Assembly (NCBI GenBank): GCA_035461765.1
Contig: DATHUY010000158.1
Location: forward strand, 1-35,007
Length of the DNA stretch: 35,007 nucleotides
Direction: 5' to 3'
Origin: Longimicrobiales bacterium
GTDB lineage: Bacteria; Gemmatimonadota; Gemmatimonadetes; Longimicrobiales; RSA9
The position numbers and the translations under genes were made by a program. A model generated the notes under the pieces. The model was given only the letters and a program-made list of their open reading frames with translations, ran no database searches and was not told the origin of the DNA. Below are positions 1 through 35,007 of this stretch, one piece after another; the first letter of the stretch is position 1, and every line of letters begins with the position of its first letter.

Positions 1-58
1 CGGGGTGAGTGTGCTCGCCTCGCCGTTGAGATCCGGGGAATGGCATCGCACGATGCTG

Positions 59-307
59 CTATTCGTCCAGATCCTCCAGCTGGATGACCCGGATCCCGAC
101 GTCGGGCAGGCGACGGTCGCTCGTGATGAAAGCGGAGCAGCGGTGCAGGGCAGCCGAGGCAAGCTGGATCGCATCCGGTGGACGCGTGTCGTACGGCGCG
201 GATCTGTGCGTCACTTACTGTGCGACCGAACGATGCTGCCGCATCGCCCGCTGCTTCAGCTTGCGATAGAGCGAATCCGACAGGTTCCTGATGTTCAAAG
301 TTGCCAT
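59..307 (-). pseudogene. Decayed FitA-type antitoxin fused to the C-terminal end of a PIN toxin
   Basis: Read on the minus strand from ATG at 307, the first 30 codons (MATLNIRNLSDSLYRKLKQR...) match the N-terminus of FitA/Arc-type ribbon-helix-helix antitoxins. A TAA stop (215-217) follows RSVAQ, where relatives usually have Glu and then VTH. The same frame continues with VTH and then joins the last ~45 residues of a PIN toxin (RPPDAIQLASAALHRCSAFI...), ending at 59-61. The rest of the antitoxin and the first part of the toxin are missing. The simplest reading is an internal deletion in a FitAB/VapBC pair plus a Glu-to-stop change. It cannot make a working toxin because the first PIN catalytic acids are absent. 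Confidence 0.8.
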
Positions 308-308
308 G

Positions 309-323
309 CCTCCAGTATGGAGG
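309..323. promoter_or_regulatory. Palindrome at the start of the toxin-antitoxin relic
   Basis: CCTCCA-GTA-TGGAGG is an inverted repeat with 6-bp arms lying 1 nt upstream of the relic antitoxin ATG, and its near arm doubles as a GGAGG-like ribosome site on the minus strand. Type II antitoxins usually bind such repeats to repress their own operon, so this may be the leftover operator. Confidence 0.4.
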
Positions 324-496
324 ACTTATGGAGGAAATACCCGTCGGCACTGGCATCCGCCAGAGTGCCTGCGAGCGCCGAATCCCGAACAGCGAACTAG
401 TCCCCGGCCGACGAAGGCCCGGCCCCGATCATGCTTGACCGTCACCCTGCAAACCCTGACCTTGCGACCACCGCCATCCACTCCGGAGGTCCACCC

Positions 497-1876
497 ATGC
501 CACGCTCCGCCATCCCAGAGCTTGTCGGGTTGTGCACGTACGAAGAAGCCACCCGCATCGGCTTCTCAGTCGACGAGAACGTTCGGCGGCTCGTGCGTCT
601 GCACTGGGTCGAGAAGCGGCTGATGGACATTGCCGTTGCGCGGCTGCCGGCGACGCCGGAGTGGGAGGTCAAGTGCGCGCTCGGCCTCCACATGTGGCAG
701 GATGGTGAGCATGCGGATGCGATCCGTCGCAGGGTCAGCGAGATGCGCAGCCCACCGCCACCACTCGACCGCGCGCCGGACCCGGCGCTCGACGCGTTCC
801 TGGAGGAGCTGCTGCGCGCGGATGACACGACCGAGCTCGTCGCAGGCCTCGCCTTCGCGCACGACGCGCTCGTGGCCGCGTACCGTGATCATCTCGAGCG
901 TTCCAATCCATTGGTCGACCAGCCGACACGTCGCGTGCTGCGCTTCAATCTCATCGAGGAGGAGGAGGCCGCGTCGTGGTGCGAGCGGGCGCTCGGCGCG
1001 CTGATCACGAGGGACGCAGCTGCACGCGAACGCGCTCGCGTGTGGCGTGAGCACCTGCGTGCGTATCTCGATGCCGCGGGTGGTATCGCCGGCGACGTCG
1101 TGACCGACGCGATCACGCTGCCTGCGCCGCGCGCGACGCAGCCGTACGTCCCGGATACCACGCCGAGGCGCGACGAGCGCTTCACCGGCGTTCACCAGTT
1201 CGACTTCCCGCCTCAGACCGTCTACAACGCGCCCGGTGTCGCCGCGGAGGAGCGTAATCTCGCCCTGCTGTGTCGTCGCGCGCTCGAGATGGACGTGCCG
1301 GAAACCATGGCGTCGTTCATGGCCGAGCGACGTGACCAGCCGTGGGATTTCTACCGTGAGTACGCGCGCCAGTTATGGGATGAAGCGCGGCACGCGATGA
1401 TGGGTACGGTCGCGCTCACGGCGCGCGGCATCGACTGGACACGGCTGCCGCTGCATGTCGGCTTCTCGCTGCGGCTGAATCTGCACGCCGAACCGCTCGA
1501 GCGGCAGATCCTGTTGTATGCCATCGAGCAGAGTCTCATGCCCGGTGACACGGGCAAGCGGTTCGAGTACGAGACCGCAGTCGCAGCCGGCGATCTACTG
1601 TCCGCACACTTCCACGATTACGACTGGGCGGATGAAGTACTGCACGCGCAGATCGGGCGGCGCTGGATGAAGGCCGAAGGGCTGTCGGTGTCGGATGCGA
1701 TTCAGCGCGGAACGGAAATCCACGAGCGTACGTGGGGCGCGCTCGACCAGCACGCCGTTCAACGCGACGCGGACCCGTGGCAGTGGTGGCGCGACCTCGT
1801 ACGCGACGCACTCGGCCGCGAGAGCGCAGCCGCGCCCGCGCAGGGACCGCCGACGATTATCGGGCAGAGCGGTTGA
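497..1876 (+). CDS. Ferritin-like domain protein
   Basis: The product is 459 residues. The start at 497 is preferred over an upstream in-frame ATG at 431 because GGAGGT lies 6 nt before it. The protein is helical and rich in Glu, Asp, His and Arg. Two D/E-x-x-H motifs are visible: WQDGEH in the N-terminal third and WDEARHAMMG near residue 295. The second is typical of ferritin-like di-iron or diiron-derived helical bundles. There is no signal peptide, so a cytosolic location is likely. Function is unknown: a metal-binding or oxidoreductase role is inferred from fold only, and metal binding is unproven. A broken partial copy of this gene lies at 6579-6875, on the far side of the SusCD pair. 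The C-terminal tail (AAAPAQGPPTIIGQSG) is low complexity. Confidence 0.75.
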   Translation: MPRSAIPELVGLCTYEEATRIGFSVDENVRRLVRLHWVEKRLMDIAVARLPATPEWEVKCALGLHMWQDGEHADAIRRRVSEMRSPPPPLDRAPDPALDAFLEELLRADDTTELVAGLAFAHDALVAAYRDHLERSNPLVDQPTRRVLRFNLIEEEEAASWCERALGALITRDAAARERARVWREHLRAYLDAAGGIAGDVVTDAITLPAPRATQPYVPDTTPRRDERFTGVHQFDFPPQTVYNAPGVAAEERNLALLCRRALEMDVPETMASFMAERRDQPWDFYREYARQLWDEARHAMMGTVALTARGIDWTRLPLHVGFSLRLNLHAEPLERQILLYAIEQSLMPGDTGKRFEYETAVAAGDLLSAHFHDYDWADEVLHAQIGRRWMKAEGLSVSDAIQRGTEIHERTWGALDQHAVQRDADPWQWWRDLVRDALGRESAAAPAQGPPTIIGQSG

Positions 1877-2099
1877 AGTGGCTGCGGCCAACACGGCCGT
1901 GATCAGGTCTGGAAGCACGGTACACTCGATCTCTGCCTGACGGAACTGGCCCCACCAGTCCTCCGGATTCGCTGTGTAAGGATCAGACGCACGAGGCGTT
2001 CTATAGTCGTGGGGAGGGTCGTGGGAAGCCCGGCGAGAGCGGGGCCGATCACGCTGTGCCTGTCTGCCGTTTCGTCGCCCCATTCCCTGGAGGAATGTG

Positions 2100-5000
2100 A
2101 TGAGAGTCTTGTCCATACTGGCAATGCTGCTCCTCCTGGCTGGCGTCTCCGGCGCTTCCGCCCAGGAGAGGACGATCGTCGGGATCGTCGTCGGATCTGA
2201 CGAACAACCCGTACGCCTCGCGCGCGTCGAGGTCGTGCGAGGTGTGGAGCGCACCGAGACGAATCAGGAGGGCCGCTTCCGCATCGTGACGCGCGCCGGA
2301 GAGGTGACGCTCCGGGTGACGTCCTTCGGCTTCCGGCCACAGGACGTGGTTGTCCCTGCCGGCCAGAACGAAGTCAGGATCGTCATGGAGACGGACGCAC
2401 TCCGGCTCGAGGGGATCGTCGTTACGGGTCAGCAGACCTCGGTGGCGCGGCGGAACCTGGCGAACGCGGTCTCGTCGATCTCGCAGGCAGCGATCGACGA
2501 GGCGCCCCCGATGCAGACGTCGGAGAGTCTCCTTCAGGGCCGGGTGGCCGGCGCCCTCGTCGAGCAGAACTCCGGCGCGCCGGGCGGCGGTATGCAGGTC
2601 CGGCTGCGCGGCGTCTCCACAATCATCGGAGAGTCCGAGCCGCTCTACGTGATCGATGGCGTCGTCATGAGCAACGTCGCGGTCCCGAACGCGCTGAACG
2701 CGGTCACGCTCTCCGCCGGCGGGTCCAACGCTTCGACCCAGGACGCGCCGGTCAACCGGATCGCGGACCTCAACCCTGCCGACATCGAGCGGATCGAGAT
2801 CCTGAAAGGCGCGTCGGCGGCAGCCCTCTACGGATCGCGCGCCGCGAACGGTGTGATCATCATCACCACCCGCCGTGGCAGCCCCGGTGACACGCGCATC
2901 AACTTCACGCAGCGCGTCGGCTTCTTCCAGCGTTCGAACGAGCTGGAGTTCCGGGAGTGGACGTTCGGTGAGGCGGCGGACGTCTTCGGGGCAGCGGCCG
3001 TGGCGCCGTACTTCCCGGCGGGCGCTTCCGACGACGCCCGCCCCCTCCGCACGTTCGACCACCAGGACCAGGTCGCGGGCCAGCAGGATCTCTCGATGGA
3101 GTCGAGCCTCTCCGTGGCGGGCGGCAATGATGACACCCGCTACTTCGTGTCAGGGACGTGGCGGGAGGACGAAGGGGTGATGATCAACACCGGCTACGAG
3201 CGACAGAGCCTCAGGTTGAACCTCGAGCAGGCGCTCGGCGAGCGGTTCCAGGTGAACGTCCACACCAACCTGATGCACACGCTCGCGGCACGCGGCATCA
3301 GCAACAACGACAACAGCGGCACGAGCCCCTGGATGGTCTTCCCGTTCACGCCGAACTTCGCCGACCTGTCATTCGACGAGGCGACGAACCGGTTCCGGGT
3401 CAACCCGTTCGAGCGCAGCAACCCGCTCCAGACGGTGAGCCTGTCGACGAACGACGAGGATGTCTGGCGCCTGCTCGGCGGGGCGACCGGCTCCTTCGAC
3501 GCGTGGAGGAATGCGAATCAGAGAGTGGAGCTCGTCACCACATTCGGCGTCGACTTCTTCACGCAGGAGAACGACCTGTACTTTCCGGCCGTGTTGCAGT
3601 TCGAGCCGAGTGACGGCCTGCCTGGCTCGTCGCTCCTCAGCAACACTAACAACATGGACCTGACGTGGAGCGCGAACGCCGTACACGAGTTTACGGGCGA
3701 CGCCTTCCGCGCGACGACCACGGCCGGCTTCCAGTACGAGGGCCGGGAGCTGAACACTTCGCGGATCTTCGGATTCGGGCTGGCGGGCGGCCAGGAGAAT
3801 GTGGACGCTGCTACGCAGGTCCAGATCCTCGAGAATCGCCAGCGGATCCGGGACCTCGGATTCTTCGCCCAGGAGGAGCTGCTCCTGCTGAACGAGCGGC
3901 TTTTCATCACCGGAGGCATCCGCACCGATCGGAGCAGTGTCAACTCGGATACCGAGGAATTCTTCTGGTATCCGAAGGCGGCCGCCTCTTACCGATTCGA
4001 TGACCTCACCTCGTGGGTGGACGGTGTGAAGCTGCGGGGGGCGTGGGGGCAGAGCGGGAATCAGCCGCTGTTCGGGCAGAAGTTCACTCCGCTGACGGCG
4101 ACCAACAACATCACGGGAATCCCCGGTCTGACCATCCAGGGCACGGTGGCCGCGCCCGACCTCCGGCCCGAACAGCAGGAGGAGATCGAGTTCGGGGCCG
4201 ACGTGACCGGGTTCGGCGGACGGGCACAGCTCACCGCAACCTGGTTCCGGAAGAGCATCACGGACCTGCTCCTCCAGCGGACTCCCGCTCCCTCGACAGG
4301 CTTCGCCACCGAGATCTTCAACGGCGGCAAGCTCGAGGTGAGAGGCTGGGAGCTCGCGCTGGACGCCGCCCCGATCCAGACGGGCAATTTCAGCTGGTTG
4401 AGCCAGACCACGTTCTACGCGGACGAGAGCGAGATCCAGGATCTTCCGGTGCCGGCGTTCAACACCGGTGGTTTCGGCACGTCGCTGGGCGCGTTCCGGA
4501 TCGAGGAGGGAGCCTCCGCCACCCAGATCGTGACGAACGTGGGCGTATGCCCGTCCACAGAATTTGCACAGCTCTGCATTGACGACGATGGCAGTCCGCT
4601 CCCCGACGGCACTCAGATCGTCAGTTCCATCGGCGACGCCGTCCCCGATTTCCGGATCGGATTCTCGAACAACCTGACCTGGGGGCCGTTGAGCCTCGTC
4701 TCGCTCATCGAGTGGGTGGAGGGTCACACCGTGATCAATCTGACGCAGTTCCTGGCCGACGCGGCCGCGAACTCGGCGGACTTCACCACCGCCGGAGTGC
4801 AGCGCATCAGCAACTGGGGCGACGGCGACAGCCGCGGCTACATGGAGGATGCCTCGTTCATCAAGCTGCGCGAGCTGAGCCTCTCCTACGACATCCCGTC
4901 CAGCCTGATCGACAACGCGCTCTTCGGTGGCATCGGCGGGGCTCGCCTGACGCTGAGCGGGCGCAACCTGCACACCTGGACGAGCTACACCGGACTGGAC

Positions 5001-5105
5001 CCGGAGGTGAGCAACTTCGGAAACCAGCCCATCGCGCGGAACATCGACGTGGCGCCGTTCCCACCGAGCCGCAGCTTCTGGCTCGGAGTGGACGTACGGT
5101 TCTGA
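2100..5105 (+). CDS. SusC/RagA-family TonB-linked outer membrane receptor
   Basis: The product is about 1001 residues. It has a signal peptide (MRVLSILAMLLLLAG..., likely cut after ASA), then a carboxypeptidase-regulatory-like beta domain (~25-105). A TonB plug follows, with the SusC hallmark segments SLLQGRVAGALV, VRLRGVST and PLYVIDGV, and then a long beta-barrel. It ends in Phe (LGVDVRF), as expected for BAM-assembled barrels. ATG 2100 is chosen over GTG 2097 because GGAGG lies 6 nt before it. The SusD-type partner starts 48 nt downstream, so the two likely form one operon and one outer-membrane uptake complex powered by TonB. The substrate cannot be told: no glycosidase, peptidase or sensor lies beside them. 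The 223 nt upstream show no clear promoter. Confidence 0.96.
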   Translation: MRVLSILAMLLLLAGVSGASAQERTIVGIVVGSDEQPVRLARVEVVRGVERTETNQEGRFRIVTRAGEVTLRVTSFGFRPQDVVVPAGQNEVRIVMETDALRLEGIVVTGQQTSVARRNLANAVSSISQAAIDEAPPMQTSESLLQGRVAGALVEQNSGAPGGGMQVRLRGVSTIIGESEPLYVIDGVVMSNVAVPNALNAVTLSAGGSNASTQDAPVNRIADLNPADIERIEILKGASAAALYGSRAANGVIIITTRRGSPGDTRINFTQRVGFFQRSNELEFREWTFGEAADVFGAAAVAPYFPAGASDDARPLRTFDHQDQVAGQQDLSMESSLSVAGGNDDTRYFVSGTWREDEGVMINTGYERQSLRLNLEQALGERFQVNVHTNLMHTLAARGISNNDNSGTSPWMVFPFTPNFADLSFDEATNRFRVNPFERSNPLQTVSLSTNDEDVWRLLGGATGSFDAWRNANQRVELVTTFGVDFFTQENDLYFPAVLQFEPSDGLPGSSLLSNTNNMDLTWSANAVHEFTGDAFRATTTAGFQYEGRELNTSRIFGFGLAGGQENVDAATQVQILENRQRIRDLGFFAQEELLLLNERLFITGGIRTDRSSVNSDTEEFFWYPKAAASYRFDDLTSWVDGVKLRGAWGQSGNQPLFGQKFTPLTATNNITGIPGLTIQGTVAAPDLRPEQQEEIEFGADVTGFGGRAQLTATWFRKSITDLLLQRTPAPSTGFATEIFNGGKLEVRGWELALDAAPIQTGNFSWLSQTTFYADESEIQDLPVPAFNTGGFGTSLGAFRIEEGASATQIVTNVGVCPSTEFAQLCIDDDGSPLPDGTQIVSSIGDAVPDFRIGFSNNLTWGPLSLVSLIEWVEGHTVINLTQFLADAAANSADFTTAGVQRISNWGDGDSRGYMEDASFIKLRELSLSYDIPSSLIDNALFGGIGGARLTLSGRNLHTWTSYTGLDPEVSNFGNQPIARNIDVAPFPPSRSFWLGVDVRF

Positions 5106-5153
5106 TGCGGCGAGCGAACGAGTCGACCCGATCAACCCAGCGAGGATGACCCG

Positions 5154-6515
5154 ATGAGAATGAATCTTCTTGCCGCACTCGCCGTCGGAGGCGCCGTCCT
5201 CCTGGCCGGCTGCGCTGACGATCTCTTTACGGTCCCGGACCTGAATAACCCGGCGCTCGACGAGCTGGCGGAAAATCCGACGCGTCTGACCGTGCAGCAG
5301 GCGGCCCAGGGGCTGCTGATCGGCACGAGAAACGGCATGTCGGGCCAGGTGAGCTTCGTCTCCCACCTGGGAATCCTGGGACGCGAGTCCCTGGTCTACG
5401 ACCCATCCGACCCGCGGTACATGGGCCAGATGCTCGATGGCAGACTGGTGAACGGCGATGGCGCCTTCGGCGGAAGCCTGTGGGCCCCGCCGTATGCGAA
5501 CATGCGCCTCGGGTCGGTGCTCCTCGGCGCCCTCGAAATCGTGGACGGCTTCTCGGCCGCCGAGCTGGAAGCGATCCGGGGATTCACGAAATTCATCATG
5601 GCGTACGACCTGCTCCGGGTGATCCTGACCCGTGACGAGAACGGGGCCGTGGCCGTCATCAACCCCGTGGGGGATGAACCCTCGCCGCTGCTCGAGGCAC
5701 CCGCCGTGTACGATCGGATCGAGGCGCTTCTCACCGAGTCTGTGGGGCACCTGCAGGCCGGGAGCGCCGCTTTCCCCTTCCAGCTCACGCCGGGGTTCGC
5801 CGGCTTCGATACGCCCGCGGACCTCGTCCCGGCGGTCCATGCCCTGCACGCCAGGGTGGATGTCTATCGGGGTCAGTATGCCGACGCCATCACCCAGCTC
5901 TCGAATTCGTTCGTCTCTACCGCGGCGGACCTCGATCTGGGCGTCTACCATTCCTTCGGCACCGGGTCCGGCGACATCACGAACGGACTCTTCCAGGGAT
6001 CCGACCCGCAGATCGTCGCGTTTCCTACGATGGACGACGACGCCGACCCCGGTGACCAGCGGGCGGCGTCGAAGCTGGAGATCCTCGCCGTCCCGAAGAC
6101 TCAGGACGGTGTGACCTCCAATCTCCGGTTCACGATCTACAACAGCCTGAGTTCCCCTATTCCGCTGATCCGGAACGAAGAGCTGATCCTGCTGCGCGCG
6201 GAGGCGCGCTGGTTCACCGGGGACATCGTGGGCGCGATGAGTGACCTGAACTTCGTCCGCACCACGTCAGGCGGGCTCACCGGTATCGCCACGCCGGCCA
6301 CCGACGAGCAGTTCATCGACGCGCTTCTCTACGAGCGGCAGTTCTCGCTCATGCACGAAGGCGGACACCGGTGGATCGACCACCGGCGCTTCGATCGGCT
6401 GGACGAGCTGCCGAACCCGCGGCCGACCGACTTCGTGCCGGTCGCCTTCCCGATCCCGCAGGCGGAGTGTCTGGCGCGAAACGCGGGAAACGAGTGCGAG
6501 GCGCCGCTACCGTAG
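5154..6515 (+). CDS. SusD/RagB-family substrate-binding lipoprotein
   Basis: The product is 453 residues. A lipoprotein signal ends at the lipobox LAGC (Cys ~20), so the protein is probably anchored at the outer membrane over the SusC channel. The N-terminal third (DLNNPALDELAENPTRLTVQ) and the C-terminal SusD-like region are characteristic; the latter has RNEELILLRAEARW, ALLYERQFSLMHEGGHRWID and a closing segment with VPVAFPIPQAE. A GAGGA ribosome site lies 8 nt before the ATG. SusD proteins capture ligand for the partner SusC. The length is at the short end for the family. The ligand is unknown. Confidence 0.93.
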   Translation: MRMNLLAALAVGGAVLLAGCADDLFTVPDLNNPALDELAENPTRLTVQQAAQGLLIGTRNGMSGQVSFVSHLGILGRESLVYDPSDPRYMGQMLDGRLVNGDGAFGGSLWAPPYANMRLGSVLLGALEIVDGFSAAELEAIRGFTKFIMAYDLLRVILTRDENGAVAVINPVGDEPSPLLEAPAVYDRIEALLTESVGHLQAGSAAFPFQLTPGFAGFDTPADLVPAVHALHARVDVYRGQYADAITQLSNSFVSTAADLDLGVYHSFGTGSGDITNGLFQGSDPQIVAFPTMDDDADPGDQRAASKLEILAVPKTQDGVTSNLRFTIYNSLSSPIPLIRNEELILLRAEARWFTGDIVGAMSDLNFVRTTSGGLTGIATPATDEQFIDALLYERQFSLMHEGGHRWIDHRRFDRLDELPNPRPTDFVPVAFPIPQAECLARNAGNECEAPLP

Positions 6516-6578
6516 CGTAAGGGTGCGCGCCGGAAGCGTTCGGCGTGGGCGGGCAGCGCCGCGTGCGCCGATTTCGCG

Positions 6579-6875
6579 CTGCCGGCGACGCAGGAGGGGG
6601 AGGTCAGTGCGCGCTCGGCCTCTACCTGTGGCAGGATGGCGAGCATGCCGATGCGATCCGTCGCAGGGTCAGCGAGATGCGCAGTCCTCCGCCACCCCTG
6701 GACCGCGCGCCGGACGCGGCGCTCGACGCGCTGACCACGAGTTGACGCATCAGCCCGCGAGCGTGCACGCGTGTGGCGTGAGCACCTGCGTGCGTATCTC
6801 GATGCCGCGGGTGGTATTGCCGGCGACGTCGTGAGCGACGCGGCCACGCTGCCGCCGCCGCGCGCGACGCAGCCG
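6579..6875 (+). pseudogene. Fragment of the ferritin-like gene (copy of 643-1154)
   Basis: Bases 6579-6730 match 643-796 of the ferritin-like gene at roughly 90% by eye, and 6731-6875 match 1001-1154. The 204 bases between these parts (68 codons) are missing. The junction lies at a GCGCTCG(A/G)CGCG sequence present at both ends of the lost segment in the intact gene (785-796 and 989-1000), so loss by recombination between short direct repeats is likely. A single-base deletion (near 6605) and a later one-base gain break the frame. Both ends of the gene are absent. No translation is expected. Confidence 0.88.
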
Positions 6876-6893
6876 GTAGTCACGCGTGACTAC
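6876..6893. repeat. Perfect 18-bp palindrome at the end of the ferritin fragment
   Basis: GTAGTCACGCGTGACTAC reads the same on both strands. It starts where similarity to the intact ferritin-like gene stops. It could be a breakpoint scar, a recombinase or regulator site, or a short hairpin. No second copy was noticed in the window. Confidence 0.6.
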
Positions 6894-6978
6894 TTTCTCA
6901 AGGTCTGGATCACGATCTCGTGCTGGCGCGGGCCCGCCCACGCGATCCGCTAACGATCCCGATACCGCTCCCGGTTCA

Positions 6979-7008
6979 GTTGCGATCTGTATCGGGTCCG
7001 CCGTAACA
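6979..7008 (+). promoter_or_regulatory. Candidate sigma-70 promoter for the choice-of-anchor B gene
   Basis: TTGCGA, an 18-nt spacer and TAACAT resemble -35 and -10 boxes. The start of transcription would fall near 7015, giving a leader of about 60 nt that carries the GGAGGT ribosome site at 7063-7068. Confidence 0.35.
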
Positions 7009-7073
7009 TGCCCCGTCCGCAGGACCGCCGGCACTGACCGGCGCGGCCCGCCCCGACCTGTCCGGAGGTCTCC

Positions 7074-9506
7074 ATGCGTTTTCTGCCCCGTCTCATACGA
7101 TGCCTGATCCTGCTCGCGCTCACCGTGACGCCGGCGGCTGCACAGTCGGGCTCGTTCGGCACGTCCGTCGTGATCGACGATGGCGAGCTGATCGTGGCGG
7201 AGCCGAACAATTGGTCTCGACCGGGTCTGGTCTACGTCTATCGGCAGAGCGCCGGCGGGTGGCGTGAGGCTGCGCGGCTCGAGGCGCCGGGTGCCGCACG
7301 CGCGGATGGTTTCGGCACCGTGCTCGCCCGCACCGGCGGCACGCTGTTCGTCGCACAGCGCGGCGGACGCATCCACATCTTCGAGCGACAGGGTACCGGC
7401 TGGCACCACGCGGGAATGCTCGCGACGGACGGCATCACGGGCGCCGATGCAGAGTGCAACCAGTACGGCTACTGCGGCACGCATTTTGGTATTGCGCTGG
7501 CCGCGGCTGGCGACTGGCTGTTCGTGGGTGAGCCGGGAAGTGTGCCAGGCGAGGCCCCGCCTGCGCGGCCGAATCAGGAGCCGCAACCGCAGCCGCCGGG
7601 CACGGTGCACGTGTTCCGGCGTGGCGCCGACGGGTGGTCGCGGCACGGCCGGTTGCAGTCTGCCGCCAGCGCGCCGGGCGATGCGTTCGGCGCAGCGATC
7701 GCGCTCGCGAATGACCGCGCGCTGATTGGTGCACCGAACCAGGCCATGCCGGGCGACAGCACGCACGAGCGGGCCGGTCGCGTCGTCGAGTTCGTGCTCG
7801 AGAACGGTGCCTGGCGCGAGGCCGCGACGATCGCGGCGACACCGCAGCTCAACGCAACGTACGGCACTGCCGTCGCGCTCGACGATGACGTGCTCGTGGT
7901 TGGCGCGCCCGGCGCCGACGATGGACGCGGCGCCGCGCACGTGTATCGGCGCGATGCGCGCACCGGGACGTGGTCGGAGCAGGCGCGGCTCACGGTCGCG
8001 AACGCGCAAACCGGCGACCGGCTCGGCAGTGCAGTCGCACTGGCCGGCGACGATGTATGGGTCGGCGCGCCCGCACCGCGCGGCACCGACATCGGCACGA
8101 CGTACGTCTACCGTACGGGCGGCGGGGACCCCGTGCGTCGCATTCAGCTGACGGATTCGGACACGCGCGACGGCTTCGGCGACCGCATCGCCGCACATGC
8201 AGGTGTGATCGCGGTCACGGCCGCAGGCATGCACCATCAGGCCGGCGCAATCCAGGTCTACGAGCGCGACGAGCGCGGCGCGTGGACCAATGGCACGATG
8301 CTCGTCAGTGCGCCGGACGCGCTGCCCGCCCTCGTCGGTGCGGAGCGACAGTGCACGGACGGCAGTGTCGGGGCGTTCGATTGCAGCGATGTCGACCTGC
8401 TCGCGTTCATGCCGTCGTCGATGCTGCGCGCACCCGAGCACGCGCGCGGCGTGCGTACGAACGACAACTGGGGCTGGACCGATCCGGAAACCGGACGCGA
8501 GTACGCGCTCGTCGGCAGGAACGATGGCACGTCGTTCATCGACATCACTGACCCGACGAATCCCGTGCTGATCGGCGACCTGCCGAAGACGCCGGACACC
8601 CCACCATCGCAGCTCTGGCGCGACATCAAGACCTACCGCGATCACGCCTACATCGTCGCGGACGGCGCCGGCAACCACGGCATGCAGGTGTTCGACCTGC
8701 GTCGCCTGCGCGACGTCACGGACGCGCCAGCGCTGTTCGAGCCGGACGTCCATTACACGAATGTCGCGAGCGTGCACAACATCGCGATCAACGAGGAGAC
8801 CGGCTTCGCATACCTCGTCGGCTCGCGCGGCGGCGGCCAGACGTGCGGCGGCGGGCTGCACATGATCGACATCCGCGAGCCGCAGAGTCCGCAGTTCGCC
8901 GGCTGCTTCCGCGATGAGAGCGGCACGCACGACGTGCAGTGCGTCATCTATCGCGGCCCCGACGATCGCTATCGCGAGCGCGAGATCTGCCTCCTGTCGA
9001 ACGGCAACGCGTTCGCAATCGCCGACGTGACCGACAAGCAGAGCCCGCGGGCACTGTCGCGCGCGTCATCGCCGAACGCCGGCTACATCCATCAGGGCTG
9101 GACGACGGAAGACGACCGCTACTTCATCCAGGACGACGAGGCGGACGTCATCCAGGGCGGCGCCGCGACCACGCGCACGCTCGTCTGGGACCTGACCGAC
9201 CTCGAGGATCCCGTCCTCGCCCGGGAATTCATGGGCTCGATGCCGGCGAGCGCGCACAACCTCTACGTGAAGGGCGATGTCGCCTACCAGGCGAACTACC
9301 GCTACGGCCTGCATGTGCTCGACGTGAGCGACCCCGAGAACCCGCGCGAGATCGGCACGTTCGACACCACGCCGTTCCTCGAGGGACCCGGCTTCAGCGG
9401 CGCCTGGAGCACGTATCCGTTCTTCAAGAGCGGAACCGTCATCGTGACGAGTGTGCAGGAGGGGTTGTTCCTGCTGAAGCCGCGGCCGGCTTCACCCGTG
9501 TTCTAG
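7074..9506 (+). CDS. Choice-of-anchor B family protein with N-terminal FG-GAP-like propeller
   Basis: The product is 810 residues with a signal peptide (MRFLPRLIRCLILLALTVTPAAAQ). Residues ~30-420 hold repeated blades of the type GDAFGAAIALANDRALIGAP...GRVVEF, as in FG-GAP/integrin-alpha-like propellers. Residues ~435-805 match the choice-of-anchor B/LVIVD architecture, with repeated phrases such as SFIDITDPTNPVLIGDL, GLHMIDIREPQSPQFAGCF and GLHVLDVSDPENPREIGTF. GGAGGT precedes the ATG. Proteins of this type are secreted or surface propellers of unknown biochemical role. It has no visible sorting tail at the C-terminus. A small membrane-protein gene follows after 8 nt, so co-transcription is likely. 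Confidence 0.9.
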   Translation: MRFLPRLIRCLILLALTVTPAAAQSGSFGTSVVIDDGELIVAEPNNWSRPGLVYVYRQSAGGWREAARLEAPGAARADGFGTVLARTGGTLFVAQRGGRIHIFERQGTGWHHAGMLATDGITGADAECNQYGYCGTHFGIALAAAGDWLFVGEPGSVPGEAPPARPNQEPQPQPPGTVHVFRRGADGWSRHGRLQSAASAPGDAFGAAIALANDRALIGAPNQAMPGDSTHERAGRVVEFVLENGAWREAATIAATPQLNATYGTAVALDDDVLVVGAPGADDGRGAAHVYRRDARTGTWSEQARLTVANAQTGDRLGSAVALAGDDVWVGAPAPRGTDIGTTYVYRTGGGDPVRRIQLTDSDTRDGFGDRIAAHAGVIAVTAAGMHHQAGAIQVYERDERGAWTNGTMLVSAPDALPALVGAERQCTDGSVGAFDCSDVDLLAFMPSSMLRAPEHARGVRTNDNWGWTDPETGREYALVGRNDGTSFIDITDPTNPVLIGDLPKTPDTPPSQLWRDIKTYRDHAYIVADGAGNHGMQVFDLRRLRDVTDAPALFEPDVHYTNVASVHNIAINEETGFAYLVGSRGGGQTCGGGLHMIDIREPQSPQFAGCFRDESGTHDVQCVIYRGPDDRYREREICLLSNGNAFAIADVTDKQSPRALSRASSPNAGYIHQGWTTEDDRYFIQDDEADVIQGGAATTRTLVWDLTDLEDPVLAREFMGSMPASAHNLYVKGDVAYQANYRYGLHVLDVSDPENPREIGTFDTTPFLEGPGFSGAWSTYPFFKSGTVIVTSVQEGLFLLKPRPASPVF

Positions 9507-9514
9507 AGAGGCGT

Positions 9515-9925
9515 ATGGGCAGACGGCCGTTCGGTTTGTACGCGATCATCACGCTGATCCTCGTCAATGCGGTGCTCATCGCTCTGGATGTGTCGCGGTC
9601 CTACGTCAGCCTCGGTCTGGAGTTCGGCCTGGAGCGACCGACTCTGCCGGGTCTCGACGACGTGGAGGTCGACCGGCTGCTGCGGCTCCTGATCGCCGGC
9701 GCGTGGTTCATCGTCGCCATCGGTCTGTGGGGGCGCCGGCGCTGGGCGTGGACGGCGCTGATGATCATGGTCGGCATCGCGCTCGGTGAAGGTCTCCTGC
9801 TGTACGTGCGCGGCGAGCCGCGCTACATCAGCATGCTCTTCAACGTCCTGACCGTGTTCTACATCAATCAGCGCAGCGTACAGCTCCTGTTCCTGCCCGA
9901 TCATGCGATGTCGGCATCTACATGA
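9515..9925 (+). CDS. Small integral membrane protein
   Basis: The product is 136 residues. ATG 9515 has a GAGAGG ribosome site a few bases upstream. Hydrophobic stretches are seen at ~7-25 (LYAIITLILVNAVLIALDV), ~53-67 (LLRLLIAGAWFIVAI), ~72-93 (WAWTALMIMVGIALGEGLLL) and ~100-115, giving three or four membrane segments. It belongs to no family I recognise. It begins 8 nt after the propeller gene, and its stop overlaps the next start (ATGA), which suggests translational coupling with the Vps62-like gene. Confidence 0.75.
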   Translation: MGRRPFGLYAIITLILVNAVLIALDVSRSYVSLGLEFGLERPTLPGLDDVEVDRLLRLLIAGAWFIVAIGLWGRRRWAWTALMIMVGIALGEGLLLYVRGEPRYISMLFNVLTVFYINQRSVQLLFLPDHAMSAST

Positions 9926-11739
9926 CCGACGCGGAACTGCTGCGACGTCACGAGCCGATCCTCCGCTTCACGGACGGCGAGCTGTTCTTCCCGTGCCCGG
10001 TGGACGAGTACGTGCGGAAGTGCAGTCTGTGGACGAGGGGCGACGATCGCCGTGCGCGACTCGTGGTCCCGCATGGCGAGCTCGACCTCGACCGCCTCTC
10101 CGATCACGGCATCTCGCTGAACGGCGTTGCGCTCAGCCTGCGCTTCGTGGAGCGACCGCTCTCCGCTCGCGAGTACCGGCAGCGGCTGCTCCATCCGCAC
10201 CGCGCCCGCTTCAACGCACCCGGCCGGCTCGCGCGCGTGCCGCCATGGTCCCGGCTCCTCGACGCCGCCTTCGACCTGTCGCTCCTCGTCCGCGGTACGG
10301 TTCCGGGCGGTACGGCAGCAGCTGCAGAGCTCCGCTACGACGAGCTGCTGAAGCGCGATGATCGACGTGCCTACTACGGCCGCGTCGTGCGCGCGGGCGG
10401 CTGGACCATCCTCCACTACATGTTCTTCTACGCGATGAACGACTGGAGGTCCGGCTTCCAGGGCGCGAACGATCACGAGGCGGACTGGGAGCAGATCTTC
10501 GTGTACCTGTACGAGGCCGGCGATGGCTCGCTGGAACCGCGCTGGATCGCGTACGCGTCGCACGACGAGTACGGCGATGGCCTGCGCCGCCGCTGGGACG
10601 ATCCGCTGCTGGTCAGGGAAGGCACTCACCCGGTCGTCTTCGTCGCGGCCGGATCCCATGCGAGCTACTTCGAGCCGGGCGAGTACCTGATGGGCGTCGA
10701 GCCGCGCTTCCTCCGGCCGGTGAAGCGCACGGCGGACTCGCTGCGCCGGCTGTGGATCGAGAATCTCGGACAGGGCCTTTCGGAGTCGGTCGACAGGAAG
10801 CTCGATGCCCTGGTCAGCATCCCGTTCGTCGACTACGCACGCGGCGATGGCCGGACAATCGGCCCCGGCGGCGATGCGCAGTGGGTGCCGATCGTGATCT
10901 CCAACGATGTCGCGTGGGTGAGCCACTACCGCGGCCTCTGGGGACTCGACACTCAGGATCCGTTCGGCGGTGAACGTGCGCCCGCGGGCCCGAAATACAA
11001 CCGTGACGGATCCGTCCGCCTCTCCTGGTACGATCCCGTGGGATTCGCGGGCCTGGAGAAGGTGCTGCCGCCGCCACAGGTGGCACCCGCACTGGAGGCG
11101 CGCCAGCGCACGCTCACCATCGACATCGAGCGCATCGATGACAGGATCGCGCGCGTACGTCAGCTCGTTCAGACCCGAGCGCTCGACGAGGCCGCGCTCC
11201 GCGCCTCACAGGATTGCGGCACTACATACGAACGGACAGCGGCCCGACTCGCGGCCGCGGAAGAGAAGCTGCGCGCGCTGAAGCAGCAACGAACCGCGCT
11301 GGCCCAGACACACGAGTTCGTTCGGCGCTACGCGAATCGCGTCCACGAAATGTCGGACGATCCGCATACGCATCTGGATAACCCGCGCCGTCCGGACCCG
11401 ACGCCGCCGCCGCGCCGTGTCTTCCAGGTGTGGTCCGCCCTCAGCGGCGCGTTCGCGCTGTTGATCGTCGTGCTCCTGCTCCTCGTGCTGCCGGCGCACT
11501 GGTGGGTGTGGCTCCTGGTCGCGGCCATCGTCTTCTTTGCGCTCGAGGCGGCCGCCGAGGGTCGACTCCTCAGTTTCCTCTCCAGCTTCGCGATCGTACT
11601 CGCCGTCATCTCGGCTGGCGTGCTCGTATGGGAGTTCTGGCGCGCACTCGTCGTCGTCGCGCTCGGCGGCGCTATCGCTGTCCTCACCCGCGACAACCTG
11701 CGCGAGCTGTACAGGACGCCGCCGCCGGCTCGCGACTGA
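9922..11739 (+). CDS. Vps62-like domain membrane protein
   Basis: The product is 605 residues and starts inside the previous stop codon (ATGA). The N-terminal ~400 residues contain motifs like those of Vps62/DUF946-type proteins: LHYMFFYAMNDW, NDHEADWEQIFVYLYE (~183-198), ASHDEYGDG and VVFVAAGSHASYF (~238-250). A charged, probably coiled-coil region follows (~395-480, with RIDDRIARVRQL and LAAAEEKLRALKQQR), then a Pro-rich linker and about four membrane segments near the C-terminus (~505-590). No signal peptide is seen. The conserved D/H/E residues suggest a metal- or ligand-binding fold, but no activity is known to me. Its neighbours suggest a joint surface function. Confidence 0.65.
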   Translation: MTDAELLRRHEPILRFTDGELFFPCPVDEYVRKCSLWTRGDDRRARLVVPHGELDLDRLSDHGISLNGVALSLRFVERPLSAREYRQRLLHPHRARFNAPGRLARVPPWSRLLDAAFDLSLLVRGTVPGGTAAAAELRYDELLKRDDRRAYYGRVVRAGGWTILHYMFFYAMNDWRSGFQGANDHEADWEQIFVYLYEAGDGSLEPRWIAYASHDEYGDGLRRRWDDPLLVREGTHPVVFVAAGSHASYFEPGEYLMGVEPRFLRPVKRTADSLRRLWIENLGQGLSESVDRKLDALVSIPFVDYARGDGRTIGPGGDAQWVPIVISNDVAWVSHYRGLWGLDTQDPFGGERAPAGPKYNRDGSVRLSWYDPVGFAGLEKVLPPPQVAPALEARQRTLTIDIERIDDRIARVRQLVQTRALDEAALRASQDCGTTYERTAARLAAAEEKLRALKQQRTALAQTHEFVRRYANRVHEMSDDPHTHLDNPRRPDPTPPPRRVFQVWSALSGAFALLIVVLLLLVLPAHWWVWLLVAAIVFFALEAAAEGRLLSFLSSFAIVLAVISAGVLVWEFWRALVVVALGGAIAVLTRDNLRELYRTPPPARD

Positions 11740-11749
11740 CTCCGGCCCA

Positions 11750-13255
11750 CTAGCCCGGCTGAATGTTCGCGTTCAGCCGGAACAGATTGTCCGGGTCGTA
11801 GCGCCGCTTGATGCCGACCAGGCGCTCGAGATTGCCGCGATAGTTCCGGGTGACGGCGGACTCGGTGTACATGTCGGGCGCGCCATCGTTCGAGTAGAAC
11901 CCCCGCGTGAACGGCTCTATCCGCGTCCAGAAGTCGCGGATCCACGCGACGTGCATGTCCGGATCATCGCCGACAGGCCAGTCGACGCCGACGCCGAGGT
12001 TGCCGAGGGCGTCACGGTGAGAGAACGCTGTCGCTTCGTTCGACACGCGCCCGATCGCGCCGCCGCCGGGCTGGATGAACATGATCGTGGAACGGGTCGG
12101 GTGTCCCTCGAACCCCTCTACGAGGGCCGTGATCAGGTCGGGTGGGAGCGCGGGGAGGAATCCGCTCTTGAGGTAGCCGGCGCGGGCGCGCGGATCGGAG
12201 ATGTCGCCGGATTTCTGGAGCGCGACATAGTCCATCGCCTGGACATCGGCCAGCGGCGTGCCGAGCCGCCGGATCGGTGCAAGCGCGCGTTCGGCCTCGC
12301 CCGCCGGACCGGACCAGCACACGCTGAAGCCGACGACGCCCGGCTCGTTGCCGCCGGGCAGCGACATGAACGGGTCCAGGTCCAGCTCGTCCGGCGCTTG
12401 CGGCAGGTAGTCCGCGTAGATGGCGAGCGCTTCCTTCGCACGTGCGATCGGATAGACGATAGCGCCCCCGATCACCTGGCGCTGCATCGGATGGAGCTGG
12501 AACTCGAAGCTCGTGACGATGCCGAAGTTCCCGCCGCCGCCGCGCACGCCCCAGAACAGATCCGGCTCCTGCTCGGCGCTGGCGTGCCGGAGCTGTCCAT
12601 CCGCGCTCACGACATCGACCGACACGAGGTTGTCGATGGCAAGACCGAACCGGCGTCCGACGCGGCCGAAGCCGCCCCCGGTCACGAGTCCGCCGACGCC
12701 CGTGTGCGACACCGTGCCCATGGTCGTGACGAGATCGAACGCCATCGCGTCATGGTCGAGCTGTCCGAGCAGACTGCCGCCCGTCACGCGCGCGCGCCGC
12801 GCCGCCGGATCGATGTGCACACCGCGGAACGGCGACAGGTCGATCATCATGCCGCGGTCACACGTCGATTTGCCGGATGCACTGTGTCCGCCGCACTTCA
12901 CTGCGAGCAGCAGACTGTGCTCGCGTGCGAAATCGACGGCCAGCCGGATGTCGGCAATACCCGTGACCTGCGCGATCAGAGCCGGATGGCGGTCGAACGA
13001 CGGATTGAGGACGCGTCGCGCCTCGTCGTACCCGTCGCGGTTCGCAAGCAGCACGCGACCCAGCAGCCGGTCGTCCAGCTCGCGTATGGCACTGCCGCGC
13101 AGCACCACCTCGCGACCATCACCCGTCACGGCAACGACGTCCTGGTCCTGCCGCAGGCTGCGGTACGGCACCGTGGACATCGACAGCACCGGCATCGGTA
13201 TCGCTGTGCCGAGCGCGGCTGCGGCACCCGTGCGGATGAAACTGCGTCGCTTCAT
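11750..13255 (-). CDS. Tat-exported FAD-binding oxidoreductase (berberine-bridge type)
   Basis: The product is 501 residues. The start at 13255 gives an N-terminal twin-arginine signal (MKRRSFIRTGAAAALG), indicating folded export. An FAD_binding_4 domain follows; KCGGHSASGKS supplies the histidine (His124) that usually forms the 8-alpha covalent FAD bond. The segment GTVSHTGVGGLVTGGGFGR lacks the Cys found in doubly linked relatives (GTC...), so single-point attachment is expected. The C-terminal BBE segment is clear (YRGNLERLVGIKRRYDPDNL). Such enzymes oxidise sugars, alcohols or alkaloids with O2; the substrate here is unknown. It lies 95 nt after the SRPBCC gene and may share its operon. 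Confidence 0.92.
   Translation of the reverse strand: MKRRSFIRTGAAAALGTAIPMPVLSMSTVPYRSLRQDQDVVAVTGDGREVVLRGSAIRELDDRLLGRVLLANRDGYDEARRVLNPSFDRHPALIAQVTGIADIRLAVDFAREHSLLLAVKCGGHSASGKSTCDRGMMIDLSPFRGVHIDPAARRARVTGGSLLGQLDHDAMAFDLVTTMGTVSHTGVGGLVTGGGFGRVGRRFGLAIDNLVSVDVVSADGQLRHASAEQEPDLFWGVRGGGGNFGIVTSFEFQLHPMQRQVIGGAIVYPIARAKEALAIYADYLPQAPDELDLDPFMSLPGGNEPGVVGFSVCWSGPAGEAERALAPIRRLGTPLADVQAMDYVALQKSGDISDPRARAGYLKSGFLPALPPDLITALVEGFEGHPTRSTIMFIQPGGGAIGRVSNEATAFSHRDALGNLGVGVDWPVGDDPDMHVAWIRDFWTRIEPFTRGFYSNDGAPDMYTESAVTRNYRGNLERLVGIKRRYDPDNLFRLNANIQPG
11755..11780. terminator. Hairpin at the junction of convergent genes
   Basis: CCGGCTGAA and TTCAGCCGG form a perfect 9-bp stem around an 8-nt loop. 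It lies within the last codons of the minus-strand FAD oxidase gene, 16 nt past the stop of the plus-strand Vps62-like gene. It could stop transcription from the plus strand. There is no long T run. Confidence 0.45.
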
Positions 13256-13350
13256 GGCTGGCCTCCGGGGGGAGAAGATGTGGGGCTGCGTCCGGCGGTG
13301 TACGATCGTCCGGAAGGTTGGCCGCTGCTGGCCGCTGCGCAAGTCCGGCC

Positions 13351-14145
13351 TTACGGCGTCACCCCGTCCTCGAAAACCGCCACCAGCTCACTCGCCCATT
13401 CCCGCTCCAGCGCTGCGACCCGCTCACCCCCGTCACCCCACACCGACATGAACACGACTACCTCCCGCTGATCCGCGCCCGGCCCGCCCGGCTCCACCGA
13501 GATCCGGAGCATCGCATCCGGAGGATCGTCGACGATCGCCGCATACTGACTCGCCGGCCGGTCATCGAACGCTTCACCCGCCTGGAGCCACCGACCGAAC
13601 GATGACGTCCGGAGCCGCGCCCACACTTCCTCCGGCGACTGCGCTACGCGACGACGCAGGTAGATCACATGGCGCGCTTCATCTTCGTGATGCTCGAGGT
13701 AGTGCTTCAGCGACCGCAGCTCGAACGCCCAGCCGCGCTTCGTGCCCTCGACCCAGCCGTCCCAGGATGCGTCGAGCGGAAAGCCGGACGTGACCGCGCG
13801 GATGACCGTGCTGCCGCCCTTCGCCTCGATGATGTAGTCCGTGATCTGGGCAGGAGCCTCACCCTCGCCGAACGACCATGACGTCCGCAGGTGATGCGGC
13901 GGATCCCACACCAGGATCTTCATGTCGCCATCGAACTCGTTGCGCCATGACATCCGGATGCTCCCGCCCTCGCCCGGTTCCACACTCGCATCGAGCGGGA
14001 ACCACCGCTCCAGCTCGCGCGCATCCGTGAGCGCGTGCCACACGCGCTCGGGCGTCGCTTCGATCGTCACCGCGCCCTCCGCGGAGCGGGTTCCCGGCTG
14101 CTGCACGGCTGCCGGCCGGGACGACGTCTGGTTTCGCTCGCTCAT
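13351..14145 (-). CDS. Tandem SRPBCC (AHSA1-like) domain protein
   Basis: The product is 264 residues. The first half (~22-150) is a typical AHSA1-type SRPBCC domain: VTIEATPERVWHALTDARELERWF, then IRMSWRNEFDGDMKILVWDPP. The second half (~165-260, VIYLRRRVAQSPEEVWARLR) looks like a further, more divergent copy. SRPBCC folds bind hydrophobic ligands; no enzyme activity is implied. The start overlaps the stop of the ArsR gene by 4 nt (ATGA), a very common pairing in which an ArsR regulator controls an AHSA1 protein. No signal peptide is seen, so it is probably cytosolic. Confidence 0.9.
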   Translation of the reverse strand: MSERNQTSSRPAAVQQPGTRSAEGAVTIEATPERVWHALTDARELERWFPLDASVEPGEGGSIRMSWRNEFDGDMKILVWDPPHHLRTSWSFGEGEAPAQITDYIIEAKGGSTVIRAVTSGFPLDASWDGWVEGTKRGWAFELRSLKHYLEHHEDEARHVIYLRRRVAQSPEEVWARLRTSSFGRWLQAGEAFDDRPASQYAAIVDDPPDAMLRISVEPGGPGADQREVVVFMSVWGDGGERVAALEREWASELVAVFEDGVTP

Positions 14146-14756
14146 GGCTGTGCCTCCTGTTCATCGGACGATGGACCTGGATACGATGCGGCGACCACGC
14201 GGAACCAGCGGCCGTCGCCGTCCTCCTCGTGGTACTGAGCGACTACCTCCGCGATGGCGCGTGTCAAATCACGGGTGAATGCATTGAATCGTTCGGGCGA
14301 TGCGACGCGCACCGACACGTTCAGCGATGCGCTCGCCAGTCGCCTCCGACCCTTCTTCGCACGCTCCATCAGCTCCGCCATCTCGCGGATCGCGCGCGCC
14401 GCGAGCGCGACGAGGTAGCCCGCCGAGAACCGGTCGCCGACTTCGTTCGGGTCCCCGGCCGCTACCGCACCCAGCGCAGCGGGATCCACCACGAACCGCT
14501 GCGCGGCCAGACGCAGCACGCGCTCCGTGCGATTGCCACGCCGTCGCTCCTCCTCGAGCTCCACGACACCTGCATCCTCGAGTACGCGCAGATGGTAGTT
14601 CAGCCGCTGCCGCTTCTCTCCCAGACGTCGCGCCAGCCCGGATGCCGAGTCCGGTCCGTCAGCCAGCGCCTCGGCCAGCCGGCGGCGGTCCGGGTCGAGC
14701 AGGGCGAGGGCGCCTGAAGCGCGAATGATTCGGAGAGCGGGAGCGGCTTGAGCCAT
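14142..14756 (-). CDS. ArsR-family winged-helix transcriptional regulator
   Basis: The product is 204 residues from ATG 14756 (MAQAAPALRII); a TTG at 14777 is a possible longer start. The winged helix spans ~18-85, with LARRLGEKRQRLNYHLRVLEDAGVVELEEERR as recognition region and wing. The long C-terminal helical part (ALAARAIREMAELMERAKKG) probably serves dimerisation or sensing. No Cys-rich metal site is visible. It is translationally coupled to the SRPBCC gene. A 16-bp palindrome overlaps the TTG and lies 17 nt upstream of the ATG, which fits autoregulation and favours the ATG start. No ribosome site precedes the ATG, so the transcript may be leaderless. Confidence 0.9.
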   Translation of the reverse strand: MAQAAPALRIIRASGALALLDPDRRRLAEALADGPDSASGLARRLGEKRQRLNYHLRVLEDAGVVELEEERRRGNRTERVLRLAAQRFVVDPAALGAVAAGDPNEVGDRFSAGYLVALAARAIREMAELMERAKKGRRRLASASLNVSVRVASPERFNAFTRDLTRAIAEVVAQYHEEDGDGRWFRVVAASYPGPSSDEQEAQP

Positions 14757-14772
14757 GCAGCACGATGGTTCC

Positions 14773-14788
14773 GACAAATTAATTTGTC
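14773..14788. promoter_or_regulatory. Palindromic operator upstream of the ArsR-type regulator
   Basis: GACAAATTAATTTGTC is a perfect AT-rich palindrome in a GC-rich setting. On the minus strand it overlaps a TTGACA (14791-14786) that matches a consensus -35 box. Binding by the regulator here would block its own promoter. Confidence 0.65.
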
Positions 14789-14813
14789 AAGGCACGCAAT
14801 CGCCACCGTCCGG

Positions 14814-14850
14814 TCCCGCGAGCCGCACACGAACACGCTCCCGATCCCGC
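14814..14850 (-). repeat. CCCGATCCCG-family dispersed repeat, partial copy
   Basis: The segment with CCGCACACGAACACGCTCCC followed by GATCCCG is nearly the reverse complement of the left arm of the element at 23335-23464. It lies between the ArsR regulator and the toxin-antitoxin operon. Confidence 0.6.
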
Positions 14851-14883
14851 CCCCGCTTTAGGTGACACCCGTTCGACACGATC

Positions 14884-14913
14884 TTGCTGTAGGTAGCTAC
14901 CGGAAGCTACCTT
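14884..14913 (+). promoter_or_regulatory. Promoter and operator of the toxin-antitoxin pair
   Basis: TTGCTG, an 18-nt spacer and TACCTT form a weak promoter. Inside the spacer lies GGTAGCTACC, a perfect 10-bp palindrome (14892-14901), followed by the half-site AGCTACC (14905-14911); together they also make a 7-bp inverted repeat. This is the usual layout for autorepression by antitoxin. Transcription would start about at the ATG, with no ribosome site seen, so a leaderless mRNA is possible. Confidence 0.55.
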
Positions 14914-14919
14914 TCAGCA

Positions 14920-15210
14920 ATGAGAGTCGTGGGACTGAAAGTGCTGAAGAACAGGCTCAGCGAGTACGTCCGGATTGCGGCTGGCGGAGAGCGCGTGCTG
15001 GTGACGGACCGCGATCGCGTCGTTGCGGAGCTCGGGCCGCCGCAGAGCGGGACGGCCGAGCTGGGCGCCGATGCGCTGCTGGCGGACGCGGTGCGGGCGG
15101 GGTGGCTGAGGCCGCCGGTGCTGCCGGCGGGTGGTGTGCCGCCGCGCGCCCCGGTCGCACCTCTCGCCGACCTCCTGGCGGAGCTGGAGCAGGATCGGAC
15201 GGACCGTTGA
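14920..15210 (+). CDS. Phd/YefM-type antitoxin
   Basis: The product is 96 residues. The N-terminal half (MRVVGLKVLKNRLSEYVRIAAGG, then RVLVTDRDRVVAELGPP) is the Phd/YefM fold that forms dimers and binds DNA. The C-terminal half (WLRPPVLPAGG..., ending LADLLAELEQDRTDR) is the variable tail that would wrap and block the toxin. It overlaps the PIN toxin start by 3 nt, which couples translation and keeps antitoxin in excess. Its own operator is visible upstream. Confidence 0.9.
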   Translation: MRVVGLKVLKNRLSEYVRIAAGGERVLVTDRDRVVAELGPPQSGTAELGADALLADAVRAGWLRPPVLPAGGVPPRAPVAPLADLLAELEQDRTDR

Positions 15211-15596
15211 TCTACCTGGACACATCGGTGGTGCTCGCACACCTGCTCGCCGAAGACCGGCGGCCCCCCGACGACCTGTGGACGCAAACGCTCGTGTCGA
15301 GCCGGCTGCTCGAATACGAGCTGTGGACAAGGATACATGCGCGCGGCCTGACGAAGAGTCACGCGGAAGCGGCGCAGGCGCTGCTTGGCCGGGTCGCATT
15401 CCTGGACCTGATCGCCGATGTCCTGGTGCGCGCGCGTGCGCCGTTCCCATCGCCGGTGCGGACCCTCGACGCCCTCCACCTCGCCTCACTCTACTTCCTG
15501 CGCGAGCAGGGACAGGACGTCTCGCTGGCGTCCTATGACGAGCGGATGCTGACCGCTGCGCGGAACCTGAAGTTCAGGACGTTTCCCCTCGAATAA
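15207..15596 (+). CDS. vapC: PIN-domain ribonuclease toxin (VapC-like)
   Basis: The product is 129 residues, starting at TTG 15207 within the antitoxin stop (TTGA). The PIN catalytic acids are present: Asp5 in MIYLDTS, Glu38 in LLEYELW, Asp88 in RTLDALHLAS and Asp111 in SYDERM. The length is normal for the family. These toxins cut tRNA or rRNA when freed from antitoxin. The TTG start would keep its translation lower than that of the antitoxin. Unlike the relic at 59-307, this pair looks complete. Confidence 0.92.
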   Translation: MIYLDTSVVLAHLLAEDRRPPDDLWTQTLVSSRLLEYELWTRIHARGLTKSHAEAAQALLGRVAFLDLIADVLVRARAPFPSPVRTLDALHLASLYFLREQGQDVSLASYDERMLTAARNLKFRTFPLE

Positions 15597-15605
15597 TCGG
15601 GGTCA

Positions 15606-15617
15606 GTGCGGCCGCAC
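15606..15617. repeat. Perfect 12-bp palindrome after the toxin gene
   Basis: GTGCGGCCGCAC begins 9 nt after the toxin stop. It could form a short hairpin at the 3' end of the toxin-antitoxin mRNA, without a T run. The rest of the 217-nt spacer shows nothing clear. Confidence 0.3.
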
Positions 15618-15813
15618 AGGAGCAGGACGACGATCCTGAACCGGCGCGGCACACAGGCTTCGGACGAATGGCCCCGTACCGATCAACCAAGGCTCTGGCG
15701 GCCGGCCTCTAGGCACTCCATACTGGATCATCCGTCCGACCCGGCCGTTGCGACCGATCCCCAGCTCCCCGCAATGCCGGACCGGATGACGTCTTCCAGC
15801 ATCCCGGGCTCAC

Positions 15814-17706
15814 ATGAAGGTTCGTCCCGTCGCAGTCGCCGGATGCCTTTCGTGCATCCTGTTCGCGTTCACGCACACACCTGCACCGCCTGCGTCACGC
15901 ACGTTTGCGCCTGACAGCGTGCTGCCGAACGACAATCGCACGCCCGGCGGCAGCATCGTGAACGGGACGACGGAGCTGCATCTCGTCGCGCAGCTCGCAG
16001 CCTGGCGACCGGACCTCGATGTCGACAGCGCAGCCACGGTCCAGGCATTCGCCGAGACGGGCGGCGCGCCGCGCATTCCCGGACCGCTTCTGCGCGCGGA
16101 GCAGGGAACGGATGTGCGCGTCACGATCGCGAACGACATCCCGGACTCGACGCTCATCGTCCATGGCATGCGTGCGGGCACGGTCGCGGACGATACGATC
16201 GTCGTGCGGCCCGGTACGCGTCGAGAAGTAACGTTCCGCGCGGGCGCACCCGGCACATACCTGTACTGGGGGACGACGAGCGGCAAAGTGCGCATCGTGG
16301 ACCGCACCGGCCGCGACGGCCAGCTGACGGGCGCGATCGTGATCGATCCGACCGGTATCGCGCCGGATCCGGCGGAACGCATCTTCGTCATCACCGTGCT
16401 CGACATCCTGCCGGACACCACGAAGCCGCCGCCGCTCGAGGACATCTTCGAGCTGGCGATCAACGGGCGCTCGTGGCCGCACAGCGAGCGTATCGATCAG
16501 ACTGTCGGTGACACGGTGCGCTGGCGCTGGCTGAACGGCAGTTACCTGACGCACCCAATGCATCTGCATGGCTTCCATTTCCGTGTTCAGGCAAAGGGCG
16601 ACGGTGCGGCGGATACGACGTACACAGATGCCGACGCACGCGAGGTAGTCACCGAGTTCATGCGGAGCGGGAGCACGTTCGCGATGGAGTGGACGCCGAC
16701 GCGTGCGGGCAACTGGCTTTTCCACTGTCACATGGCCGCGCACATCACGCCGTTCCCGGCACGTCCCGATTCACTTCAGCAGCACGACGCGCACGACGTG
16801 GTGCAGCATGCTCTGCAGGGCATGGCGGGGCTCGTACTCGGCATCCGAACGACCGATCGCGCCGAGCCTCATGCCGTGTCGCTCACCGAGCCGGTGCAGC
16901 ACCTGCGACTCCTGATGCAGCAGGCCGCTCCCACCGAGGACCCGCTGCTTCGTGCGACGGGGTACGTGCTGGTGGCAGGCGATGAGCCTGCACCGGACTC
17001 GGTGAGCGTTCCGGGGCCACCTCTGCTGCTCACGCGTGGCGAGACGACCGCGATCACTGTCGTGAATCGCACGGGCCAGCTGACGACGGTACACTGGCAC
17101 GGCATGGAGCTCGAGAGCATCTACGATGGCGTCGCGGGCTGGAGCGGTGCCGGTTCCAACCTCGCGCCGCTGATTGCGCCGGGCGACTCTTTCACCGTCG
17201 CATTCACACCGCCGCGTTCCGGCACGTACATCTACCACACGCACATGGACGAGGGGCTGCAGCTCGCGACGGGCGCGTACGGTCCGCTCATCGTGCTGGA
17301 CCCGGGTCAGCGCTTCGACCCCGAGACGGACCTGATCTTCATGATGGCACGCTCCGTCGACGGCGGCACCAACCAGCAGGCGATCAATGGACGCCACGCA
17401 CCGCCGCCGCTCACGCTCCGCGTGGGCACCACCTACCGGCTGCGCTTCGTCAATATCATGCCGACCGCGCCCATCGATCTGGAGCTGCACGCCGATTCGA
17501 CTCTGCTCAGCTGGATGCCGATCTCGAAGGACGGCGCATGGGTGCCCACCTCGCAGCGCGTGCCCGGACCATCGCGACAGTGGGGCTTCGGCGTCGGGGA
17601 GACCCGGGACTTCCTGTGGACGCCGGATCGCCCGATGGACGCCGTGATCTCTGCCGGGAACGAAGTCGACGGCTTCATGATCCGCCAGCTATTGACCGTG
17701 CGCTGA
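15814..17706 (+). CDS. Four-domain multicopper oxidase with permuted copper motifs
   Basis: The product is 630 residues with an N-terminal hydrophobic export signal. Four cupredoxin-like domains can be placed: ~45-180 without copper ligands (VHGMRA and YLYWGT stand where ligands would be), ~185-345 with the type-1/trinuclear motifs HPMHLHG (247-253) and HCHMAAH (304-310), ~385-500 with HWHG (427-430) and YHTHMDEG (474-481), and ~505-630 without ligands. In laccases and CueO the HWHG and H-x-H motifs come first and the HPxHLH and HCH motifs last; here the order is reversed. All ligand groups are present, so an active trinuclear centre is plausible. The position 10 residues after the type-1 Cys is Pro, not the axial Met of CueO. 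The substrate is unknown (phenols, metals or lignin-like compounds are possible). Confidence 0.9.
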   Translation: MKVRPVAVAGCLSCILFAFTHTPAPPASRTFAPDSVLPNDNRTPGGSIVNGTTELHLVAQLAAWRPDLDVDSAATVQAFAETGGAPRIPGPLLRAEQGTDVRVTIANDIPDSTLIVHGMRAGTVADDTIVVRPGTRREVTFRAGAPGTYLYWGTTSGKVRIVDRTGRDGQLTGAIVIDPTGIAPDPAERIFVITVLDILPDTTKPPPLEDIFELAINGRSWPHSERIDQTVGDTVRWRWLNGSYLTHPMHLHGFHFRVQAKGDGAADTTYTDADAREVVTEFMRSGSTFAMEWTPTRAGNWLFHCHMAAHITPFPARPDSLQQHDAHDVVQHALQGMAGLVLGIRTTDRAEPHAVSLTEPVQHLRLLMQQAAPTEDPLLRATGYVLVAGDEPAPDSVSVPGPPLLLTRGETTAITVVNRTGQLTTVHWHGMELESIYDGVAGWSGAGSNLAPLIAPGDSFTVAFTPPRSGTYIYHTHMDEGLQLATGAYGPLIVLDPGQRFDPETDLIFMMARSVDGGTNQQAINGRHAPPPLTLRVGTTYRLRFVNIMPTAPIDLELHADSTLLSWMPISKDGAWVPTSQRVPGPSRQWGFGVGETRDFLWTPDRPMDAVISAGNEVDGFMIRQLLTVR

Positions 17707-17879
17707 GACAACCCGATCGCGCGCGGAACCCTGTGCCGGGTCTTCACTCTGATCGGCTGCTGTTCGCGGCGCAGACACCCCTGACCGTCCCAGCACCCCT
17801 GCATATCTGCTCACGCGCCGCTATCGTACCACTCTCGCACACCAGTGCCGGCCGCCAATCACTCGACACGCGCAAAGTC

Positions 17880-18932
17880 ATGACGATGCCCGTCCGCCGC
17901 TCAGCCACCATCGTACAGCTCATCGCTTGCGGCGCGTTCCTCACCACCGCATGCAGCGGCGGCGACGCGAACGCACGCAGCGCAACCGTCGAATACGACA
18001 CGATCGGTGATACCATCATTGCCCGCGCCCAGCAGATGCCCGCCTGGGGCGACTCGGCGCGGCTGGTGGAGGAAGTGCGGATCGGCGAGCTGGAAGGTCC
18101 CGAGGAGTACACGTTCGGCCGCGTCGTCAGCATGGCGGTCGATTCCGCCGGCGCGATGTACGTGCTCGACCAGCAGGCGCTCACGGTCCGCGTCTACGAC
18201 GAGACCGGACGCCACGTGCGCGACATCGGCCGCTCCGGGTCAGGCCCCGGCGAGCTGAAGCAGCCGCACAGCCTCGACTTCATGCCCGACGGCCGCCTCG
18301 CCGTGCGCGACTTCGGCAACGCCCGCATCAACTTCTACGACCCTGCCGGCGAGTCGGTGGGCACGCTCACGATACCGGGCGGGTTCTTCACCACGACGCC
18401 GATGCGCGTCGATACGCTCGGCCGCATCCACACGAGCGTCGTCGCCGATCGCATCGAAGGGCAGATGTTCCGCGTCGGATATCAGCGCTTCGGCGCCGAT
18501 GGCACGATCCAGGACACGATCCGCAACCCGCGTCCGGACTTCCAGTCGGAACCGCTAACCGCCCGATCGCCCGACGGTAACGGCATGAGCGCCACGTCCG
18601 TGCCCTTCTCACCGGGCATCCAGTGGACGATCGACCGCGGCGGCAACGTCGTTTGGGCCATTACCAGCGATTACACCATCCACACCGTGCAGGACGACCG
18701 CCCGTTCCGCATCACGCGGACGATCGAGGCCGTGCCCGTCCAGGCCGCGGAGAAGGCAGCGGCGGAGGAGGGCGTGCTGCGCAACATGCGGCAGACCCAG
18801 CCGAACTGGAGCTGGCAGGGGCCCGCGATCCCCGATACGAAGCCGTTCATCGGCTCCGTCACCATCGCACACGACAACCGCATCTGGGTGCAGGCGCGTC
18901 AGCCCGGCGAGCGGCAGCCCGCCGACCCCTAG
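17880..18932 (+). CDS. Six-bladed propeller lipoprotein, cut by an in-frame TAG
   Basis: The product is 350 residues. A lipoprotein signal ends at TTAC (Cys ~25). NHL/6-bladed propeller blades follow, for example AVDSAGAMYVLDQQALTVRVYDETGRHVRDIG and SGPGELKQPHSLDFMPDGRLAVRDF. Reading stops at TAG (18930-18932), but the same frame continues for 69 good codons to 19142, giving a full last blade. The start at 17880 has no strong ribosome site. It lies 173 nt after the multicopper oxidase. It is probably a recent nonsense mutation, a sequencing error, or less likely readthrough. Propellers of this kind are extracytoplasmic binding proteins of unknown ligand. Confidence 0.75.
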   Translation: MTMPVRRSATIVQLIACGAFLTTACSGGDANARSATVEYDTIGDTIIARAQQMPAWGDSARLVEEVRIGELEGPEEYTFGRVVSMAVDSAGAMYVLDQQALTVRVYDETGRHVRDIGRSGSGPGELKQPHSLDFMPDGRLAVRDFGNARINFYDPAGESVGTLTIPGGFFTTTPMRVDTLGRIHTSVVADRIEGQMFRVGYQRFGADGTIQDTIRNPRPDFQSEPLTARSPDGNGMSATSVPFSPGIQWTIDRGGNVVWAITSDYTIHTVQDDRPFRITRTIEAVPVQAAEKAAAEEGVLRNMRQTQPNWSWQGPAIPDTKPFIGSVTIAHDNRIWVQARQPGERQPADP

Positions 18933-19142
18933 GAAGAGCGCGAGCCGGGTGCACCGCCGCCCATCGATCAGTGGCTCGAGCCCGCCGTCTACGATGTCTT
19001 CCAGCCGGATGGCACATGGCTCGCCCGGCTCGAGGCGCCGGATCGCTTCGTCCCCATGTTCATGCGCGGCGACCACGTCTGGGGCATGCAGCGCGACGAA
19101 TACGATGTGAACTACGTGGTACGCCTGCGCATCGAGCGGTGA
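18933..19142 (+). pseudogene. Remaining C-terminal part of the propeller lipoprotein
   Basis: Directly after the TAG the frame gives EEREPGAPPPIDQWLEPAVY, then DVFQPDGTWLARLEAPDRF and ends in NYVVRLRIER before TGA at 19140-19142. The DVFQPDGTWLARL segment is a standard blade phrase that would close the propeller. It has no start codon or ribosome site of its own near the TAG. Confidence 0.8.
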
Positions 19143-19209
19143 CCGCACTTTGTCGCGCGACCCGTTCCGCCGGGTAATGCCCCCGCGCGCCAGCGCGTTC
19201 ATTAGCCCC

Positions 19210-19378
19210 CAACCGTCCAGTTCGCGATAGGCGTCGGCAGGATTGGACGATTGAGGGCGGCAAACACGGTCAATGTTCCAGTGCCCCCGCGGGAAGACAT
19301 CTCGATGGACGGTTAGCCGCGCCAGATGCCGCGAATGTTCCACTGGCCAGAATTCGCGTCACCAACCGGACGATTGCA
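19210..19378. repeat. Cluster 1 of a ~45-bp intergenic repeat (one inverted, two direct units)
   Basis: Units share AATGYTCCA, about 24 variable bases and GGACGGTT. Unit A (19210-19254) is inverted; units B (19271-19315) and C (19333-19378) are direct, 62 nt apart. The same pattern of one inverted unit followed by direct units recurs at 24722-24961. Between the inverted and first direct unit, ATTG and CAAT flank a short loop, so the DNA or RNA could fold back. The repeats lie in a spacer and have no coding potential of note. Confidence 0.65.
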
Positions 19379-19450
19379 AGTCGGCAGCACCTGCCCCGGC
19401 ACGTCGCCCCGGGCAAGTCGCCAGCACCTGCCCTGGCACGTCGCCCCGGT
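19377..19450. repeat. Two tandem 37-bp direct repeats
   Basis: The copies at 19377-19413 and 19414-19450 each run from CAAGTCG through CACGTCGCCCCGG and differ at about three positions. They begin at the end of the cluster 1 repeat and contain the motif CAGCACCTGCC. Confidence 0.8.
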
Positions 19451-19858
19451 CGTCGGCAACCGGTCCGAACCGCGTCGATCGCGCACGCGACGCCCGACGC
19501 AACCGGTTCTTTCCGGCGCAACAATATTCGCCACTCCCTACATGTTTTCGCCCTCCGCCGCTCCCACGCGCCCTACGGTCGCAGCCGCGAAACACTCACT
19601 GTGCCCTGCACCGAGCCGAATCCATGCCGACACGCTCCCGGCTAGCTGGCGTTCACCAAACCATTTAGCACGCTCAGCCTCGCCGGTACCCGGCCCACGT
19701 GTGTCCGAAGCGCTTTACCCCCGAAAGGGAGCCGCTCCGCGGCACATCAGATGCCGTACGAACACCGGTTGCGCGATCAACGCCTCTACCCGATCCGCGC
19801 ATCAGCAGACAAGACGCATTGCACGTCGGCGACGCTGCCGACCACCAGGGAGACGCAC
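19451..19858. other. Rest of a long gene-free spacer
   Basis: This part of the spacer before the PPC-domain gene has no convincing reading frame on either strand. It is slightly richer in A and T than the flanking genes (for example CAACAATATTCGCC near 19520) and may hold the promoter of the downstream gene, but no clear -35/-10 pair could be fixed. The purine-rich AGGGAGA before 19859 is the ribosome site of the next gene. Confidence 0.4.
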
Positions 19859-20695
19859 ATGTTCACGAATACGAAGTCGCCTGCCCTCGTACCGGTACTG
19901 CTCGCAGTGCTCGTTGCTGCGCCCGCGGCCGCGCAGAGCACAGTCGCGCAGGCCACGGTGCCGGTCGCGGCGGCGACGCATGCCCAGCCCGCATTGACCA
20001 GCCTCGTCATCGCGGTCGGCGAGACGAAGACGGGCTCCCTCACGGACGAGGATCCGCGACTGGATGAAGGCGAGCACTATCACGCCTACGACTTCTACGG
20101 TCGGGCAGGACAGCGCATCGCCGTATCGCTCCGCTCGTCCTCCTTCGACAGCTATCTCGCCATCATCACCAGCGACATCGAGTGGGAGAACCAGGACGAC
20201 GACAGCGGCGGCGACTCCAACGCCCTTCTCGATGTCACGCTGCCCGTGACCGGCCGCTACGTCATCATCGTAACCACGTACGAGGGCGATGAGACCGGCG
20301 ACTACACGCTGTCGGTGAGCGCCCTCGAGGCCAACACCGCGCGCGACACCGAGGAATGGGTGCAGTACGGCCAGGCCTCCGACAACGACGCCAGCCTGTT
20401 CTACCTGCCGTCCAGCATCCGGAACACCGGCGACAACATCCTTCAGGTGTGGACCCGCTGGACGTATCCGGGCATGCAGCCACCCAGCACCGGCGATGCG
20501 CAGTACGATTCGGAGAAGCGACTCGTGCGGGTGGACTGCGGCGGGGACGCGCTCGGCCTGGTCTCGTTCGTCGAGTACGCGGGCGACACGGCCGTCAATA
20601 ACTGGACGGCGAAGGACGTGGAGATGAATCCCGCGGTGCCGGGATCCGTCGGCAGCTCACTGCTGGATCGGGTATGCTCGAACCGGGCACCATAA
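19859..20695 (+). CDS. Exported PPC-domain protein with adhesin-E-like C-terminus
   Basis: The product is 278 residues. The start at 19859 follows AGGGAGA and begins a signal peptide (MFTNTKSPALVPVLLAVLVA, cut after AAAQ); an upstream in-frame ATG at 19751 lacks these features. Residues ~50-155 form a pre-peptidase C-terminal beta domain (GEHYHAYDFYGRAGQRIAVS, FDSYLAIITSD, DDDSGGDSNALLDVTLPVTG, DYTLSV). Residues ~163-275 resemble the surface-adhesin E family (EEWVQYGQ..., ILQVWTRWTYP, KRLVRVDCGG). The two Cys (in VDCGG and RVCSNR) may form a disulfide. It is probably periplasmic or surface-located; its role is unknown. Confidence 0.8.
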   Translation: MFTNTKSPALVPVLLAVLVAAPAAAQSTVAQATVPVAAATHAQPALTSLVIAVGETKTGSLTDEDPRLDEGEHYHAYDFYGRAGQRIAVSLRSSSFDSYLAIITSDIEWENQDDDSGGDSNALLDVTLPVTGRYVIIVTTYEGDETGDYTLSVSALEANTARDTEEWVQYGQASDNDASLFYLPSSIRNTGDNILQVWTRWTYPGMQPPSTGDAQYDSEKRLVRVDCGGDALGLVSFVEYAGDTAVNNWTAKDVEMNPAVPGSVGSSLLDRVCSNRAP

Positions 20696-20837
20696 GCACG
20701 GCCGTGAGGCCCGCCCGGATGCTGTAGCCCGGCGCGGGGACAGTCGCTCAGAGCCGGGGGGCGGTGGCGCTTCCCCCCGCCAGACCTTACCATAAGGGTT
20801 CAACCACCCAGCGACTGACCCCGACGCCCGGCCTCAC

Positions 20838-21551
20838 GTGATACGACACCGGCATCTTTTCGCCTTTGCGGCGCCCCTGATTTTCGCCGGCTGCGCCTCG
20901 ACCGCACCGGTCCCGGCCGCATCCCCGGCCGACGCCGCCGAACCGGCGGCCACCGAAGACCACGCCGGCCACCAGACCGCGCAACCCGTCCAGCCCGCCG
21001 ACTCGCAGCACGACGCCCACGCAGCGCACGGCCAGCTCGCGGCTACGGCAGGACCCGGCTTCAGCGTAGCCGACGTCCGCTTCATGCAGCACATGATCGG
21101 GCACCACGACCAGGCACTGGTCATGGCCGCCATGGCACCGTCGCGCGGCGCGAGCGAGCACTTCCTCCGGCTGGTCGAGAAGATCGAGATCTCGCAGACC
21201 GACGAGATCGGCCTCATGAAGCAGTGGCTGACCGACCGCAACCAGCCGATCCCCGACGACGCGTACATGCACGGCATGATGATGCCCGGCATGCTCACAC
21301 CCGCACAGCTCGAGCAGCTCGGTGCTGCCCGCGGCCGCGAGTTCGAGCGGCTCTTCCTCACATTCATGATCCGGCACCACGAAGGCGCGCTCCAGATGGT
21401 CGACGAGCTGTTCGACACGCCCGGCGCCGGCCAGGACCCCGACATCTTCCGCTTCGCCACCGACGTCGACGCCGACCAGCGCGACGAGATCTACACGATG
21501 AGCGTCATGCTCGACATGCTCGAGAACCCCGCAAGGAGCCCAGCCCGATGA
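20838..21551 (+). CDS. DUF305 lipoprotein
   Basis: The product is 237 residues with a lipobox (FAGC, Cys ~19), followed by an Ala/Pro/His-rich linker (EDHAGHQ, HDAHAAHG) that could bind metal. The DUF305 domain (~75-230) shows both signature helices: FMQHMIGHHDQALVMAA and FMIRHHEGALQMVDEL, plus a Met-rich stretch (MHGMMMPGML). DUF305 proteins are ferritin-like helical exported proteins often found near copper genes; a copper-binding role is suggested by the His/Met content but is not shown. Its stop overlaps the next start by 4 nt. Confidence 0.92.
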   Translation: MIRHRHLFAFAAPLIFAGCASTAPVPAASPADAAEPAATEDHAGHQTAQPVQPADSQHDAHAAHGQLAATAGPGFSVADVRFMQHMIGHHDQALVMAAMAPSRGASEHFLRLVEKIEISQTDEIGLMKQWLTDRNQPIPDDAYMHGMMMPGMLTPAQLEQLGAARGREFERLFLTFMIRHHEGALQMVDELFDTPGAGQDPDIFRFATDVDADQRDEIYTMSVMLDMLENPARSPAR

Positions 21552-23329
21552 CGAAATCCGCACGCATGAAGTCGTACGCCCGAGCCACTGCCGGTATCGC
21601 GACGTTGGCGGCCGCCGTCGCAACCACGGCACCCGCGTTCGCGCAGGACACGATCGCCACGATGAATGATCCGCGCGCGCACCTGGCCGCCGGTACGGAA
21701 AACACCGCGGCGTACGCCGGCTGGAACATGGAGCTGACATCGTGGTCACCGAAGCCCATGGAGTTCGACTCCGCACGCGGCCTTGCCTACATCAACTCCG
21801 ACCTCGCGTTCCGCGGCAACACGCTCTACCAGGGCAACTTCAGCGGCTTCAGCGTCTGGGACATTTCGAACCCGGCAGGCCCCGAGCTGCTCAGCACCGT
21901 CGTCTGCGCCACCGACCAGGGCGACCCGTCCATCTACGGCAACCTCCTGTTCATCTCCGCCGAGTCCGGCCGCTCCCGCAAGGACTGCGGCATGCAGGGC
22001 GTGGAGGATGGCGCGGACCGCATGCGCGGCGTGCGCATCTTCGATGTGAGTGACCCGCGCAACCCGCGTCTCGTGAAGAACATCCAGACCTGCCGCGGCT
22101 CGCACACGCACACCATCGTGCCGCATCCCACAGACCGCAACGTGATCTACATCTACGTCGGCGGATCGTCGTCCGTGCGCGATGCCGGCGAAGTCCCGGA
22201 GATCGAGTGCTCGGAAGGCACCGTCGCCGAGAACGCGAACACGTCGCAGTACCGCGTCGACATCATCCGCGTCCCGCTCAACAACATCGAGCAGGCCGCT
22301 GTCGTCGGCTACGCCCGCATTTTCGAGGACCTGCCGCGCTCGCCCGGCCGCGCCGGTGTCGCCGCGGACGAAGCGGCCGCAAACAACCGGCGCGCCACCG
22401 GACCGTCCGGCTGCCACGACCTCACGTCCTATCCGGCCTACAATCTCGTCGCGGGATCGTGCGGCAGCTTCGGCATCCTGCTCGACACGAAGAACCCCGA
22501 GAAGCCAGTGCGCCTCGATGCGAAGTCGGACCTGAACTTCTCGCTCTGGCACACGGCCGTGTTCAGCAACGACGGCAGCTCCGTCGTGTTCACCGACGAG
22601 TGGGGCGGCGGCACGTCCCCGCGCTGCCGCATCACCGACCCCGAGCGCCTCGGCGGCAACACGATCCTGACGATCGGCGACAACGGCGCCATGACGCAGC
22701 ACGGTTACTTCAAGATGCTAGCGGCGCAGACGGACACCGAGAACTGCGTGTCCCACAACGGCGGGCTCATCCCCGTGCCCGGCCGCGACATCATGGTCCA
22801 GGGCTGGTACCAGGGCGGCGTCAACGTATTCGACTTCACCGACCCGGCGAACCCGATCGAGATCGCGTACTTCGACCGCGGCCCGGTTGACGACGAAAAC
22901 CTCGTGGTCGGCGGCTCCTGGGGCGCGTACTGGTACAACGGCCACATCTATTCGTCCGAGCTGTCCCGCGGACTCGACGTGCTGGAGCTCACGCCGAACG
23001 AGCACCTGTCGCAGAACGAGATCGATGCCGCGAAGCTCATCCGCATGGAGGAGTACAACCCGCAGATGCAGCCGCAGCTCGTGTGGCCGGCCGCCTTCCC
23101 CGTCGTGCGCTCGTACCTCGACCAGCTCGTGCGCAACAACGGTCTCCCCGAAGCCCGTACGACGGCGATCGCCGCCGCCATCGACGCCGCCGAGCGCGCT
23201 ACCAGCACCGCTCGCCGCGACCAGCTGAACCGACTCGCCTCACAGCTCGATGCGGATGCAGCGAACGCCGCCGACGCCGAGCGTGTTCGCGCCATGGCGG
23301 AGGCCGTCCGGGCGCTGGCCGGGGCGTAG
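21548..23329 (+). CDS. Exported LVIVD-repeat protein
   Basis: The product is 593 residues. The ATG overlaps the DUF305 stop (ATGA). A signal peptide is present (MTKSARMKSYARATAGIATL, cut after AFAQ). The body is a beta-propeller with LVIVD-type phrases: FSGFSVWDISNPAGPELL, GVRIFDVSDPRNPRLVKNI, SFGILLDTKNPEKPVRL, GVNVFDFTDPANPIEIAYF. Several Cys are spread through it. The last ~90 residues are a helical Ala/Arg-rich tail (ARTTAIAAAIDAAERATS...). It is common next to DUF305 genes, and the overlap suggests the two act together outside the membrane. The function is unknown. Confidence 0.9.
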   Translation: MTKSARMKSYARATAGIATLAAAVATTAPAFAQDTIATMNDPRAHLAAGTENTAAYAGWNMELTSWSPKPMEFDSARGLAYINSDLAFRGNTLYQGNFSGFSVWDISNPAGPELLSTVVCATDQGDPSIYGNLLFISAESGRSRKDCGMQGVEDGADRMRGVRIFDVSDPRNPRLVKNIQTCRGSHTHTIVPHPTDRNVIYIYVGGSSSVRDAGEVPEIECSEGTVAENANTSQYRVDIIRVPLNNIEQAAVVGYARIFEDLPRSPGRAGVAADEAAANNRRATGPSGCHDLTSYPAYNLVAGSCGSFGILLDTKNPEKPVRLDAKSDLNFSLWHTAVFSNDGSSVVFTDEWGGGTSPRCRITDPERLGGNTILTIGDNGAMTQHGYFKMLAAQTDTENCVSHNGGLIPVPGRDIMVQGWYQGGVNVFDFTDPANPIEIAYFDRGPVDDENLVVGGSWGAYWYNGHIYSSELSRGLDVLELTPNEHLSQNEIDAAKLIRMEEYNPQMQPQLVWPAAFPVVRSYLDQLVRNNGLPEARTTAIAAAIDAAERATSTARRDQLNRLASQLDADAANAADAERVRAMAEAVRALAGA

Positions 23330-23334
23330 CGGAT

Positions 23335-23464
23335 AACGAAAACGGGATCGGGATCGGGAGCGTGTTCGTGTGCGGTTCGCGGGTAACGGCAGTTCCCGAT
23401 CCCGGAACGGCAGGTCCCGATCCCGCTAACCGACACGATCCCGATCCCGATCCCGCGTTCGTTT
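23335..23464. repeat. CCCGATCCCG element with ~30-bp terminal inverted repeats
   Basis: The left end (23335-23364: AACGAAAACGGGATCGGGAT and on to GAGCGTG) is nearly the reverse complement of the right end (23434-23464). Between them lie two more copies of TCCCGATCCCG. It begins 5 nt after the stop of the LVIVD gene and could form a long hairpin that stops transcription. Related copies are at 23982-24037, 14814-14850 and 24969-25005. It is MITE- or REP-like, without any transposase here. Confidence 0.75.
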
Positions 23465-23552
23465 CATTCCAGCGGTCTTGAAATCGAACGACTGTTCTGC
23501 CAACGTTTTGTGAGACCAATCCGGTCTGACCGAACCTCAGGAGAACAGCAGT

Positions 23553-23936
23553 ATGCGAAAGGCATTATTCGCAGTCGCACTCATGGCGGCTGTGGCGGGG
23601 TGCGTTTCCGTCAACAAGTCCGTGCTCTCGAGCTCACGGGTGGCGTACCCCGTGCCCCGCGACTCCGTGCACGTGTATCTGCCCGGTGACAGCGTGCCGC
23701 CGCACGAGCGCATCGCGATTCTCACCGCGAAGGGCGACGAGAACACGACCAACGAAGCTCAGATGCTCGACAAGATGCGGCAGGAAGCTGGCAAGCTCGG
23801 CGCAAACGCTATCGTCCTCGGCGACATGACGGATCCCAGCAGCACGTCACGCGTGCTCGGCGCCCTGTTCGGCACGCCGTCGAACAGGAAGGGCCAGGCA
23901 ATCGCCATCTTCGTCCCCGACCTGCGCCGCCAATGA
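23553..23936 (+). CDS. Small lipoprotein of unknown function
   Basis: The product is 127 residues. A CAGGAG ribosome site is placed before the ATG. The lipobox VAGC puts the lipidated Cys at ~17. The mature part has a mixed alpha/beta pattern: ERIAILTAKGDENTTNEAQM, then LDKMRQEAGKLGANAIVLGD. The last phrase resembles small YbjQ- or DUF4156-like lipoprotein domains, but the match is loose. The gene is framed on both sides by copies of the CCCGATCCCG repeat, so it sits alone as its own unit. Confidence 0.75.
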   Translation: MRKALFAVALMAAVAGCVSVNKSVLSSSRVAYPVPRDSVHVYLPGDSVPPHERIAILTAKGDENTTNEAQMLDKMRQEAGKLGANAIVLGDMTDPSSTSRVLGALFGTPSNRKGQAIAIFVPDLRRQ

Positions 23937-23981
23937 TCTGAATGAATACGGGATCATGTCTGGTGCAGCGCCCCCGGTAGC

Positions 23982-24037
23982 CGCAGTTCCCGATCCCGCT
24001 AACCGAACACAATCCCGATCCCGATCCCGCGTTCGTT
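23982..24037. repeat. CCCGATCCCG element, second copy (right half)
   Basis: This segment repeats the right half of the element at 23335-23464: GCAGTTCCCGATCCCGCTAA, CCGAACAC, then three GATCCCG units and GCGTTCGTT. It lacks a 21-nt duplication present in the other copy, and its left arm is worn (23941-23981). It ends 13 nt before the DinB start. Confidence 0.75.
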
Positions 24038-24050
24038 CAAAGGAGTCGTC

Positions 24051-24545
24051 ATGTCGATCGGAAATGATCTGATCCCCGAGTTCGAGCAGGAGATGGCCGC
24101 CACGCGTCGCGTCATCGAACGGGTGCCCGACGACAAGCCGGACTGGAAGCCCCACCCGAAGTCGTTTTCGATCGCACACCTCGCGCAGCTCGTGGCGTGG
24201 ATGCCCGGCTGGATCGCGCAGACGCTCGAGCATCAGTCGCTCGACCTGACGAAGGCCGGCGGCTACAGCAACGAGAGCACGGCAACACTGCTCGCAACAT
24301 TCGATGAGAACGTCCGCGCTGCGCGTGCTGCACTCGAGGCGTCGCAGGATGAGGACTGGGACGCGGACTGGTCGCTGAAGATGGGCGACAAGGTGCTCAT
24401 GACACTGCCGCGGACCGCCGTCATCCGACAGCACATCAGCCACCTCAGCCATCATCGCGGTCAGCTCACCGTCTACCTGCGCCTGCGCGATGTGCCGGTG
24501 CCGTCGATCTATGGACCGACCGCCGACGAGGGCTGGGGAAGCTGA
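24051..24545 (+). CDS. DinB-family four-helix protein
   Basis: The product is 164 residues, preceded by AAAGGAG 6 nt before the ATG. It has the DinB/DUF664 helical-bundle pattern: LIPEFEQEMAATRRVIERVP, then SFSIAHLAQLVAWMPGW (metal-ligand His in helix 2) and IRQHISHLSHHRGQLTVYLR (two His in helix 4). These three His normally hold a divalent metal. Family members include thiol-dependent transferases such as bacillithiol or mycothiol enzymes; the substrate here is unknown. There is no signal peptide. Confidence 0.92.
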   Translation: MSIGNDLIPEFEQEMAATRRVIERVPDDKPDWKPHPKSFSIAHLAQLVAWMPGWIAQTLEHQSLDLTKAGGYSNESTATLLATFDENVRAARAALEASQDEDWDADWSLKMGDKVLMTLPRTAVIRQHISHLSHHRGQLTVYLRLRDVPVPSIYGPTADEGWGS

Positions 24546-24647
24546 GCGGCCATCGAATCCGATCGTCGCCGGCTGCCTTCGGCAGGTGAGCGGAGGGGCG
24601 AGGCCTGCGGCTGACACCCGAACCGGCTCCGCGGCTTGGAAGGCGGC
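24546..24647. other. Start of the repeat-filled spacer after DinB
   Basis: The spacer 24546-25005 has no supported gene. Its first ~100 nt show only a weak inverted motif (CTTCGGCAGGTG) and no clear terminator; the remainder is occupied by the three repeat types listed separately. Confidence 0.4.
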
Positions 24648-24708
24648 GGTGAGGCCGGGAAGTCGGTGGTAAGGCCGGGAAGTCGGTGGTGAGGCCGGGA
24701 AGGTCGGT
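24648..24708. repeat. Three tandem 20-21-bp repeats
   Basis: The units GGTGAGGCCGGGAAGTCGGT (24648-24667), GGTAAGGCCGGGAAGTCGGT (24668-24687) and a 21-nt version with one extra G (24688-24708) follow each other directly. Low divergence suggests recent slippage. Confidence 0.85.
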
Positions 24709-24721
24709 GGTGGACGTTGCG

Positions 24722-24961
24722 AACCGTCCATTTCGCGACGGGCTTCGCGAGGACTGGAGCATTGAGAGCGCTATGCGCGGCCAATCTTCCATCGTCCCCG
24801 CGGAATTCCAGTTCGATGGAGACTTGACCGCACCATGCGCGCTGAATGCTCCACGCGCCGGAATCTCCGCCACCGATTGGACGGTTGACGACCCGGGTCG
24901 TCCGCAGCATGCTCGCTGAATGCTCCACGCGCCGGAATCTCCGCCACGATTGGACGGTTGA
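24722..24961. repeat. Cluster 2 of the ~45-bp intergenic repeat (one inverted, three direct units)
   Basis: Unit D (24722-24765) is inverted. Units E (24782-24826), F (24844-24888) and G (24918-24961) are direct, at steps of 62 and 74 nt. F and G are almost identical (GAATGCTCCACGCGCCGGAA to GGACGGTTGACG). All share AATGYTCCA, then ~24 bases, then GGACGGTT with cluster 1 at 19210-19378. Confidence 0.75.
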
Positions 24962-24968
24962 CGGCACC

Positions 24969-25005
24969 GATCCCGCGCACGAACACGCTCCCGCTCCCGA
25001 CTTCG
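24969..25005 (-). repeat. CCCGATCCCG-family dispersed repeat, partial copy
   Basis: GATCCCGCGCACGAACACGC followed by TCCCGCTCCCGAC is close to the copy at 14814-14850 and to the reverse complement of the left arm at 23335. It ends exactly at the stop codon of the minus-strand sigma factor gene and may act in 3'-end formation. Confidence 0.6.
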
Positions 25006-25572
25006 TCACAGCACCACCTCCCGCAGCAGCCACTCCCTCGCCCCCAGCCAGTCCCGCCGGACCGTGCGCGTCGTTACACCGAGCGCTTCGGCGATCTCCG
25101 CTTCGGTCATCCCGCCAAAGAAACGGTACTCGACCACGCGCGCCTGGCGCGGATTCACGGTGGCGAGGCGCTCGAGGGCGTCGTGAATCGTGATCAGTGT
25201 CTCGGTGCGTTCTGTTGCCGCGACCTGAATCGCTTCGGCGAGTGTCACACGCGTGAGGCCCCCGCCCCTCTTGGCGGCCACGTGCCGGCGAGCGTAGTCG
25301 ATCAGTACGCGGCGCATGGAGCGGGCTGCCAGCGCGAAGAGCTGTGAGCGGTTCTTCCAGTCCACTTCGTGCTGGTCGAGCAGCCGCATGTACGCCTCAC
25401 TGACGAGCGCCGTCGTGTTCAGGGTATGACCCTGCCGCTCGCGCCTCAGTTGCAGGTGCGCGATCGCGCGTAGCTCGTCGTACACGAATGGAAGCAGCGC
25501 GTCCAGCCTGCTCTCCGGGGTCGTTGCCGCCGTCGACGACATCGATTCGTTCGTCGGTTCCGTCATGACCAT
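25006..25572 (-). CDS. ECF-type RNA polymerase sigma factor (Sigma70_ECF/TIGR02999 type)
   Basis: The product is 188 residues from ATG 25572; a second ATG two codons later (25566) is equally possible. Region 2 contains LLPFVYDELRAIAHLQLRRE and LNTTALVSEAYMRLLDQ; the middle has RSMRRVLIDYARRHVAAKRGGG, a hallmark of this subgroup. Region 4 has VEYRFFGGMTEAEIAEALGV followed by TTRTVRRDW. It would direct RNA polymerase to a small set of promoters. No anti-sigma gene is adjacent. A divergent repeat lipoprotein lies 134 nt away, and a second sigma gene of the same type lies beyond the kinase. Relatives are often coupled to Ser/Thr kinases. Confidence 0.93.
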   Translation of the reverse strand: MVMTEPTNESMSSTAATTPESRLDALLPFVYDELRAIAHLQLRRERQGHTLNTTALVSEAYMRLLDQHEVDWKNRSQLFALAARSMRRVLIDYARRHVAAKRGGGLTRVTLAEAIQVAATERTETLITIHDALERLATVNPRQARVVEYRFFGGMTEAEIAEALGVTTRTVRRDWLGAREWLLREVVL

Positions 25573-25706
25573 GTCCAGTCATCCAGGGGTTTCGTGCGCG
25601 CGGCTGATGGCCGGAACGGGCCGATGTCCGGTTCCTGCCGCCGATTGCGCGTCAGGCAGATAGCGGTGCAGTACGCAAGACCACTTAGACTTCCGGGAGA
25701 GGTATC

Positions 25707-27635
25707 ATGCGCAGACCATATCGAAGCCGCATCACACCCATCATTCTGCTGGCCGCGGCCACCGCCTGCGACAGCAGCCCGACGGACGCGCCGTTCAATG
25801 CCGTTCCGATCGGCGGCGGCACACACGCCGCAACGGTGCTCGACGCCACGACCGGCGGCACGCCCGGCTTCTATTTCCTGCCTCCGACCGTTCCGACAAC
25901 GCCGGCGTACTCGGGCACGTTCGACGGCTCGCTGCTTCCCGAGCTCAGTGTCGAGGTATGCGAGCTGGACGCAGCCGGCGCGTGCCCGGCGGCGCCCATC
26001 GTCACGTACAGCGCCACAGGCAACGCGCGTCATGCCATACGGCTGAACCCGGGCCGCGACCTCTACTTCGTCTACTGGAACGTCGTGCCGCCGGACGCCG
26101 CCGGTGCGGCGTTCCGTGCAACCGTCATCGCATCCGGCAGGGACCTCGGTCATGTCGACTTCATTGAGCCCGTCGCCGGCCGCTGGATGCCGATCGCGTT
26201 CCGCATCGAGGAGGGCGCGCTCGACGAGGTCGATCCGCCGACGGAGCCGCCGGCCGAACCGCCGCCCGCGCTGATCACGAGCAATGCCGACGGTACGCGC
26301 GTTGGCAGCGGCCTTCAGCATGGTACCTGGACGTTCACGCTCGAGACGCCGGCACCTCCGGGCGGCATCGACGTGGAGATCCGGAGCTCCGATCCGTCGC
26401 TCCTCCTGGTCGCCCCCGATGCAGCGACGCCCGGTGCCGACCGGATCACCGTCTCCCTGGGCGGAGGTGTCCTCACGGGTACCTTCTGGGTTCAGGGCAT
26501 GGAGGGCGTGACGGGCACGAGTGTCGTAGAGTTCAGTGCCGCCGGATTCGCGGGCAGCGCGAGCATCGATGTCGTCCCGGTCGCCGCCAGCATCCTCGGT
26601 CTGGGCGCGAGCGTGTCCACCGTCGGACCGGATGTGCCGTTCCAGGTGCGGGTCGGCGCGCTCGATGATGCCGGTACGGGTATGCACGCGCTCCAGGCCG
26701 TGCGCGCCGGCGGGGTGCCGCTCACGTTCACGATCACCAACAGCAATGCCACGGTAGCGCGGCTGGTCACGAGCGGCGGTGCGGACCAGGTCCGCACGGT
26801 GGACATCGCGGCGGGTGAATGGAGCAGCCCCGCGACGGTCGCCGCGGGCGGCGTTGCGTTCGACGCGCTCGCGGGCGGCACGACCACGGTCACAGCGGCG
26901 CACCCCGGCATCACCATGCTTGCCGGCGCGACGATCGATGTGACGGTCACCGCGGGACTCAACGTCACGAGCGGCGTGCGCGTTGGCGCCGGACTGATGC
27001 ACCTCGTCGTATTCACGCTGGACGCGCCTGCGCCCGCTGGCGGTCTCACTGTTCATCTCGAGAGCTCCGATCCCGGTCTCCTGCTGCTTGCGCCGAACCG
27101 CACGACCGTCGGTACGGCATCGATCGATGTGACGATCGGCGGCGGGTCCGGCGGAACGGGCTTCCTGATCGCCGGCGTCGAAGGCGTCACGGGCACCGCG
27201 ACGATCACGGCGACCGCGCCCGGTTACGACACCGGCGTCGGCACGGTGACGGTCACGCCGGTGGGTGTCAGGCTGCTGTTCCTCGCCACGAGCCAGACCG
27301 CCACGGGGTCGAACGATCCGTTCCGGGTCGCGGTCGGCGGCATCAATCCGAGCGGCACCGGCCTCTACACGGAGCAGGACGTGCGCTTCGGCGGTACGCC
27401 CATTGTCGTCGACATCACGAACAGCGACGCGGCCATTGCACAGCTCATCACGTCCGCCGGAGCGGCGCAGGTTGTGACCGTCACCATTCCTGTGGGCGAC
27501 AGCCGCTCACCGCTCGACCTGGCGGGTGGCGGTGTCGAGTTCGACCCGTTAACACCCGGTCAGACGACGGTGAGTGTATACGGTGCGGGTCTCATACAGG
27601 TGCCCGGTGCCACGCAGACGATCACGATCAACTGA
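25707..27635 (+). CDS. Lipoprotein with two ~225-residue repeats
   Basis: The product is 642 residues. GGGAGAGG precedes the ATG. The lipobox ATAC gives Cys21. Residues ~22-190 form a unique beta-rich head, ending in a Pro/Glu linker (PPTEPPAEPPP). Two homologous halves follow, ~191-418 and ~419-642, in register: GTRVGSGLQHGTWTFTLETP against GVRVGAGLMHLVVFTLDAP, SSDPSLLLVAP against SSDPGLLLLAP, GMEGVTGT against GVEGVTGT, ITNSNATVARLVTS against ITNSDAAIAQLITS. The pattern suggests Ig-like or beta-sandwich surface modules. It is divergent from an ECF sigma gene and convergent with the kinase. It may be a sensed or regulated surface protein of this locus, which is inference. Confidence 0.8.
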   Translation: MRRPYRSRITPIILLAAATACDSSPTDAPFNAVPIGGGTHAATVLDATTGGTPGFYFLPPTVPTTPAYSGTFDGSLLPELSVEVCELDAAGACPAAPIVTYSATGNARHAIRLNPGRDLYFVYWNVVPPDAAGAAFRATVIASGRDLGHVDFIEPVAGRWMPIAFRIEEGALDEVDPPTEPPAEPPPALITSNADGTRVGSGLQHGTWTFTLETPAPPGGIDVEIRSSDPSLLLVAPDAATPGADRITVSLGGGVLTGTFWVQGMEGVTGTSVVEFSAAGFAGSASIDVVPVAASILGLGASVSTVGPDVPFQVRVGALDDAGTGMHALQAVRAGGVPLTFTITNSNATVARLVTSGGADQVRTVDIAAGEWSSPATVAAGGVAFDALAGGTTTVTAAHPGITMLAGATIDVTVTAGLNVTSGVRVGAGLMHLVVFTLDAPAPAGGLTVHLESSDPGLLLLAPNRTTVGTASIDVTIGGGSGGTGFLIAGVEGVTGTATITATAPGYDTGVGTVTVTPVGVRLLFLATSQTATGSNDPFRVAVGGINPSGTGLYTEQDVRFGGTPIVVDITNSDAAIAQLITSAGAAQVVTVTIPVGDSRSPLDLAGGGVEFDPLTPGQTTVSVYGAGLIQVPGATQTITIN

Positions 27636-27644
27636 CGCGGCACC

Positions 27645-27675
27645 ACGCACGGGGGCCGGAGCCACCCCCGTGCGT
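27645..27675. terminator. Bidirectional hairpin terminator between convergent genes
   Basis: ACGCACGGGGG and CCCCCGTGCGT form a perfect 11-bp stem around a 9-nt loop. It fills the 41-nt gap between the stop codons of the repeat lipoprotein and the kinase, so it can serve both strands. No T run is present. Confidence 0.8.
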
Positions 27676-27676
27676 A

Positions 27677-30442
27677 TCACCCGCGAAGCAGCGCGCGCGC
27701 TGCCCGTGTGTCGGGATGTTCCTCACCCAGTCCGCTGGTGAGCGGTGGCAGCGCGCGCTCCAGGTCGGCGCGTGCGGCCACCGAATCTCCGAGCTCCAGC
27801 CGCGCGCGTGCGCGCAGCAACAGGGTCTGGCCGACGTATCCGCTCCGGGCGGGATCACCGGCCACTCGCGCGGCCAGGTCATGGTAGTCTGTTGCGTAGC
27901 GTTCGGCGGAACGCGCATCGCCCGTGCCGAGTGCAACAGTGGCTGCGACGCCGAGCGTGGGCGGGAGATCGGGCGCGTCCAGACGTTCGGGGTAGCCGAT
28001 CTTCGCGAGCTGCGCATTGATGGCCGCACGAGCGGTGGCGCCATCGCCTCGGCCGAGCAGAAGAAGCGTACGCGTGAGTGCGCTGTATGCGAGCAGCCGC
28101 TCGTTGGCATTCACGGAGCTGCGGAGATGGGCTTCCGCGGAATCGAGACGGGCCTCCGCCTCGTCGTATCGCTCGAGATGCACGAGAGCCCGGCCCAGAA
28201 TCGCCCGTGACTCGGCGGCCACGCGCTGGTTGCCGGCGGCGACGCTCTTCACGATATCCTCGTCGATCAGCCGGGCTGCCTCCTCGTATCGGCCCAGACG
28301 GATGAGACTGGCGCCGTACGACGTGATGAACCCGGGCGGCGCTGCGCCGGATGCTTCGAGCGCACCGATCCGCTCGCGCAGCGCGCTTCGGATCTCGAAA
28401 CCCGCCCTGACTTCGCCCATCATCTCGAGGAGTGATGCGCGATTCAGCGATACCACGACGTATCCCAGTGTGGCGCCGCGACCCGACTCGGACATGATCC
28501 GCAGGATCGAGTCGTTCAACGCGGCAACCTTTGCTATCTGCCGTTCGTTCCAGTACAGGTTCGACAGCTCGTTGCTGACGTGGAGCACGTTCTCCACACC
28601 GGCGACGGGACTCCCGGCCAGCGACGCCTTTGCTTCCAATAGCGTCTCGATCGCACGGGTGCGGTTTCCATCCGCCTCGAGGATCGCTGCACGAGCGCGC
28701 GCGCACGAGACGAACGTGTCCGTCGATGGCGTGGTGCCGGCCAGGATGGCGGCAGCCTCCTCGACCTGAGCCCGGGCCGCAGCAGGGTCGTCGCGATAGC
28801 GCAGCCGGGCGGCGCCGCACAGCGCGGCCGCCAGCAGGTCAGCATCGTCATTGCTACGTGCGGCCTGTTCCACCCGGCCCAGCAGGTCGAGCATCTTCGC
28901 CGTTTCACCGAGGCTGAAATATCCGTTCGCGAGCATCAGGAGCATCCGACCCATGAACGGCGGCTCGGTGCCGTATTGCCGGTCGAGCATGTCCACGCCG
29001 CGGTCCAGCAGCTCGACGAGCGTGAGCGCTCTGCCGCCCGGTCCGATCTCCGACAGCAGCAGCTGCATGAACTCGTTCGCCGCCTGCACGCGCTGCTGCT
29101 GGTACACGGCCGCATCGCGCTGACGCCGCGCTTCCACACTCTGATGCGTCGTCATCGCCGTCGATCCGAGCAGGGCGAGCACCACGACCGCGGCCGCAAT
29201 CACACCGCTCCGATAGCGACGTACGAACTTGCGTGCGCGATACCGCATCGTCGGCGGTTGCGCGGTGACCGCCTGGTGATCGAGGTATCGCCGCAGATCG
29301 GCTGCGAACTCCGCGACCGTGGCGTAGCGCTCGGCGGGCTCGACGGCGAGTGCCTTGCGCACGATGGTGTCGAGATCGCTCCGCAACGTGCGCAGCAGCT
29401 CGGCCGGCGAGACGGCACGCTGCTGCGCCGTGGCCGACAGCGTCGCCGTCTCACCTCGCACCGCAAGGGCCGACGCGAGCGTCGGTGGCTCCCGCGTCGC
29501 CGCCTCGCACAGCTCCGCATAGGAACGGATCGGTTCCGTCCGGCGCGGATGGTGACCGGCGACGAGCACGTAGAGCAGAAGCCCGAGCGAATAGACGTCC
29601 GCGGCCGTCGTCACGTCAGCGCCCGTCAGCTGCTCCGGCGCTGCGAACTCCGGTGTCAGCGACACGCCGAGCTCGCGCGTCAGCTCTGCACCGTCAGCGG
29701 CCACGCTCGTCTCGTCGTCCGCCAGGAGCTTCGCGACGCCGAAGTCCAGCAGCCTGACGGTACCATCGTGCGTCACGAGCATGTTCGACGGTTTGATGTC
29801 GCGATGCACGACGAGGTGTGCGTGCGCGTGTGCGACGGCGTCCAGCGCCTGAAGGAAGAGCTCGATGCGCTTGCGCACAGACAGCCGGTGTCCGTCGCAG
29901 TAGCGATCGATCGGCGCGCCGTCGATGTGCTCCAGCACCAGATACGGCACATGGTCGGGCGCAACACCGGCGTCGATGAGGCGTGCGATGCCCGGGTGTG
30001 TGAGGCGGGCGAGGTAACGACCCTCGCGGGCGAACCGCTCGAGCGCCGCGCCTCCTGCCGCACGGTTCAGCAGCTTGATGGCGACCTGCCCTTCGAAGCG
30101 GCCATCACTCCGTTCCGCCCGCCACACGACGCCCATGCCGCCCCGGCCGATCGGCTCGATGAGCGTATAGGCGCCCAGACGCTGGCCGGACCGAACGAGG
30201 TCTGAGCGATCCGCGGCTTCGTCCCTGTCGCCAGTCAGAAGGCTGGCGGCGCCGATCCGATCCGACAGGTCGCCGAAATACTGCTCGGAGGCGTCTGCGG
30301 CAGACAGCAGTGCATCCACCTCGCGGCGCATCGCATCATCATCGCCGCATGCACGCTTGATGAACTCGATCCGGTTGCCGGCATCCAGCTCCGCTGCCTC
30401 CGCGAAGATCTGCTCGGCGCGACGTGCACGCGATTCGCTCAT
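27677..30442 (-). CDS. Membrane Ser/Thr protein kinase with C-terminal TPR-like region
   Basis: The product is 921 residues from ATG 30442, chosen because GGAGAGGG lies just before it; an ATG at 30457 overlaps that site. The kinase domain (~91-385) has all key residues: GRGGMG (99-104), Lys123 in VAIK, HRDIKPSN (213-220), DFG (233-235) and APE (268-270). One membrane segment lies at ~412-430 (GVIAAAVVVLALLGSTAM). The extracytoplasmic part is built of helical pairs like TPR units (RYEEAARLIDED, RYDEAEARLDSAEAHLR, RARLELGDSVAARADLERAL). It likely senses an outside signal and phosphorylates cytosolic targets. The upstream sigma gene ends 71 nt before it, in the same direction, so the sigma factor is the obvious candidate target. 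Confidence 0.95.
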   Translation of the reverse strand: MSESRARRAEQIFAEAAELDAGNRIEFIKRACGDDDAMRREVDALLSAADASEQYFGDLSDRIGAASLLTGDRDEAADRSDLVRSGQRLGAYTLIEPIGRGGMGVVWRAERSDGRFEGQVAIKLLNRAAGGAALERFAREGRYLARLTHPGIARLIDAGVAPDHVPYLVLEHIDGAPIDRYCDGHRLSVRKRIELFLQALDAVAHAHAHLVVHRDIKPSNMLVTHDGTVRLLDFGVAKLLADDETSVAADGAELTRELGVSLTPEFAAPEQLTGADVTTAADVYSLGLLLYVLVAGHHPRRTEPIRSYAELCEAATREPPTLASALAVRGETATLSATAQQRAVSPAELLRTLRSDLDTIVRKALAVEPAERYATVAEFAADLRRYLDHQAVTAQPPTMRYRARKFVRRYRSGVIAAAVVVLALLGSTAMTTHQSVEARRQRDAAVYQQQRVQAANEFMQLLLSEIGPGGRALTLVELLDRGVDMLDRQYGTEPPFMGRMLLMLANGYFSLGETAKMLDLLGRVEQAARSNDDADLLAAALCGAARLRYRDDPAAARAQVEEAAAILAGTTPSTDTFVSCARARAAILEADGNRTRAIETLLEAKASLAGSPVAGVENVLHVSNELSNLYWNERQIAKVAALNDSILRIMSESGRGATLGYVVVSLNRASLLEMMGEVRAGFEIRSALRERIGALEASGAAPPGFITSYGASLIRLGRYEEAARLIDEDIVKSVAAGNQRVAAESRAILGRALVHLERYDEAEARLDSAEAHLRSSVNANERLLAYSALTRTLLLLGRGDGATARAAINAQLAKIGYPERLDAPDLPPTLGVAATVALGTGDARSAERYATDYHDLAARVAGDPARSGYVGQTLLLRARARLELGDSVAARADLERALPPLTSGLGEEHPDTRAARALLRG

Positions 30443-30513
30443 TTCAGCCCTCTCCATGTTGACGGTGGGGAAGGGCGGACGTCACCCGTCAACTCATACA
30501 GAAAAAGAGGCCG

Positions 30514-31086
30514 TCAGGGATCAGGGATGTCGGATCGCAGCCTCTGGTAGAGCCTCGTCGAGGCAATGCGCCATTCGCGCTTGACCGTTGCCGCAGACAG
30601 GTCGAGCGCCTGCGCCACCTCGTCGACCGTCATGCCGCCAAAGACGCGGCACTCGACGATGCGGGCGCGTCGCGCATCCTCGACCTCCAGCTGCGTAAGC
30701 AGCTCGTCCAGCGCGAGCAGCTCGTCGAATGTGGCCTCCGCGACGAGCGAATCCTCCTCGAGCGTCACGTGCGTCGCCCCGCCCCCCCGCTTCGCAGCAC
30801 TGCGCCGCTCCGCGTAGTTGATCAGCACCTGCCGCATCGCCTGTGCTGCCGTCGCGAAGAAATGTGTGCGGTTGATGAAGCTGATGGACTCCCGGCCCGC
30901 GAGCCTGATATAGGCTTCGTGGATCAGCGCCGTCGTGTTGAGCGTGTCATCGCCCTGCCAGCGGCGCCTTTGTGCATGGGCGACGTGCCTGAGCTCGTCG
31001 TAGACGGCGGTGAAGAGGTTATCCGCGGCGTTCGCCTCACCTGCGCGTGCGCGGTCCAGCAGGACGGTAATGGATTCCCCGGTCAT
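30514..31086 (-). CDS. ECF-type sigma factor upstream of the kinase (Sigma70_ECF/TIGR02999 type)
   Basis: The product is 190 residues from ATG 31086 (MTGESITVLLDRARAGEANA); a longer frame to 31158 has no family match. Region 2 shows LFTAVYDELRHVAHAQRRR and LNTTALIHEAYIRLAG; the linker has QAMRQVLINYAERRSAAKRGGG; region 4 has VECRVFGGMTVDEVAQALDL and SAATVKREW. It is clearly related to the sigma factor at 25006-25572. It has the same direction as the kinase and a gap of 71 nt, so the pair is a probable operon. Members of similar groups are activated by kinase phosphorylation rather than by an anti-sigma factor. Confidence 0.94.
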   Translation of the reverse strand: MTGESITVLLDRARAGEANAADNLFTAVYDELRHVAHAQRRRWQGDDTLNTTALIHEAYIRLAGRESISFINRTHFFATAAQAMRQVLINYAERRSAAKRGGGATHVTLEEDSLVAEATFDELLALDELLTQLEVEDARRARIVECRVFGGMTVDEVAQALDLSAATVKREWRIASTRLYQRLRSDIPDP

Positions 31087-31170
31087 CGGCTTGCTGCCAC
31101 GGTGGGAAGATGGGCCACGACCACTCCAATGATGCCCTGGACGCAACGGGAGCGGCAAGGGTGACGGCGG

Positions 31171-32370
31171 TTACTCCCAGCCGTCCTGCGGCAGCCCCGG
31201 CGTAATCCTCAGCGCATTCGCGTAATACAGCTTCCGCAGCACCTCGTCCGGCAGGTCGATGCCGTACAGCTTCCAGAACGCGTGGTACGGCCGGTAGTAA
31301 TCGAAGTAGTCATCGGCCGTCTCGAACACGCGCCAGAAGTACGGATACTCCTCGGGTTGAAACGAGTCCTTGCCGAACAGGATCCGATCCTGATAGCGGA
31401 TGAAGAAGTCGCGCGCCGTGCGCGGCTGGCGGCCGATGTCGTACAGCACGGCGCCGACCTCGGTGTGCACGTTCGGCAGCTCGTCGAGCAGCTTGCCGAG
31501 CGTGGCGAGGTCGTTCGCCTGCCAGCCCATGTGCGCCGTGACGAACGTCGTGTTCGGATGGCGGCGGAACAGGTTGTCGCGTTCCTGCGCGAGCTGTTGG
31601 AAGCTCGGGTAGCGGTCCTGCGGGTAGCGCCGGTTGGGGAACAGCGCCAGTTCCAGCCACCGCTCGTTCGTGTAGTCGAGCTCCTTGAAGAACTCCTGCG
31701 GGTCCGCCGTGTGGATGAACACGGGGATGCGCAGCCGCGCAGCCGCCTGCCAGATGGGGTCCAGCTCCGGGTCGTCGATGCGCAGCCTCGAGCCGTCCGG
31801 CTTGCGTATGGAGAGCCCGAACCCCTTCGAGATCTCGCCGATGCCGACCGCTCCCGCTGCAACGTCCGCTTCCAGCTGCTGCACCGCGCGCTGCACCCAG
31901 CCGCGCTCGAGGTCGCCGAACTCGATGCCGGTGAACACGCGCACGCGATCGCGCATCGCCGGTGACGCGCGTATGCCCGCGAGCACCTGGCGCAGCCGGT
32001 CGCCGCGCAGGTTGCTCGCCGCGATCATCACGCGCAGGCCGATCTCGTCCATGGCGGCGCCCAGGCGGGCGAGGCCTTCCGGGCTGCCGTCGAGGCCCGG
32101 GGGATGGCCGTGGAAGTCGATCGCCGGATACTTCGGCTTCGGTACCAGGTGCTCCGTCGTGATCAGCGTCGACTCCGGACGGTAGTCGACGATGCTCGGC
32201 GGCTCGAGCTGCGGCGGCTGACAGGTGCGCGGCCGCACTTCCGTCATCCCGGCCGGGCACTGCTCGCCCTCCCCGATCGTGACCGCGCCCGCGCGCTGCG
32301 CGTGTGCGGTCGCGGGGGCATGCAGCAGGACAATCGCGGCGATGCCGCCGAGCAGAGCAGTGCGGTGCAT
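31171..32370 (-). CDS. Exported amidohydrolase-family protein
   Basis: The product is 399 residues with a signal peptide (MHRTALLGGIAAIVLLHAPA, cut after AHAQ). A GGAGAG ribosome site precedes the ATG. The TIM-barrel amidohydrolase_2 pattern is clear: AIDFHGH (His87, His89), IPVFIHTADP, TTFVTAHMGW, ILFGKDSF. These supply the usual His and Asp metal ligands. Two Cys (38 and 50) lie in a short N-terminal insert (CPAGMTEVRPRTC) and may pair after export. The family includes decarboxylases and hydrolases acting on cyclic or aromatic acids; the substrate is unknown. It is read divergently from the PCYCGC protein. Confidence 0.9.
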   Translation of the reverse strand: MHRTALLGGIAAIVLLHAPATAHAQRAGAVTIGEGEQCPAGMTEVRPRTCQPPQLEPPSIVDYRPESTLITTEHLVPKPKYPAIDFHGHPPGLDGSPEGLARLGAAMDEIGLRVMIAASNLRGDRLRQVLAGIRASPAMRDRVRVFTGIEFGDLERGWVQRAVQQLEADVAAGAVGIGEISKGFGLSIRKPDGSRLRIDDPELDPIWQAAARLRIPVFIHTADPQEFFKELDYTNERWLELALFPNRRYPQDRYPSFQQLAQERDNLFRRHPNTTFVTAHMGWQANDLATLGKLLDELPNVHTEVGAVLYDIGRQPRTARDFFIRYQDRILFGKDSFQPEEYPYFWRVFETADDYFDYYRPYHAFWKLYGIDLPDEVLRKLYYANALRITPGLPQDGWE

Positions 32371-32518
32371 GGAATACTCTCCGGGAGGTGGGCGTTTCCG
32401 GAAATCTGACGGCCCGGCCGGGCATGCGTCAAATATGGTCCTCCCCCACCGTCCGTGGCCTGCCGGTCACCGCGGGAGGTACATACTCGCATAAACATGC
32501 TATATCGTGCCATTTTCG

Positions 32519-32547
32519 TTGCTTCGGGTCCCGGTGACCTTTAGCTT
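32519..32547 (+). promoter_or_regulatory. Candidate promoter for the PCYCGC gene
   Basis: TTGCTT, 17 nt and TAGCTT resemble -35 and -10 boxes. The leader would be about 30 nt. No good ribosome site is seen before the ATG at 32586. The 215-nt divergent spacer also contains an AT-rich stretch (CATGCTATATCG) near 32497. Confidence 0.3.
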
Positions 32548-32585
32548 GGGGGACCGTCCGGCCCATTCTTCCCTCGACGACGCCC

Positions 32586-33137
32586 ATGTCCGACCCGCGC
32601 ATTTCCAAGGCGATATTACTGCAGCAACGCGGTACGGATGACACAGCCGCCGTGTCGCCATCACGCCGCCGATTTCTGGCGGCCGCCGCGACTGCGATGT
32701 TCGCCGTTCTCGCTCCGGCCGCAGCCCCCGCGGCCGCAGTTCTCCGTGACCCGGCCGGGCGTCGCGGACCGGGGCACCCCGACCCGCGCCCGGGCATCGA
32801 CGCGTCGAAGGTGCTCGGTGCGAAAGAGCTGTCGGGCTTCCCGCACCTGGTGGGTCTGTTCGATTCGATCCGCGAGATCCCGCATATCGTCGATGGCATC
32901 CGCTGCTATTGCGGCTGCGCCGACCTCGATGGGTTCCGATCGCTGCTCTCGTGCTACGAGGCACCCGCCGGCATGGCACGTTTCTGCGAGATCTGCGAGG
33001 GAGAGGGACGGCTGGCCTTCAATCGCTGGAAGGAAGGACAATCGCTCGAGCAGATCCGTCGCGCGATCGATGCGCGCTACGGCAGCGATGCCGGACCGGC
33101 CGATCGCACGATGGTCCACGCCCCGCACGATACCTGA
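32586..33137 (+). CDS. Tat-exported PCYCGC-motif protein
   Basis: The product is 183 residues. A twin-arginine signal lies at 26-31 (SRRRFL) followed by a hydrophobic Ala-rich stretch. The core has IRCYCGC (Cys107, 109, 111), then SCYE (Cys123) and FCEICEGE (Cys134, 137). This matches the PCYCGC family, with Arg for the first Pro. Six Cys in this spacing suggest metal (iron-sulfur or copper) or disulfide chemistry outside the cytoplasm; Tat export fits a cofactor loaded before transport. The tail (NRWKEGQSLEQIRRAIDARYG) is helical. The DUF2911 gene follows after 27 nt. Confidence 0.85.
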   Translation: MSDPRISKAILLQQRGTDDTAAVSPSRRRFLAAAATAMFAVLAPAAAPAAAVLRDPAGRRGPGHPDPRPGIDASKVLGAKELSGFPHLVGLFDSIREIPHIVDGIRCYCGCADLDGFRSLLSCYEAPAGMARFCEICEGEGRLAFNRWKEGQSLEQIRRAIDARYGSDAGPADRTMVHAPHDT

Positions 33138-33164
33138 TCTGACATTCACCACGAGGGAGGACGG

Positions 33165-34199
33165 ATGAAGGCGACTGGAATCACACGGCCAGCGCGGGCT
33201 CTCGTCGCCGCGTCGGGCATGCTCGCGCTGCTGCTCGTCACGCCGGTGCATACGTCCGCCCAGGACGGCACGTACCGCATCAGCCAGCGGGCGACGGTCA
33301 GTCAGAAGCTGGGCAATACGCTCGTCAGCCTCGACTACTCACGGCCGCTCATGCGCGACCGCACGGACGTGTTCGGCAAGGTCATCCACTGGGGTGAGCT
33401 ATGGACGCCGGGCGCCAATGAGGCGACCGTGCTGGAAGTGAGTGACGACGTGAAGCTGAACGGCCATGACGTGCCGGCCGGCCGCTGGTCGATGTGGGTC
33501 ATCCCGTCACAGGTCGGGCCCTGGGAGATGGTGCTCGACCCGACCGATTCGCTGTTTCACACGCAGCGTCCCGAGCTTACCGACGAGCAGATCCGCTTCG
33601 TCATCGAGGACGAGCACGATGGGCCGTACACCGAGGCGCTCGCGTGGACGTTCCCGAGCATTGCGCAGGACGGCGGGACCGTGCGCATGAACTGGGGCGA
33701 TCTCCAGATCGACATGGACATCGCCGTCGCTTCTGTCGAGCCCGTGACCACGGTCGCCGCGGACGAGGCGGCGCTGTACGTCGGTGAGTGGCTTATCAAG
33801 CCGCAAATGGGACCCCCGGGCGGCGAGCTGCCGCCGCCGATGCCGCTCACGATCCGGTTGGAGGACGGTCGGCTGTTCGCCAGCTTCCCGCCCGGCGCGT
33901 TCGCACCGCCGCCGCGCCCGGAGCCCGAGCCGGTGGATGAGTCCGCCATGTCGCCGCAGGAGCGCGAGCGGGCGCATGCCCGAAAGGTGCTCGCGGAGGT
34001 GGAGCAGGGCGGGTTCGAGTACCTGCTCGTGCCTCGCGCAAAAGGCATCTTCATGATGGGCTGGTTCGATGACGGCGTGCTGCTCGATGTCGAGGAGTTC
34101 TACCACGAGTTCGAGTTCGTGGATGGCAGGGCAGTCAGCATCACGATCCGTGGTCCTGAGGATAACGTAATGGGGAAGGGGACACGCCAGAATGATTGA
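33165..34199 (+). CDS. Exported DUF2911 protein
   Basis: The product is 344 residues, with GAGGGAGG before the ATG and a signal peptide ending near TSAQD. Residues ~35-195 show the DUF2911 pattern: ISQRATVSQKLGNTLVSLDY, FGKVIHWGELWTPGANEATV and VPAGRWSMWVIP. The second part (~200-340) is an extra domain with a Pro-rich link (PPPMPLTIRLEDGRLFAS, then PPPRPEPEPVDES) that may be a lipocalin- or DUF3471-like beta domain, though the match is weak. DUF2911 proteins are periplasmic and of unknown function. Its end overlaps the next gene by 8 nt. Confidence 0.9.
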   Translation: MKATGITRPARALVAASGMLALLLVTPVHTSAQDGTYRISQRATVSQKLGNTLVSLDYSRPLMRDRTDVFGKVIHWGELWTPGANEATVLEVSDDVKLNGHDVPAGRWSMWVIPSQVGPWEMVLDPTDSLFHTQRPELTDEQIRFVIEDEHDGPYTEALAWTFPSIAQDGGTVRMNWGDLQIDMDIAVASVEPVTTVAADEAALYVGEWLIKPQMGPPGGELPPPMPLTIRLEDGRLFASFPPGAFAPPPRPEPEPVDESAMSPQERERAHARKVLAEVEQGGFEYLLVPRAKGIFMMGWFDDGVLLDVEEFYHEFEFVDGRAVSITIRGPEDNVMGKGTRQND

Positions 34200-34827
34200 T
34201 CGGAAACGCAGCTCACGCGTGCTGGCGGTTCGCTTCAGCGCTGCCTGTGCACTGCTCGCCGGCATTGCCCCGGTGAGTGCGCAGACGCCGGGTGCCGCAG
34301 CGAAATCGGCGGAGTGGCTGATCGCCTCCGCCGTGCTCGCCGCGCCGGCTGAGCTGCGCGACGGTGCCGAGGTGCGCGGCTGGACACCCACAGGCGACGA
34401 CCTCGTGCTCCTCCGAGCCGGCACGAACCAGATCATCTGTCTCGCCGATCGCCCGGACCTGGAGGGCTTCGCCGCCGCGTGCTATCACGCGACACTCGAG
34501 CCGTTCATGGAACGCGGCCGCGCGCTGCGCCGAGAGGGCATCGACGGCGGCCGCAACAACGAGACGCGCTGGGCCGAGATACGTGCGGGGACACTGCCCA
34601 TGCCAGGAGCGGCCATGGTCTACAATCTCCGCATGCCCGACACCGACTTCGATCCGGCAACGACCGACCCCGCAACCGGCAGCCGCCTGCACTCGCTCTA
34701 CATCCGCGACGCGACGCCGGAGTCTACCGGGCTGCCCGTGCAGCCAGGCGACGCGCCGTGGCTCATGCTTCCGGGCACACCATCCGCGCACGTCATGATC
34801 GTGCTGCCGACGAAGAAGCCCGAATAG
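34192..34827 (+). CDS. Exported protein of unknown function
   Basis: The product is 211 residues. The start lies inside the end of the DUF2911 gene (8-nt overlap), so the two are probably translated together; the preceding GGGGAAGGGG may serve as ribosome site. The signal peptide is likely cut after SAQT. The mature part has phrases such as RGWTPTGDDLVLLRAGTNQI and DATPESTGLPVQPGDAPWLM. The two Cys in IICLADRPDLEGFAAACYH may form a disulfide. I do not recognise the family. Confidence 0.75.
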   Translation: MIDRKRSSRVLAVRFSAACALLAGIAPVSAQTPGAAAKSAEWLIASAVLAAPAELRDGAEVRGWTPTGDDLVLLRAGTNQIICLADRPDLEGFAAACYHATLEPFMERGRALRREGIDGGRNNETRWAEIRAGTLPMPGAAMVYNLRMPDTDFDPATTDPATGSRLHSLYIRDATPESTGLPVQPGDAPWLMLPGTPSAHVMIVLPTKKPE

Positions 34828-34839
34828 AGCTCACCTCGA

Positions 34840-34871
34840 GGCCGCGTCACCCGCTGCGGGTGCACGCGGCC
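34840..34871. terminator. Strong hairpin between convergent genes
   Basis: GGCCGCGTCACCCG pairs with CGGGTGCACGCGGCC across a 3-nt loop, giving about 14 pairs with one bulged C. It starts 13 nt after the stop of the exported protein and is followed by GTTTCG. It likely ends the PCYCGC-DUF2911-unknown transcript and may serve the minus-strand gene too. Confidence 0.8.
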
Positions 34872-34904
34872 GTTTCGCCGGTTCGACCGGGAGATTTACC
34901 GCGT

Positions 34905-34955
34905 TCACCGCCGGATCCACCAGCTCGGACCGATCACCGTCGGATCCACCAGCTC
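34905..34955. repeat. Duplicated 22-bp segment at the end of the edge gene
   Basis: TCACCG(C/T)CGGATCCACC and the following AGCTC occur at 34905-34926 and 34934-34955, a step of 29 nt with one mismatch. The second copy is the coding end of the minus-strand gene (SWWIRR and stop); the first repeats it just past the stop. Confidence 0.8.
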
Positions 34956-35007
34956 ACGCCGACGTTCAGTCGCAGGGATGCGTCCCTGATCGCCGACTCC
35001 TCGCGCC
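34934..35007 (-). CDS. C-terminal end of a probable outer-membrane barrel protein (partial)
   Basis: Only the last ~24 residues are inside the window: REESAIRDASLRLNVGVSWW followed by IRR and TGA (34934-34936). Alternating polar and nonpolar residues near the end (LRLNVGVSWW) resemble the last strand of a beta-barrel such as a TonB receptor or OmpA-like protein. The rest lies beyond the right edge. Confidence 0.5.
   Translation of the reverse strand, partial: REESAIRDASLRLNVGVSWWIRR

Follow-up and report, generated by a model that had tools for sequence, protein, structure and literature searches.

A conserved four-domain multicopper oxidase of Gemmatimonadota with reversed copper motif order and a probable trinuclear site between its two central domains

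The window analysed in this study is an entire contig of 35,007 nucleotides from the 4.68 Mb genome of a Longimicrobiales bacterium. A gene for a four-domain multicopper oxidase lies at positions 15814..17706 of the plus strand (630 residues plus stop), as indicated by the open reading frame, Pfam matches and 37 full-length relatives that are 35-52% identical. The single open frame, together with relatives in dozens of genomes that share the layout, rules out an artefact of assembly or a frameshift. The antisense open reading frame at 15810-16463(-) was set aside because Pfam and conservation both support the plus strand. The oxidase gene is flanked by genes for a PIN-domain protein (upstream) and a six-bladed beta-propeller protein. 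Elsewhere in the window, positions 2097-6515 encode a TonB-dependent receptor, which has a carboxypeptidase-regulatory domain, and then a SusD-family protein. The two form a pair for nutrient uptake of Bacteroidota style, here in a member of Gemmatimonadota. The minus strand carries a large Ser/Thr protein kinase with TPR beside an ECF-type sigma factor (27677-31158).

The first 27 residues of the oxidase (15814..15894) read as a Sec-type signal peptide, with KVR followed by a hydrophobic stretch and APPA, and have low pLDDT in the structural model. The 630-residue product is thus predicted to be exported to the periplasm or cell surface. Four cupredoxin domains follow. D1 (residues 40-182, 15931..16359) is an A-type domain that has lost its trinuclear ligands, and D2 (residues 183-352, 16360..16869) is a B-type domain in which the type-1 site and one half of the trinuclear site are located. 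The other trinuclear half lies in D3 (residues 353-500, 16870..17313), an A-type domain matching laccase domain 1. The chain ends with D4 (residues 501-630, 17314..17703), a B-type domain without copper ligands that matches laccase domain 2. Assignment to the cupredoxin fold is supported by Foldseek and by the best Pfam matches, Cu-oxidase_2 (PF07731) at residues 213-311 and Cu-oxidase_3 (PF07732) at residues 398-497. Cu-oxidase_2 is normally C-terminal and Cu-oxidase_3 normally N-terminal; in the frame at 15814-17706(+) their order is swapped.

The four copper motifs appear in the same reversed order. HPMHLHG (residues 247-253, 16552..16572) would supply H247 to the type-1, H250 to the type-2 and H252 to the type-3 copper by the family rule, and HCHMAAH (residues 304-310, 16723..16743) the type-3 ligands H304 and H306 and the type-1 ligands C305 and H310. 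These are followed by HWHG (residues 427-430, 17092..17103; H427 type 2, H429 type 3) and YHTH (residues 474-477, 17233..17244; H475 and H477 type 3). A scan of genome contigs yielded 52 loci, 37 of them with full-length relatives that share this motif order. In a first alignment, comprising 38 full-length members that are 35-52% identical to the query, the eleven His and Cys ligands (H247, H250, H252, H304, C305, H306, H310, H427, H429, H475 and H477) were invariant in 38/38, as were the columns of M337 and D438. The same holds for a larger set of 75 members, in which all twelve ligand positions, namely the eight trinuclear-site histidines, the type-1 His, Cys and His and M337, are invariant together with D438 (75/75). 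The hallmark of multicopper oxidases, four copper motif groups providing eight trinuclear histidines and a type-1 His/Cys/His set, is thereby present in every member, and a chance arrangement of motifs can be dismissed on the grounds of this invariance.

An earlier note on this DNA, made from the sequence alone, had placed the four motifs at these residues, described their order as reversed with all four ligand groups kept, called for a search for homologues sharing that order and considered the outer domains free of ligands. The alignments and Pfam matches bear out this description. None of the 75 members has a copper motif in D1 or D4, which confirms that the outer domains are ligand-free. 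In D1, IVHG stands where HxHG would be expected and Y-W-G-T where YHxH would be expected; of the would-be ligand positions I115, H117, W152 and T154, that of H117 alone is often His (37/75). Asp438 (17125..17127), invariant in 75/75, lies nine residues past H429, a position we take to correspond to Asp112 of CueO, which is likewise nine residues after the His. Some oxidases also carry an acidic residue just after the type-1 His, e.g. Glu506 in CueO; this second site is mostly V, I or M in the four-domain family.

With regard to the axial ligand of the type-1 copper, the earlier note had remarked on F-P rather than Met after the type-1 Cys, where a Met would be expected ten residues past C305. 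This point is probably wrong, since Met337 (16822..16824) likely serves as the axial ligand and has been shifted by a loop, so that a missing axial Met was dropped as an explanation. Met337 is invariant in 75/75 members, belongs to an M-A-G-L-V motif and directly precedes a beta strand (residues 341-347) in the model. The strand that would normally bear the axial Met appears displaced by the inserted loop, which puts M337 about 22 residues further downstream. The 26-residue loop between H310 and M337 (16744..16821) is poorly predicted (pLDDT <50 at residues 315-329), and its counterparts between the second type-1 His and the M-A-G-L-V motif range from 12 to 48 residues in 38 members. In the query the loop is rich in His and Asp (QQHDAHDVVQH) and might contact a metal or substrate.

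We used profile comparisons to relate the four domains to each other and to known oxidases. The two halves of the protein are colinear homologues (hhalign 99.1%, E 8e-19 for D1-D2 against D3-D4). Single-domain comparisons gave 97.9% for D1 and D3, 95.9% for D2 and D4 and 8.6% for D1 and D2. D2 and D3 likewise scored 95.9% but over a shorter stretch, as is usual for cupredoxins. Either half aligns along a complete two-domain oxidase such as a 443-aa protein of Chroococcidiopsis (99.8-99.9%), and D1-D2 spans a whole two-domain oxidase at 99.9% (E 6e-31). Among ten three-domain oxidases, domain 1 matched D3 best (99.2-99.8%) and domain 3 matched D2 best (98.3-99.6%), and in 7/10 the ligand-free domain 2 matched D4 at 92-97%. 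A match between D3-D4 and laccase domains 1-2 extends across the ligand-free part. Because of these colinear halves, two-domain matches and laccase domain correspondences, the predicted architecture is A*-B-A-B*, where the star marks lost ligands. Relative to the laccase series d1-d2-d3 (A-B*-B), the domain order corresponds to D3-D4-D2 and is, as judged from these profiles, cyclically permuted, with one more A domain at the N-terminus.

A full-length AlphaFold2 model based on the family alignment reached a pLDDT of 85 and a pTM of 0.87. Foldseek searches of the PDB with this model returned six-domain ring proteins first (factor V-like subunit, ceruloplasmin, factor VIII), with TMq values of 0.62-0.64 for ceruloplasmin and 0.63 for the MnxG complex 9bxa at rank 18; at rmsd values of 6-8 A, TM scores around 0.6 indicate a shared arrangement and no exact superposition. 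Three-domain laccases reached a TMq of only about 0.33. The D2-D3 fragment modelled alone (pLDDT 84, pTM 0.81) gave TMq values of 0.49-0.63 for ceruloplasmin and factor V/VIII chains and of 0.28-0.34 for two-domain oxidases, nitrite reductases and laccases. The fragment thus resembles ring proteins and not intrachain pairs, and D2 and D3 are modelled as neighbouring ring units (B-A), unlike the A-B pair within a unit. In two-domain trimers, the trinuclear centre sits where domain 1 of a chain meets domain 2 of its neighbour (PMC13151041), i.e. at the same B-A interface as that of D2 and D3. The suggestion made from sequence that a trinuclear site is rebuilt between domains 2 and 3 is, at the level of domain packing, most likely correct in light of ligand conservation and the ring-type packing of both models.

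Taken together, the oxidase is real, conserved and probably active, and it is predicted to bind copper. Substrate electrons would enter at the type-1 copper in D2 (H247, C305, H310 and probably M337), where one-electron substrate oxidations would take place by established multicopper oxidase chemistry. The electrons would then pass via the His-Cys-His element H304-C305-H306 to a trinuclear cluster held by eight histidines at the D2/D3 interface (H250, H252, H304 and H306 from D2; H427, H429, H475 and H477 from D3). At this cluster O2 would undergo four-electron reduction to water, a step for which Asp438 is a candidate relay of protons. D1 and D4 would have a structural role. We consider this reading as a whole, an exported A*-B-A-B* oxidase with an active D2/D3 site and structural outer domains that most likely arose by tandem fusion, to be very probable. 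Two points speak against it: the mostly non-acidic residue just after the type-1 His, and the place of the putative axial Met behind a loop that is poorly resolved in the model.

As to origin, a tandem pair of two-domain units is most likely the simplest history. Two such units would have fused, the single complete B-A site between them would have persisted, and the A and B sites left without use would have decayed, the D1-type site in one unit and the D2-type site in the other. Since the halves are homologous and colinear (D1 with D3, D2 with D4), tandem fusion with complementary site loss explains the protein better than permutation. The more specific proposal that the family is a separate four-domain class, formed independently from two fused two-domain units and representing a surviving example of the tandem intermediate postulated between two-domain and three- or six-domain oxidases, with complementary loss of surplus sites, is one we regard as slightly less likely than not.

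A second possibility, which we regard as unlikely, is that the protein is a shortened MnxG-type oxidase that lost its last two domains and inherited the D2/D3 site. Bacterial six-domain oxidases as well as the Chlamydomonas and Dunaliella ferroxidases place their trinuclear histidines in domains 2 and 3, and the bacterial proteins have a type-1 site in domain 2 only (PMC3600357). The query shares this MnxG-type trait, with trinuclear ligands in D2 and D3 and type 1 in D2, and MnxG of Bacillus SG-1 has the same motif order, C and D before A and B (PMC3618234), in addition to the structural match of 9bxa. However, MnxG was absent among the best matches listed in profile searches of PDB sequences, where laccases and ceruloplasmin were present. 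Further, none of the 75 members was seen to be a longer protein with additional cupredoxin domains, and nearly all of their chains stop after D4.

True circular permutation of a laccase-like oxidase, in which the type-1 domain moved from the C-terminus to a place ahead of the N-terminal domain, with D1 as a later addition, seems rather improbable. The earlier note had suggested a permutation, and the term is fair for domain order because laccase domains d1, d2 and d3 match D3, D4 and D2, the ligand-free d2 included; the alignment of D3-D4 with laccase domains 1-2 also agrees with it. As an event, however, a permutation is not needed given the homologous and colinear halves. D1 is moreover an A-type domain contiguous with D2, and the resulting D1-D2 looks like a complete two-domain unit, which permutation alone does not predict. 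Finally, a fusion of two inactive halves into a non-catalytic protein like coagulation factor V would account for two of four domains having lost all or nearly all ligands, but is extremely improbable because every ligand and Asp438 are fully conserved across 35-52% identity and decay would not leave just one full set intact.

Family members were found in 89/298 sampled Gemmatimonadota genomes (43/119 genera), many of them in multiple copies, and in only 4/297 Acidobacteriota genomes. Beyond these phyla, scattered members come from Eremiobacterota and from a bin labelled Steroidobacter. In the contig collection, the relatives closest to the window belong to Gemmatimonadota. One genome contains five copies; the position of its match is that of the match on a plasmid of Gemmatirosa kalamazoonensis KBS708. 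Among the matches listed, a plasmid search returned a contiguous D2-D3 pair only in Gemmatirosa, and a family search around Marivita returned only three-domain-like matches. In a relative's genome, two four-domain oxidase copies adjoin each other in tandem (G035:C582:17074-20861), and one member (L040:5950-8385) continues for about 200 aa beyond D4, a C-terminal extension with no Pfam match.

No conserved gene neighbourhood was found around 30 loci, the most common family among 57 neighbouring proteins being Pkinase, with 5. As neighbours are not conserved and the gene in the window lies between a PIN-domain and a beta-propeller protein, genomic context points to no substrate. The three loci nearest in sequence to the window's gene each have a small upstream gene of the same direction with a retropepsin-like aspartyl protease match (L001:5284-5871, L002:4762-5262 and L003:5253-5753), and these small genes are mutually 76-78% identical.

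The family is widespread in soil Gemmatimonadota, rare elsewhere and apparently undescribed. Current literature assigns multicopper oxidases two, three or six domains (PMC13151041, 2026; PMC3600357), and a 2011 survey of bacterial laccase-like genes, in the portion of its text available, covers two- and three-domain forms only (PMC3192119). We found no description of a four-domain multicopper oxidase class in open-licence papers, where absence is no proof. Whether the class had been described was a question raised from the sequence; the four-domain class itself appears undescribed, whereas the reversed motif order and a D2/D3 site are not new, being known from MnxG-type oxidases and algal ferroxidases. 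As a conserved class that occurs in about 30% of the sampled Gemmatimonadota genomes and reaches five copies in a cultured species, the four-domain proteins add a size class and allow the model of evolution from two to three or six domains to be tested. The domain order of these proteins shows that one copper site can be built with the domain chain opened elsewhere. The family would also bear on copper or metal oxidation and phenol chemistry of soil bacteria.

Compared with known systems, the query has the four motifs and their ligands in common with three-domain oxidases (laccase, CueO, CotA, ascorbate oxidase), whose domains 1, 2 and 3 correspond to D3, D4 and D2. Those proteins have three domains with the HxH motifs N-terminal and HPxHxH/HCH C-terminal, whereas the query has four domains in reversed order, a D1 without counterpart and low whole-chain similarity. 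Type B two-domain oxidases (small laccase SLAC, CjMCO) can be aligned as whole units to each half of the query and, like it, have the type-1 site in the second domain and the trinuclear site at the inter-unit B-A interface. They form homotrimers in which three active sites are made between chains that each carry complete ligand sets. With four domains and complementary ligand loss, the query falls outside the type B definition; a single chain would provide the two sides of one site, and the remaining site halves have been lost. Ceruloplasmin, hephaestin and factor V/VIII, the best structural matches, resemble the query as rings of A-B repeats with partial site loss but have six domains and, in the ring, a trinuclear site between D1 and D6 (PMC3600357). 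The six-domain bacterial oxidases (MnxG) and the algal Fox1 and Fox2 share the query's site layout, with motifs C and D ahead of A and B, the trinuclear site between D2 and D3 and the type-1 site in D2. The best listed sequence matches show no close kinship with them. The bacterial six-domain set spans 1217-2681 aa (PMC3600357), compared with four domains in about 600-660 aa here.

Follow-up and report, generated by a model that had tools for sequence, protein, structure and literature searches.

What kind of element do the seven related intergenic repeat units in two clusters about 5 kb apart represent in the window, i.e., the whole 35,007-bp stretch analysed from the genome of a Longimicrobiales bacterium (G000)? 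A sequence-only reading had proposed a repeat family in which one inverted unit is followed by direct units at ~62–74-nt steps, and had named a mobile repeat, a protein-binding array and a structured RNA as candidate explanations. Our results suggest that the repeats belong to a selfish or regulatory DNA system for which no description was found, comprising dispersed arrays and arrays linked to a nuclease gene.

Architecture of the element

All seven units were present, each 41–43 bp in length (Table 1). The two clusters are two copies of one 165-bp element and align without gaps. The element consists of three imperfect palindromes of 42, 43 and 42 bp, set apart by 19-bp inverted repeats (8 + 3 + 8), and the palindromes are composed of six 9-bp half-sites, AAnnnTCCA/TGGAnnnTT, with three variable inner bases. 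All units being imperfect palindromes, an orientation can be assigned to them only nominally. The layout of one inverted unit followed by direct units was therefore a misreading of a near-symmetric, near-palindromic element whose clusters align as three homologous units. As for the unit-to-unit steps, 61 and 62 bp are fixed within the element, whereas the 74-nt step belongs to the extra seventh unit. The spacers of the window copies are imperfect inverted repeats, and those of many other copies are perfect. The two copies had array scores of 15.8 and 16.8, versus at most 6.2 in any of 20 dinucleotide-shuffled versions of the window, which confirmed that the clusters are not due to chance.

Table 1. 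Positions of the element copies and adjoining repeats in the window.
Feature	Position	Strand	Remark
Tandem repeat, locus-specific, 20 bp × 3.7	24638–24712	.	Ends 9 bp short of copy 2
Element copy 1, 165 bp, three palindromic units	19211–19375	.	
Units of copy 1	19211–19252, 19272–19314, 19334–19375		
Half-sites of copy 1	19211–19219, 19244–19252, 19272–19280, 19306–19314, 19334–19342, 19367–19375		
Copy 1 spacer 1, 19-bp inverted repeat	19253–19271	.	4/8 pairs Watson–Crick; arm agreement family-wide
Copy 1 spacer 2, 19-bp inverted repeat	19315–19333	.	4/8 pairs
Tandem repeat, locus-specific, 37 bp × 2	19376–19449	.	Begins directly at copy 1 end
Element copy 2, 165 bp	24722–24886	.	
Units of copy 2	24722–24763, 24783–24825, 24845–24886		
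Half-sites of copy 2	24722–24730, 24755–24763, 24783–24791, 24817–24825, 24845–24853, 24878–24886		
Copy 2 spacer 1, 19-bp inverted repeat	24764–24782	.	5/8 pairs
Copy 2 spacer 2, 19-bp inverted repeat	24826–24844	.	5/8 pairs
Seventh unit, tandem duplicate of copy 2 third unit	24919–24959	.	74-bp step; 46-nt copies 24828–24873 and 24902–24947, 96% alike (repeat family D6)

Copies in the genome and geometry across genomes

A genome scan, which had been suggested as a check on the family, yielded 68 pattern matches in G000 with at most three mismatches, versus none for the backwards pattern used as a control. In the stretches fetched, these matches resolved to 34 arrays, 33 of which contained at least six half-sites. 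The arrays are intergenic and occupy gaps of every orientation; as convergent and divergent gaps hold them alike, they are not specifically located at promoters. The intergenic placement and the repeated architecture held up, as did the classification as a REP/MITE-like or protein-binding array. Conservation was selective: among 22 gapless G000 copies, pairwise identity was 0.72–0.83 in the half-sites, 0.50–0.60 in the spacers and 0.33–0.38, nearly random, in the inner parts, and the units inside one array differ from each other. Two copies (L122 and L115) were 86% alike over 178 bp, a similarity spanning −11 to +1 of the element, and judging from such alignments, the similarity between copies at unrelated loci can be largely confined to the element itself. 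No clean empty site was found. Common ancestry of flanks, or an empty site at an orthologous position, came into question in a single case, which was not clean, as G001 also has an additional gene-like stretch in the gap. Examination against the criteria for MITEs found neither a parent transposon nor a clean target-site duplication.

Across 60 arrays from several genomes, the R–L gap was 19 in 120 of 123 cases and the L–R gap was 24 or 25 in 148 of 168. The same geometry recurs in relatives with different half-site words, beside nuclease genes.

Linkage to a nuclease gene

A linked transposase had been expected for a mobile repeat; the enzyme linked to the arrays is instead an AbiEi-HTH protein fused to a DUF559/MTES_1575 nuclease. 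In a word-independent scan, 16 of the 41 full-length nuclease genes had an array within 600 bp, and 19 of the 41 did when word-specific arrays were also counted. Neither scan found an array at the other 22; among these are four loci in the one-contig genome G032, the four of G062 without exception and L303, the second gene of G000. The array threshold was reached by none of 184 shuffled controls and by one of 43 natural control loci, which is itself a known element. In two genomes, random DNA contained one array in 182 kb versus nine in 27.5 kb around their nuclease genes; random DNA elsewhere contained one in 319 kb, giving a total of two in about 500 kb from relatives. The nuclease was present in all eight genomes by then known to carry the element and in 12 of 23 others searched. 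Arrays or palindromes flank the gene on both sides at several loci (G000 L288, G001 L308, G005 L271 and L276, G063 L201/L241). Single palindromes occur on both gene sides at two Actinomycetota loci (L359 and L371), and the three-unit array was found at none of 29 other Actinomycetota loci. Nuclease similarity was not significantly correlated with half-site similarity (Mantel r = 0.23, reached by 325 of 5000 permutations; nuclease L288 left out, loci down to a score of 25.0 included). For nuclease pairs with < 45% identity, r was −0.05, and nuclease similarity did not predict half-site similarity beyond close orthologues.

The linked gene encodes a protein of ~300 aa with an AbiEi-type HTH/antitoxin region, matching AbiEi_4 and PADLOC AbiEi at the N-terminus (E = 4e-28 for the G000 protein), and a C-terminal DUF559/MTES_1575 (Vsr/EDxHD-like) nuclease domain. 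Residues E207, D234, E245, H252 and D261 were invariant in 39 of 39 proteins; of these, E207, D234, H252 and D261 correspond to the conserved E, D, H, D set of EDxHD/Vsr-like nucleases, with the motif order read from the family name. The best matches among solved structures were weak: 3r3p (E = 0.036), a 'Mobile intron protein', and 3hrl (E = 0.056), an 'Endonuclease-Like Protein'. A scan of 14 neighbouring proteins gave no match to AbiEii (PF08843), and the pairing typical of AbiE toxin–antitoxin systems was thus not found among them. Genes for AbiEi-DUF559/MTES_1575 proteins are present in many Actinomycetota and Gemmatimonadota genomes, with up to 13 per genome sampled. Plasmid homologues were few and distant, and no homologue was found in phages, nor any relative in viral_contigs. 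Two plasmid nuclease loci were inspected: a 60-bp palindrome lies immediately 3′ of the gene in one, and no palindrome adjoins the gene in the other; the L359 palindrome was absent from the plasmids searched. Among the papers searched in full text, none treated AbiEi and DUF559 together and none concerned palindromic intergenic repetitive elements in Gemmatimonad genomes, and these searches yielded no biochemical role for AbiEi-DUF559/MTES_1575 proteins.

Binding array or mobile repeat

We consider the element to be a multi-site target of the AbiEi-nuclease fusion that has spread as a non-autonomous REP-like repeat, with a probability of roughly one half. The fusion protein might alternatively only bind the arrays and repress its own gene, with the dispersed copies serving as a regulon or as titration sites and any mobility being due to something else. 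AbiEi and Rv2827c are described as autoregulating via tandem inverted repeats in their promoters (PMC7319586), and several arrays are situated a short way upstream of the gene (45 bp at G353 L294 and 154 bp at G000 L288), as does a palindrome shortly ahead of the start codon at G063 L201. In favour of a multi-site target, the same source describes binding of AbiEi proteins to tandemly paired 23-bp inverted repeats, with gaps of 13 and 4 bp for Rv2827c; the centre distances alternate there (about 36/27 bp) as they do between the half-sites of the present arrays (33–34/28 bp), and the operators of AbiE type IV toxin–antitoxin systems are likewise tandem inverted repeats read by an AbiEi-family protein (PMC7319586). 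Unlike the operators described there, with two or four repeats (PMC7319586), the arrays contain six, are dispersed genome-wide and are accompanied by an AbiEi part fused to a nuclease. An operator or decoy array is unlikely, however, given that many arrays are positioned 3′ of the gene or flank it, the dispersed G000 arrays are found in gaps of every orientation and the invariant nuclease motif is retained.

A conventional REP/MITE-like repeat mobilised by some other transposase, be it RAYT/TIRYT or an unknown IS, is rather improbable; the nuclease gene would then be a mere hitch-hiker in intergenic DNA rich in the element. Copies with unrelated flanks, the existence of CGTC REPs as palindromic intergenic repeats with no known transposase in the source cited (PMC3733652) and the two RAYT-like proteins encoded in each of G000 and G001 would be consistent with such a mover. 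However, RAYT presence did not track the element: RAYT models matched in two of the eight element genomes by then known (G000 and G001), and not in the other six, versus 14 of 52 other genomes, some of which later proved to bear arrays with other words. The two RAYT genes of G000 are flanked by their own, different inverted repeats with no array in the fetched flanks, and the nuclease linkage recurs with different half-site words. Searches with PF01797 and NF047646 and inspection of TIRs did not support a RAYT/Y1 transposase as the mover, and this candidate was rejected.

A structured RNA or a bidirectional transcription terminator with five hairpins is very unlikely. The copies are placed between genes, and the predicted covariation was found in the spacer arms of G000 (5.09 of 8 pairs versus 4.31 with the 3′ arms re-dealt within the genome; reached in 0 of 1000 re-dealings) and G001 (1 of 1000). 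It was not found in G061 and G062, where copies are few, and an unbiased pair covariation scan of 27 sequences, counted after two rows scoring at least 84 had been dropped as cut off or shifted, was dominated by noise. G·T mismatches (64) were about as frequent as A·C mismatches (71), and neither strand was consistently preferred (8 same, 6 opposite, n = 55), which together disfavour an RNA reading. Furthermore, copies also lie between divergent genes, Rfam gave no match in the window at gathering thresholds, and palindrome repair at the DNA level or cruciforms could yield the same covariation.

Tandem repeats adjoin 22 of 30 element gaps in G000. The excess was clear only in this genome (other genomes pooled, 0.15 versus 0.10), and the trend was reversed in G001 (0.05 versus 0.12). 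Like the seventh unit of the window, the half-unit copies found at L118 and L119 arose by duplication. That the three-unit form is itself a functionless slippage product of the kind palindromes in GC-rich intergenic DNA yield as tandem duplications is nevertheless hardly credible, because a recurring constraint is needed to account for half-site conservation and for a form and spacing that stay rigid across many genomes whose sequences are unrelated.

Comparison with known systems

BOX, ERIC and MITE-type repeats are modular imperfect palindromes of 100–200 bp between genes. Unlike these, the element has a linked nuclease, and its half-site words change from locus to locus under a constant geometry. 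Integron attC sites carry GTTRRRY core sites with cassettes, and CRISPR arrays consist of identical repeats with unique spacers.

GTAG REPs and the REPIN-RAYT system ('REPtron') likewise comprise short intergenic palindromes, often in inverted groups, and a dedicated enzyme gene flanked by copies (PMC3733652). Unlike the Y1 transposase of the REPtron described there, the enzyme here is an AbiEi-nuclease, and three palindromes rigidly arrayed over 165 bp make up the site. Assignment to GTAG REPs or REPINs was rejected: the GTAG tag is lacking, the hairpins adjoin TGGAnnnTT/AAnnnTCCA, the TIRs of the G000 RAYT-like genes are unrelated and no array lies near the RAYT genes of G001. CGTC REPs share palindromes mostly in dimers, sometimes structured spacers and no known transposase with the element; their stems are described as 8–9 bp and their loops as 4–5 bp long, with CGTC left unpaired at one end (PMC3733652). 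The element has a loop of 3, no constant tag and symmetric half-site words that vary between loci, and was therefore not assigned to them.

EDxHD homing endonucleases such as I-Bth0305I show the same order of invariant residues, E...D...(E)...H...D, and the linked protein has a weak profile match to 3r3p. I-Bth0305I forms a dimer on its target, whose length of nearly 60 bp is similar to the 61–62 bp period of the element (PMC3943268). Unlike in these enzymes, the linked gene was not seen inside an intron or intein, the N-terminus is of the AbiEi type and the target would be a repeated array. The C-terminal domain belongs to the same family as the MTES_1575 Vsr-type REase domain (PMC3710099; Pfam PF18741); the fusions listed in the relevant part of that source involve HEPN, helicase, transglutaminase and wHTH, with no mention there of AbiEi or repeats.

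Proposed mechanism and significance

If the element is a multi-site target of the fusion protein, its six half-sites, forming three inverted pairs, would constitute a composite DNA target read by an AbiEi-type protein. The AbiEi part may bind the half-site pairs, and the C-terminal Vsr/EDxHD-like nuclease domain may nick or cut at the array. Repair of the break could then spread or maintain copies, and the locus-specific tandem duplications that adjoin many of them might be left behind by the same repair. The remaining copies, with the two in the window among them, would be non-autonomous intergenic repeats comparable to REPs and MITEs. We tentatively extend this to a REPtron-like selfish system, undescribed as far as we found, in which AbiEi-EDxHD nuclease genes each have their own palindromic target array (three-unit arrays in Gemmatimonadota; in some Actinomycetota, one long palindrome on either side of the gene); here, array cutting might drive non-autonomous spread and leave tandem-repeat scars.

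A defined, word-specific DNA target beside the gene would make the function of AbiEi-DUF559/MTES_1575 proteins directly testable. Such a target would also bring an enzyme class beyond Y1 transposases into the explanations of palindromic intergenic repeats and could explain the origin of some locus-specific tandem repeats.

Architecture and conservation of the element

The seven repeat units lie where the sequence-only reading had placed them, and alignment of the two clusters with each other showed that each holds a 165-bp element without gaps, whose three units begin at offsets 0, 61 and 123. Every unit is an imperfect palindrome with 9-bp half-sites at its ends (L = AAnnnTCCA, R = TGGAnnnTT). 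The 19-bp inter-unit stretches are also inverted repeats (8 + 3 + 8), imperfect in the window copies and perfect in many copies elsewhere. The units had been described as one inverted, then direct; because the whole element is close to a dyad, these orientation classes are not meaningfully distinguishable. The seventh unit is a tandem duplicate of unit 3 of the second copy. In agreement with the sequence-only reading, the window copies are not chance repeats: their array scores are 15.8 and 16.8 versus a maximum of 6.2 in 20 dinucleotide shuffles of the window. An Adhesin_E/PPC-domain gene has the first copy upstream of it, and the second copy has a DinB gene on one side and an ECF sigma gene on the other.

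Among 22 gapless copies in the source genome (G000), identity between copies was 0.72–0.83 in the half-sites, 0.50–0.60 in the 19-bp spacers and 0.33–0.38 in the inner parts. Such selective half-site conservation is not expected from the uniform decay of dead repeats. Across 60 arrays from all genomes, 120/123 spacers measured 19 bp and 148/168 inner parts 24 or 25 bp. Pairing between spacer arms in G000 was 5.09 of 8 versus 4.31 when arms were re-dealt within the genome, a value reached in 0/1000 shuffles (1/1000 in the congener G001), although kinship between copies inflates these tests; G061 and G062, with few copies, showed no excess over re-dealt arms. The suggestion of a structured RNA is unlikely in its strand-specific form, because G.T and A.C mismatches are about equal and neither strand is preferred.

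Copies in the genome and their surroundings

A scan of the G000 assembly (4.68 Mb, 171 contigs, the window being C158) for further copies, using three half-sites at fixed spacing with ≤ 3 mismatches, gave 33 forward and 35 reverse matches and none with a reversed-pattern control. In the stretches fetched, these resolved to 34 arrays, with six half-sites in 29, seven in four and four in one. The proposed intergenic placement was borne out, as 30/34 arrays overlapped called ORFs by ≤ 10 bases; the overlap, with putative ORFs, was larger in four (L068, L072, L092 and L095; L numbers denote fetched stretches). No flanking-gene orientation was preferred (9 ++, 7 +−, 7 −+, 5 −−; six arrays at a contig end or beside an uncalled neighbour were unclassified).

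Copies at separate loci can have little common sequence outside the element. In G001, L122 and L115 are 86% identical over 178 bp, spanning −11 to +1 of the element; in G000, L076 and L074 are 85% identical over 208 bp, spanning −23 to +18. Some copy pairs also have flanking repeats in common (L070/L081, 78% over 336 bp). Neither a target duplication nor a clean empty site was established among the copies compared. In G001, L118 and L119 carry extra partial copies of the element's first 30–50 nt, in tandem directly before it, which resemble duplication scars.

Tandem repeats occurred in 22/30 element-bearing gaps of G000 (3467 of 12957 bases), in 8/53 gaps without an element at the same loci (330 of 10653) and in 7/43 gaps of a random 200 kb (292 of 9557). 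Their units are locus-specific and in many cases begin a few bases from the element; outside G000, the excess was weak or absent. The window also has a two-copy 29-bp tandem repeat distant from any element. The left side of the element was more G-rich than the right in 28/32 G000 cases, across gaps of varied gene orientation, and in 15/24 cases in other genomes, among them 7/7 in G061. GC skew flips sign at the G000 element, from G-rich before to C-rich after (e.g., L071, L073, L079 and L092), likewise across varied gene orientations.

A second interspersed repeat, ACACGATCCCGATCCCGATCCCGCG-like, occurs in the window and in L070 of G000. The window's two long direct repeats represent a partly duplicated gene region. 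The RAYT/TIRYT-like Y1 proteins of G000 and G001 (ca. 310 aa) have an additional C-terminal HTH, and inverted repeats flank both G000 genes (53 nt, 77%; 27 nt, 93%).

Coordinates of the element copies and associated features
Feature	Location	Remarks
Element, copies 1 and 2	window 19211-19375; 24722-24886	
Seventh unit	window 24919-24959	
29-bp tandem repeat	window 34905-34962	
ACACGATCCCGATCCCGATCCCGCG-like repeat	window 6951-6981, 14815-14859, 23335-23383, 23423-23463, 24004-24037, 24973-25007	both orientations
Long direct repeats	window 672-796 / 6606-6730; 1013-1153 / 6744-6884	125 nt, 93%; 141 nt, 89%
RAYT/TIRYT-like Y1 genes	G000 C107 L208 1462-2412, L210 916-1854; G001 L209, L211	
Nuclease gene, G000	L075 3611-4519	two arrays upstream, one downstream; flank comparison
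Nuclease gene beside arrays	G001 L119; G006 L125; G063 L201	flank comparison
G006 array	1294-1457	
Array far from known nuclease genes	G005 L318 9781-9946	
Rejected candidate	L311 1674-1838	score 25.7
Near-identical long palindromes about the AbiEi-DUF559 gene, Actinomycetota	L359 1400-1449, 2433-2480; L371 1319-1378, 2378-2433	

Distribution among genomes

Real-looking arrays with the G000 half-site word were found in G001 (SH-MAG3, JAGTUV01), the family member G006, the order members G055 and G195, G061 (Longimicrobiales IP29b_bin.11) and, in part, G063, a MAG named Actinomycetota. G195 is apparently the same genome as G062, reached via L143, since the match positions coincide. At two mismatches, 17/395 Gemmatimonadota genomes matched; by eye, six are real or probable (G000, G001, G006, G055 and G195, with G353 less certain), the remainder being chance single matches. 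Among 396 Actinomycetota genomes, G063 was the sole match, with a G063-like word. An exact scan of the whole collection returned 27 stretches, of which seven (four of G001, L137, L143 and L133) were judged real by eye following detailed reading of eight loci.

A linked AbiEi-nuclease gene

Cross-genome flank comparison identified one gene adjoining arrays in G000, G001, G006 and G063. Pfam assigned AbiEi_4 and DUF559/MTES_1575 domains to the G000, G001 and G006 proteins, and PADLOC called all four AbiEi. Five acidic/His positions are invariant in 39/39 homologues, and their order follows the EDxHD family name. By profile, the nearest solved structures were 3r3p ('Mobile intron protein') at E 0.036 and 3hrl ('Endonuclease-Like Protein') at E 0.056, both of them weak matches.

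When a profile built from four of these proteins was run against 31 hand-chosen, non-randomly sampled genomes, 20 had homologues, including 8/8 then known to carry the element. In the flanks of 46 nuclease loci, a word-specific scan detected 14 six-half-site arrays versus none in 770 kb of shuffled sequence. A word-independent scanner, scoring only agreement among six 9-mers and two hairpins at a threshold of 26 (maximum of 184 shuffles, 25.3), placed arrays ≤ 600 bp from 16/41 full-length nuclease genes, or 19/41 with word-specific arrays added; the latter include a true G006 array that it missed. Among natural control loci, 1/43 had an array, itself a known element. In G005 and G353, random stretches held one array in 182 kb versus nine in 27.5 kb around nuclease genes; those of G000, G001, G054 and G055 held one in 319 kb, a tandem-repeat artefact by eye. 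A sub-threshold hit inside a gene in L311 was a false positive.

Half-site words were diverse at constant geometry (AACGTTGCA in G005 L301, AACGTnACA in G005 L268, AAGGTAGAG in G353 L307), and nuclease similarity did not predict the word, near-identical orthologues excepted. Arrays were absent at 22/41 full-length genes, including the four tested in each of G032 and G062. The G005 array in L318 has a word like that of L271/L276 and is possibly a dispersed copy of a second family.

The gene was carried by 24/80 Actinomycetota genomes; among 30 loci there, only G063 had an array at threshold. A long palindrome was present somewhere in the stretch at 9/30 of these loci versus 1/30 shuffled, and in L359, L371 and L241 similar palindromes flank the gene on both sides. 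The L359 and L371 pairs are a one-unit version of the element layout.

Possible role of the fusion protein

The simplest account is that the AbiEi-nuclease fusion targets the arrays, its putative targets. According to PMC7319586 (section 14), AbiEi-family proteins bind 23-bp inverted repeats in tandem pairs; for Rv2827c, repeats are 13 bp apart within a pair and 4 bp apart between pairs, which puts their centres 36 and 27 bp from each other. The half-sites of the element alternate at 33–34 and 28 bp. The EDxHD enzyme I-Bth0305I forms a dimer on its target, which is nearly 60 bp long (PMC3943268); the element's unit period is 61–62 bp. Most G000 copies would be non-autonomous, and putative cutting of arrays by the fusion protein may spread copies. 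The literature searched, mostly without subscription journals, described neither the element nor AbiEi-DUF559 paired with repeats. The repeat family is a new variation on the theme of palindromic intergenic repeats (REP/REPtron), with a different enzyme.
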